A stretch of 64,000 nt of DNA from contig JNVV01000013.1 in NCBI GenBank assembly GCA_000733355.1, forward strand, positions 469,323 through 533,322, written 5' to 3'. Source of the stretch: Falciphora oryzae (Eukaryota; Ascomycota; Sordariomycetes; Magnaporthales; Magnaporthaceae). Of this stretch, positions 1 to 64,000 are shown in pieces. The translations under genes and the position numbers were made by a program. The notes beneath the pieces were generated by a model. It worked only from the letters and a program-made list of their open reading frames with translations. It made no database searches and was not told the origin of the DNA. Position 1 is the stretch's first letter, and each line of letters starts with the position of its first letter.

Positions 1-2429
1 TCAAGGTCGACCTTGGGCAAGGGCACAAAGGACGGGTTGACGGGCGGTGCGGCCGGTAGGCTCCTCCGCGGGCCGACGCGGCCAGACGCGCTTCGCTTGC
101 TCTGTCGCGTCTGTGGGTTGGCATCCGGAGACGCAGCTGCGGGGGCGCTGACTTTCCGTCGACCCATCGCGTTGGCGCCGATGCGTTGTAGCGGCGTGAG
201 CATCGGTGTTTCTGAAGCCGAAGGGCCACGTTTCTTGATGGCCGCTGCGGTCGATGAGCTGACGCTAGTAGCAATGCTCGAGGCTGGAGTCGGGAGTCCG
301 AAAGCCATCTTCGTCGCTCTGTCTTCTGTTCCCACGATGCTGGACGATGGAGTCGGGAGTCCAAACACCATCTTGGTTGCTCCGTTCGGTGGGGCCGGAA
401 CGCTTGGTGTGTACGCAAACTTGTCGAGGGCCGCGCGAAGCTTATTTGAGCCGCCCTGGCCACATTCGGTGTCCACAATAATCTCCTTTTCAGCAGCTTC
501 GGATACAGGCCGGAAAGGTGAGCTGGCCAGAACCTCGATATTGTCGCGGTCCAAAGGTTTGATCGGTGTTCCCGCCACGACGTCCGGGCTCATTGTCCCT
601 TTTTCAGGACTGTCCATGAACACCGGCATAGACTTCCTCGGCTTGGCGGATTGTGAGGAGTTGAACGATCCGAACTCGGGCAGGCTGAGGAGAACATCGT
701 CGATCGAGTCGTCCGACATCAGATACCCCGGAGCGCTCCTCCTCTTTAGTTTCTTCGGTGTCGTCGTTCGTTTGGAGAAGAACTTGCTTCGGCGCGAAGG
801 CGAGCCGCTAGCCGCCCCCACGGATGCATCGTTGTCGCCGCAGAGCCGCGCCTTCTTACGAGGAGACGGTGATACGGCGACCAGGTCTGCGTCGTCTGAT
901 GTCCTGACGGGTGGCCCGGCAGTCCGCCGACGGTTAGCCCCAGACGATGCTTCCATTCCGAGCAGGTTCGCAATGGGCTCGGTGCGTCGACGGTTTAGTC
1001 GCGGTCCGGTCCGGTAAGGCCGCGGGATGCCGGAAGGGGTGGCGTCCCTGGCCTCGTCGAGATAGGGTCGAGGTAGGGGGAACACACGCGGGGCTAGCCC
1101 GTGGTCTGTCAGAGCAGCCACACGTTGCGGGTCAACGGTGAAGCAGTTGGCATCCATCTCGCCCATTGGGATCCGTTGGTGGCCCTTGTTGAAGTACTGG
1201 TCTATGGATTTCCCCGGTGGTCTGGTCGGAGCCGGTGCTGGTGCCGCGGCACCCAGGCTCCGACGGCCTGAAGGCGCTGCTGGCAGTATGATGCGCTCCT
1301 TCGTTATGGGGTTGACGTCCCCAACTGCGATCGCCCGAGCCATCTCGGGGTCGACCTTGGCGCCGATGAAGGGCATCTCCTCTACATCCAGTCCTGAGGT
1401 GGGTTCGGTGAGGAGGACGAGCTCCTTCTTCTCAGGGCAGTAGACTCGCTGGTGGAGGAAGGTGATCTCGGCCTGCTTGAAGGAGGCCAGGTAGTTCTCC
1501 GAGATGCGACGCTTGCCCTCGAACTGCATCACCTTGATAATCTTCTCCGGAGTCTTGTGCTTCCTGATCATTCGATAAGCTGTCTTCAGGCCCATGCCAC
1601 TGAGGCCATCCAGATAGTCACAGCCACTAAAAATGGCCATCTGGCGGAACTCGGCGTCTGTCCATCCAGTGAGAGAGATCTCCCGGCAGGAACAGAAGTC
1701 GCGGCGGTTTATTTCGACGCACTGGCCATGCTGGTCGAGCTTGGTGAGTAGGCGTTTGGCGCCGAAGACGAGCAGGTCCGAATCCTCCGAGATAATGCCG
1801 CCGACGTAGCCGTGGCGCTCCAAGTAGACCATCTGGGCGTCGGCCTCGTAAGGGGCCACGACGTAGGGCACGTCGGCCTTCTTGAGCTCCTCGATGAGAT
1901 GGCGAGCCATCTCAGGGGTCACATCGATAGCCTTCTGGAACTCGAGATAGGCTTGCGCGGGCTTGCCAGCCTTGAGAAGCTCCATACCGGCCTTTTTGCT
2001 GTCCTCACGACGCTTGGCACGCGAGGATTCGGTCATGGCTTTGCTGGGCAGGAAGTCCCCGTCGAAAACCAGATAAGGGGTTGCGCCAAAGTACTTGACC
2101 ATCCTCACCCGATGCATAGCAAAGTCAACATATCTATGAGCATAGGTGGGTCAGTATTCCATATCTGTAGAGCGTATGCCAGCTTAGACGTGACGGGGGA
2201 ATGGCAACTGACTTTCGCGTCGGTTTCCCCTGTGCCAGCTCCAAGGCGCAGGACACGGCCCCGCGATGGAGCCATCCGTAGGCATCGACAGCCAGCGTCT
2301 CGCCGGCAAATTTTTTCAGCTCTGTCGGTCTGTGGATCGACTTGAGCAAGGGAAGCAGACCTGCAAAAGGTTAGTGATGGCTCAAACTGACGGTGGATCT
2401 TGCCGTTCAGGCTTACCGGAGATGCCCAT
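1..2429 (-). CDS. EXO1: Exonuclease 1 (XPG/Rad2-family 5' nuclease), 3' end beyond window
   Basis: 5'-3' exonuclease/flap nuclease acting in nuclear mismatch repair, double-strand-break resection and replication. Three exons are visible: 2429-2417, 2360-2213, and 2133 running off the left edge, giving about 764 residues with no stop. Donors are GTAAGC and GTCAGT; acceptors are GCAG and ATAG. The protein opens MGISGLLPLLKSI. The Rad2 N and I domains keep the acidic metal-binding sites DAYGWLHRG, VFDGD, APYEADAQ, EDSD and SGCDYL. After about residue 340 the chain is low-complexity. It carries RSKFF (minus strand, 791-777), matching the MLH1-interacting box known from Exo1, and a near-tandem repeat built on FGLPTP close to the C-terminus. 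It is divergent from TMA16, sharing about 930 bp of upstream DNA. Family assignment is secure. The exact C-terminus is outside the window. Confidence 0.95.
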
Positions 2430-3359
2430 CGTGGCAGCACCAGATATGACCGCCGAGACGAGGGGCAGGCAGGTCACAAGTGATGACAGAGATGGGCCAA
2501 TGGTCTTCTTGATGCTACAGGGCGAGGACGGCCATTCGGAAAGGTCTTGTTGGTGCCTGGATAGCTCGAGGGTCTTCAAGGTCGAGATTCACGGGGTAGA
2601 GCCGAGCGTGTGGGCAGCAGCGGCTACCGGCGGGGCAGCTTGACGGCTAGTGCAGGCCAGAACGCGTCTGCCTCCTTATGCAAAAACAAGGAGTCTCCTC
2701 GGCCGAGATCACGACACAGCAAAAAGGGATAGCACAGGTGCACGCAGGCGACTGAGACGGCAATGTGCGAGCAGAAAATTGCGGCGTGTCGGTGTTGGTT
2801 TCGTCGTGTTGCGGCGCGGGCGTTGGCCAAAGGAGCTTGACTGGTGGTTTCTTCGATGCGGACGGGACGACGCGAATTGCATGCTGGGCAGCTGCTCGAT
2901 AATTATTGAGCCACCCAAGATGGCGGGAAATCCACTGACAGGGGCGAGAGAGGCTCTCCACAGTCGCGTCGCGGCTGTTAGCGTGAATTGCCATTCCCCG
3001 GGCAACCCTCCAGCCGGTGAGTGGGTCCAGATGAGTCTCATCCCTGTCAGCCAGCCACGTCCAGCGAACATTGGATGGCACTTTACCGTGTGACCCCCAC
3101 ACGACGGGACCACACTCTTCCAGGCAGCGGCCCACACGGACATCGCGAGCCCCGCCATCGAAAATGGTGAAGTTTTTTGTTGGCGCATGGGAATTCTGGT
3201 GTAAAGGGCAGCAGCAGCGACTCGATATCAGATTTTGACGTCTGGCGCCGACGTAGATAGCACCCGCACCAACCACTCAGCTGCTCATCTCATATTTGTC
3301 CGGCTCGGGTCAACACGCGGTTTGGTACCGATCCTGACAGCCTACCTCCAACCGCCAAA
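2430..3359. promoter_or_regulatory. Shared upstream region of EXO1 and TMA16
   Basis: These 930 bases separate two divergently transcribed genes and must hold both promoters and 5' leaders. Open frames here on both strands have no recognisable domain and look like chance frames in GC-rich DNA. A CCAAT pentamer occurs at about 2492 (ggGCCAATgg), but I cannot show that it is used. Confidence 0.5.
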
Positions 3360-4151
3360 ATGCCCAAAACTCTAGAAAAGACTCGCAAGCAGATCTCCAA
3401 GAAGCGGCATGGGGCCATGGACAATCTGCACCAGAAGTCCCGCAACGCCAAGCGACTTCACAAGGCCCAGGTGAGGGATGACAGACTCGAAAAGCTCGCT
3501 CAGGCCAGGAAGAAGGGCGACCAGCCTACACGTATGTTCTTTTACTTGTCTTTTTTTATGCCCTAACCGTCGCCGAAATATCAGGGCTAATACGGAGAAT
3601 TCTACAGTGTCCCGAGTGACCTTCTTCAGGGATGCTGCTCAAGAGAGCAGTCTACCCAGGCCCCTTACCATGGAGGCTGTGCAAGATCTTGTGAAGAAGT
3701 GAGCACCCACGTCCGCATGGACGTAACGGGCGACACCCACCACCGTGCTTGCCTGTTTTTCGCCCGTTGCTCGTGCTCACACGATTTTCCGTCCTCTAGG
3801 TTTGTGCACCAGTACGATGAGGAGTATGCTGAGGTGAAGAGCGCCCGCCGTCCTGGCAGGGGTGCCAGCTCCAGAGAAGAAGTGCTCAAGGTGAACATGG
3901 TCTCACTTGAGAAGGAGTATCAAAACGGCTTCTGTACGTCCTAGCCCTTGGCTCGCAACGGCCGCATTCATCCTGGGCTTGGCTGGACTAACACGTTATT
4001 ATGCCTTGCAGATATGCCTGATCTCACAAGCGCGGAAAATCTTGCCGCGTTGGACAGGTGGGAAGGATCATGGTCCTACCTCGCAAGCCTAGCGTGGGTT
4101 AAAGTGACTGCTGCTGGCGAAACCAGGACGGCCAGTTTTCCTCCCATTTAA
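3360..4151 (+). CDS. TMA16: TMA16-like 60S ribosome-biogenesis / translation-machinery-associated protein
   Basis: Four exons: 3360-3531, 3608-3698, 3800-3933 and 4012-4151. Together they make 537 nt, or 178 residues, and all phases close. Donors are GTATGT, GTGAGC and GTACGT. The start MPKTLEKTRKQISKKRHG is the characteristic basic N-terminus of the Tma16 family. It is followed by RVTFF and by the C-terminal block MPDLTSAENLAALDRWEGSW, where the family has its conserved tryptophans. Tma16 is known as a nuclear/nucleolar factor bound to pre-60S ribosomal particles. Length fits the family (about 170-190 residues). The longest single open frame stops inside intron 1, so a single-exon call would give a truncated protein. 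Confidence 0.93.
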
Positions 4152-6242
4152 GGCAGGCGATGCCAGGGCTGGCACTTTGCGAGCTAGACGGACTCGTTAG
4201 ATCATAAATGATACCCAACGGACAAGGACGAACAAAAGAAAATAAAACGGGGATTTCTGTCATCTTGTCTCTTATTTCCATCATGCTCTCGTGAATGTGA
4301 GCTCGAAGTCGAACAGGTGTATGCATTCCCTTTTCGGTGTACTAGCGGTTTGACCGGGATCGGAGAGCAGGGCATTAGCCCACGGCTCTGGACTCGAGTC
4401 TTACCGTCCCGACTCTGTCAAACCAGCCGCGGGACCTTCTCCCGTCGAGCTTTTCGTGATGGTCTGCCTATTTCCTTCAGTTGATGAGCAATTGGGAGAC
4501 AGGTAGCCCCGATAGGTTGTTTGCACATGCCACTACCCGTGTCTGGCAGGCCGAGTATTGAGCGAAGCCTGTGGGTGTCGTTATGCTATGGGATCTTAGC
4601 GACGGGTGTAAGGGGAGCACATAGACCGATGGGTATCTTGGCGTGGTATCGTCTTTCGTACGATACTCGGTTCTTTCGATGCCGAGAAGCAATCAGCGTC
4701 GAAGATGGCCTTTCCATTCTCGCCTCGAGTCCATCCTCTGCACGACTTCGAACTCGAACGTTGCTTGGCAGGATGCCATTAGCAATAGGATGCACACAAC
4801 CCTAGTCTGCCCGAAATGCCTCTTCAAACTTGTTTTTCTTGGATTTCACATGTGCAGGGAGATTGGAATCGCAACACCGGGCCAGAGTGTAAGCGGGTGT
4901 GCGTCCTCGAGTCTGGTATCGACAAACGACATGGCATATCCATCACCAATCATTGTCCTCCTGATCGTTAGTAGACGGGCAGAAGGCGGAGTTAACAGTG
5001 CTATAAGTTGCCGCCGGCGCCCCCTGAGAATGGCCAAATGTCAGATACCTTGCCGGCATCGCCTTCTAATAACCTTAATGCCGAGCGCCTTCACTCGCTA
5101 ACTCGACACTGCCCTCGCTATCCTTGCGTTCGTTCTGACCTGGAAGTACACAAACCTTTTTTTTTTTCTTGTAAAACTACTTTTTCTTTTATAGCGTTTG
5201 CCTAGACCAGACTTGACTACGAGACAACAGCGGCCTCTGCGCGGCAGACGGCCAGAGCCGGCCTGCCAGAGATACCGCCACCCACTTGTCCATACTACTA
5301 CACCAGAGGAAGATTCCAATAGAGCCTCAGTGCGGCGTTGCAAACACCATCGAAGAATGTGCACCTACATCACCCACGTTCGCATCTGCTACATTTGCAG
5401 CCGTGAGGATACAGTACTTATAAGCGAAAGCACATGCGCAGAGGCCAAGTACCCGGGCAGATTCGGCAGCTGCTGTTTCCTTCCTGGTAGTGAGAGAAGG
5501 GAGACACCTGACCAGTGCTGGGGCTGCAAGGAGAATGCCCAGAGGGACTCCTCGGCGCCCTCGCGGACCTCTGCGCAGAAACCCGCGCGTGCCAGACGCA
5601 CCCGCACCAACTGAAGAAAAGAGCAGCATTTATGGCCTCGGAGCTGTGTGTAAGAGGCAGGGTGCTGTGAAGAACGAAGGATCACCCAGGGGCTGGGATG
5701 GGGCAGAAAACAAGCATGGGGATTTCGAAAAAGTAGAAGGGGAACACCCCGCTCATGGTTAGCGGGACCAGCCGTTTGCGATACACGACATGTTGGAAGG
5801 CCTACAATATTGCCTAGCCCGGGTTGGATTGGGCTCTGGCAGATGGAGATGGAAAAGTTGCGTGGTCGATGGGAAAATCGACCCATGGACTTAATACCCA
5901 CAGTTCTAATGATAGTATCAAGACTGCATTTACACTGTCTCTATCTCCTATCGCAAATAGGGACCTCCAAGGTCGGCTGTCAAGTGGGCCGTGCGTGCGT
6001 TCCATTGGCTCCTCTAGATGTGAGGAAAATTTCCATGGAGCTTCGGCCAATAATGGGGACCTCGATGTGAGCTCTTGATTTTCTGAGCAGTCCCGCCTCT
6101 CCCAAAAATTTGTTCCCTCGTCGCCCAGGCTCAACATTCATAGCGCCTTTAATCTCTGTGGCACGCATACCGCGAAGCAGCATACCGGCCACATATTGTG
6201 TATACCATTCGCTTGATTATACACGCACAACCCCTCGCCAAG
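4152..6242. other. Intergenic, no gene supported
   Basis: About 2.1 kb between two same-strand genes. Several frames of 60-170 codons overlap on both strands without any recognisable domain or consistent splice pattern. A 12-base T run lies near 5158. The last few hundred bases should contain the MAM33 promoter and leader. Confidence 0.5.
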
Positions 6243-7243
6243 ATGATGTCACTACGCAACCTCGCCCGCTCTGCGCCGCGCGCATTTTCCCGCGCCTCGT
6301 CGGCCGCCATCTGCAGGCCATCAGCCTCGGGCTCTCTCCTCACCAATACCAGCAACCCCTTCACCTCTGCGCTGAGGACAGCCAGGCAACCGGCCGCCTT
6401 CTCGACCTCTGTTCTGAGGAGGGCGCCGGCGGGCGAGGTGGAGCGGGATCTGGTGGCCAAGCTCGAGAGCGAGATCGAGTTCGAGTCCCAGGTCAGGGAG
6501 AGCGAGGAGGAGCCGGCCAGCATCAAGGACTTCCTCGAGAACGGACCATTTGAGCTCAAGGACACACCTGGCCAGGAGAAGGTTGTCCTGACCCGCACCT
6601 ATGGCAATGAAAAGTATGTCTTTATCCCACTTTTAATTTTCATTCAAAGTTTCCCCCTCTCTATTTCCTATATAGTGCAGAACTGCAACAATGGCTAATA
6701 CGCGCATTGTCTTCTCTTAGGATCACCGTCTCTTTCTCCATCGCCGACCTGGCCGCGTTCGACCAGGAGCAGCCCATGTACGAGGAGGACCCCGCGCTCG
6801 CGGATGAGGGCGAGGAGGCCGATAGCAAGCAGCAGCAGTCTGAGGACCTGGAGGAGGGCGGCGAGGAGGAGTTCGACCACCAGCACGATGCCGCCATCAC
6901 GTGCAACCTGACGGTCGTGGTTGAGAAGCCCAACGGCGGCGCGCTCGAGATCGAGGCGGTTGCGCACAACGGGCAGATCGCGGTCAGCAACGTCTTCTAC
7001 CACAAGGACGCGGCTCAGGCGTACGCCGAGTCGGCCGAGGTCGAGCACAGTGCACAGGACGTCTACCCGGGCCCGTCGTTCGGCACCCTGGACGAGCAGC
7101 TGCAGCTGCAGCTGGAGCAGTACCTGGAGGAGCGTGGCATCAACACGACCCTGGCCGTCTTTGTGCCCGACTACATGGACGTCAAGGAGCAGAGGGAGTA
7201 CCTCGCCTGGCTGAAGAACATCAAGGGTTTCATCGAGGCTTAG
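6243..7243 (+). CDS. MAM33: Mitochondrial acidic matrix protein MAM33 / p32 (gC1qR family)
   Basis: Two exons, 6243-6613 and 6721-7243 (894 nt, 297 residues), with a GTATGT donor and a TCTTAG acceptor. The N-terminus is rich in Arg, Ser and Ala and lacks acids for about 60 residues, as expected for a mitochondrial presequence. It is followed by the p32 fold: EVERDLVAKLESEIEFE, a very acidic central loop (about residues 150-190), and the C-terminal pair of helices ending EQREYLAWLKNIKGFIEA. The family forms doughnut-shaped acidic trimers in the matrix and supports mitochondrial ribosome assembly and respiration. I chose the ATG after CGCCAAG; a second ATG follows immediately. An in-frame ATG at 6198 would put TIRLIIHAQPLAK ahead of the presequence and is probably leader. 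Confidence 0.94.
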
Positions 7244-8031
7244 AGGATGTGTTCCTGTAGTCTGGGGGCGCTGGGGCTTGATGAGATCAGGATATATTCG
7301 GCCGTGTTATTTTCCACTCCTTTGTAGATCTTTTCATCTTCGTTTTTATGGCGGTCGAAGTGTACGAACAAGAAAAAAAAAAGAAATCAAATCCGATACC
7401 AAATGCAACCAATGGAATGTGGCGATCTGTATCAGGCACTTGTGATTATTCCCCATCTCGGCGTGTAAGCGCTATCCGTCTAGCTGAGCATTGACGAACA
7501 TACACCCTGGGGCTTGGCATCGGCTCTCGAACAGACTTGACTCGACGGCAATGTGATGCTGGAGATCGAGCCCGGGCTGGGCACGTGAAACGAAACCAGG
7601 AGGGTCCCCTGCGGGAGGGCCAGTGTCGCAACTGCGGAGCGCGCATGGGCCGTTGGACGGCGAATGGCATGAATAAGGTGCAGAAAAACATGGGAAATAG
7701 CTTTTCGCTGCGTGGGTGCCCGAGCTGTCGGGGCAAAGTTGTGAGCTTCTTCTTGGCCGGGCTTTGTTTGGCCTTCATTGTTCATTGTTGCTGCAGTCGA
7801 AGCTTGAGATCTCTCTCTTATTTGGTTGCCACGGCCAGCCTCCTGGCCTACATAGTATCCGTTTTATTGCTGCCGCGCTCTGCAGAAAAACCTCGAACGG
7901 CTCGGTCCTTCGATCCAATGCCGGCGCGCGCGTTGGTGCTGGCGCCAGTTCGTTTCTTTGGCTAAAAGCCGACCTCACCAACCACCAACCAACATCAACG
8001 GCAGAACCCCACCCTGCTCGAGGCGCCAAGG
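7244..8031. other. Intergenic: MAM33 3' end and promoter of the LCCL gene
   Basis: 788 bases with no supported gene. An A-rich run at 7371-7386 lies 130 bases after the MAM33 stop and is compatible with its 3' processing region. A CT-rich patch (about 7800-7830) lies upstream of the next start codon, as is common in fungal promoters. Confidence 0.4.
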
Positions 8032-10351
8032 ATGGGCGGCGACGATGAGGGGGGCGATCGCATCGACGTCAAGGAGCATCACCATGACCTCCAGCAGCCG
8101 CGCCCCAAGTGCCTCAAGCCCACAACAAACGGCGACTACTACGCGCTGAGGGACGAGGACGACGAGGAGGCGCAGCTGCTGTCGCCGGGCGCCTTCAACC
8201 TCGAGTACGAGGAGGACGAGGCGGCGGCGGTGCCCACGGCCCCGGCGCCCAGAGATGGGCTTGCTGCCAAGCTCGGTTGGCGGGGCCGGCTTGGCTGGCA
8301 ATGGCCAAAGGTTGTGGGGGCGGCCTTGGCTCTTGGTAAGCGGCGCCACGGCGGCGGGGGTGGCGGCGGCGGTGAGGGAGATGGCGGCCGGGGCAGAAGC
8401 GGCCCGACACGTGGTAATGGTGGTGGTGGTGTTGGTGGCCGGATAGCCGATATCCTGCCTACCCGGGCCAGGCTCGCCGTGAGGCTCGGAGGGCTCCCCG
8501 GCCGGCTCCGGCTCGACGGCCCCGACCCGCCCCTGGTTCACTCCATCAGCCCCCTCAAGGTGGACTGGCAGGAGCGCCCTGTTCTCTGGCTGGAGCGCAA
8601 CTTTCCCACGCGCACGCGGAGGCTGGCCCTGCTGCTGCTGTTCCTCGTCTGCTGGCTGATCCTGTTCCTGCTGCCCCTTATCATCGGCCACTCGGCCGTC
8701 GGCACCGTCTCGGCGTCTGGCCAGCCCGTGCCCGTCGTGCACCTCGACTGCGCCGACACGTTGTGGCCGGGCGGCAACCAGTGCGGCCTTCACGGCTTCG
8801 ACTGCCGCCCCTTCAACAACAGCACACTCGCCTTCCACTGCCCGGCCGGCTGCGCCGGCGCGCCCCTGGCCGAGCCGCGCTCCGTCGGCGCCGCCGTCGT
8901 CAGCGGCGGGCCCCTCGTCATCGGCGACACCTACTACCGCGGCGACTCCTTCATCTGCGCCGCCGCTATCCACGCCGGCGTGGTCAGCAACGCAGGCGGC
9001 GGCTGCGGCGTCGTCCGGCGCCTCGGCCCCGCTGACGTCTTCAAGGCCTCGGAACGCCACGGCGTCCACTCCATCCCCTTCGACTCGTACTTCCCCCTAG
9101 CCTTCACCGTCGACCGCGGCGGCTGCAGCGGCGGCGTCGACCCGCGCGGCGCCCTGCTCTTCATCGACCTGCTCTTCTCCTCCCTCCTCGTCGTCTTCGT
9201 CACCGACCCGCCGCTGCTCTTCTTCACCGCCTTCGTCGCCGTCTTCGCCCACGTCGGCCTCGCGTCGGACCCGCCCCGGGTCTCGCGCCACTCCATCGCC
9301 GTCCTCCCCGAGCTCCTCTCTACGTTTTCGGGGCGCCTGCTGCCCGCCCTGTTCGTCGCCGTCGTTGTCTACCGTGTCTGCGTCCGCCGCACCCTGGGCG
9401 GTAACTTTGCCCGCACCGGCCTCCTCCCGCTGCGCGCCCAGATCGAGAAGCTGTTCCTCTGGCTCCTGCCGCTCTGGTTCGGCGCCCTGGCCAACTACAC
9501 CCTCGGCGGCATCCCCATCTCGCGCCTGACCTCCCACGACCTGTCGCGGCAGCCGCCGGGCGCCGCCGCCGCCCTCGGCATCATCCTGACCCTCCTGGCC
9601 GTCGCCGCCGCGTTCCAGGCCTACGTCTTCTGGGCCGAGGGCCGCCTCCGCCGCCTCCTGGTCCTGTACGCGGGGCTAGCCGGCGCCGTCGCCCTCCTCG
9701 CCGCCGCGGCCCCGGCCTGCGGACTCGAGCTGCGCCTGCACCCCTACGCCGCCTCCCTGCTGCTGCTCCCCGCCACCGCCGTCCAGACGCGCGCCTCGCT
9801 CGCCGCGCAGGGCCTCCTGCTCGGCCTGTTCGTCAACNNNNNNNNNNNNNNNNNNNNNNNNNNNNNNNNNNNNNNNNNNNNNNNNNNNNNNNNNNNNNNN
9901 NNNNNNNNNNNNNNNNNNNNNNNNNNNNNNNNNNNNNNNNNNNNNNNNNNNNNNNNNNNNNNNNNNNNNNNNNNNNNNNNNNNNNNNNNNNNNNNNNNAG
10001 ACCCCCTCGGGCGGCGGGTCCGGCGGCGCCGTGCTGGCCGACGGCACCAGCACCAGCATCTGGAGCATCTCCTTCGCCTGGGCCTCGCCGCCGCCGCCGC
10101 TGGCCGACGGCATCAGCGTCATGGTCAACGACGTCGAGCGCCACCGCTCCATCTTTGCCGAGCCAAACGCCCCCGGCCGCGGCGGCCCCGCCGGCGACGG
10201 CTTCGTCTGGGCCCGCAAGCCGGGAGGCGAGCTCCCCGAGTACTTCCGCTTCGCCTACACGTGGGATGGCGAGGCTCTCGACTACACGCGCGCGGGCATC
10301 TGGCACATCAACGGCACCTGGACTCATCCTCCAGAAAGTGGGAGGTCGTGA
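8032..10351 (+). CDS. LCCL-domain multi-pass membrane protein (broken by assembly gap)
   Basis: The first frame is open from 8032 to the gap at 9838. An acidic and then glycine-rich cytosolic head of about 190 residues precedes a transmembrane helix near residues 197-217. Next comes an LCCL domain (about residues 240-345) with its paired cysteines and the motif YYRGDSFICAAAIHAGVV, then at least six further hydrophobic segments. After the gap, the matching C-terminal part is in a different frame. It contains SISFAWAS, FVWARKPGGELPEYFRFAY and GIWHINGTW, and stops at TGA 10349-10351. The 161-base N run therefore is not the true gap length, or hides an intron. LCCL proteins of this build are common in filamentous fungi; their function is not established. 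The reading frame carried past the gap to about 10410 is spurious. Confidence 0.85.
9838..9998. other. Assembly gap (161 N)
   Basis: Run of N inside the LCCL gene. The flanking coding frames do not match across it, so its stated length is unreliable. Confidence 1.
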
Positions 10352-11209
10352 AAGGGGACAGGAAGGAGAAAACGGAAGAGAGAACAAGAAACGAATATCG
10401 GTTCGTCTAGGAACTCCAAGTTTTGCGGCTTCAAGGACAGATTTTCTTTTGTCTGTATGAGATATCTCGTGCTGTCCCTTGTCTCCTTAGCCCGGACGGC
10501 TACTGGATAGATACCTAGATACCAAAATGCCCCTTGGATGGTAATGGCGAACTCGGTTTGGATATTGTCTAAGACAGAAATAGAATCACCAAAGCAGGGA
10601 CTTGTTCTATGCGTTGATGAAGCTAGGTATTCAGCTTGGAGTCTTGTACAAGGACGAGCAATTCTGCCCGTAATGGTAGGGAGGTCAAACCTGGCCCCAA
10701 GCCCCTGGGCTGGCAGACAAACTCAGGTGCTCCTCCCTCAGATTCCCCTCATGAACTGCTTCTGAACAATGAAGTCTCCCTGCCTTGCCCATACACTGCC
10801 AAAATTAAACCAACGCCTAGCAAAACACTCGCTGTCTCCAACCGCTTAGAGAGAGCCCCTGATGAGAAGAGAAGCCGCGGAGGACAAAGAAGAAGCCCGC
10901 CGCAATTAGATTGCCGCATCAACACGACCCCCGCCGCCACGCGTGGTCGCACCCGTTCGCCGTGAAGTGGCCTTTTCTCCTCTCACCTTCTTTTCTTTTT
11001 CTCATTTAAGCCGCAATGAGGAATCATCCCCACCCGTCTGCTTTTTTTTTTTTTTTTTTTTTTCCTGCTGGTAAGGTTTCTGGTCTTTTCCGTGTAAAAC
11101 TTTTTTTCCTCCTTTATTTTCTTTTTTTTCTTTTTTTTACGCCTGAATGTCCAATGCTATTATAATCACGAAACAAACGACTCGGTCCATAGACCATGAA
11201 GGGGAGGTT
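10352..11209. other. Intergenic between convergent genes; long poly(T)
   Basis: 858 bases between the 3' ends of the LCCL gene (+) and the C2H2-type gene (-). It contains homopolymer T runs, notably 11042-11063, and further T-rich stretches up to 11140. No frame here has recognisable content. Confidence 0.5.
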
Positions 11210-14200
11210 TCATTCCAATGACGATGACTCCCACGATTCCTCGTCTGAAGAGATTTGGTCATCTTCATCGTCGTCGCCATCGTCGTCGTCGTCTTCAACC
11301 TCTTCCTCGTTTTCTTCGTCCTTGGCCTTGTTGGGCAAAGCCCTCTGGAGGCCTTGGCCTACAATGCCCTCTTTCTCCTTCCCTTTGCGCTTGGAAATGA
11401 GCTCATCTGCCTCTCGGCGCCGTTGTTGCGCCTGGAGTGACTGCTGTTGCGGATGTTGCTGCTGCCTCGGCCGTTGTGATTGACGAGCGTGCTGGCGGTA
11501 GCGGCTTATTCCTACCGATCTTTCCGACTCAGACCCACGGTCGGCCCTGTTGAGGCTTAGGGCGGGCGACGCAGGCGCCCTGGGGTTGTTGAGGGTCCGT
11601 GACAAGTCGCCGTTACTACCGACCCTGCTGCCGTTCCCGCTGGCGGCAGCTCGGTCGATATTGGACCGGCCGTTCCTCGTACCACCGCCATGTGGCAGCC
11701 CCGCAGAGCTCAGCAGGGCCACGGCCCAGGCATACGGTGCCAGCTTCGCCTTGCTCGCGTCTGCCACCACGCTGCTGGAGTCCCCGGACTTTGATCTAGA
11801 CTTCTTGCTAGACCCCTTGGCCACCGACGGGGAGGGGAATGCTTTACCACTGCGCACGAGCCGGCGAAACGAAGCGGATCGCTCGAGCATTCCGAGGAAC
11901 CACCAGTCCAGCCCTCCGTCCGTGATCCACCGCAGCCGTCGTTCCCTCGTCGTGGTAGCAGGTCGATGCGCATCGCGCTGCTGTATCTGTAGGAGGAGAG
12001 CCAAGTTCGCTGCACGCAGCTCCTGTTGCCCCTGTTCTTCTTGTCGTAGCCGCTGTTGCGACCGCGACTGCATCGGCTGGTGGAGGAGTGGCATTGTGTT
12101 AGAACGCATGGGCAGCATCCTAGCCTGCCGCGAGCCGCCACTGCCCCAGCCCAACGAGTGCGTAGGTGCGGCGGGCGGCCGCCTGTCCTGCCGCAGCAGG
12201 ATTTTAGAGACCCGCAGCAGCTGCGGCATGATCGCCATATACGTTTTAACCCCGGTAGTCTCCATATGAGCCCGACCCAGCACGCGGATCGCATCGCGAA
12301 AGGTCCGGAGTGGTCCTGCGGGCTCGAGCCTCGTGAGCCCCAGCCCCTTGATGCTGTCGTTGAAAGCTGTCACGATCGACGCGGGAACACCTGAGCCAGC
12401 TTCGACGGGACGAACGTACCAAGCGCGGTGGCGGTCGGGCGAGGCGCGTGGAGGAAAGTACATGCACACGAGGTCGTCGATACGGTACTGATCCGCAGAG
12501 TACAATGCCTCGTGTCGGAGCACATCCTCGCCGCCACTGGAAACAGCCAGCTCCTGCTGTACACACGCAGCGTGGTACACTAGCTCATCCAGGTCGACCT
12601 CCACCTTGAGACCTGCGGGCCCCGATCCACTGCTACTGGCCTGCCCTTTCTCTCCCTCAGTCACCGCCACAGAAGCTGATCCGTTACCTGCGCCAGCCGC
12701 CACCGTCGTGGTGACTTTCGCACGTGCATCTATACTCAGCCTGTCTAGCTGAGAAAGCGCGAGGCACAGCTCGTGTGCCAACTCGGTCTCTCCTGGGTCC
12801 GAGGTTGTCGCTGACGGTCTGGGTGCGTCCATCTTGACGTCCAGATTCGCAACACGCAGGATCTCGTTGAGCACTAGCAAATTCAGCAGGCCCGTCTCCT
12901 CGCCGTCCTCCCTCATGCCGCGAGGGGCGTGCACATCGCCATCCTCAAGATCAAGCAACCTCGTGCATCTAGGAGTCGACCTTTTCTGTGTGAGGAAGTA
13001 GCGGTCCAAGATGGCATCCTCAAGCTCGTCCTTATCACCTCGTCCCCCGCGGGACCAGGCATGGAAAGACTTGAGGTGGTCGAGCAGCTCGGATCTGGTC
13101 TCGAAGGTGCAGTTGAGGTTGCACAACCCGAAGCCGTGGGCTCGCACGATGTGGAAGCCCAATCGGTGGATCGTGGTCTCGTCATCGTGTGCGAAGCTCC
13201 TGGCACAGTACATGCAGCCAATGGCGCCATCTTCTCGCTCCTCCGAGGCGCCATCGATGCCACTCACCGCCTCGCAGGAGTAGTGGTACTTGGAGCCACG
13301 GTGCTGCTGTCTATTGAGCGTACCATTGACGCCCCCGCTGCCATCGCCGTTGTTAAGGCTGGGTCTCCCTGCCGTGAGCGTAGCCTTAGTAGCAACGGCG
13401 CTGTCGGCGGCTTCAGAGCGAGTCGAGCTGATGTCTTCGACTGCCACCTCAGTGCTTGATGTCGACGATTTATCGCCACCAACTCCGGAGGCTATGCCAC
13501 TAGCGCCGATCTTTTGTGCGGCAGATTCCAGCTTTCCTTGAGCAAATAAATCCAGCTGGCTTCAAAGAAGGTACAGGGTTCCGACGTCTAGCTGTAAGCA
13601 AGCAAGCCTTCTCAGAAGGAGGGAGCTAGTAATCCATTGATAGTCACACTTACCGATCGAGTTTCTTGAGGACCTTATCCAGACCCTGCTCTTGGGAAAC
13701 AAAGATGCTAGTAAACTCCTCAAAGGTGCCGTCACGTGCAGCCTCGATCTTCTTCCAAGACTGCCTAAAGCTCCCCGAATCGTCGGCGACTTGAGTTCGG
13801 AGCCCATCGACGACGAGCCGGATCTCGGCCACGCAGGCCCTGAGTTGAAGCTCCAAGGGACCCAGAGCCAACCGAAGCTCATCGTACGAGCGGGCGTGGG
13901 CGCCCTGAGGGACACCTGAGGAAGCAGATGTACCAGCAATGGCATTATCGGAGCCAGTGGCAGAATTAGGGGATGATGATGATGGCGACGAGGACGATCC
14001 GCTCAGGACCTGAGGTAACCGCCCCAGAAACACCGGCAGCTTGTCGAGGGCACCCTTGAGGCGGTGGGCGGACTCGAGGAGGATACGGACGGACCTTGGC
14101 GGGGGCGTGTCAGGCGAATCCTTGTCCTTAACCCCGAGAATCAGTGACCGCAGCGCAAGCAGTCCCTCGACGCTCTGGCCAGCAAAGCGCTTAAGGCCGG

Positions 14201-14246
14201 TGGTGGTGGTGCTGCTGCCAACCGCGACAGCCCCGGCCGCCTCCAT
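11210..14246 (-). CDS. Large protein with two C2H2-like fingers and acidic tail, function unknown
   Basis: Two exons, 14246-13654 and 13559-11210 (2943 nt, 980 residues), donor GTAAGT. The more obvious acceptor CTTACAG puts a stop directly after the junction. The acceptor TTTGAAG keeps the frame open, so I used it. The N-terminal 200 residues are predicted helical (LKRFAGQSVEGLLALRSLIL; FEEFTSIFVSQEQGLDKVLK), with a Ser-rich insert. Two zinc-finger-like units follow: C-x2-C-x12-H-x4-H (CMYCARSF) and C-x3-C-x10-H-x4-H (CNLNCTFE). The rest is Gln- and Ser-rich, with basic patches, and ends in a long Asp/Glu tract. I recognise no known protein. Its similarity to helical N-terminal domains of fungal STAND proteins is only an impression. 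Start at 14246 is preferred because the longer frame adds a hydrophobic, T-rich leader. Confidence 0.72.
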
Positions 14247-17092
14247 CCGACAGGAGGAAGAAAAGACAAAGAGGTTGATAAATAAATAAACAAACGAATA
14301 GAAAGGCGAAAAGAGAGGAATCGGTGGCGGAGGAAGTGGCAGCACACCGTGTTCGTTGCCGTTGCTGCTGCTGTTTTAGCTGCTAGTATTCCTATCCCTT
14401 TCTTCGGGGCTATTTTATCTCGGCAGGAATTTTTTTTTTTTTTTCCTCCACCCGTTTTCTTTCTCTCCCCCTTTTTTGAGCGATTGCGATAAGAATGCGG
14501 GGATGGAGCGGATCTGCACGGCGAGATCTGCTGCGTTGATTAACCCCCCTTCGCTCGTGGGAACTGCCCCTGGAACGGGCCAGGCCAACACAGCAGCAGC
14601 GGCGGTGGCCGAGATGAGTGGACTGCTAGCGGACGGAGGCGGGATACCGGTACCGATGGGTGGGTTTGTGGCCGGCTCTAGGGGTTGGGGTTCTGGAGGG
14701 GGTGGTCATCCGGACCGCTCGTCAGGCCCAGGAGGTGGTGGTGCCAGCGTGCGTGCTCCACAGGCCTGGCTGGCCCGTTTTCTGTGCCCAAATGTCGGTT
14801 TTGGCACACCCCTAGACAGCACAGGCCAATGACGGGGATGGCTGGGGCAGGCCGGAGTGGTCTGCCTTGGGCAAGCGAGAGATGAGGATAGTGACTGTGA
14901 TTAGAGAACAGGCAGGGCCGCAGAAAAACACATGCATTGAAGAAGAGCAGAAAAACAAAAAAGGCGGTATTACGATTGAAGCTTGGGGGCCGTCACCGGT
15001 CACGGCGGGCTCCAGAGGGGACTCAGAAAAGGCGGTTGTGGACTGCTGCTGCTGCTGTGGTTGTGCGTCGCGGTGTGGGGGCACTCCTCGGTGACAAAAC
15101 AGTCCGGACCAACAGAGCAACCCATTCGATTTTTGATAGTCATGTGGACATCAACAATTTCCCAATTTGACCACGAAGGGAAAGGGGCACCCGTCAGCTC
15201 CGTCGGTCCGCGACTACCACCAGCCTAGCAGATTTCGGAAAGGGCAGATTGACGGGAGAGAGGCAGCAGGTAGAACAGAAGGCGGGGACGGGCAAGAAAC
15301 GATTCAGAAAAGATTGAAAAAGAAAACGGGGGAAGGGAAAAGGATAGAGTGGCGGAGAGGATTGCAAACGATTGACAATAAAAACGGACAAACAATGTGA
15401 TTGATTCTTCCTTGCTCTTGCGCAGAAATTCTCTTCTCGTTTTGTTGTTTTCTGGGCTTGCTCTTTCCCCTCTTGTTTTTTTTTCTTCTTCTTTTTTTCT
15501 GGGGCCTATTTCTTGTTCTTTCTTGTGAATTGGCAGACAGGGAAATGGAAGGCAGGTGCGAAAAAGATGCAAGATGGACGCCAGACGAGGGAAGGGAATA
15601 GACGAAGAACGGCTTCAACGCCGGCCATGTGCCAGCCACAAGCTACTACACCCTCACACCCATTCTTCCGTGCTCTGCTGGTCTCGTGGCCGGAAGGAGG
15701 AGACTGAGAGGAGCGGGTAGAGGAGTGCAGGGCGGATGCGGATGCTGCTGCTGCTCCTGCATGTGCTTTTTTGCAACTCTACCCCTTTGGCTCGCCCTTG
15801 AACCTCGTCAGATAAAAGCCAAAGGTTAGGTGGTTAGCCCGGGGAGCCTGATCCAGGGCCGCGGAGAGTTATCGTTGGACGAGATTGGGCCGGGTGGGGA
15901 GGGCAAAACGGATCAATTGATCAAGGGCCGTCGAGGCTCGGTCCCCATGTGTCGTTGGGAGGGTCAGGCCCCCCGCCCCTCGTCCAATTGGGGCACACTC
16001 AGGCGGTGGGAAGACGCCATCCTGGCGCCCTGGCCACCAACCCCATGCAGCCTGGGAGGGGAAAGACCTCACACAGACGTGCACCTCCAGACTCACGTGG
16101 GTGACTCGGAGGTGCACAAGATGGAAAATAGAAGTCGAGGAACTTGGAAATCCGTATGCCTGTCCCGCCTTGTTTTTTTTTTTTTTTGTCCTTTTCTATC
16201 TGCTCATTTTTGTTGGGCTTCTTGGTGCTGGGTCATTTGTTTGATGGCGATACCTGTTTGGCGGCTATTGCATATTATTTATCGCCCGCTTGCCACCATG
16301 CACCACCCATCCATCCTTGCATCCCCTGTTTCCTATCACATGCGCGCGACCTGACCACATTGCCCTCCTCCTCCTAATCTATCTTTTCGAGTTCCCCCGG
16401 GCGCGCAATTCTCTTGGGACGAGCACCCCGTGACAATTTCACGGGGAGCACAGAGCACCCTGCGGCAGGATGAATTGCCCTGCAGCGGCATCCGTTGCTC
16501 AGTCGCCTATCCTCCCCATGCGGTGCCGTTGGCCTCCGGCGCAGCCAGTCGAGAGCGGCGGGACATTACCAAGAGCGAGGGTCTTGACCCTACTAGAATA
16601 GACTAGGGAACGCCAGCAGATTGGTTTCGTCGTCCGGCGGAGTGAGGATTCATTCATCAGGCCGCGTCAGGCCGCTCGACGTGCGGAGCCGGGCTCCCTT
16701 GACAGGGTTGGGTGGGTTGATGGACGGCTAGGCCAGACCACTAACAAGTTTATCTATCATCACCTCCCCCTCCCCTTTGATTTTCCCGAGCTGCATATGC
16801 GGGCTGCATCTCTGATGAGTTTACAGTTATCTATCTTTCCCTGCATACATACAGTACAACCCCATCTCCCTAGCCTAGGTTGATACTCGGATACTTGGTC
16901 GTATTTGTAGAACCGGCCTTCAGCAGTCAACATGCACGACTCTTTCTGCCGCCCGCAAGCCCATGTTCCATACCTATAATTCTGGGTTGATATCCCGAGA
17001 GTCTGGTCCCGAAATCGTCCTAAATCACCTGTCCACTTGACGACTCTGAAAAACCTTCCCAAGCCCAAGGACAGGATAAACCCTGCCACTGG
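14247..17092. other. Intergenic, low-complexity leader region, no gene supported
   Basis: About 2.8 kb. It starts with the presumed promoter and 5' leader of the C2H2-type gene, including T-rich runs near 14430 and 14470. A pyrimidine/purine-biased stretch (15290-15550) and a T run near 16175 follow. Open frames (for example 14476-14832 and 15830-16354) are short, overlap opposite-strand frames and lack domains. Confidence 0.5.
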
Positions 17093-19161
17093 CTATTTCA
17101 CATCAGCGGCTCCAATGTCAAGCTTGCTGTCAGTCGCAGCGTCCCCGTTGCCGTTGCCCCTGTTCGACGCTTGGCTCTCCATCTTGTGGTCCTCGCTGGT
17201 CGGGGGCTCAATGCCATATGTGGTGTCTCGGTGAACATCCATGACCTCCTTGTTCCACACGTTGACGTATAGGGGATAGCTGAAGGGTGGCCTGTTAGTT
17301 AGAGAACCGAACGAAGCGTGGAAAAGAAAGCCAGAGATCAGAAACCCACATCCAAGCCAATATGTAGCCCATCATGGGTATCGCCATCGCGACGTGCGCG
17401 CCCCTCGCATCCATCACGGCGCCCGTCATGGGCGGGAAGACCATGCCCCCCGAGATGGCGGCGACGAGGAGGGAGCCCCCGATTTTGGTGTGGCGTCCCA
17501 GGCCGCGCAAGCCGAGCGTGAATATCGTAGCAAAGCAGGCAGACTCGAAACAGAGCACCAGGATCAGCATCGCGATCGACACCGTCCCCGCCGTGTTCAT
17601 GGCCGCCGTGACAAAGACGAAGCAGAGCCCCAGATAGACCGCGAGCACGTAGCGAGGTCGCACCGCCGGTATCGTCATCAACAGGCCGGCGAGGAAACGG
17701 TTCAACGCGTACAGCCCCTGGCCCAGGGCGAGAAGATCGGCTGTTGCGGAAAGATGTGTTAGTCAACCGCCGCCTTCGGCACCCTTTATGCGCACACGAC
17801 AACTTACAGCCTTGCGCTTTGTCTCTGCCGGCTTCAACACAAAATTGAATGAAATAGTTCTGCGGCCACACGCGACGTGTTAGCATGGACTCCAAATAAA
17901 AGAAAGAGAGAGAAGGGAGCTCCGCCCATACCGCAACCGCAACCTGCGCGCCGACGTAGCAGAACTGCGACCAGATGGCCAGGAACAGGTTATATTGCTT
18001 TCGAAACGGCCCCGGGTCGGCGTGGCCGATCTCGCCCTCCTGAGCATGCATGTCCGCGTCGGTGATTTCGGGCATGGGCGCCACGAAGAACAGCACGATA
18101 AGCAAAGCAACAAAGCCCGCAACGCCAAGGTATACCCATTGCACATTCTTCAACCCTTCGTTCGTATCAATGGTATTGGCGAAGAAGACGCGAGAAGCCA
18201 GCAGAGGGGCGACTGTTGTTTTAACAGAAAGAATAACCGTGGTCAGCAGTTTCCCCAACACGTCATAAAATGTCCCAGCGACGTTGACTGACACTCACCA
18301 AACGAGCCGACGCCCTGAATAGCCTGGGCGAGGTTCAGGCGAACCTCCGAGTAGCGAGGCGGGCCGCAGATGGACAGGAACCTGGGCCATGGCAGCGAAC
18401 CGAGCAGTTAGCCACGATAACGGATCCCCATCGCCCCGTGTGGGCTCAAAAGTGCCGATTCATGGCAACGCCGTATCGCATCGTCGGAATATCCAGGAAA
18501 ATACGTACGGATCGGCAGCAGTTTCCAGCGTCGCCAGGCCGGCCCCGACCACAAACATGGATCCGCAAAAGCCCCCAAAGGACTGGTTCAAGCCGGACGG
18601 CCAGAACAGCAGGCAGCCGACGGCAAGGACGGCGAGCCCCGTCATGAAGGTGACGCGGAAGCCAAACCGACGCAGGATCCAGCCGGAGACGGTCGGCGGA
18701 CAGATGAAGTAGGCGCCAAAGTAGGCCGACGAGAGGCCGGCGCTCATGCTGCCAGTCAGGTGCAGCGAGCTCTGGAAGTGGGCATTGAGGACTGTTGAAG
18801 TGAGGATGTCATCGTATCAGCAGGCAATGCCGTGGAGCGGGGGTGGTAGGTCGGCGTGTGCGTGTGCTCACCGTCAAGCAGACCTGTTTTGGTCGGGTTT
18901 ATCGTCAGCGATATCTTGGTCGAGAAGAATGAAGCGCGGGATCACAGCCTACCGTATGCAAAGCCCCAGAGGAAAAACAGGATCGTGACTGCAGTATTCG
19001 GTTCCTTGTCAGCTAACATCGCTCAAGTCGGGGACCATGGCGTAATCAGGGGGAGTGGTCTCACCGAGCAAGTTGGGGACGAGCGATTGCTTGGCAGTGA
19101 GGTGAACAGCACCCGTGACAGTGTCGTCACTGACGGTGACCCTGCGCTTCCATATCGCCAT
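17093..19161 (-). CDS. MFS sugar transporter, fucose/galactose/glucose:H+ symporter (FHS) family
   Basis: Nine exons: 19161-19065, 18988-18953, 18883-18872, 18791-18509, 18381-18299, 18212-17932, 17859-17808, 17740-17350 and 17291-17093. They total 1434 nt, or 477 residues, and every phase closes. The spliced protein shows the FHS hallmarks: FFLWGFAYGLLDVLNAHFQ in helix 1, GAYFICPP, an ETAADPF motif at the end of helix 4 and NLAQAIQGVGSF in helix 5. Twelve hydrophobic segments can be traced, and the tail is hydrophilic. Bacterial FucP and glucose/galactose permeases are the known relatives. In fungi the substrate is usually undetermined, so I give no substrate. Exon 3 is only 12 nt. Open frames alone would give four unrelated pieces. 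Confidence 0.92.
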
Positions 19162-21098
19162 ATTGGCGGTGGCTCTTCCCTACTTTGTCCTGTATTAGCT
19201 CTGCCGGTTGGTGAGCTGGGCGGATTCCGGTTGGGGTGGTCAGGTCGGCTGGCTGAGTGTATGGCAAGTCGTGATGTAGCAGCTCGACGTATGTCTGGTA
19301 TTGGGAAACAAGTTCCCCTGGGTATGTGCGACTGCTTCCGGGGCCAGGGGCGGTCAAGAGCACTCGCTCATTTTGTGGCGGGCCGGATTTTGGATGTTGT
19401 GTTTTCCTCCTCCTTCTTCGCTCCGGTAACGAGGCAAGGCTGACAAGAAAGCGGGTGAGAAGTGCAAGATATGAAAGGAAGCCACTTGAATGAACTGGCC
19501 GTGACGCGTTGCTGTGTCTGCCAGATGCGATAAGATGGTATTTGAGCCGGCCGAAGATGGATACCCCTGAACACAAACGCGACAACAAGAACACCGAGGA
19601 CCCTTGGTTCGGAAGATGAGCGGCGTTCCACCGACATTCATATCCAATGTCCACCTACAGATTTCCCCCGTCGTCATCTTTCCTGTCGCACATAACCACA
19701 GACCACACGGGTGGCCACCAATCGCCGCTGGTTGGCTGGGGGGAAACGAACATCCTTCCAACACCGACACACAAACCCGCGCCGTCCATTCAATTGCATG
19801 GTCCCCCGCACTTCTCTGCTGACCACGAGAGGCCCCCGTCGGCGTGACCACCCGGATGTCTCTCCTCTGTGCGACACGGCAGGAGCTCAATACGGGAGGT
19901 GGGTGGGTGCCATCGCCAGGACTGCCAATGAGGAGCGGAGACGACAGTTGTTGGAGGCTTTTGGAGCTTGTGAATGGCTTTGTCCAGAGCAAATGATCGG
20001 CACCAATCACCCAAAGGAGCCAGGAAGTGCCCGCATCGTCGCGTGGCACAGACACAATGGAGGGGGACTCGAACTGCCTAACCTGGCCTGGTAAACGACA
20101 CGGGGTGACCAGATTGAGAATTCGATCCTCGTTGGAATGGCGCCGCAACGTTGCTTCGTTACCTGCCCGTGTGGGTGTAAGTCAGAGATTTCTCCATTGG
20201 GCACATAGGTTTCCCACCTCGTATCCGACCTCCTTATGTCCTATAAACTCCTTCTGTTGGAAGTTCGATATGCAAGGGATAGGAATTTGAAGTAACCAAA
20301 CACGCGAGACAGCGAGCAAAGATAGGCAACAGCTGGTGGTTCCCTTGTTTGGTGCCGCCAGATATAGCGATGGAAGCCTGGGACTAAACCGGCACTGCCG
20401 CCCGAAGTGTGGGGAACGCCAGGGGCCAGAGCCAAGTCCGGGGAGGAACGGCAGTGAAGAATGGATTGAGATCCAAAGTGGAGAGATCTCCGTCGAAACC
20501 CCCACCTGTTTCCAGCATGTTGGAACACCAAGAATCGATTGATATCTTGGTCTCCAAGCAGGCGAGCACGAGGCGCTACACCCACTCGGGTACCTACCAG
20601 CCTACCAGCTTATTCCCCGCCACTCGGCTCTGTGCTTGGTGCTGCCAAACGTCGCACCTCTGGGCCGCCGCCAGCGCCGCCATTGTGAGGTCCGCTCAGC
20701 CATCTGCGCTAATGAATGCGCTTCACCGAGCAGGCGACCTGTTACGTCATAGTTGAAAGATGAGGGAAGAAAAAGAAAGGAAAAAGTATAATGGAGTGAA
20801 TTATTATGATGACGGCAGCTCGAATAAGCTTCCATGTTCTCTACAGTCAAGCCTTACTTTCCAGCCAATACGCCCGCAGTTGTGGACAACTTCGTAGAGC
20901 CTGGCCTCTTGGTTTACTGTCGTCCAAAACAGAGCCAATTTCAGTGAAAAGGGTTCTTTTTTTGTTGAGCCGGTCTCTACGGCCCGGACCGTATAGCAGC
21001 TACCCAGACTGTTAAGCAAGAGCAGAATCGCTTCAAGACAGGCTTCCCGGACACGCCAAGAACCCCAGCAACCAAAGCTATGGCGAGCTTGCAGTCAT
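19162..21098. other. Intergenic, no gene supported
   Basis: About 1.9 kb between the transporter promoter and the eIF2A stop codon. Overlapping frames on both strands show no domains. It should contain the transporter promoter at its left end and the eIF2A 3' region at its right end. Confidence 0.5.
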
Positions 21099-23372
21099 TT
21101 AGTGGCTGCCGATCTCCTTCTCCAGAGTCTCGAGCTCCTTGAGCACGGTGCTCTTGGTCCCGATCTTCTTCATCTGCGTGTCCTCCAGCTTCTCGCCGCT
21201 AGCCAGGCGCATCTCGAGATCCTCGATCGCCCGAATCTTTTTCTGCAGCCCTCGCTGCTTCTTGGCCAGAGGATTGGCCGTCTCCGCGATAGGCGACGGG
21301 AGCGGCGCCCCGCCCCCCTGGAGGCTGGTCTGCACAGCTGGCGGCAGCCGGTTGTTCCGATGCCGAGACACCGAGCGCGCCCGCGAGTCCGAGCCGCCCA
21401 TCCCCTGCCGGTACGTGTTGCTGCGGCTGCGGCCGCCACCGGCGTTACTGCGTGACTGGCTGCGCGAGTGCCCGCCGGGCGGGAAGCCCCTCGAGTTGCG
21501 CTCAGGGCTGCGGCCGCCGTTCATCATGGCAGCATCCATACCATCCTGCGGCGGCAGCGAGAGGCTGGCGCCGCCCTCGCCGCCGGCCTTGCCCTCGGCC
21601 TCCTTCGCCTTCTTGTTCGCCCTCTTCTTCTTGTTCTTGGACGCTGCCTTGGAGAGGCCGTCGTCTCCATCCGCCGGCTCCGCGCCAGGCACCGAGGCCG
21701 GGGCTGCCCCGGGTACGGACGCGAACTCGGCGCCCGGGACCTGGTTGCGCGGGCGCCCAAATGCTCCTCCGTTGAGGTTGAGCTGCGACACACCGTTGCT
21801 GACAAAATGCGCCGCGCCTCCCTCGTCCTCACGCTTAAAATGAAGCGGGGTCGTAGTGCCCCGTGCGCCAGGGGGCCGGTAAGCGCCAGCGGGCTTGGAT
21901 GGCGTCTTGACCGTGCTCAGGAAAGTGGCAGCAGAAGAATGAGGGGCAGGGACAGGCTGCAGCGCGTCGCCCGTGGGGATCTTCTCCGGCAGCACCGGTC
22001 GCCACATGACATTGTACAGCTCGACCATGTCCTCGCTGTACATGAGCTTGCCGCTCACGTGCCACAGCTTGACTCCGTTGTCAACGCGTAGGCGGGGCGA
22101 GGTCGTGGCCGTCATGATGTAGCGGCTGTCAGGGCTCCACTGGCACACGCTCGGGTTCCCGCTCTCGATCGTGCAGAGCTTGCGGTGATCCCTCTCCAGA
22201 TCGCAGACGTCGATCTGTCCGGCCAAGTTGCCGAATCCCGCCACCAGCACAAACCGGCCCGTGGGCGAGAAGATGATGGTGTTGCGCGGGCCGATGGGGA
22301 ATGAATGCGTGGCAACCGCGCGCTGGTTGAAAATGGTCGTCTTGGCCGGCATGTACCCATAGATCACGCCAAACTCTTTCGAATTGGGGGACCAGGAAAC
22401 ATCGTGGATGGGTCCCTCCTTGTCCAGGGCAATTCGGGCGTCGAAAGTGCCGTTAACGCTGAGCAGATACAGGTTCGTTTCTCCATAGTAGCTCTTGTTC
22501 GACTTGTCGACGTCCGTCTGGGCCAGCACGAGAAGGCTAGAGCCCAGCGAGTTCCACTTCAGCTGCACCTTGTCTCCCTTGAAGAAGGTCTTCTGGGAGA
22601 CAGGGGCGTTGAACAGAGGAACATTAAAGACCTTGACGGCGGCGGGTTGACCCTATGGAGAAAATAATCACACGGGTCAGCATTTTTGGACAGATATATA
22701 TGACAAGTAGGGGGGGTAGAGAGTCGCTTGAGCATCATGGCGGCCAAGCCGCATGTTGCACCCCACAGGAGTACCACAAGCACAAACCTTGCGTTCTGGG
22801 ACAAAGACCGCTAGCGCATGTGCCTTTCCAGGCGACAGCGCAAAGTCCGAGGCTCCCTCAACCCGAAGTTTGTTCCAAACGGTAACCAGATCGTGAGCCT
22901 CGAAGAACTGGACCTCGTTGGTCACCATACGGGCGCAGAACTTCTCGTCGGCCGTGTACTGGAGGTTCCAGCCGTTGGGCGACTTCTGGACAAAGCGGCC
23001 CAGCGGCTGCCTCTCGGCCCCGTCGGCGACATCCTCGACCGTGCGCCAGACCTTGAAGTTCTTGGTCGCATCGCCAGCCTCGTCTTTGGATGGGCGTTCC
23101 CAGGTGCTGAAGTAGGTGCCCCGCGGCGAGAAGCCAAGCTCGAAGACGTTGGGGATAGCCAGCGACAGAAGGACCTGGCCCGATGCCGTGTCGGTCACCT
23201 TGACAACTTCGTTAGAGGCCCAGGCAAAGTAACGACCGCACGGCGAGTAGACACAGGTCCGCAGGTTGCCCGTGGGCTTGTCGAAGCCCGGAAGGTCGGC
23301 GTAGGCAGGATCCGCGTCAAAGACACGGATGTCCTTCAGGGTCCGGGTAGCGAACTGAAGCGGGATAGCCAT
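21099..23372 (-). CDS. Eukaryotic translation initiation factor 2A (eIF2A)
   Basis: Two exons, 23372-22788 and 22652-21099 (2139 nt, 712 residues), with a GTTTGT donor and a CATAG acceptor. Residues 1 to about 430 form the family's WD-like beta-propeller. Diagnostic blocks are VYSPCGRYFAW, ALSPGKAHALAVFVPERK, GQPAAVKVFNVP, YYGETNLYLL, GPIHDVSWSPNSKEFGVIYG, GRFVLVAGFGNLAGQIDVCD and WSPDSRYIMTATTSPRLRVD. The C-terminal third is low-complexity, with basic and Ser/Arg/Gly-rich parts. It ends in a predicted coiled coil (KQRGLQKKIRAIEDLEMRLA). The protein is cytosolic and promotes initiator-tRNA delivery or alternative initiation. Length is slightly above the usual about 600 residues because of the inserted low-complexity region. 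Confidence 0.95.
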
Positions 23373-25961
23373 GACTAGTCAAAGACACAGGTATCGCAAC
23401 GACAGGGTGAGGCTACCGAGGGCGACGGCGAATGGATCGTGGGTGGACGGCTTCGTTCTTTCTTTTGTTGTTTCCGGCTGCTTTGGGGGTTGGCTGAGTC
23501 CAGGGGGTTGGGTGCAGTGGACTGCTCGTTGGTTCGCGTAGGAGAGGCTGTAGGTGGTGAAACCGTGCCTTGGACCGAGGTTTGGTTGGGCGCAAAGACG
23601 AACAAAGAACGGCCGTCTTTGGCGATGGTCGCGAGGGCGATGATCTAGGATCGAGTCACAGACTTCTTTCCACAGTCACTTGGCAAATGCCCAAGGCGCG
23701 CGTCAAGTGTCGGCAGACGGGCGTGAGTGGGTGGGCCAGCGACGGGACGGGCGAAGGCAGAGCGCGCGTGACGGCGACGATCGAGCAGGATGGAAGCCAA
23801 AGGTGATTTTTCTCGGGCGGCGGCTTTGTGCGAGCAAGCAACGGAAAGACTGACCCGGCGAAGGTCAAAGCAAACTGAGGAGAGAAGAATGAAGAACGGG
23901 CAAGGAAACGGAGCACCCCGGAGGGAGGATTGGCAGGCGGGCGCGCTTGGTCGAGAGGAAGCGACCGGGTTGAGAACACGGGGAGGAGAAAGGAAAAACG
24001 GATGCGAGTAAGAAATGCAGGCCGTGATATTTTTCCTTTTTTTTTTTTTCCACTGTTTCGTTTACCAGCCCCACCCCGCACCCTGGCGGGCGGTCACAGC
24101 CCCGAAGAAAAATAAAAAATAAAAATAAAAGCCGGCGTCGCTTAGGTTCACTGTGGTCTGGCCGCGCCCACGCACGAATCCTGGTGCTACCCTGAACGGC
24201 CAGCGCAGTCATTGGCTGCCAATCGGCGTGAGCCGCGTGCCAAGTGCAGACGCGGAACCGGCCCAGTCGCAGTGGCAGCCGCGGGCGGCCTATTCAATCG
24301 CCCGCGTATTCTGCCCGGCCAACCTTGGAAGACTAGTGGAGATGTAGCAGCATCTGGAGCATCTGCGGCATTAGCAGCCAGTTTGGCGTGTTCAGCGGCC
24401 TGATTGTTGGCTTGATGCCGTCGCCCCCGCCCACTTGGTGCTTGGACGGCCTGGAGTCAGGAATGGAGACCGATCCCCTTCTTACTCACTTATCACTTAC
24501 TGGCCGCCAGCATTAATATCGAAACGAGTTCCGAACAAGCCTTCTGCGCGTACGTAAGCCCCATGCAGTGGATATGCGCGACTCGGCAGACGGTACGGAC
24601 ACGGTTTATCTATACCTCTAGCCTTGCCATGGCGTCAAGCCCCAGATCCGTTCAGTCGAGGCTGCTTGGTGTCCTGNNNNNNNNNNNNNNNNNNNNNNNN
24701 NNNNNNNNNNNNNNNNNNNNNNNNNNNNNNNNNNNNNNNNNNNNNNNNNNNNNNNNNNNNNNNNNNNNNNNNNNNNNNNNNNNNNNNNNNNNNNNNNNNN
24801 TGAATCCTTCCTTGCACCCCACGTTTTTGTCGGCCTTGTTTTTTCTCCCTGCCTCAGAAGCCCGCTGCGCTCAAGCGGCTCTTCGCTGCCCCTTGATATG
24901 ATTCTCGACCCCGTTCCTCTTGCAGACCTCATTCATATTCACACTCGTGGGTGAGGCAGCGGGGCGCCTAATCTTTGTGCTGAGCTGACCGACAAGTCAT
25001 GCTCGGCCGGCCTCGTTACCCTTCTCACGCTGACCACCTCCCTTCCCGTCCGGGGAAAGTCCCAGGGGCTCGGCCACTCCGATAGTGGGCTATCTTGGCG
25101 ACTTGCTTCCATGCTAATAGCTTCTCGACATCTCTTCTTCAGTGCACACAGTGAGTTGGCTGGTTTTGCTCATGCTTCCATTTGTGGCTTGGCAGAATCC
25201 TCGGAATAGTCTGCCCCCAGTGACACGTGTAAGCGGGCCGCGTGCCGGCACGCTACTACAACAGTCTCTTCGGGCCGCCTCTAGCAGCGCAGATGAAGAA
25301 GAGCAGGCCCGCCATGCAGACACCAATAGTGGGCATATACTCTTTTGCAAACTGCTTCGGCGTCTATGACGCTGTCAGCAAATATGCTACCAATGATGCT
25401 TTTCTTTCGCATGTGATGCCCTAAATCCAGTGGTATGAATCAGATCCCTCACCCTGCCCATATCTTACTGGCCTTGTTTCGTTCCTCACTGTCACGAGAA
25501 GCCGAGCACAGGAATTTCGACGCCCGCTCCAAAATATCCTTCGCAGGCAGTACACGCTGAAGTGCCATGGCTCGGTTTGCAACTTGCGATCGCTACCTCT
25601 ATTGGCTGTTGGGGCTTCTGATTTGTCTAGATTCATACCATCCACGCATTTCTTCATCTCAAACGTTCGCTCGAGTTTACATTATACACGGCAAGCCAGC
25701 CAATGCGGCTGGCCCGCTGATGAATACCTCCATCGATTTCGCGACTGGAGAAGTCTCCTAATCCCCACGATTTCACACCCGGCCCGCCGCACTCGATGGC
25801 AGGTCGACCTCTGATCATGCCGTGTATCGTGTATGATCGACTGGCCGACCAATGGGCAACGGACCTGCCCGCCTCAGCACAGTCTTCTTTGCCTCTCCCT
25901 CCCTCCCTAGGCCTTTTGGCCGATGTGGTCCAGCATCAGCTGGAGAACACACAGGTTTGCT
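23373..25961. other. Intergenic with assembly gap, no gene supported
   Basis: About 2.6 kb. It holds the eIF2A promoter and leader (23373 to about 24150, with a T run near 24039), an N gap and the presumed 3' region of MPC1. Small frames on both strands carry no recognisable domain. Confidence 0.5.
24677..24800. other. Assembly gap (124 N)
   Basis: Run of N in intergenic DNA. No coding sequence flanks it on either side. Confidence 1.
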
Positions 25962-26734
25962 TTATTTGCTAACAGCCTCTTCCGTCTTCCCTTGCAGCGC
26001 TTTGACAGTCGACATGGTGGATTCTGCGGCCGCGGCCCTTTCCTTGCCTCCCCACTGATGCCAGTTGAGATACCGGTAGCCCTGCGTCAGCTGGGCGCCG
26101 GCGTTGACGAAGTGGCAGGCGAACAGAAGGTAGTTCTTGGGGGTGACTGCCAGCGAGTACCGCATGAAGGTGCCTGCGTAGATGATGAGCGAGCCCGTCA
26201 TTGTCGGCGAGATCCTTGAGGACGACAGGCATTAGCGAGGGATGCACAAAAAGAAAGGTTTGGCAAGGCCAGTCGCGCGGGGGCAACCGCGTTCGGGGTG
26301 TCTTACAGCTCGGGGCTTTTTTGCGTGTCCATGACTGCCGCGAGGGGAATGCCAAAGTTGGACGCCGGGCCCCAAAAGTCTGCAGCCAGATATTCCGGTT
26401 AGCAACGCCGGATGTCCAGGAGAAAGGTCCGCGGCACAGGCCCGCGACCCCTCCACGCCCCCGCGTGTCGCGCATCTCGTTTCCGGACAGTTCGGAATGC
26501 CATATTCCACACGGGAAGGGCATTAGAGAGACTCGGTCGCCTGGAAGCAGGGAGCAGGCCGACGGGGCGCGGAGGGAGGCAGGATCCCGACGTCTCCGGA
26601 ATCGGACGGCGGATACGGAGGGGGGCGGCGGCTTGGCGGCACGCGACACATTTTTACGTACGGGTCGAGCAGAAGTAGTCGGTCACAGGGTTGGCCCTGA
26701 TGCGGGCGTTTATCGCCTTGACAAATGCCGCCAT
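25962..26734 (-). CDS. MPC1: Mitochondrial pyruvate carrier subunit 1 (MPC1)
   Basis: Three exons, 26734-26662, 26379-26307 and 26214-25962 (399 nt, 132 residues), phases closed. Donors are GTACGT and GTAAGA; acceptors are TGCAG and TCAAG. The spliced protein has every MPC1 landmark: DYFCSTHFWGPASNFGIPLA, DTQKSPELIS, FMRYSLAVTPKNYLLFACHF and AQLTQGYRYLN. Mpc1 pairs with Mpc2/Mpc3 in the inner mitochondrial membrane to import pyruvate into the matrix. A hydrophilic tail of about 25 residues after the last helix is longer than in the animal protein but usual for fungi. Unspliced, only the last 79 residues form a convincing frame, so the gene is easily missed or truncated. Confidence 0.94.
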
Positions 26735-29700
26735 TTTGAGAGCAATTGGGTGGCCGACGTCGCTGACTTTGGTCGTGCTGAGCAGCGAAAAGGAAGGGAA
26801 TGCAAAATTATTTGGGGGGCCGTGATAAAGACGTTGGGAAGTTCCGATGATTCTCCAAATTTTGGGTGGGTCTCCGCTGACGGGGATTCCGGACATTGAG
26901 CACGTGACCCTGGCTTTCCCAACGAATCGGGGGTGTCGGGGTGCTCCGAATATCGGTGGAACGTCAACAAGAGCTGAGAGGGTGAGAGGTCAAGAAGACG
27001 ACGATGGGTGTCGCACAAGCAGAGTATTTTCCTTTTCAGAATGCAGCCCAGCCCCACGACATCCTAGCGTAAGACCAGGCTGGCTGCTGCGCCGTTCGAT
27101 CAACAGCGGCTGGGCGGTTTGGCAGCTCATTCTGACAATGAGCATCATCCCTGTTCTCCGATGTTGACCCCACAGTTCTCATCTTTTTGGCCAAGTCCAT
27201 CAACCCAAACTCATCATTATATTTGGCTTCTTTCTGGCTCTCTTCTGGCTCTCTCCTGGCTCTCTGGCTCTATCAGGGCAAATCCACTAGTCGCTAGCAA
27301 AGCTCTTGCGTAACTTCCTGGAAGAAAAATGCTCTCAGGGACCTGGTCCAGTGTTGGGATGAGAAACCTCTCAGGAACCATCTTGGAGGCTGTCATGCAT
27401 AACGAAAATCGAGGACCTGGCTAGCCGGTGCACTCTCCCGATTGGTTTCGCTCATGGCCGAGTGCAACAGACGGCACTTAGCCTAACCCCGGCAAACAGC
27501 TGAAGGGATCAAGGCACGCAGGGCATGTATGCTATCCAAGTCCCCCATCGCGGCGAGAAGCCTAGGAATAGGGTGAAGGCCGAGCGGGCTTGGGCGCGCC
27601 TGAAGTCCTAGGCACATGGCGGGTCTGTGAATTGAGCGGAGTCATCGATAGAGTCGTCTTAGGCTGGCTTGCAGTTATTGTCGACTCCTCTGTGCACCCC
27701 ATTCTAGGCTCGTTGCACGATTATCTCGCTGCCTTCTCTTGTCTCGAACCACGGACGGCGCAGGTGTCATCTATCCTGCTCTTTTTCGGTCGCCTCCGCA
27801 GCGTTGGCCAATTATTTGATGATTTTTGCAACTCAAGCTTAGACTGGGCTTCGCAATAGCGGCGCTGCATCTCTGTACCTGGAAGCCATTCACTCTGTGC
27901 AGGAGTAAGAAAAAGAACGGCCTACAAGACAGTCCAAATTAGCTCAAAGTTGCAATGGAAATGCATGGGTGCCGTTGAGTGCCCGTCCGCAGACCTTCCC
28001 TCTCAATCAATCACGAATCTTTATCAGGGATAAATTCTGGAGACTTATTCCTGTTTTGGCAGTCGGGCCCTCAACCACTCAAGGGGATGGGCTGGCAGTG
28101 TGACGTCACAGGCCGAACCCCGACTTGGACCGCCGCCGACTCCAAAGCGGAAAAGCCGACGGCAGCCGTCAGCGATGAGCGGAGCAGGCGGAGAAAACGC
28201 CGCGCCAGCAAACGTGACGCTGCCGCAGCTCGTCACAGGCGGCGACGGGCCCGGCCGGCAGCTCGTTGCCGCATCCGGCTCGCCAATGGTTGCTGTCCGC
28301 GCGGCGTGACCGCCGATCGCAGTTTCGCCGGCGCCGATCCTGATTTTGCCAATGCCAGCAGATTCCTCCGCCGTCCAGGCCGTGTCCCCACTCTTCGCTC
28401 CTTCCGTCACACGCCGCGCTTTCTGCGGGCGATCGGGCCAATGGCCGAGCCACAGCGCCGCCGATCGTTGTCGCACAAGCCCATGTGCATCTGTGGCTTT
28501 CCATCACAACTGTTGCGTCTCCGCTGGGCCGCCGAGCCACAGCTCCGTCGCCACCAGCCCTCCAGTGCGTCTGTGGCTTGTGATCGTCCGCCTCCTTCCC
28601 TTCCTCGGGCGCCTTCCAGCCTCCTTGCACACCCTTGGCGATGGAATCACTCGTTCAAGCTATACTATAGCTGTGGCTGTCTTTCGATCGGCAAGTGGTT
28701 TGCCGAAAGCGCCCAACCCACGGGCTCCTCATCACCGTCTGGCCGAGGAAAACGTTGGGGAAGAGCCACGGCGATCCCGACACCCCCCTCCTCGCCTCTG
28801 CAGGTAGACTGCCCGATGAGGCAATCCTCGACCGCCATCTGGCCGTTCCATTGGCGGCCCTGTCCCACGGGGGCGTGTCTCCTGTTGGGACTGCGACGAT
28901 TCTCCGTCACATTCGATCTTGTGCTCGGTTAGGGTTTCGTCCCGTTTTGCCCGCTGTGGCTGGACCACTCCGGAAGGTGCACCGTCGAGGGCTGCGTGGC
29001 GAAAAACGGCCGTTGCCGCGTGGCGAAGGTCGTCGAGGCCATCCGTTGTGCCGGTCCTTTCCTCGACTCGTTAGCCACTGCTGCATGAGAGGGGGATCAC
29101 TGCAGTTCAATATCCTTCCTCCGCGGACCGTCACCTCCGCCACATCTTGCCGGCAGCTTTGTGGCTAATAAGGATCTCTTTTGTGTCAGGGACACGCGCG
29201 TTGTGGCGAGATAATCTCCTCCCCTTGGCGCAAATCGCCCGTTCCCGTCTCGTCGTTCTAGCCACATGCGCCTGGCGAGCATCAGCCGGTGATGTGGCTT
29301 CACACCCAACCCCAGCCTGCAGATCTTCGCCCCTACCGTTCTGGACTCCACGCGAGGAAGACACTGAAGGGTCCTCGGTCTCCAACCGACCCGCCACTCC
29401 CGCTTGTGATTCGCGGCCCAGCTTCCCCTCAGTCCCTCTTGCCCTTGTCCAGCTGAGCCCGCGTGGGTTGGTGCGTCGCTCCCGTCCGCCAGACTGTGTG
29501 GGAAACGTTCGCGGGACGGTTGGGGAGCAGGGTAAGGGTGCCTGCCTCTATTTATTACAGGTGCTCGCTTGTTGGGGAGCAGCGGCACACGCCTGTCCAC
29601 ACACCGACGCACACACCCCATCCCTTGCCGCACTTCCGTCCCTACGGGTCCAGGTCCTCGGGGCTGTGGCTGGTGCACGCGCGTTCGCGCTACGGCACTA

Positions 29701-32461
29701 CCACCCTGAAAAGGTATGCGGCCGATAGGGCAGGCATCGTGCATGGAGCCTCCAGGCCTGCGGTACGAAAAAGGTACTTCTAGACAAAGTACACACAAAT
29801 TCCCACCCTCCACTTCTCCCTTGAACAGCCTGCCGACCTTCTCTCACCGTCGCTTCTCTGTTAACCTCACCTTCGACAAGCGAAAAAGCCACCGTATAAT
29901 GGTAAAACTAGACGATAAGATGCATATCGTAAGACTTGCTCAATGAGCTTCGCTTTTACTAGCCAACCAGCCACGCCAGCCTAGATCAAAAAGCCGCGGC
30001 GCGGCTGTTGACGACGCCGCCAAAAAGGATCGGCGCTGTCATAACCATATCGGGAACAATGTCAGGAGTCTAGTGGCTCTTTTTGCACCAATGCCTCGAC
30101 GTTCTCGTCCCACACCCTCTCTTCTCGCTTCCGTTTACCCCCTTTCCCCAGCGTCTCGTCGTTATTCTTCCGCCTCAAGGTCTGCATGGCGGCGCCCCTT
30201 CAAATTGTGGCGGGTGAAGTCCCTTCTTCTCACTCCATCGCTCCGTGTTTGGTGTCAAAGTACCGGTACAAAGGCCACCCCAGATGAATGCAGGTCGAGG
30301 TAAATTGGTCTCCCGGCCGCGGATTTGCGACCACCACCTCGGTAGAATCAGTCAGATACACACGCAGGCGCACGTCCGACATGCCATGCATGCCGGAGTT
30401 GTGATTTCCCATGCCTACCCGCGACTCTGCGGGGGGTGGTGGGGAAATTACCGAGACATGCCAAAAGGGGAGAATTTTACACCATCCAGGAGGAAAATAT
30501 GAGCAAGGAGAAGGAAAAAACCGCGAAGACAAAAAATAGTGAACAAAACGAAGTCAAGGAAATAAAATAGATAAAAAGTAATAAAAGCATCGTGTAAAAG
30601 GACTAAGACAGAGGGGTAATAAAATGTATAGATCATGCACAGGTGGACTGTCACGACGCGCGATTGTTGGTGAGATGAACAATGAGCCCCTTTTTTCGGG
30701 TTCAGCAGCCTAACATCACGAGCAGCGATCCTATTCCACGAGCACTCATGCCACACCACAACTAATAACCAACATAACACTGGAAAGTCAATAGAGGCAA
30801 AGCTGTAAAAGAATGTTATTCGATCAAGAGAAAAGTTATATGCAGACAAAGGTCGCGCTAGCCACTCTCTGTGACGCCGGAAGCTTTCTAGAGCATTGGA
30901 CAAGGCGTTGGCTCTCGCTCGAAACTCCCTTTTCATGGTAGAAGTCCTATGAACAGCACTTCCCACCAGACATACACATGCCGAGTTTGATCCGGCAGAT
31001 GGGCTCTTGTCTACTAGACGCAGCCCCTATCCCGAGTCAAGACAACTGGCCGCCGTATCGGGGACCGCCGTTGGCGTCGAGGGGAAATGGTCACGAGCGT
31101 CACTCCTATTCGCCCGTGAACGACCCTTGTGCGTGCAATCAGAGCACGCGATGAGCTCGCCGCTTGTCCCAGGGTCCGTTTACACTTGTCATGAGTTCCG
31201 TCATCGTCGAGCCAGTCGTTGCGTGCCATTGGGCCCTCGATGTGACCAACTGCAGGAGGCGAAAAGGGGCAGAGAGAGAGGCATGGGGATATGCAAGATG
31301 TCTTTGGCGCCGCATGTGCTGGCACGGAGATGGGCTATCTACCTGCCACTCCTACCTAGGCCGTTAGGAGGAAAAGGCCGAAGCCAGAGAGATACGTATA
31401 GGGAAGTGCCTGCTGGGCACCTGCGTGCCACCGTCCGAGCCGCCGACTTGGCCGGCTCGACTTGCCCTCGCACAAGGCCTATCTGAAAGGCCGAAGGGAG
31501 GGTGTGGCATTAAAACTCTCGGGCGGCAAGAGCCTAAACAGCACAGAGGTGAGGTGAGGCATGAAGGAGAAAAAAGCAACCATGTTGAGCCGAAAAAAAA
31601 AAGGTGATGATGATGTCTGAGATGGCTATTCCGGAGGGCTCTCGCGTCAGGGTCTGGGCTTGACGTGTCTTGGGCTCGGCATCGGCAACAACTGACCGCT
31701 CTTGATCGCCGTGTAAGTGATATCGGGTTGCCGCCACACGCGGGCTTGGGCATCCAGGGAGACATGAAGGCACGAAGGCAAGGGGGTAACCAAAGCGAAG
31801 AAGAAGGGGGTTGGCCGCCGGGGCTGAACGCACGTGAGAGAGAACCACAAGAGAGCCGTGTCCATTCCCACGATGGGTGTGTCCCACAGATACCTAGGCA
31901 CGCACATAGGTAGGTGCCTGAGGGTCTAGACCAGGCCGGTCGGCCGATTGATCAACAGCGGCTGGACGACGACGAGGGGAATGAACGCGCAACGCATTCG
32001 CCACAGCGGAAACCCTCGCTCTGCAGGTCGAGCACAGCCACTTTACGTGGGAGACTGCTGGGTGGTGTGGTGGTGTCCAGCCTAAGGACGGGATGCGACC
32101 CACCCTTCTCCCGAGATCGTTTCAAGCAAGTCCGCCCTGGGGGCCACTGCCGCCGCCACCCGCTGTTGGTGAGCCTGCCGTGCCTGCCCAACAGTGAACT
32201 CCGCCAGCTTCAAGATCCCCTGTTCGCATATCGAGAATTTTTATTTTTATTTTTTCTGTATTCTTTGCAATTCTTTCGTTCTATGCTTGAACGTACACCC
32301 CCTCCCAACGTGGCGCTACCTGACCCCATGGGCCAATTTGTTCAGAGAAAAATGGATAAGGAAAAAAAAAAAAAAATCGAGAAAACGGCAAGAAAAGATT
32401 GATTGGGCTGATGTGCAAGATTGCGTCACAGTGTCGCTCCCTCTTCCATTGTGCTGGGGAA
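26735..32461. other. Gene-poor region left of the transposon
   Basis: About 5.7 kb with no gene I can support. The longest frame (27979-28932, +) has shadow frames on the other strand, strong Arg/Pro/Ser bias and no domain. Content worth recording: a CTGGCTCT-rich imperfect microsatellite at about 27230-27270, the TGTGGCT heptamer cluster at 28448-29671, and an A run at 32360-32374 close to the transposon. Confidence 0.5.
28448..29671. repeat. Cluster of TGTGGCT heptamers
   Basis: The heptamer occurs on the plus strand at 28492, 28572, 28672, 28955, 29160, 29293 and 29665. Its complement AGCCACA occurs at 28448, 28535 and 29260. The first two pairs (28448/28492 and 28535/28572) sit in two diverged copies of an 80-90 bp unit, each starting GCCGAGCCACAG and containing a GTGCRTCTGTGGCTT block. 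The others are dispersed. A single heptamer would be expected well under once in this length. No gene overlaps the cluster. Confidence 0.6.
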
Positions 32462-32467
32462 CCCCGG
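32462..32467. repeat. Target-site duplication, left copy (CCCCGG)
   Basis: The hexamer CCCCGG directly abuts the left terminal inverted repeat. An identical direct copy abuts the right one at 37747-37752. The match does not extend beyond six bases. Confidence 0.8.
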
Positions 32468-32504
32468 TACGGCAGTGCATAAGGCCCGACGAGACAAAAC
32501 CCAA
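32468..32504 (+). repeat. Terminal inverted repeat, left
   Basis: 37 bases starting TACGGCAGTGCATAAGG and ending GAGACAAAACCCAA, identical to the reverse complement of 37710-37746. Including the adjacent GG, the inverted match is 39 bases. Confidence 0.93.
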
Positions 32505-32586
32505 AAATGGCAGCTAGACTTACGCCCATGTGGGCCAGAGGCGTGCAACATTTAAATTTAGCAAGCGCACAGCCCAAATCAATGTC

Positions 32587-32626
32587 AATAGCCGAACCAT
32601 TACATCCTTGCCATTTTTCGGCTATT
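32587..32626. repeat. Perfect 10-bp inverted repeat near left end of element
   Basis: AATAGCCGAA (32587-32596) and TTCGGCTATT (32617-32626) are exact reverse complements separated by 20 bases. They lie between the left TIR and the first gene. They could be a subterminal protein-binding site or a promoter element. A TATTTAAA sequence overlaps the right arm (32623-32630), about 80 bases before the ATG at 32708. Confidence 0.6.
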
Positions 32627-32707
32627 TAAATCGAGTTTAGAAATGCAAACCGGTGAGCAGAGATTTACATTCCTTTACACCATTTTATATGGCTTCACAG
32701 CTTCACC

Positions 32708-33805
32708 ATGCCTTTGGACGTCCCTAACTGTGGGCAAAAAGTCCATGCAACCATCATTGCTTATGCCAATCCTCCTTTTACATTTTATCCCGACTGTGGC
32801 TATCGCTTTCCCAAGCCCCCTGCCCCTGGCGACGAGGTTGTCGACCTATCTATCGTTTCGTTACCTCCCCTACCACGATCTCCTACCCCTGCCCTATCGT
32901 TGCCTGCCTTCCCTATCAAACGAAAAACACCTTTGGCCGATAATACAGCTTTTGCCGTGCGTAAACGCAACCACAGCATGCTGTTAACCAGAAAGCCTTC
33001 CAAACCATTGAGTATTACCATTAGCACGAACTTTTTTTATAGCAAACACTATTACCAAAATAAAAACGACCCTATCCTTGCAAAGATCCGGCATTACAAA
33101 GCTATTACCCCGCTAAAAGTTTTCCATCCTGCCCAATACCCAGCCGAGCACGTTTTCCCTTTACTCGAACATTTTATCATGTTTATCGTAAACAAAAATG
33201 CATTTTTTCCCACTCAAAAAAAGCTCGATTGGGTTCTAATCGCCGGGGTTAAAAGCAATAAAACCGGCATTACCGAAATTCCTTACATAATCGAAGGCTC
33301 AATTTCGTTCGGCCTTTTACTACGCAAGCTTTACCTAAATACGCGATACATTTCCTTTTTCCCAAGCATTTACTTTAACTAACATGCTTTTACTAAAGCT
33401 GTTAAAGCCGAATACACTTTGTCGTTTTTCGCCAGCACCTTTACAAATCCTCCTGCTTCCAAAAAGCCAGCTTACACCTTTAAAAATAATATTTCCCTGG
33501 TAGGAAGCAGCCCCGGAGGATTTATTACCCTATCCCCACGCAAAAAGGCATCAGCTCCTGCACGCAAACGCAGCGTCAAAAAAAAACCGGGAACGAAAAT
33601 TAAAGTAAAGCTAATAGCTCGGGTAACCAGGCCTTCGAAACACGTAGTTGCCCCCATCCCGCTATCGTTCGCCCTACCACATCCACTAAACTCCCTATTA
33701 GCGGAAATGTCCGTTGCATTATTAAATTCGTTACCCAGTAACAATGCCAACAAAAAGGCGAACGAGTCACTACCTACCCGGTACACCCTTATACGCGAAA
33801 ATTAA
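32708..33805 (+). pseudogene. Transposon ORF of unknown function, one in-frame stop
   Basis: A single frame runs from ATG 32708 to TAA 33803-33805 (about 365 codons), broken only by TAA at 33380-33382. Frames before and after that stop are the same, so it is one gene and not two. The TAA could derive from CAA by one C-to-T change. Visible content: two CG-x-K/Y units near the start (NCGQKVH, DCGYRF) that could be half of a zinc site, a Pro-rich stretch, a hydrophobic/aromatic middle and a Lys-rich basic patch after the stop (KKKPGTKIKVK). I recognise no domain. It is convergent with the integrase gene and probably an accessory protein of the element. An intron around the stop is possible. Confidence 0.6.
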
Positions 33806-33807
33806 CC

Positions 33808-34382
33808 CCAATAAATAAATAAATACGCATAAAAATATATTAATGCGCACAGCTAATACCTATAAATTAGGGGCATATCGCGTACTTCCAAACCTACAAC
33901 TATTCCACCTTTCTTTATAAAGCTCCGTAACAAACGGGGCCGGGCTTTATTTACCGGAGCAAACAAATCCCCCGTTAGTAAACGGACTTAAAATTGCCAA
34001 AGTAATAAATTCGATAACCCAAATGCATCGGACGATATTTCGGGCTAAAAAGTGTTTACGAGGATATATTAACAGGTTAACGCACGTATATATATTAGCA
34101 ATCTACTACTTTACTTTTTATTTGTTTGCAATTCCAAATTTCCTATATCCTTAATTAAATCCTCCGCTTTATCGGCTGGTTTTTCGTTTTTTTGGAGCCA
34201 TCCTCCGCGAGCTAATATATATTTTGGAGTTTAATTTCTAACCTGCGGATAAAAGCAACCGCAAATTTTTTGTCCAGCGTAGGGGAGATGGAAAGCGACA
34301 ATATGGGTTATATACCAATGCATACGTGCTTTTTTAAAGCTTCCTTTAACGCAAAGTACTGCTTAAAGTAGGGCTGGTTTCG
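33808..34382. other. AT-rich spacer inside the element
   Basis: Between the convergent 3' ends of the plus-strand ORF and the integrase. Very AT-rich with TATATA tracts; no reading frame of note. Confidence 0.5.
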
Positions 34383-35990
34383 TTAGGCATGCGTTTTCCA
34401 TATAGGCAATCTACCGAGTTTGTTTATAGCTGCTGTACAAAAAGCTAGGGTTTTTAAAGGAAAATATTCGTTAATATCCACCTGTTTTTGTTCCAACACC
34501 TTTTTAACGTACTTTAACGCCACAAGATTAGGGGGGACACGCCAATTTCGAATGCCATCTTTTAAAATATGGTACAAATGCTAAAAGCGTCCCGGGATAA
34601 CATAAGGTCGTCGAGGTTGTTGTCGGATGCGGTGGTTATTTCAAAAGGAAACAAAGTTTGCGAACTTTTAGCGGATAATAGGCATATAAATGAAAAGGAG
34701 GGCGATATTATCCATAAGGATTCCTTTAATATAAAAACCTTCTATCGCTAATTTGCTTAAAAAAATTTAAAGTTGTTAGTAATAAATTAATTTAAACAGG
34801 AAGGTACAAATATTTACACGCCAAAACTGGGCTTTGTTTGGGTACAATCGGGACCACCAACTTTCGATTTTAACGTTAAACACGCTTTTCCCAAAAATAA
34901 AGCATTTTTAAATAGGAATCTCCTCCGGCTCCTGCTATGCGGGTAATATTTCGGGGCCAAAAGTAAACGCAGTAGGTACTGCGGAAAAACTCTTTTATGC
35001 ATATGTCGTACTAGGGCCTACACCCGATAATACATTCGCATTTCCTTTTAGCCGAAGCTGCTTTGTTTTTGCAGCTAAGGCAGCCTTAGTAAAAAGGTAT
35101 TGCACCGCGCACAAAAGTTCCGTTTCCACTCCACGATTTGCACGGATAATAAGGGGGAAGAAGCTATAATATTTAACAACATGCAAATATTGCGTAACAA
35201 CGCTGCATGCTGTGCGTGCGCAAACGCCCACGTAAAACCAAGGAACAAAGCGAAAATGGGCATCGATAACTGCGTAAATTTCGATACCAAAAGGTGCAAG
35301 CTTTATATAGCTATCCATTAACCAAATCCAATTAGGGCCAGGGGTAATATACCCTCCTTTGCGCCGGTGTCCGTAATGGCGCCGTTTTTGCACGCTAGCT
35401 TCGTGGTAGGTGCGGTAAATTTCGAATGCCAATTTTTTTAAAGCACAAATTATTTGCTGGCGTATATAGGTGTACAAATGGTTACGGCCGTAGGAATGGA
35501 CGATATTGGTAGTATGCTTGTCAATACGGAAGTATTCGTTTAGTTGCTGCCGTATTAAATTCCGGAGTTCGGGAGTAAGGCGGCGCTGGATATCGTGCTG
35601 GAAGCGGAATCGTCGTAAGCCGGAAAGGGAAATAGTAAACCTTTCGGTAGAAAAGATTTCGAAGATTTCAACATTTGAATAAAAATGTTTAAAAAAAAGC
35701 TTTTGGATACGAGGGAGGAGGTTAGGGGTAAAAAGAGTTTAACCTTTGCGAGCTTCCACGCCCCATTTGCGCAAAGCCCGGTCAAACGTGCGAAGGGTGA
35801 AAAAAAGGTTTTTTTTAATGCGAAGCCATAATAAAATTTTGGCGCGGCTAATGCTTATAGCGTAAATTTAGGTAATAAAAGCGCGATACGGTTTAAGGTT
35901 AATGGAAAGGCGAAATATTATAAGCTAAAGAGTAAAAGGAGAAACAAATGGAAAAAAAGGAGGACGAAAAGGTATGGGGTATATATTAGG
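34383..35990 (-). pseudogene. Integrase (DDE, retroviral-integrase-like core) of the transposon, decayed
   Basis: One continuous minus-strand frame spans the whole region without frameshift but with about nine internal stops (first at 35739-35741, then from 34995 down to about 34560). Upstream is a helix-turn-helix-like part (FFTLRTFDRALRKWGVEARK). The core follows: GYITPGPNWIWLMDSYIKLA (first catalytic Asp, codon 35313-35315), GIEIYAVIDAHFRFVPWFYVG, then RANRGVET where the second Asp is Asn (35136-35138). IESWW (Glu at 34863-34865), LMDNIALLFIYMPIIR and NNHRIRQQ come later. These blocks match a fungal integrase-core family I know from many filamentous ascomycete genomes. Losing the second acidic residue and carrying many stops, the copy cannot be active. 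The distance from Asn to Glu (about 90 codons) is longer than the usual about 35-40, so an insertion or intron is likely. Confidence 0.82.
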
Positions 35991-36362
35991 ATATATCGGG
36001 TGTATATAAATGTATATACGTTTACATAAGTGTACCGGGTTTGTATATAAAGGTATATATATTAAATTCCGCATTTTTTAATATAATTTAAACGGATTTT
36101 ATTATATAATTTAATTTAAATTTATACATTTTACATGCAATTTTATTTAATTTTAATATAATTTATTCCTTATAAATACTAAAACTTATTAATAAAAATA
36201 AATTCGTTCTTTTATAGGTAAAGGTATAAAATGCAGCCAACTCCTATAAAGCCTTATTAGCTATAGTAAAATCCTGTGCCCCTTTAAAAACTCCTAGTTA
36301 TGCTGTGTAAGGAAGGGCTACATTATGTAGCCCTATGTAAGCCTATATCACCTCCTATCAGC
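35991..36362. other. Extremely AT-rich spacer inside the element
   Basis: The most AT-biased stretch of the window (36000-36200 is almost only A and T, rich in TATA and TTTAAT). It separates the 5' end of the integrase from the 3' end of the cysteine-rich gene. No frame. Confidence 0.6.
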
Positions 36363-37215
36363 CTAATCGCTGCTGTCGTCAAAAATGTTACCCGCCTTTT
36401 TGGCTTTCGCAACGGCAATTTGGGTTTGTAAATCGCGAACCATGCCCTTTATGCGCTTAACCAACAGGTTTTTGATTATATCGGCCCAAACCCCGTCGGT
36501 GGAATCTTTATCCCGCTTGCGTTTACGAGCTAAACTAGGGTTAGCCTTATAAATCTATGTAAGGATTTGTAGGCAGGGATATTTACAAGTCGCGGTAATA
36601 ACAAAAAAGCACTTATAGGCAGCGCTTAAGTACTAGCAATTCGTGCAAGCACCATTAAATACCAGCCGGTTACCCACTTTGCCCGCGAGGCAGTTGCCGC
36701 AAAAGCCAGTGCTTAAGTCGTACGCACACTTTTTGCACACCTTTTTACCGTTAGCTGGGTATATCAGTAGGTTACACTGGTGTTAAGGTTTGTAAAGGTA
36801 TGGAAATATTTACTAGGTGTGTTAATAAACGCGTACGCTACTAGCGCCTGCTGTTGCTGCTAGCGCTCCTTTTTAATAACGGTTTATACGAAGCGCGGAC
36901 CGTACTAAACCTTTTTGGGGTCGATGAAACGGGTAACCTCCTATTGCCACTTTTAGTTAAAATTTTTACAGGGGTGTATAGGGGTATACATACTTTGCTT
37001 CCATCTTTAAAGGCAGAAATCTCCCCGATCATTTTCCAAATGGCATTATTATCCGAATTTTGAAGGTTGCCGAACAGCCAACCAGTGATAGACATGGGGG
37101 AGCCCATCGTCGCTTAGGTAACCCTATCAGCCCGAGCGAGCGCTACGCCCTTATAGCTCCACTCAATAATATGGGCGTATTTCTTGGGGGTAAAGGCAGG
37201 CGCGGAGGAAAACAT
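36363..37215 (-). pseudogene. Cysteine-rich transposon gene, function unknown, nonsense-mutated
   Basis: The first part starts at ATG 37215 (MFSSAPAFTPKKYAHIIEW) and has TAA in frame after ADRVT. It continues with MGSPMSITGWLFGNL and ITLPLYTP-like hydrophobic text to about 36841. The second part is in another frame. It can be joined through an acceptor CACCAG and reads CNLLIYPANGKKVCKKCAYD, then FCGNC and GACTNC. It ends in a basic, helix-prone tail (RKRKRDKDS; VRDLQTQIAVAKAKKAG), stop at 36363-36365. The series of CxxC pairs suggests zinc binding. All three in-frame stops can be explained as CAA or CAG changed to TAA or TAG. I do not recognise the family. The exact donor is uncertain. Confidence 0.55.
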
Positions 37216-37709
37216 AGTAGGTAAGCCGGTATCAAGCGGTATAAGCGTCTATAAAAGCGGCTGCTAAGTCGCGGTCTTTTAATCGGGGGTTAACAGGGGT
37301 ATAAAGGTCTGTAAACGGTCGTGAATCCGAAAAAACCGGCGGGACATCCCGGACAACTTCACCTGAAAAAATCCCACCCAATATGTTAACAAATGTTTCA
37401 ACCGCCGTGGATTAACGAAAAATGGCCGTATAATAATAAAAAATCGCGCGTTTTAAAGCGCGTAATCCGTAAATTCCAAAAATATATGTATAAAGCCGTA
37501 ATAATCGCTGCGCGGTGGTGTAAAAGCAGTTATACTTACTTGACGTGGTGGTGGAAGTGTCGGAATCAAAAAATGATTACCGGGAAACGATTAGCGGCGA
37601 CTCAATTTGATGTGGGTGCAATAGATCCCTAGCTTTTGATTGGTCCAATCCAATTTGTGGGGACGTCCCTCCCGCACCTGCCGTGCACCTATTGAAATTG
37701 TGGCTCCAA

Positions 37710-37746
37710 TTGGGTTTTGTCTCGTCGGGCCTTATGCACTGCCGTA
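37710..37746 (-). repeat. Terminal inverted repeat, right
   Basis: Exact reverse complement of 32468-32504. Outer end is followed directly by CCCCGG. Confidence 0.93.
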
Positions 37747-37752
37747 CCCCGG
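37747..37752. repeat. Target-site duplication, right copy (CCCCGG)
   Basis: Direct copy of 32462-32467 at the outer edge of the right terminal inverted repeat. The next base differs between the two sides. Confidence 0.8.
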
Positions 37753-39892
37753 CAGCCCGGCGGCCAGCGCTTCATTCGGATCTCGGAACAGGCGCCCGCT
37801 GTCGAATGACTCGCGCTAGAGAAACGACAACGGACAAAACGCTCCGGCTCAAGACATGGGGAGTTCGATTTGCCCGTCGCCTTTTGGCCTGGGCTTCAGG
37901 CATCCATTCGCAATGGGGCGAAGAAAAGGAGGCCGAAAATGCACGATGAAATGAGTCTTAACGCATGGGGCCTCGTAATTAAGCTACCAGATGTAACTAC
38001 CATTAGGTGTGTCTGGATGCAGGAGGATCATATCAACCCAGAGCTACAAGGGGGGGGGAACGGCGGGAACGCCAGCGACCAATGGAAAAACTCGCAGCTC
38101 CCCTCTTCGAAGCAGCGTGACGTTGTGGGATGGGGTGTCTGGCCTCCTGAAATCCTCCGGGTGAAACAGCGGGAAAGGCGGTTCCTCCCCCAAGGGGCAT
38201 ATCGCGGATCATTGCTGAGAACATCAATGAAAAAAAATCCAGCCCTTCCAGCTGCCGAGCTGATCACCAGCTACCCGCCAAAGGCTGGCCACGACGACAC
38301 CCCACCCCCACCTGCCCCCAAGCCTCACTCCCACCACACCCTTCAAGGCTTGCCTGCAGGTTCATGTTGTCTGTGGATTGCTTCTTTTCTAGCGCCCACC
38401 TATTTGGACTCATCCCGTCTACCCCATCATAAAACAGGCAAATATAGAACGAGCTCCAGCAACCTGGTTGAGCCATGCCAAAGTGCCAACAAGTAAGTAC
38501 AAATAACAAGACAAACAGAAGCTGTGAGCTCAAGCGATCGAATTAGATATCATCATGCATGACAGTCGTCCGTCTACCACTACCACGTGTCTCGTGGCGC
38601 TACCCAGGCTTGTCCAGTTGTCCCGACATTCTTCCCTCGTTGCTGGCAGTGGAAGGGCACGCCGTTGTCCTCTCGGTAGTTTTACCATATGCGGCGCATG
38701 GTGGCAATGGTCCTCCAATCTCCATCCATCCCGGCCGTTAAACATTAGTGGGTGCACCTCGGTATATTCCTCCACCCCTTGCCTCATTCCCGCCACCCTG
38801 GCTCTCCCATGTCGGCATCCATGAGGAGATTGGCTTTGCTTGCCGTGTCGTATTTCGGTAATTCGATATCAATGGAGAATCGATCCGTGTTTTTGTGATT
38901 GTTTTGCCGAAGGCGCAGCAGCGGCAAGGTCTGGCCTTGTCCAGCTGGGAGTAAAAGTGTAGGTAGTCGAACAGACTCAGGGGTCGGCCGAACGACATCC
39001 ACACTGTCTTTGTTCCTTCTCTTTCAGGCTCTTTCCCCCCTGATGTGGCAATATCCAATCAAACAAGGCGAATGTCAGGAGGCAGGGGAAGCGGTGAGGC
39101 GGAACGAGAAACCATGTTGTGAAATAGGTAAATATAGCATAACCCTCTAGAAGCAGACGATGCTTCCATAGGAATACCACCCAAGATGGTGGAAAGGGAT
39201 TGTAGCCTCTCCCAAAAAAGCGTCCGTGACGACTATTCTGATCTAAAGCCTTCCCGCAAAAGCCAAAAACCCCGTCCGAGTCCTGCTGCCTGCCGCCTCG
39301 CCAGCAAGTCGAGCAGCTGTCACCGATATCCAGAAACGTAGAAAGAAATTTAAACAAATGGTTGAAAGGGCAACAAGAGTTGAAAGGACAGTGATCATGT
39401 ATAGGTAATAATATATGTAGTAGAACAAGCCTCCCCGCCAACGTTCAAAGTGCCCATCGTCTTTCTTTTTGTAACAAACGCGCCACGAAAGTTTTAAGTC
39501 AAAATTGCCGAGCCTCGGAAAAGATAAAGAGGGAGAAGGACAATATAAATAAAAGAAAGAAAAAACACAAGAAGGAGGGGGCTGCCCATCGAGGGGACAT
39601 AAGGTATCTCGGGGAGGGAATCGTTAAAAACGCCGAACTGCAAAACATCCCTTTCGTGTGATCGTGTCCATTAACCCAACCGGACCCATCTCCGAGATAG
39701 GCCTTTTGTGCGAATAAAATGGCTTGACACCCAAGTCTAAAGTGTGTTTTCTTCTCTTTTTTTGTTGTTTGCTGTGAGGAGGTTTCCCCGGTCTAGTTGA
39801 TCCCACGACGGCGTGTGCGAGTATATGTGAGTGCGTCTGTACGTATTGTGTGGTTGTGAAGATTATGCGGCGAGTAGCAGAGGGTCAAAAAC
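37753..39892. other. Intergenic, no gene supported
   Basis: About 2.1 kb between the transposon and the stop of the CP2 gene. GC-rich composition resumes immediately after the target duplication. Short overlapping frames only. The right end, T-rich at 39746-39770, probably holds the CP2 3' untranslated region. Confidence 0.5.
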
Positions 39893-42800
39893 TCAGAACG
39901 TCAGCCGGAGCTCGTAGCCGTCCTTCCTTGCCGTGAGCGCCGAGGCTGCATCGCTGGCGTTGGTCTGATCATCGACCGACATCTCCCACTCCCTTTTCAT
40001 GGCCGCCTGCTTGGAGGATGACGACAGATCTGAAATCTCGAGCGTCATGTCCTGGCCTTCGGGCAGTTCAGCGATCACGTCGTCGTCCATCTCGACCTCG
40101 AGCCCCTTTAGCACGTGGACGACCCTGACGACTTTAGGCGGGTCGACGTTCCACTTGGCCGATACCCGCGCCACGAATTCCTTCAGGGTTCTTTGCATCA
40201 GGTAGATGGCCCTGTGGAACTCCTTCGCCTCGGGATTGCTCGGGTTGGATCGTGCAATGTAGAAGCACGCAACCGGCTTCGCGCTGCGCTCTGGGGGTGG
40301 CCTGTATGAGGCATCGACGCCAAGAGCCTCGATCCACCCACTTAGATTTCCGGCCTCGTCCGTCCTAGATATGTTGACGGGTTGGTCGGACCCCTGCCTG
40401 GCCGTCAGGGGCGGATCGTCAAACTCCTGCCACTGCGCGTTTGCACCGGCGGCCGATGCCTGGGAGTGGAGCGAGAGGGAGCTCGGCGACGGCGACACAA
40501 GGGACGAGCCGGCCGCGGAGCTGCGTCCACTCCTTGCTTGCCAGGCGCTGCCCTCACGCGAATCGTTCTTCCCTCCCACATCCAGGGTCTCGCCGGGAAG
40601 AGATACGGGGTGCGCATCTGGGTCGTCGAGGTCCTCGCCGCGCAGGTACAGGACGCTGACAGGCCTGGTGCTGGTGAACATGTCTTGCAGGGTCTGGAGC
40701 TTGAAGTGCAGGTCCTCCTCGAGGGGCGGGCGCTGCGCCCCGGCGGAGCTCGTCGAGGACATTGACCAGGTTCGCTTGTGCTTCTGCACCTTTCCAGGCC
40801 GCTGGGAATCGTGGTTCTTGGCCTGCGACCCTCCGGACCGCTTGCGCTTGTTGAAATCCTTCATACCGCTCTCTGCCTGCGAGATTTGCTGCTTGAGCTT
40901 GTCGATCGACTTCTTGATGTGGGCTACGTCGTTGGACAGCTTGCGCTCAGCGCCGTGGTCGCGGAAGAGCTTGACCTTGCAGTAGCAGATCTCGGTCGCG
41001 GCGGGATCGGGGCTCGCCTGGGAGCTGCTGTCGATTGGGAGGGCCGAAGTCTTGGCGCAGAGCCTCACCGGGATGCCCTTGACGCCCTTGGAGTGGCTGA
41101 AGTCGGTCGACAAAAAGTTGAAGCGCACGGCAACGGTGCACTCGGCAGCGCCGTTGATACCGGGCGTCCAGACGACGGAAAAGCCATCAAACGATGACGA
41201 CTCGAGCTCGATACGGGTCCGCTTGTCGTCACCCTCGGCGGGCTGGCCAGCTTCAACATACTCAACCGCCTGCAGTTTTCCTCCTCTTTGATGGGCCTCA
41301 TTTGTTCCACGGCCTTCCTTCCACAGACTCCAGCACACGCCCGGCTTCTGCCGTTGCTGCTCGTCCTCGAAAGAGACGCGTACGAAAGTTCGGAAACGGG
41401 TGCCCGGCACGATGGGGATGGTCGGCTGCGTGTCGACGATAGAAAGCGAGTATGCCTGACCCTTGTTCAGGTACGTCACGGGGATTTCGTCGGCATGCTT
41501 AATCATGGCCGTCGGCGCGTTGAGCGTGGTGTGGAAGCGGAACTTCTCGGCTGAGGGCGGCAGGCCCAGGTTCAGGGGCATGGAATATTGCCTCGGCTGG
41601 AAGCCCACGATCGGGGACTGGGTCTGGAAGGTGGAGCCGATCGAGATCATACGGTCCTCGGCGGCGTCCGAGTCCATGGGCGAGCCGTCCTGGTCCATGG
41701 TCTCGTAGCCCGTGTCCTGGTGCACGAAGCTGGAGGGTGCGAAGGCGGGCTGCGCAGGCGGCGGCTGGATGAAGGGGTGGTGGAAGTGAGGCGCGGGCGG
41801 GTGGTGGAACGACTGCTGCTGCGGGTGATGAGGGTGCATGCCCGGGTGGAATCCGCCCGACATGTCCATCATGGTGGTGGCCGGGTGCATCTGGGCCTCC
41901 GAGGTGGGCATGGACAGCGGGGTCCCCAGGCCCATGCCGAGGGCGAGCGAGGGCGTGTGCAGGTCGCCGGCCTGCGGGTGGTAGAGGGTGTTGGTGCCCC
42001 CGGGCGTCGGGGTGTAGTAGCCGGGAGGCGCATTTGCAAAGTTGGAAAACGAGAAGGAATTGGGATCCATCAACGACGGCGTAAACTTGAAGAGGTCGTT
42101 GCCCGACGCTCTTGGCGTCGGGTCCTGGTCTCTGAATGCATCATGGCCAATGTTGTGCGGCCTGCGTGTGCGCGCGGGGCGCTGTCAGCTTTTCTTTTTG
42201 GTTCGTGAGGCCTGGGGATGGGGATAGAATGAGGAACAGAGGCAGGCACGCAGGCTGGTATCAATTGGGAACCTGTGACGGCAGGCGCAACCTAACCACA
42301 GGCCTGCATCGCGACGGGCTGTTCAGGACTCGCAGGAACTCGCAGCCCAGGTGACCGTTACCCAATGTCGCGCGAGGCCATCATGGAATTTGCGCGCGGC
42401 CAATGCAGAAAATGCGCACGCGCACATCGGATGGGATGTAAAAGGGGCAGAGCAAGGCATGGAATAACAGAAAGCACGGCAAGTGAAGCTGGAGGCAAAG
42501 ACTGAAGCGGCGCATACCTGTCCTGGTTACTGGGCACGACGCCTGGATGGTCTGGCGCGGCGATACCGACAGGTGCTGTCGACGACGTTCCGGGGTCTGC
42601 GGTGGTGCCGACATGGGGGAATTGCTCTCTAAAGGTGGCAAGCAGGTCATCCCCTGGCTTTGCCGAGCTCGTTCTGGAGAGGGCGCGAATAAGAAAAAAA
42701 AAAAAAAAAAAGCGCAATGTCAGAGACGTCCCCTATCGTATCGTGTGGCTTTTGATTCCCCTTCCTTGGTTCTTTCGTTCCTTTTCTTTTTCTTTCCCCT

Positions 42801-42912
42801 TCGCGCCCGCATGCCAGGGACTCGACTGCCCCCGACGACAAAGAGGCCAAACACAAATACAAGTAGGCAAGGCAAACAAGTAGATGGGAGGTACATACCG
42901 TTGGCGAAACAT
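39893..42912 (-). CDS. Grainyhead/CP2-family transcription factor
   Basis: Three exons, 42912-42899, 42673-42518 and 42161-39893 (2439 nt, 812 residues), phases closed; donors GTATGT and GTATGC. The start MFRQRTSSAKPGDDLLATFR comes from a 14-nt first coding exon and is an inference. Without it the frame would start at MMDPNSF and lose about 70 residues. A Pro/His/Gln-rich activation-type region (about residues 75-200) precedes the CP2 DNA-binding domain (about 225-430). Its blocks are KFRFHTTLNAPTAMIKHADE, YLNKGQAYSLSI, RTFVRVSFEDEQQR, SKGVKGIPVRLC and CYCKVKLFRDHGAERK. A basic stretch (NKRKRSGG) and a C-terminal ubiquitin-like dimerisation region follow. Fungal grainyhead homologues are known to control cell-wall remodelling and conidial separation. 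The intron before exon 2 carries an 18-base T run close to its acceptor. Confidence 0.92.
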
Positions 42913-45900
42913 AAGGGCGGATCTTCGAATGCGCTGTCCGAGGACAGCCGTCTCGTGGGGATATCAGCAGCGGAGGACCACCTCTTTTTCTTCTCGTTTT
43001 CCGTATCACCGTGGGCCCGAGCTAAGTGCGTGGTGAAAGTGCTAGCGCGCCAGGACGAGCCGGACTGTGTTGGCGAGCTCCAGGATGGCGGCCTAGCAAG
43101 CCGGTGGATGCGCCCTTTGAAACCCTTACTTCCTTTTCACGGGCTATCCTTCGCGATTCCGCCGCGGGACTAGCCAAGCCTCGCTCTGGTGCGGAGAGCG
43201 TTGTTGTAAAACCCGACAGGTGAGGGCGTGCGGCCGCGGGTGTTCGGTTATTATGCGACCGCCGTCCGAAAAAGAGGAGGGGAAGAAAAAGACACAAAAA
43301 ATATATATAATAATAAAATGATGCTAGAAGGGTAAATAGGCACAGCGAGCGAGCGAGGGGGCAAGCGAGTGTGGTGTTAGAGTAGGCGGTATGTGTATGT
43401 GCGTGCGCGCGCGTGTGTCTTATGCTTGAGTATGAGTGTGAGTGTGGGATGCGCGCGGGTGTTGTGTGGTTCCGGCGAGGAGGAACAAGCCGTCGCAGGA
43501 GAGGTCAGGTGAGAACGAGAGACAGACCAGACCTTCAGGCGAGCGCACACAGGGCACAAACACGTTGCCTTCTTTTTCTTCTAGTTTGTGCTTCGGGCGT
43601 CGGGAAGAGTGAGAACTTGTGCTAGAGAGTTGGGGAGGCGGACGAAGCGGTAAAAGGAAGAATTATACGAGAGGAGAGGCTGATTCCATTCGGTGGGTGT
43701 GCGGCTTGTACATCAAGTAAAAGGGATCAAATAAACGGAATGGGAAGTGGGTACTTTTCAGATATATGGTGGAGAGGGTGTCGAGAAGTCGACAAGGCGT
43801 GATCAAGCAACCTCGCTCTCTTCTTCCAATTCGGATCGAGGCTGTGGGGAGAAGTCGCCGACAGGGGAGGGGGTGTTGCTAAAGCGCACCCGACTTCGCG
43901 GGGTGGTGTATCTAGCGGAGGCGGGTTGGGTTGGGTCGAGCGTTTTGGAGCGCCTTTTTTTGGTGTGCCGAATGTGGAGGCAGCAGTCAGTCATTCACTC
44001 CGTCAGTCGGCCTGAGGGAGAGGAGAAGTGTGGTGGTGGTAATGGTGGGCCTGGCACTGCTAGCTCTTCTTACATAGTAGCACTCTTGTGTCCGTGGTCT
44101 GTGGCGCGCTTGTCCGTACAGAGTACAATGCAGCGCATAGTGAAGGGCCACTGTCTCGCTGCCTGCCGTGTCGAGCCAGTCAAGCCAGCGGCCGTTCTTT
44201 TGGGTTGGACCCTTCATCATCTCTACTCTTCCTTTCTCTCCCATCTTTGTTCCCTCCTCTGCTTTTTTTCCCGTCGCTTCGAGTGTCCGTCCTGTCATCG
44301 CCTCCTGTCAGGTCACCCGCCTTCTGACTTGCGAGCTGTCCTTGCCTCCTTGTCGCCGCCCAGGGTTCCCGGTCGCGGCGCAAGGAACATGCCAGACGGA
44401 TGTTTGTGGATGTGGGAAATCAGGTGGAGAGAGCCTCTCCATTCGGCCCAATTGGGCGGAGGCCTAGACGCCCTCCGTCGGCCGCGGGTACTTTGGCACT
44501 GTCACGGTGTCAAAGGGGATGGCAAGGTGGAGAGCCAGGATGTGAGACCCCACCTAGGCTAGCTCTGCTTGGCAGGTTTCCACAATACCGTCAGGAAAAG
44601 GCAGTGAGGGAAAAGGTACATTCGGCCAAAGTATCCCACACCTCCCGCCATCTGGCCGCTGCATTGGATGGCCCCCTCCCCTCCTCCCCATCCCCTCCGC
44701 TCCCTCCTTAGAGAATCCCTACCTTCCCTCCTGGCATCTGTCGAGGTTGGGACGGATCTCTGATCTGCGGGATCATCTGCTGGACCTTCGACCAACCGCG
44801 CCTGTGGCTGTCGCCGTTCGCATGCCACAATGCAAATTCCGTGTTGCTGACGGCGAGCCCGGCGCTATCCAATGCCGGCTAACAGATAGACCCAGCCTAG
44901 ATCGGCTGGCCTTGACCGTTCCTAGGCCTGCACGGACTCTCTAACTGCCATTGGAACGGTCTGATGGCTTTTTTTTTTTTTTTTCCTTACTCTCAATGAG
45001 TCGTGTGTGTGCTGGCAGACATGTAGGCTGCAGGGGAGGGAGCCTGCAACACTGCAGACGGGCAAAAGGGCCAGCCATCCCCTCGAGATCGATGCAGATA
45101 TTAGTATCGACTCCTCTGCCAATACCTGGGCCGGTCAGCATTTTCCCCGGCGATGTCCAGGTACAGTCGCCGAGACCGATACCTCGGGATTCTGAGCTAA
45201 TTGCTAGCCAAAACCCCGCCTCCCTCCCTCACTGACCAGCTTCTCTCGTCTTGACGCGATCCAGGTGGCGACAACAATCACTGTGGTGGCTTGAAGATTC
45301 TCATGTACTCCATCAGTGCATCTCTTGGCCAGCTCTCAAAAAGAAAGAAACACGCGGCCCTCTGGTGCAGGATACGAATGAAGCCTCGCACACGGTTTTT
45401 ATAACCACTTCGGCCGTTTCTGCTGCAGCTGCAGCTTTTCCCCTCCTGTCATCCCTCGTCAGCGTCAGAACCATAACAGGCCACGAGGGTGGGTTCGCAC
45501 CAGACGGACGAGAACGACCTCCACTCTGGCTGGATGGCTTGGGGAGGGGGTGGTGCGTGACGGGCATCCTACTTCGGTGTGCCGTGCGTTTCTCGACTCC
45601 GCGTCCAGGCCTGCCAGCATAAAACAAGCAGCAAGCATCGCACCCACCCACTGCCCGCCACCTCGGCTACTCTCGACGGGAGTCTGACGTGCTTGCATGG
45701 GGAGTTCCCGCCAACGGTGGTTCTCGCGTGCCTGCCAGTGTGTTTTTGGGGGACTCGATGGTTTATTTTGCAAACGCGTCGGCCCCGTTACCCCCCTATA
45801 CCGGCCAGAGTCGCCCCCGCCTCGGGCAACAGTCCCACACCCCCCAAATATATCTGTTGTTTTGCCCTAGTTCATATTTTAAGCGAGCGGCAGACGGCGT

Positions 45901-48900
45901 GCACTGCACCTACCCACCCGGATACGCCCAGGCGCATGAAGGGTGCCCTACTACCCTACGTGCCTGCCTCCGGACCTGCCTCGTCACATATCAGGCTGGT
46001 ATGATATATGTAGAAAGAGGGCAGGAGCCACACGGCCTCGCTTGCGGTCCGCGTGCGGGGTGGGCGTGTCGGCTCGGGAATAAATCCCAAAGCGGCTCGC
46101 GTGGGCCAGGGGCAGGGCGCCCTGAGGAGGATGGGATATCGCACAAGGCCGCTCCAGGCCGGCCTTGGCTCGCCATGTCGGGGATGGCGGACTGCGTGAG
46201 CGAGAGCGCGCTGCGGAGCCCGCGACATCCACCACGACCGTCACCCACCCGGCACACCCGGCAGCCCGGACCTTACTTTTTTGGCCGGTGATGGTGGCTG
46301 CCCAAGCCCGAACAGGTCGAACATTGGCGCTGGAGCTAGGCCTACAACCGCCTAGCCGGGTGGGCTCCTCGCAGGGCCGTTGGCAGATATCGGAGCTGCT
46401 TACCTGGTTCCGCCGTGGTCGCAAATGAACAGGTTGCTTGCCGCGGATAACAGAATGACGCACCCACGTACAAGCGCCACATTTCACTCAGCCCGCGTTC
46501 GGTCGATCGGGAGATAGCATTTTGGCCAACCTGCAACGGCCAACATGGCAAGGGCAGTAAGCCACGAACCCACAAACACGTCCCGAGCAAGTCTGTTGAG
46601 CTGGACATATCCAGAGAAATTTGGGGCAAAACCCAGTTCACCGCCCTCCGGATTGACGAATACTTGCATGACGACGGTCGTATTATATCATATTAATAAA
46701 ACGTCCCTTGAGACTCGAGGCGATGTTGAGGTACATACCAGCACATCGACGCGAGGATGCCATGCCGGGGTAAGCCAGAGAGGGGGTGGTAGCAGAATAC
46801 GGTGCATCCTAAGGAGGAAAAATAAAAGAAGAACGATGGTAATAAGAACAAAAAACGGCTGCGAGGGGATTCTCCCTCGATGTTTATCCGACGCCGCCGT
46901 ATCCCTGCAGCGCACAGCGACAAATGAATAAAGCCAACGGACCACAGCAGGATCACTGCCTGTGGCAGAAAGATAACCCACGCACAGCGAACATGGATCC
47001 TTCGCCGTATCATATACGCCGGAGTATTTTCAGCAGATGGTGGTCTCGGGAGAGACCTCTTTAGAGTGCCACACAGCGCGTAAACAAAACACCCCAGCAG
47101 CGCCCAGCTCACGCGGTACTACTAGTAGTCTCGGGGGCGCATTTCCGGTAATAATTTCATGTGGCGCTCGCAACCATCTCTTCCGCCTGAAAGGACAAAG
47201 GGTCTTGGAGACTTCCGGCCTGCCTGAGCAGAAACCGAGCTACGGCACGTAGCACAAACAATACGCCACACCTCCCCTCCCGCACGAAGGATCCCCCATG
47301 TTAGGCTATGGAACATCACAAGAGTTTTTGCTTAGGTTTTAGAGGGAAAAGAGAAGGGGGGGAAATTTAGAATCGTCCGAACGCCTTTCAACACCACGCG
47401 TCCACGCCTTGGTGTGTCTTGGTCCCAATCGCATGATTGCTGGACGTGTCCCGACGGCGACAAGAGCAGCTGAAAAGATTACGACGCCCTACAGCGATCG
47501 ACACAGAATTGACTGAACAAGGTTAAAGGGGATTTGCAAAAAGACCCCTCACATCACTTTTGTTCTGGTTCTTTCCCGATCCTTCCACGGCTTCTGTCGC
47601 TTGTGGCTGAGCCGTGTTCGCCACAATCGTTCCGAGGGGAGAGTGTGAGCAACGAGGGGACAGGCCCGAGAACTTTCTTTACCCCATGCTCCCTTCTCGT
47701 CGAAGCAATTCACTACCTGCGCCTCGCTGCTCTCTATCATTTCTTTTGGCCTCCCGCAGTCTCCCTCGCATGCCACTGCACGAGATGTACACCATTATTC
47801 GTTGCCTATGAATGACATCGTTGTGCATGCGCGTCCATGCATGGCTGCCTGTAAAAAAGCACATCCACAGCTGCATCTGGACGCTTCTTCCCAGTCGGGC
47901 TTTGCCCCGACTCGGGCGGATGCTAATTTCGATAAGGTGCACGGATCTGACGTCATCCCATCAAACTCCCCCGGGCAGCTCCACTGAACCATTGAGCGAG
48001 GATGAACCCTGAGCGGCAGGTGGCACCCATCGCGGGAAGTCCTGCCTTGTTTGTGGCACACCTCAGGAGAGCCGGCACCGAGCGACTGGGCGACCGAGAG
48101 AGGCTCTGCAAATCCACACCCAGCCGACGCTCAAAAGTGGAAAGGAGAGCGGGCTTCAAACGGGCTCCAAATCTACCGACGGGCGCGCCTACACATGGGG
48201 GAGGGATAGCTCATCTCTGATATTGCCCAGGGCCACTCCCTGCCATCCACATTGCTTATGTGCGAAGACCTCGCCCTTTCTGGGGTGGGGACGCTTTTGC
48301 GCACTGTCCACGACAAACAGATCGGCGATGACATCAGGCTCCACCTTGGAGTCGTGGAGTTGCTGCGACGCTGATGATTCTAAAGCCCACACGCTACAGC
48401 CAGTCGGGAATGGTGGCGGGCGAATAGGGCGAAAAGTCTCTGCAAGAAAAAAAAAAAAAAAAACTTATGGATTCACAAATTTCCGATGCTCGCGGCAAGG
48501 AGCTCGGTGCTGGCCTGACTGGCCTTCACTCCCTCCCCGAAGCGGGGTAAGCTAACGGTCATATGGGCATGGCTGTGTTGTGATCCTAGCCGCAAATTTT
48601 AGCGGCGGTAGTTTGGACCCTGCGTCTAACGGGCGAAGAAAAAAAAAGACCACCCAATACCTTGTATCACTGCGATTCGATGTGATGCGTATGACGCGGA
48701 TCTATGCGACGGCAGATGCGGCAGCAGTGGCTTCTGTAAACCAGCCTGGCCACACGCAATGTCGCAGAGAGGTGCTTCGAGGAGGCAGTCACTAGGTAGG
48801 GGGCGGTCAAGATGAGAAATGCCGTAGTGGCCTTTTGGTTTCCGTTTCCCCTTGCCCGCCCGCCTCCTTATTTCTGCCGGCTAGGAACCAAGCTCCCCGT

Positions 48901-51900
48901 CGCTGTTGGGGGTATGCGTACGCCCCTTGGCTAGGATCATGAATCAGGGCTCCTGTTGTCCGCCACCCACCTCAACGGGTACTTTTGGCGGCTGTATCTT
49001 GAGGGTAGGGCTAGGGTTGGGCTGGCTGGACCCTTTGTCGATTTCTTTTTCCCTCGCGATGCCATGTTGGCATTGTGCATGCGGCAAAGGGGGTGCCGGG
49101 ATCCATGCGGATGTTTCTAGGGTGCGAGTGTCAAAGTGGGATTGTGGAAGGCAAAACGCAAACGCAAAAAAAAAAAAAAAAAAAAGGTCGACTTACTCGG
49201 TCGGTTGAGCCACAACGTGGGGGCCTTGTTGCGGCATGGCGGCAAATGACGTCACTCACTCTGGTGCGGCGCGAGAGCTCTCGCCTGCACGCACAGTCCA
49301 CATTCTGCGCGACGTCAATGCAAACAGCAGACTCAAGCGCCACTCAGCAACCCCGAACAACAGCTCGTTGCTGCGCGCCCCATGGAGATCATACATGGGG
49401 CCTGCCTTTCTCCTCCCTATTCACACCTTGATGCCAGCATGCGGCCGGACAAAAACAGAACGCAGAGCAGAGCTTAAACCTGATGGGATGGACCTCGGAT
49501 GGGTTGCACCGACTCCATTGAGAAAAACGTGGCATGCCTCTCTGCCTATTACCCGCATGGCGCTATGGCACGGTGGCGACTTGAAACAGCGACGCCCAGG
49601 ACAAATCCAAGGACGCGCCGTCGAATCTGAAACGAGGGTGCCAGTCATTTGAGCATGAGCGCAGGTGCGCGCCGGCGTCGGGACGGCATGCCGGGCGCCG
49701 CGCCGTCAGCTTCCGGAAGGTTTCTGTGCTCACGAGGGTGCACGAGGGCGCTTCCAAAGTGGACAGATGGACCTCAGGGGGGATGCATTCTTGCTTGCCC
49801 TGCTGCGGCACATCTAGCCCGCGGGCAAATACGTCAGCTATTCCCGTCTCTACCTCCTGGATGGACACTTGACGCGCACCCATAACGGCGCCGCAGCGAC
49901 AGACTGGCCTATCGACGCCCGGGACGCACACCAGAGACGGCTTTCCCTTGGCGCACACACCTCTCCCTACTCGGCGACCGCAGGCGAGAGAGGGTCAGGA
50001 GCCGGCCGAGTCGCCTTGCCCTCGACGCCCAGGTACCTACCTGCCCAAGTCCCACCCAAACTTCCCATTGTATCCATCCAGCCCACGTTCCTGCTTTTCC
50101 CCGGTATCGCAAAAGCACGTCCCGTGTGGCTGTGTGCGCGGGTTCCATCTGTATTCGCTGGCAGCGGCCCACATTCCCACAGCGAGGAAACCCAGAGGAG
50201 CATGTCCCTAAGCGGCACCCACTCGCGATGTCATGGTGTGCCCCACCCGTGATGTCATATTGGCTTTGCTGGCGGGGAAACTCGCAACACTCCGTCGGTT
50301 GGAGGTCCCTGACCCTCGGGCCCGCTCCCTGCGAGGGGAAAAAAAAAAGGGTCACGCATTCACGGGACCGCAAACCCTAGCATCTCGATGTCCTCGTCCC
50401 TGCCCATGGAGGCACCTGCTGCGTGATGTATTTCTTGCTAAGCTCTCGATGCATTGACCGTTGACCTCTGCAGACTGGATGACAGGCAGAGGAGGGGACG
50501 AGGCCCGCCTCAGGATGGATACCTCTGCCGACGTCAAAATCGGTTCCGCCAATCTGGTAGGCCAGACGTTGCGTTGCCATCACGCGGGAGCCGACTCGAG
50601 CCAGCCGCCGATGCTACGCGACGGGGCCAGAGCTCAGGTGCTCAGGCTGTGGATGGCTGAGGCGGCGCGCGACTCGCTGGCGCGAAGCTTCCCCCCGGGG
50701 GATATTGATAGGGGCCCCTATTGATACCATCCGGAGAGGGGGCGGCGTCGGAGGGGGCCCTCAGTCACACACCACCCGGCGCAGTGGTTACCTTGGAGGA
50801 GTGACATCCCGGAGCTGGAGAATGCAGTTACTTTCCATCGACGGTCAAAATGGGTATGGATCCCATCATGATACATGAGTGCTGCGCTCCGTGCTCCAAG
50901 GGGCAAGCAGCGTCGACGCCGACACCGGGCCGTCTGGATATCTGCCCGCCACTCGGCCGGGGACATATCTTGCACTCGGGAGACCGACCATACCAAGCTC
51001 ACCGACGTCCTAATTCGCCTTAGGGACCCAGTTTCCATGCGACGGCTTGTTGCATCCATTCTCTGTTGTGTTGCGCCACCCCTCGAGATACGAAGGCTTC
51101 CCCCTTTTTTTTTTTTTTCCGATGGGGCCCGTGGTCAAAATAAAATCTATTCCGCCTCGCCTGCCCGCGGCCCGTGCTTACAAACCCCTTTCGGGGAGAA
51201 GAAGCCTTGGGAGACGGGGGACGTGAGACGTCACTTCTGACAAGTGCCGACTTAAACTGGGCAAGCAGGGAATGGCTCGTGAGGTCGGGGGTTCTGTCCC
51301 GTGGCGCTGCGTATGGAAACGCCGGACGCCATTTCTGGTTCGGTGCCTGGCATCCTTTTTTCGCCTTTGTTCTATTTCTGCTCTCGGCTGCGGCCCGTGA
51401 TTCAGAATATGCTTCTTGGTGAAGTCATGACCCCAATATCGTCATGGCTTCTTGAAAGTGAAAAAGAAAAAACCCAATGAGCCTCCAGAGACCCTTGGTC
51501 TTGATAGGCAAGCACGGTAGGTACGCCACGCATATCCCTACGGGAATCGCAGGAACAGGAAAGTCGCGACGAGACATGGGAATTCGCGCTCGCCAATGGA
51601 ATACGTGAATGCTCATGCAGAATCAGAAGTCTGTCACTGGCATATGTACTGGCACACTGTTACATACTGGGCGATTCGAAAGTTGTCGGCCCCATCCAGT
51701 GCTACCTCAAGTGGGCTGTGCTTTTGATGGCCTCTTCCCACCCGGATGCATGCCGACCAACATCATACGTCATCATCAGGATAAAATAAAATGCAGTTGT
51801 TTGAATTGAACCGTTGGAAGACGACCCAGTGAGGTACCATCCGAAGAAGGACGGGGACCCCGATGCTAGCCTGGGTAGCCCTCGATTTATTGCCGGATGG

Positions 51901-54468
51901 CTTGCCCGATGTAGGGAGTTTTTATGACGATCAGCGGGCCACGGGCGAGCTCATGCAGGGACCTGTCCAACTTTTTTTTTCTTTTTGTCAATTCTCCCCC
52001 GCGGCCACAGGCCAGCTTCAGGGTCCGGCGCGGCTAGGGGAAGCGGCATGGGGAAAGGACGCAAACCGCCAACGTGATTTGGCCAATACGATGTTGTGCA
52101 ACGTGCAGTGCTCCCCAGAGACTTGTTCTACGACAAGCTGACAGCATGAGGCGGAAGCTTGGGGACGCGCACACCTGCCGCTTTCGTGTTCGTTGACCAA
52201 CCGTTAAAACGACAGACGGGCGCCGATCACCCACTGCAAGCTTCATTTGAGTCATTGTGGTGGTGGCGCTGATCGCTGCCGCCGGGGAGAGGATGCCTGA
52301 TGGCGACAAGCCGAAGCACGCACTGCACGGTGTCGACTGTACCGAGATTCGAGTTCGACGGGCACGACAAGGTTTGGGAACGGGCCCCAGCTGCCCCGTT
52401 GTTGCCCGTCTTTGCCTGTGGCCTGCAGAGAACGTTCCCTGAGCAAATCCGGCTATTTTTGTGAACAGGAGGGCGAAAAATCGAAGCTGATCATCCACCG
52501 TAAGCAGAGCTGCAGAGCCGTACTGTGACGGGCGGCCCCAACGATCGGCCTGACTCTTACTCCAAAAGTCTCGAGCCTGACTAAGGCGTCGTCGGACCGT
52601 GTTATTTGGACCGCACTGGCTTTGAACCGATCCAACACGGTTCGACACCGAGCCCCCAAAGTTGCATGAACAAAGCCGCCGGGACGCGGGCAGGGCGGCC
52701 GTCGGGTTCGCCATCGAAAGGCATGACATTGCGCCGACCTGGACATGGATGGAGGGGGCCGTCGTCCGCGCCTCCTTACCCCATACCACAGATCGTGTTC
52801 GTATTGCCGCCGGCCTGCCGTCAGGGGCTGCTCCATCGACGGCCCCGCCTCCGGCTGGAAATGTCGGTCGGCCGGGCCATGCCATTTGTCATTTGGTCAC
52901 ACCCGTCTACCTACCGCCGCCTGCTCAGGCATCCAGAAATGCCGTGGAAGAGGGGAACAAGAAAAAGAGGGAGGGCAAGAAAAGCCGTCCAGGTTGCCGG
53001 TCCCGGCCCTGAAACAGGGCAGAACACACTCTCATTATCTGGCCGTATTGGTTATTATCTTCCTTTCGATCCTGGAGCATCACTGTCGGCAGGGAAATTC
53101 GGCGAAGATCACCTCCTCAAAACGGAACCTCCGCCGGCAGGAATATCTTGGGAATGCCCAACAATACGAGATAAAAGCTACCTCGGTGCTCGGTACCTAG
53201 GTAAATGCAAGGAACCGAAGTTTGTATCTCGGGGACTTTTGGTTTGCGAGAGAGGCACGAGGAGGTTCATGCATGTCTCTGTGCATGGACTGCCAAAGCG
53301 CCGCCAACCTCGGTATGTGTCTTGACACTCGCGGCGTGTTTCTAGCCCGGAAGACGGCTTCGACTTGATCCCCGAAAAGGTGCATGTGCTGACAGAATGA
53401 CGAGGAGCACGTTGGACGGCAGGTTTCTTTATCTCCCTAGGAACCAACGGGCCGGCTTTTGGCTGGTACCGAGCTTCACTACCGAGAAATAACGGTGAAA
53501 GAAGCAGCGGGCCGCGTCCATCTGCGCCTGTCACAGGGGCCTCGCAGACTAGACTGGCGGGCCCTTTGGAAGCTACTGCTGCCCATGCGACGGTTCAGCA
53601 GCCACGTGATGGGTTTAGCACACGACCGATGATGGGGGAGGAGAGACAAACAGGCGTCCTGTCTGCTCCGACACCACGACCTCGCGCTGCCTGCCGTGTG
53701 ATGACGAGACGGGCAAGTCTGGCATGGATTGCGGCGCTGCAACGGTTCGGTTCGGACTGGTCGGATCGTTCAGATCAGGCGCGTGGCTAAATGATTGGCT
53801 AGAGCTTCCGGTGGGCAGCTGCGCCAAACATGACCGCCCGCGCCAAACACGCAAGACAATTGAATTCACTCGATGACAGGCTCAACTGGGGGCCAAGCTG
53901 GCACGGCCATGTGAAAGCAAGCGTTGACTCTGGGTTGGTTGAAAAGAAGCCGCCCGCCTTCTCCGCTGGTCGGATGGGCGGCAGCAGCATTGGGCTCCTG
54001 TTTGTTATATACGCCGCAGAGAATTGGTCTCGAAAGAATCCTTGTCTGAGAACCCAAGTCCGCCTCGCTGCGAACTCTCGCTGTCGTTCGCCTGCAGCTC
54101 CGAACCAAGCTAGGCCCAATCCGAACAGGTCCCTCGGCCCCGTCCTTATCGCGCCTTATCGTGCGCCCCCTTTCTGGGTCTGGCAGGGGGGCGCCGCGCG
54201 GGCGGTCATCGGACCCAAGGCCCAGAAGAAACGCCAAAACCAAGCCAAAGTGTTTGACCTTCTTTGACAGACATATTCTCCGTTTGCTTGCCACTCTTCT
54301 GTCTCAGGCTGCGCCTTCCGCCCTCTGCTGCTGCTGCCGCTGGACAGGCGCCCGCCGAGCAACTCTCGCCCGGTTTTCTTTCCTGTCGTTTTTCTTCCCT
54401 TTCGACTGGGCCAGCCAACCTCGGGGTTTTGATAACGAATTCCAGAGTCGGTGTTGATTTTGCCTGGG
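42913..54468. other. 11.5-kb region without a supported gene
   Basis: The largest gene-free stretch of the window. It begins with the CP2 promoter and leader, including GT/CA-rich microsatellite text at 43390-43450. Homopolymer runs occur at 44966-44984 (T), 48448-48465 (A), 49166-49185 (A) and 51107-51118 (T). The many frames of 60-280 codons overlap on both strands, have no domains and show Arg/Pro/Ser/Cys-biased text typical of random GC-rich DNA. Two neighbouring minus-strand frames at 46484-46669 and 46693-47112 contain hydrophobic segments but could not be tied into a gene. Confidence 0.5.
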
Positions 54469-56353
54469 ATGGCATCGACGGCGGCGGACCATGCGGCCCC
54501 CGAGGAGTCCCCGAGCGACGGCTCTAAGCTAAAAACGTTCATCGGCATTCTGAAGAAGTGAGTGTCTCCCTCGACTGTGTCCCGCATTCCCGTTTTTTCT
54601 TGTTTCTTGGTCGAACACCGCCAGCATCCAAATGAAAAAGGGGCTTCCTCCGCAACCCCGCATCGACGTGCTCGAGTCAAGCAGTCAGCCAGACCGCAAG
54701 ATTGGAAAAAGAAGCAAAAAAAAAAAGGGGGAAGAGTGAGAGGGAAACGGCGACGTCAAACCAAAGCTCGCATACTGCCAGCCACGCCCGACACGGATGC
54801 ATATCGGTTATCATGGCCATCGACGGTCGTTTTGGACGCCCGTCCCAGCAGGCGGACGGGGGTGAACAGCGGCTGACGTAGGGGGCTTCCCAGATTCATC
54901 GGCGTGGCGGACCTCGCGGCCGTGCGCTTCTCGCTCCCTTCGCAGCTTCTCGAGCCGACGCCGAACCTCGAGTACTGGAACTACCTCGATGCCCCGAACA
55001 CCTTCATCGCCATCGGCACGTCGGACGAGCCCGTCGACCGCATGCTCGAGGTCCTGCGCTTCTGGTTCACAAAGGACCTGAAGTACGCCAAGGGCCGCCC
55101 ATGCAAGCCTTACAACTCGTGCCTTGGCGAGTTCTTCCGCTGCAACTGGGAGGCCGAGGACAATGCCCCCAGGATCGACACCAAGGCCCTGGGCGGGACC
55201 CCCGATCCCAGCCGCCCGGGCTCTGGCGCTTCCAGTCTGCGCTCCGGCAAGCCCGCCGCCGCGTCCTCGGCCCTGGGCGTCCTCGCCGACTCGCGCGCCG
55301 CCTCCAACGTGTCGGTCCCGCAGACGGGCACCAACCCCGCCAACCCCGTCGTGCGCGTCTCGTACCTGACCGAGCAGACCTCGCACCACCCGCCCGTCAG
55401 TGCTTTTTATATCAGCTGCCCGGAGAAGGGCTTGCACGCCCGCGGCTTCGACCAGATCACGGCCAAGTTCACCGGCACCTCCATCAAGGTCATGCCCGGC
55501 GAGCACAACCTGGGAATCTTTGTCACCCTCGAGAAGCGCGGCGACGAGACCTACCAGCTCACCCACCCGGCAGCTCACCTGGGCGGCATCCTGCGCGGAG
55601 CCCTCAGCGTGAGCGTGGGCGACATGTGCTACATCACCTGCCCCAAGACCAAGCTTAAGGCCATCCTGCGCTACTTTGACGAGGGTTGGCTAGGCCGCTC
55701 TACCAACACGGTCGAGGGCGTCATTTTCCGCTATGACCCAGAAAACGACGACAAGGTCAACATTAAGGACGTTCCCGACGAGGACGTCCTGGTCAGGCTC
55801 AGGGGCCCCTGGAAGGAGAAGGTTGTCTTTACGCTGGGACCCAAACCTGTGGTAAGTGGCTACCACCATCTTGGCCTACAAACATGCATAGACATAGGGG
55901 GTATGTGCAGGCACCTAATAGAAGTTTCTCTAGGCTTCTCACCCGCCCGAAAAGCAGAATACCATCATCGACATCGCGCCCCTGAGCGTGGCGCCCAAGT
56001 CTCTCCCGCCAGACAATATGCAGCTCGAGAACGAGTCGTTGCAGTTGTGGGGCGGCGTCACCGAGGCGATCCTTGCCAAGCAGTTCTCCAAGGCGACCAC
56101 GGTCAAGGTCGAGCTCGAGGAGAAGCAGCGCGAAAAGGCGCGCGAGCGCGAGCGCACCGGCGAGGTTTGGAAGCCGGCCTTCTTTGTCGAGGTCACTGAC
56201 AAGGGCGGCAAGCCCCAGCTCACCGAGAAGGGCCGAGCTGTGCTCGAGAGGGCCCAGAAGGCCGACTGGAACATTGTCGACATCATGGGCGTCCCGGCCA
56301 AGCCTGAGGACGCAGCCAAGGCAGACGCAGCAGCAGACACGGCCAAACCTTGA
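54469..56353 (+). CDS. Oxysterol-binding protein homologue, Kes1/Osh4 class
   Basis: Three exons, 54469-54557, 54894-55851 and 55934-56353 (1467 nt, 488 residues), phases closed; donors GTGAGT and GTAAGT. Short oxysterol-binding proteins lacking PH and ankyrin domains exchange sterol and PI4P between membranes. The lid/core start SKLKTFIGILKKFIGVADLA, the PYNSCLGEFFRCNW block and the family signature EQTSHHPPVSAF (about residue 190) are all present. So are GLHARGFDQITAKFTG, WLGRSTNTVEGVIF and the C-terminal helix with EEKQREKARERERTGEVWKP. A Ser/Ala/Gly-rich insert of about 55 residues separates the PYNSC and SHHPP blocks; yeast Kes1 lacks it. A start at 54904 would lose the first 30 residues, including the lid helix. 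A T run at 56470-56490 lies in the 3' region. Confidence 0.95.
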
Positions 56354-57679
56354 CGAGCGTTGTTTTCTATTTAAACAGCATGAGGACTAGGGTCCCTTGC
56401 TTCTCGATCTTCCCCCTTCTCTTGGATATTTTTCAATACCTGCCAGCCCTTGCATATTTTTTGTGGCTTTTTTTTTTTTTTTTTTTTTTTGCGTATAGAT
56501 TTCTCACTCGGTTATAATAGAGAGGTGTGTGGGGATTACTGTCGCGGGTTCTTGCTGGTCTGCGTGTTTTCTTGATCGTTGCGTTTAGTTCTCGCTACTA
56601 GTTCTCCGAGATGACATGTCTTTGAGGAGAGCTGGTTCCTGAGGTCTCATCAACGGCCTTTACGCTCTCTCCACGCCGGACTCCATAGTGTCCCGAACAT
56701 TTAGGTTTTGTTTTGGACCCTCATGCCCTCATTCTTTTCTTTTACCCGCCTTCTTTTTTCGATTCCTCTCAATTCTGCATGGCACTCGCGGGGGAGGGTG
56801 TGGTTGGGTGGTGGATGGCTTTAATGTTGCATTGCTCGCAAATCTTGCCTTGCTAGGTATTTCTTCGCCAGGACAGCGATCTCCCTCGGCGCCTACCCCT
56901 GAACATTCATTCTCGTTCACGGGGGCTCACTGGGAGGTCTTATCTCTGTTAGGCGGGAAGGTTGGCGCACACGAAGACATCATGCACGATATACATACGT
57001 AAATACATAAATTACGATCTCTGGGTTGTTGGCCCATGTTTTTTTCGTCTTGTTTGTCTCGCGCATCTCATCTCATTTACTCATGCTGTAAACATCTAGG
57101 TAGTCTCGAGCTGTGGCACTTTTTTTCCCGGTAAACAGCGCGCCCATGGACCCTAGCGGTATCGAGATTGAAAGAGGTGCATCCTGGCCTTCCTGCTCGG
57201 AAAAAAGGGGCCAACTGGAAATACGTGCTTTGGGCTGGGCAACCATGTAATCCAGCAGCCCAGCGTCAGTCCATCACATACGACCATAGGAAGGAGGAAT
57301 ACACGGGATCCCGTCCGCTCTCCCCTTGTTAAGCCACTGACCGCCGGACTAGTAGTTGGGTCGGTGACGACCAGCGAATCCCCGGTGTTGTATGTGACGA
57401 TGAGTTTTGCTTTTGTCAAAGTCCCCAAAAGGACCCAGGTCGTTCATCGTGTTTGTGGTTGAAAAACGGCGCCATTCGGTGTAAAGAAATGTAGAATTGG
57501 TCAAGCTGCCTGGCTCTACTAAATGCTTGCAATGCGGATTGTAAATGCCCATAGCTGAAGGACTAGAAATTACTTTTGGCGGCTGCAAAAGAAGACGAGC
57601 CAAATCCTTGTTGGGATTACGCGGGGACTCGCTTCGAGATGTTACATCTCCTTGCGACCCTACCTCTAGGCCCTTATCC
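56354..57679. other. Intergenic between convergent genes
   Basis: About 1.3 kb between the stops of the oxysterol-binding gene (+) and the NLR gene (-). It is T-rich near 56470-56490 and otherwise mixed. It presumably contains both 3' untranslated regions; no frame of note. Confidence 0.5.
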
Positions 57680-60600
57680 TCAGCCTCCTTGCGGCCACCC
57701 CTGACCCCCTTCTTTATCTCTCGACCGCTCCCTCTCGAACCTCCGCACCCGCTCGCGACTCGCCTGGATGTCGATCGAGTGCTCGCCAAACTTGACGAAG
57801 CGCCCGTCGTCCAGCCGCAAGCCCGGGGACGAGCCCGACCTCACCATGGGCACGGCACCGCCATCCCCTTGCTGCGGCGGCGATGGCGGATGCTGCTGCT
57901 GCTGCTGCTGGTGTTGAAACTGTTGTTGCAGCAGGGCAAGGTCCGGACTGGATCCCGGCGGGGCCCCGAATGTAAGCGGCGTCGGTCCCCTGCTGCCGCT
58001 TCCCGGCGGGCCGGGGCTTTGGCTGGGCGACCGGCCGCTGCCCCGGCTCGACGAGCGCGACCCCGGACCGCCGACGGTACCGCCCCGCCCCAGACGCGCG
58101 GCAACGGGCGAGGTGGCGAACGCGCTGCCGGACCCGGCGCGCCGTCGATTGCTGTGCTGCTGTTGGTGCCGCTCGCCGTAGCGCTGGTAGCTGGTTTGGA
58201 CGTCGAAGAAGTTGTGTGCCGCACGAGGGGACGGCTCCGTCCGCGTGTCTGACGGCGTGTGAGCCTCGCCGCCGCCGCCAGCGACGCTCATCGGCGGCGC
58301 CTGGTACGGGCCGCCGGCTTGGATGGGGTGGCGGATCGGCCGGGAAAATGCTGCATCGCCTGGATACGATGGGTGACGCTGATGGTGCGCTGACGACCCG
58401 TGGTTGTTCCAATCGCCGACGAGAACGGCAGACGAGGGACTGTTTGTGGGTGATGCGCGGGAATTCATCGCGAACCCTCCTCCCTGGACTGCTCCCATTT
58501 TCAGCCCAAGGCCAGCTGGAAGAGCCCTGTCGTGGTGGCCGTATTGACGAGGCTGGGTGGCGGGCTGCTGGGAGCCGCTGCTCGGGTTGCGCGACATGGG
58601 AAGAGACGAGTATCCATCCGGTGGCGAGGGTGAGTACATGATATCCGGCGGGTGAACGCTGATGCGGTACGGGCTCTGACGGTACCCATAGAGCCCCTGC
58701 CTCTCCCGCTGACCTGGGCTGGTGGGATTGTGGCGGGAGTTGTAGCTATTGTTGTATGTGCCCTCAACCCCATCACCGTTCTCTCCATCACGGATCGACG
58801 GCATCGACCGTGACATACTTATTTGCGCATGGCCTTCTTCGTTGTCATCCTCTTCGGCGTCAGGAAAGGGGTCTAGCAACTCCGCAGAGTCGATGTATCC
58901 ACGACCCTGTTTGTATGGGTGCTCCAAATCGGACTCCCACCGCTGCACCGGAGGCCCTGCCCCGGGGAGGGCCTGGAAATGAGGGCAGCCGCTATACTGC
59001 ATAGTCTGTCCATTTGCGCGTTCGTTGGGTGGCGAGCCTGGCGGGGGAGGAGGAGGGCGGAAGGCCGAGGTCACTTGGCTTGGACTGCCCTGTGCCGAAC
59101 GCCGTCCCAGGAATGCGGGCGAGTGTAGACGTTGTGGTGACTGATGCACGCTCCCGCTGGCATGCAGAGATGCGGGATTCCCACTCGATTCCCTGGCCAG
59201 GCCTTCCTGGGGTCCTGGCGGCTGTATGCTCTTCTTGGACGGTTTCGGTTTCGGACTCGGGCTGTTTTTCCCACCGCCCTCGTTGTCGCCGCAAGAGCCT
59301 ACACTGGCTGGGTTGCTGCCAGAGCTTGATGCACGGGCACGAAATTGATCCCTGAGTCGGAGTATGGCATTCTGGGTCCTCTCCGTCCAGCTTGAGGGTG
59401 AAGCTCCCTGAGGCTCCGACGGAAGGAAATCATTGGCAAACACGCCGGCTGGCGTTTCCGTTCCGTCTGGGTGCTCCGGGTCCGTTCCCCTACCGCCTGT
59501 CCCTGCCGCAATGCTGGCCCAGCTCTTGGGTCTTATGTTCATTCCTGGCCGCGCGGTCTTGGATGAGCCATGAATATCGCTCCGCACCTCATCTTGGGCC
59601 TGGACGATGCTTTTGAGGGCCGCACCTGTGGCGGGGCTCGTCAGGGGCGAGAAGGACGAGGATCTCGCCGAGTCTTTCAGCCTGTTGAGCGTGGCTAGAA
59701 TCATGTTGGCACCCTTTGGCGACGACGTGGCTGGGGGTACAACGGGATGATAGTGCTGTTGGTGCTCCTGTTGTGCAACTCTACTGTCGGATCCGATGAT
59801 GCCCCTTGCCGTCTGGCGACTGAACGTCATGGTGCTGCGCGGACTGTCCTGGGCCATCTGGCGTCTCAAAGGCATGGTGTTCCGCGGGTCGCCCGCGTCC
59901 CGCCAGGCGCCGGCGCGGTCGTGATAGCGGCGGCTCTCGTTCCTTTTGACTGTCCTGTGTGACTTGCTATTGGTGGTGCGGCCGGTCACAACCTGCCAGG
60001 GCGGCGAATTCGGGGGATCAAGGTTGACTGAAGCTGGAGGTATCCGCGGCGAAGGCACTGGTGGCACCTCGGTATTGCCATCATCGTCCCCGTCGTATGA
60101 AGGTGGTCCAGGCATCATCATGCCCCCTTCTGTCCCCTGCGGATACGGCATAGGGCCGGGAGGAGGGTGGTAAGGCACATGAAAGTGGATGGGGTCGATT
60201 TCATTGTAGGGGTAGTAGGGGTTGTATGGAGGATGCATCTCGGTGGGAGATTCCTGGTACCCCGAATCATCGTCCCTCTCACCACCGGCGCCTCCATCAA
60301 CGCCGGTAGAGCCATCACGGTCAGGCGTCCAGGCGCCGCCGCCGTTTTCCGAAATGCTGTGGCGGCTCCCCGGCCCGCTCGCGCTGTCGGTCTCTGAGCG
60401 GCTATCGCCTCGTTCAAACACCGACGAGCGCGCGACTTCGTTGGATCCTGTGACGATGTGAGTGGCGACCTCGTGGCTCAGCTGTTTAATGAAGCCAGAG
60501 CAGAGATCGCACCGCTCTTTGAGGTTTGTATGGAGCGAAGTGAGGCACTGGACTTCATCTGGCGTCGACTTGCGCTCCAGCCGGCGATTGACGTGGCCGA

Positions 60601-63600
60601 GCAGTTTGCGGCCGTGGATCTGGAAGCGGCGGTAGTCGTCGGGCAGCCCAACCTTGGGGTCCTTGTGTATGCGCCCGTCGGCGTCGTCGAATGCCCGGCA
60701 GAAGACGGTGACAGCTCTCTCCAGCCAGAAGAGATGCGCCTTCTTCTCGATCAGCATCTCGATGAAGAATGCCTGCACCACGCTATGCACTCGGAGGATG
60801 TCTAGATATTCAGCATTTCGGTCAAAGTCTTGTCTGGAGCTCCGCGAGCTTGCCGGCGATATGTCGTCGCTCTCGACCCTATCGACGAGCGCAAACATGA
60901 TGAGCACCTTCAGGGTGTTGGCAAGGCTGGATTTACGGCCTGAAACGTCGCGGGTCCTCCAGGGGGTCCTTTTGTCCAAGGCATGTAAGCCTGTCGGTTG
61001 TCAGTTTGATCTCGTATTTTTGGCTAAAGGACCCGGTTTATGAGCATAATCGGTAGGATGGAAAACCTACCAAGAGCAATCATCTCGACTGGGATATGTG
61101 AGTCGAAGAAGACCAATATGGACATCAGGTTCAATGCGGCGTTTTGGTCGCCTCGACTGTCTAGCTGGTCGTAGACGACCCTATAGGCGGACAGACTGCC
61201 GGCTTTCTGTCGGTTCGGGTACGAGCGGAGGTACTTGGATAGCGGCTCCCGCGTGGCCTTGAGTTGCTGCGCGGCAACGTGGATCATCAGGGGCAGCCAG
61301 CCCATAAGCCGGACAAGCTCCAGAGCGCGCTCGCGGTCGTCCCGTGACCACGGCTGGGGCTTGTTCATCTCGGTGAGCAGCAGCTCCTGGGCCTCCTGGG
61401 CTGGAAGGAGCGGCAGTTCCATGACCTGTGGACTGTCAAAGTTATTATCCCCCGACACGGTGGCGTCTGTCGACGTGTAGATAATGGCCGTTCCTGGTCG
61501 GTCGGGGATGAAGCGTTTGATGTTTGGGGTGTCGAATCTGATGCCGTCAAAGACGAGAAGCCAGCCGTCAAAGGTCTGGAACCACTCGCGCACGATCTCG
61601 ACGACTTGATCTGGATTTTGCAGTTGGCTTACAGCCCTGCCTGCCACGTCTTGGAGCGAATCCTGGATGGCCTCTTCTTTCGCAATCCTCCAGAACCAAT
61701 ACTCTATCTCGTGAACGGACTTGGCCTGGATCCAGTAGACGCCATTGGGGTAGTCAGCCTTGTGTTTGAAGACATATTGCTGTGCCAGGTGCGTCTTGCC
61801 GCCGCCCGGGAGACACTGGATCAGCACAGCTGAAGTGCCCAGGGCCCTACGCCCCTTGTCCGTCAACATCTTGTGCAGTTCCTTCATCTCCTGCTGCCGC
61901 CCGACTGTGTGAAAGTTGGGTCTAAAAGACTCGGGGTGTATGAAGATCTGGTTGTGGAGTCCCGAGGCGGGATGACGCGGCAGGTTCGGGTGTGTCTCGG
62001 CGTGTACGGCGGGGTCTGGCGACGTGGGCGTTGTCTCCTGGCCACCAAGAAGGGCGGGTGCGTGGGGAGGATCGGCAAGCGACGGTGCAAGAATTGTGTC
62101 TCTTCTGGGATCTATAATTCAACGAGAACGCCACCCGTGCCCAAAGCAGATATATCAGCCCACGTCCCTTGTCTATCCTGTGAAAGATCAAATGATACTC
62201 GTCACTGTCTCGCCTGCCCCATGGAGACCTTCTCCTCCTCGCCTTCCACCTCCTCTACCTCGAATATCGGTTGTGACGGAGTTGAACGAGGCGCAACGAT
62301 GAGGCCCGGCTCCACGGCAGCAACACCGGGCGAGGGGCTAGCGCTAACCGCCCCGGAGAATTGAGGATACGTACCGACTTGCTGGTTTTGACCGGAGCCA
62401 GACGGAACGGCGGGCATCTGTGGTTATGTCAGTGGGTAAGCACACGTATGCGTGGAAACCGGAGGAGATGGAGGGAAATGTGCCACGGGATGTTGTTGCC
62501 GGCGTCGCCACGTACATATGGCATCCTCATCTCGTGCATCTGGTTCATCGTCTTCATCCGGCGATCTTCCTCTTCGACCTTCCATCGCATCTCGATGAAA
62601 GGGGCTGCTTCGGCAACCCACTCGCGCAGCGTGGTTGACACGATGCGATATCCGGGAGCATCAACACCCTCATACTTGCACATTCCCGAGTGCGTAGCGT
62701 CAATGCCGTAGTAGGTGACACCTGGGAGCTGGGGCCCCGCCGAGTCTGCGTCGACGACGAGAATCTTGTGTCCCTTGATGGGAGTCTTGAAGTTCTCATG
62801 GACCATGTGGATCCTGAAGCGCTGATAGATGTCGAGAAAGTGGTTGTTGATGGCCTGGAGTGTCTCGTTGTCTTTCTTGAGTGTGCGAAGGAGAACCGAC
62901 TCTGTCTCAAAGATGCCCTTGGGCACAACCGCGTCTGACATGGCTTGCAGGACGGTACCCCAGACCGCCAGGTTGGAGCCAGTGTGCGGCGTGCCGAGGA
63001 ATATGATGCCATATGTCGACACATATATGGATCTCAGAGGCTCCTGGTCCTTACTCTGCAGATCGTTTGAGTAAAGCAGCGCGCGCTTGACCAGGATGCC
63101 GCCGAGACTGTGTGCTACCCATATGATGGGGTTGCGGGTTGTCTCCTCGCTTCTGCGGTAGACGCTGAGTTTGGCGACAAGAGTCTGCGCGTGCACGTGG
63201 ATGAAGTTGTCGCTCGGGCTCCTGAGTGGGAGGCGGCCATGGTGTCTCTGTCAGCAAGGGATGCCTGGTTTAGGGGGCCTAGGGCAAGGAGAGAACAGAA
63301 AAGGCAAGTTGTCGGGATGAGGGCAGTTAGTGTGTCGTACTTGTCCTTGCGATTCGAGTACACGTCCGCGTTATAGCCGTACACCAGGATGTTGGCATGG
63401 CGCCCCTTGAGCGAGGCCGGGAGGAGGTCGGCAGGCCAGTAGACGCCATTGTCCTTGGCCGTCCATGTTCGTTTTGGCTCCCCGTTTAGGCCATGGACGA
63501 GGACAATGTCAACTTTGGCGTCGGGGTGGGTGTAAACGGCGCTGACGTCGTACCGATTTGGCTGCTTATTGATTGTGCCCTTTTAATTTTGAGGGTCAGC

Positions 63601-64000
63601 ATGCAGCTTCGCTCAGTGAGCAAGCGTGTAGATGGGAATTTAGCCGACGAGCTGGAGTTGAGCACAGGCTCCCGCAGCGATATCCCCAGTGCGGGCCGCC
63701 CCGGGGTGGGTTCGAGCCGGGGGGGAATAGGAGAGAAAGAGGAGGATATGTTGTCATGTTGAGGGTATAGCGCATCATCTGGCTGTTCCTGCGCCGCCGT
63801 GTCCCTTGCAGACGGCGCGGCAATAGCGTATTGAAGCCAAAACCGGAAACCGTTGGGTAGGTGGACAGAGATCGATCGCTTTGGTGTAGGACGGGGCGGG
63901 GGAGCACAGGTTGGGCAACAACTCGCGCAAACGCCCTGGACAGCGCGACACAAAGAAGGGAGGTCCCGAGCCAGTCAAGCTTTCACTTACCATACTTTAT
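57680..64000 (-). CDS. NLR-like protein: LipA-type alpha/beta hydrolase + NB-ARC + long disordered tail (5' end beyond window)
   Basis: Exons read on the minus strand: 64000-63991 (partial), 63541-63341 (or from 63561), 63221-62516, 62417-62375, 62111-61071 and 60990-57680. That gives about 1770 residues in the window. N-terminal hydrolase: VDIVLVHGLNGEPKRTW, nucleophile motif WVAHSLGGILVKRAL (63102-63119) and IIFLGTPHTGSN (62976-62995). The NB-ARC ATPase has P-loop LPGGGKTH (61791-61810) and Walker-B-like GWLLVFDG (about 61545-61565). A winged-helix-type part follows (HSVVQAFFIEML). After about 60460 the chain is Pro/Ser/Gly-rich for about 900 residues, with a poly-Gln segment, and shows no WD40, ankyrin or TPR repeats. 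Such proteins are fungal STAND receptors thought to act in self/non-self or xenorecognition. The 43-nt exon could instead extend further; that junction is the least certain. Confidence 0.88.

What the first reader, a model, noticed from the sequence alone, without database searches (positions are those of the whole stretch)
32462..37752. Integrase-type DNA transposon with perfect 37-bp TIRs and a 6-bp target duplication that fits no superfamily I can name
Seen directly: exact inverted repeats of 37 bases at the ends, CCCCGG on both outer sides, an abrupt AT-rich interior, and an integrase-like core with Asp and Glu motifs. Retroviral-type integrases in DNA transposons are known from Polintons (6-bp duplications, but 15-20 kb with a DNA polymerase) and Ginger elements (4-5 bp duplications, different ends). 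This element is 5.3 kb, has three genes and its own terminal sequence TACGGCAG. It may represent an undescribed fungal integrase-transposon family. Family status is inference.
Basis: partly seen in the sequence, partly recalled or inferred. Interest (0 to 1): 0.85.

Follow-up and report, generated by a model that had tools for sequence, protein, structure and literature searches.

The report
RIP-damaged fungal IS3EU DNA transposon
A real 5.3-kb cut-and-paste jumping gene in a fungus, belonging to a known but little-known superfamily (IS3EU); this copy has been disabled by the fungus's own repeat-mutating defence, while nearly identical undamaged copies sit elsewhere in the genome.

Summary
In detail: perfect 37-bp inverted repeats at 32468-32504 and 37710-37746, CCCCGG on both outer sides, AT-rich interior, integrase-type gene. 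The host genome holds 11 copies; of 10 with both ends found, 9 have an exact 6-bp target duplication and one has 5 bp. A sister family (32-bp TIR, same outer 12 bases, same three genes) adds 5 of 5. 'No nameable superfamily' fails: 6-bp duplications, TIRs over 30 bp, TACGG..CCGTA ends and a PF24764 transposase related to IS3/IS481 fit IS3EU/GingerRoot. The window copy is disabled by repeat-induced point mutation: 523 of 530 differences from copy C34 are C>T or G>A. Mutation nearly spares both ends; an unrelated LTR element shows a similar spared edge, so no element-specific protection is needed. New details: gene A, with no homologue in two searches, and a DUF3716 gene C, both conserved between the two families. 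No empty site could be tested: no related genome is held. Verdict: new member of a known kind, modest interest.

The parts
32462..32467 (.). target site duplication CCCCGG, left
32468..32504 (+). left terminal inverted repeat, 37 bp
   Evidence: boundary shared by the other copies
32708..33802 (+). gene A: frame 32708-33379, predicted intron about 33339-33398, then 33383-33802 region; cysteine motif near the start; no Pfam family above threshold
   Evidence: exact exon limits are inferred from a GT..AG stretch in copy C34
34113..35918 (-). DDE transposase gene (approximate limits mapped from copy C34; one predicted intron near 34775), broken by stops here
34998..35738 (-). longest open transposase frame in the window copy, 247 aa, carrying part of the rva_4 core; second catalytic Asp reads Asn
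36366..37347 (-). gene C (approximate limits mapped from half copy C89), broken by stops here
36558..36782 (-). DUF3716-like cysteine-rich part of gene C (domain scored in copy C89 and in the second family, not in the window copy)
37710..37746 (-). right terminal inverted repeat, 37 bp
37747..37752 (.). target site duplication CCCCGG, right

Best explanation
A copy of a multi-copy fungal DNA transposon of the IS3EU/GingerRoot superfamily. Shown: fixed ends, 6-bp duplications at different targets, three genes (A; a DDE transposase; a DUF3716 protein C) conserved in a sister family, near-identical recent copies, and inactivation of the window copy by repeat-induced point mutation (RIP). Inferred from known DDE chemistry: the transposase binds the TIRs through its helical Clr5-like N-terminus, pairs the ends, cuts at TACGG and joins the 3' ends to target strands 6 bp apart; gap repair makes the duplication. 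Inferred: A and C, both with zinc-type cysteine motifs, are accessory DNA-binding or regulatory proteins. RIP broke the genes but left the ends nearly untouched, so dead copies may still be movable by a transposase made elsewhere.
For: TIR and duplication in 14 of 15 both-ended copies; ends TACGG..CCGTA, TIR 37 bp, as published for fungal IS3EU; TA..TA and usually 6 bp for the superfamily. PF24764 in 32 of 32 aligned relatives, IS481 profile in 21 and IS3 profile in 20 of 32, all far below those profiles' curated cut-offs. Catalytic D202, D261, E352 nearly invariant. AlphaFold model of relative P0011 (pLDDT 82.9) matches IstA, Tn7-type, Mu and retroviral integrase structures. Homologues include a Zymoseptoria tritici protein and a sea anemone protein. 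RIP spectrum. Sister family with the same genes.
Against: No Repbase IS3EU sequence was available, so the placement rests on structure, profile and published marks, not on a tree with reference IS3EU proteins. The accessory genes differ from those published for rust IS3EU (alpha-kinase) and Styx (GATA, CCHC, DUF3577). One copy (C4) has a 5-bp duplication. No transposition was observed and no empty site was found.
Confidence: 0.92

Rival explanations
1. A new eukaryotic integrase-transposon superfamily separate from IS3EU.
For: Gene A has no homologue found in two searches; accessory genes differ from the published fungal IS3EU sets; no direct comparison with Repbase proteins was possible.
Against: Ends, TIR length, duplication length and transposase family all match published IS3EU marks.
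Confidence: 0.05
2. A Ginger1 or Ginger2 element; the window's CCCCGG contains CCGG, the usual Ginger1 target.
For: Integrase-type transposase and CCGG inside the window's own duplication.
Against: Ginger ends are TGTNR and its duplications 4 or 5 bp (PMC2836005, passages); here the ends are TACGG and the duplication is 6 bp in 14 of 15 copies, with CCGG in the window's copy only. No H2C2 zinc finger was found in the transposase; Clr5 is there instead.
Confidence: 0.01
3. The perfect TIRs of damaged copies reflect active, element-specific protection from RIP (for example by bound A, C or transposase), or selection because RIPed copies are re-mobilised.
For: RIP changes in the TIRs of seven old copies: 3 observed, 41.1 expected at the body rate, over 13 complete and 1 shortened aligned TIR.
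Against: The deficit is a smooth gradient over about 500 bp at both ends. The edge of an unrelated LTR retrotransposon shows a similar fall, 0.11 of C/G columns variable at 0-37 against 0.38 at 500-800. All 21 pairs of old copies share RIP sites at 1.33-1.95 times expectation with no standout subgroup. Against a complete dismissal: the right end stays low (0.11) out to 200 bp, lower than the LTR edge at that distance (0.23).
Confidence: 0.08

Closest known systems
IS3EU / GingerRoot superfamily, fungal members (PMC12730594, PMC10045372)
   Same: 6-bp duplication, TIR over 30 bp, TAYGG..CCRTA ends, integrase-type transposase without HHCC and related to IS3/IS481
   Different: rust members described there carry an alpha-kinase gene and TET/JBP; here the extra genes are gene A and a DUF3716 gene
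Styx of Zymoseptoria (PMC10853768)
   Same: assigned to IS3EU by its authors; 36-bp TIR, 6-bp duplication, several genes, RIP-type mutations in old copies, near-identical recent copies
   Different: 7927 bp and four ORFs with GATA, CCHC and DUF3577 domains; here 5.3 kb and three genes
Ginger1 / Ginger2 (PMC2836005)
   Same: eukaryotic cut-and-paste elements with an integrase-type transposase
   Different: TGTNR ends, 4- or 5-bp duplications, H2C2 zinc finger
IS481EU of parabasalids (PMC10045372)
   Same: IS481-related DDE transposase, not separated from IS3EU in that paper's tree
   Different: duplications of about 4, 15 or 25 bp

Membership tests
IS3EU/GingerRoot | target duplication usually 6 bp | tested here: met
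   exactly 6 in 9 of 10 both-ended copies of this family and 5 of 5 of the sister family; one copy 5 bp
IS3EU/GingerRoot | TA..TA termini; in fungi TAYGG..CCRTA | tested here: met
   TACGG..CCGTA; published mark seen
IS3EU/GingerRoot | TIR longer than 30 bp (fungal TET+ members) | tested here: met
   37 bp and, in the sister family, 32 bp
IS3EU/GingerRoot | DDE transposase core related to IS3/IS481, no HHCC domain | tested here: met
   PF24764 in 32 of 32, IS481 in 21 and IS3 in 20 of 32 members (below curated cut-offs); Clr5 in 22 of 32; no zinc HHCC family reported
IS3EU/GingerRoot | transposase clusters with reference IS3EU proteins | not testable with these tools
   Repbase sequences not held; P0049 from Z. 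tritici is a homologue but was not shown to be Styx
Ginger1/Ginger2 | TGTNR termini and 4- or 5-bp duplication | tested here: not met
   TACGG ends, 6 bp in 14 of 15; marks
   5279 bp; the frames scanned from C34, C89, the window and the second family gave no polymerase family
IS481EU | duplications around 4, 15 or 25 bp | tested here: not met
   14 of 15 are exactly 6 bp; mark
Styx | accessory genes with GATA, CCHC and DUF3577 domains | tested here: not met
   Pfam gives DUF3716 for gene C and only sub-threshold zinc-ribbon matches for gene A; TIR sequence of Styx not compared

The most novel reading that the evidence does not exclude
The A / transposase / C layout marks an undescribed lineage of ascomycete IS3EU elements: a protein A with no homologue found and a DUF3716 protein C act as transposition or anti-silencing factors, kept together across two families whose TIRs share only the outer 12 bases. 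It would give DUF3716 a transposon role.
Probability: 0.4. Interest if true: 0.45.

Novelty: new member of a known kind. Interest (0 to 1): 0.3.

Why it matters
It adds two sister families, with mapped ends, target duplications and gene content, to a superfamily described in detail in few fungi. Two conserved accessory genes are candidate transposition cofactors, one of them a lead on the uncharacterised DUF3716 domain. It also shows that RIP leaves repeat edges nearly untouched in this fungus, so RIP-killed DNA transposons keep intact ends and might still be moved by an intact relative.

Tried and rejected
Ginger, Polinton and IS481EU were rejected on ends, duplication length, size or gene content (membership table). 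Element-specific protection of the TIRs from RIP was judged unnecessary after the LTR control, which rests on one LTR edge in 7 copies. Re-mobilisation of RIPed copies: no subgroup of copies shares extra RIP sites. Empty site in the own genome: joined flanks matched only themselves. Relatives in viral contigs: 87 pattern matches, none confirmed. Fold of gene A from the window alone: pLDDT 32.5, not searched further. PDB sequence searches with the transposase or its profile gave only weak matches that look like chance: best E 0.11 and RpoN at E 0.013-0.015. DUF3716 in the paper library: 0 papers (with 'transpos' 0). Host species not identified. In the VIA comparison only model residues 118-416 were well covered, and Foldseek's whole-chain TM-scores were low (0.14-0.27 by query length in the rows shown).

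Limits of counts: copy C34 holds a run of N followed by a repeated 596-bp stretch, probably a scaffold artefact, so aligned lengths count part of the element twice; leave C34 positions 3919-5140 out. In one search C37/C89, C59/C40 and C95 cover only 3417, 3428 and 384 positions. Tree one search used 46 of 53 homologues (7 dropped by me beforehand, mostly short or gapped) plus the two families; alignment A2 used 31 of 53 plus the window fragment; A1 used 26 of 53 plus C34. Five single ends of family 2 and the half copy C95 of family 1 have no partner and are not among the 15. In one search only 40 of 538 candidates were scored.

Full report
Observation. The window holds a 5279-bp element at 32468-37746 with perfect 37-bp inverted repeats and CCCCGG outside both ends. 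GC is 52-63% in the kilobase on either side and 24-48% in bins wholly inside; bins of 44% also occur about 2 kb outside.

Copies. A 35-base TIR pattern with up to 3 mismatches hits 20 places, 0 for the reversed control. With homology to the body I read these as 11 copies: C13 (window), C34, C69a, C3, C4, C61b; four copies with halves on two contigs each (C69b/C61a, C59/C40, C37/C89, C25/C94); and a half copy at the end of C95. The left TIR of C61b is split by an insert of about 2 kb with inverted repeats of its own; the outer 13 bases lie beyond it. Duplications CCCCGG, CCTGGC, CCCTAG, GCAACT, GATTCC, CAAGCC, CACCAC, GTTTTG and GGTGGG are exactly 6 bp; C4 has ATCAG, 5 bp. Homology starts and stops at the TIRs.

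Second family. Beside an integrase region about 70% identical in DNA, an inverted-repeat search found a 5635-bp element at C40:3833-9467 with a perfect 32-bp TIR that shares its first 12 bases with the window's TIR and then differs. Its TIR pattern has 15 hits, 0 for the control. Five both-ended copies have exactly 6-bp duplications: GACCGA, CACGGA, CACCAG, ATGAAC, GTGTGG, the last pairing C51 with C92. The 12-base outer end alone has 40 hits against 4 for the control.

Genes. In window orientation: gene A (+) at the left, transposase (-) in the middle, gene C (-) at the right. Copy C34 has transposase frames of 382 and 221 aa, in one frame, around a likely intron. The second family has the same arrangement with a 422-aa uninterrupted gene A frame. 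Identity between families: A 52% of 214 codons, transposase 60% of 367 and 56% of 219, C cysteine-rich part 47% of 64; differences are most frequent at codon position 3 in each of the four comparisons, only narrowly for C (25, 22, 29). The C34 transposase matches PF24764 rva_4 (E=1.4e-13) and Clr5 (6.2e-5). Gene C matches PF12511 DUF3716 (1.1e-6 in copy C89; 3.4e-9 in the second family). Gene A gave no homologue at E<=1e-3 in two searches, with its first exon from C34 (886 candidates) and with the second family's frame (7996 candidates scored); the search needs shared exact words and similar length, so distant relatives may be missed.

Superfamily. Passages of PMC10045372 say that IS3EU has TA..TA termini and usually 6-bp duplications, that GingerRoot joins it with 99% bootstrap, and that neither has HHCC. 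PMC12730594 (passages and section 3.1.3) gives TAYGG..CCRTA, TIR over 30 bp and 6-bp duplications for rust IS3EU. PMC10853768 (passages and section 13 part 1) links Styx of Zymoseptoria, with a 36-bp TIR, to IS3EU. PMC11645255 (passages) names IS3EU as the most abundant DNA transposon in Colletotrichum lupini. PMC2836005 (passages) gives TGTNR ends and 4- or 5-bp duplications for Ginger. The IS3EU marks that I could test are met; those of Ginger are not. A tree with reference IS3EU proteins was not possible.

State of the copies. Against C34 the window copy differs at 530 aligned positions, 523 of them C>T or G>A, with the mutated C mostly before A (244) or T (211). The six other old copies show 361-479 such changes each. 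C37/C89, C59/C40 and C95 have none over the parts held and are 99.9-100% identical to C34. This is the signature of repeat-induced point mutation. So the family has old, disabled copies and very recent ones. In the window copy the transposase region holds 1 TAG and 4 TAA and the second catalytic Asp reads Asn.

Why the TIRs are perfect. Relative to the body rate matched by sequence context, RIP in the seven old copies is 0.10 in the left and 0.05 in the right TIR, 0.33 and 0.10 at 37-100 bp, 0.45 and 0.11 at 100-200, 0.49 and 0.39 at 200-300, 0.77 and 0.74 at 300-500, and about 0.9 at 500-800. Seven copies of an unrelated, high-copy LTR retrotransposon (48 match rows, 40 of 538 candidates scored; six edges fetched, plus the one in C25) show a similar fall: 0.11 of C/G columns variable by transition at 0-37, 0.19-0.27 at 37-300, 0.32 at 300-500, 0.38 at 500-800. 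The perfect TIRs of damaged copies therefore need no special protection, though the right end stays lower at 37-200 bp (0.11) than the LTR edge does.

Mechanism. From the anatomy and known DDE chemistry, the transposase most likely pairs the two ends, cuts there and joins the 3' ends 6 bp apart in the target. The roles of A and C are inferred from cysteine motifs and conservation. That RIPed copies can be moved in trans is an inference; PMC10853768 reports a Styx copy with a non-functional integrase that moved (passage).

Verdict. A real, well-bounded transposon, a new family (with a sister family) of a known superfamily. Whether Repbase already lists these families could not be checked.

Noticed in passing
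L054:3833-9467 (G000 C40:3833-9467): A second IS3EU-like family with 32-bp TIRs sharing only the outer 12 bases with the window's family; 15 TIR hits, same three genes, less damaged frames.
   Followed up: yes
window 32468-33000 and 37200-37746, and the same ends in six other copies: RIP mutation density falls smoothly to 5-10% of the body rate towards both ends; an unrelated LTR edge shows a similar fall.
   Followed up: yes
L052:166-2242 (C25) and L049:259 to L050:1504 (C94): Two halves of one copy, sharing the duplication GTTTTG, lie mid-contig on different contigs, each broken at the same place next to an LTR sequence 94% alike: an exchange between LTR copies or an assembly misjoin.
   Followed up: partly
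G000 C61:78379-80422 (ends seen in L048, L072 and L075): An insert of about 2 kb with its own inverted repeats (CCCCTT(A/G)AGTGCGGTTAACC...) and a 2-bp AT duplication sits inside the left TIR of copy C61b; type not determined.
   Followed up: no
L074:41-102 (G000 C58:232610-232671): A 62-bp stretch with the shared 12-base end at both sides but no 6-bp duplication; perhaps a deletion relic.
   Followed up: no
L040 (G000 C34:304300-310620): A run of N followed by a second copy of a 596-bp stretch inside the element, probably a scaffolding artefact.
   Followed up: partly
copies C3 (L042) and C69b/C61a (L051, L045): Strong strand bias of RIP: 45 C>T against 203 G>A in C3, 279 against 96 in C69b/C61a, while other copies are nearer balance.
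   Followed up: no
G000 C55:33654-34646: A distant, heavily broken transposase relative (26% identity, 19 stops) outside both families.
   Followed up: no
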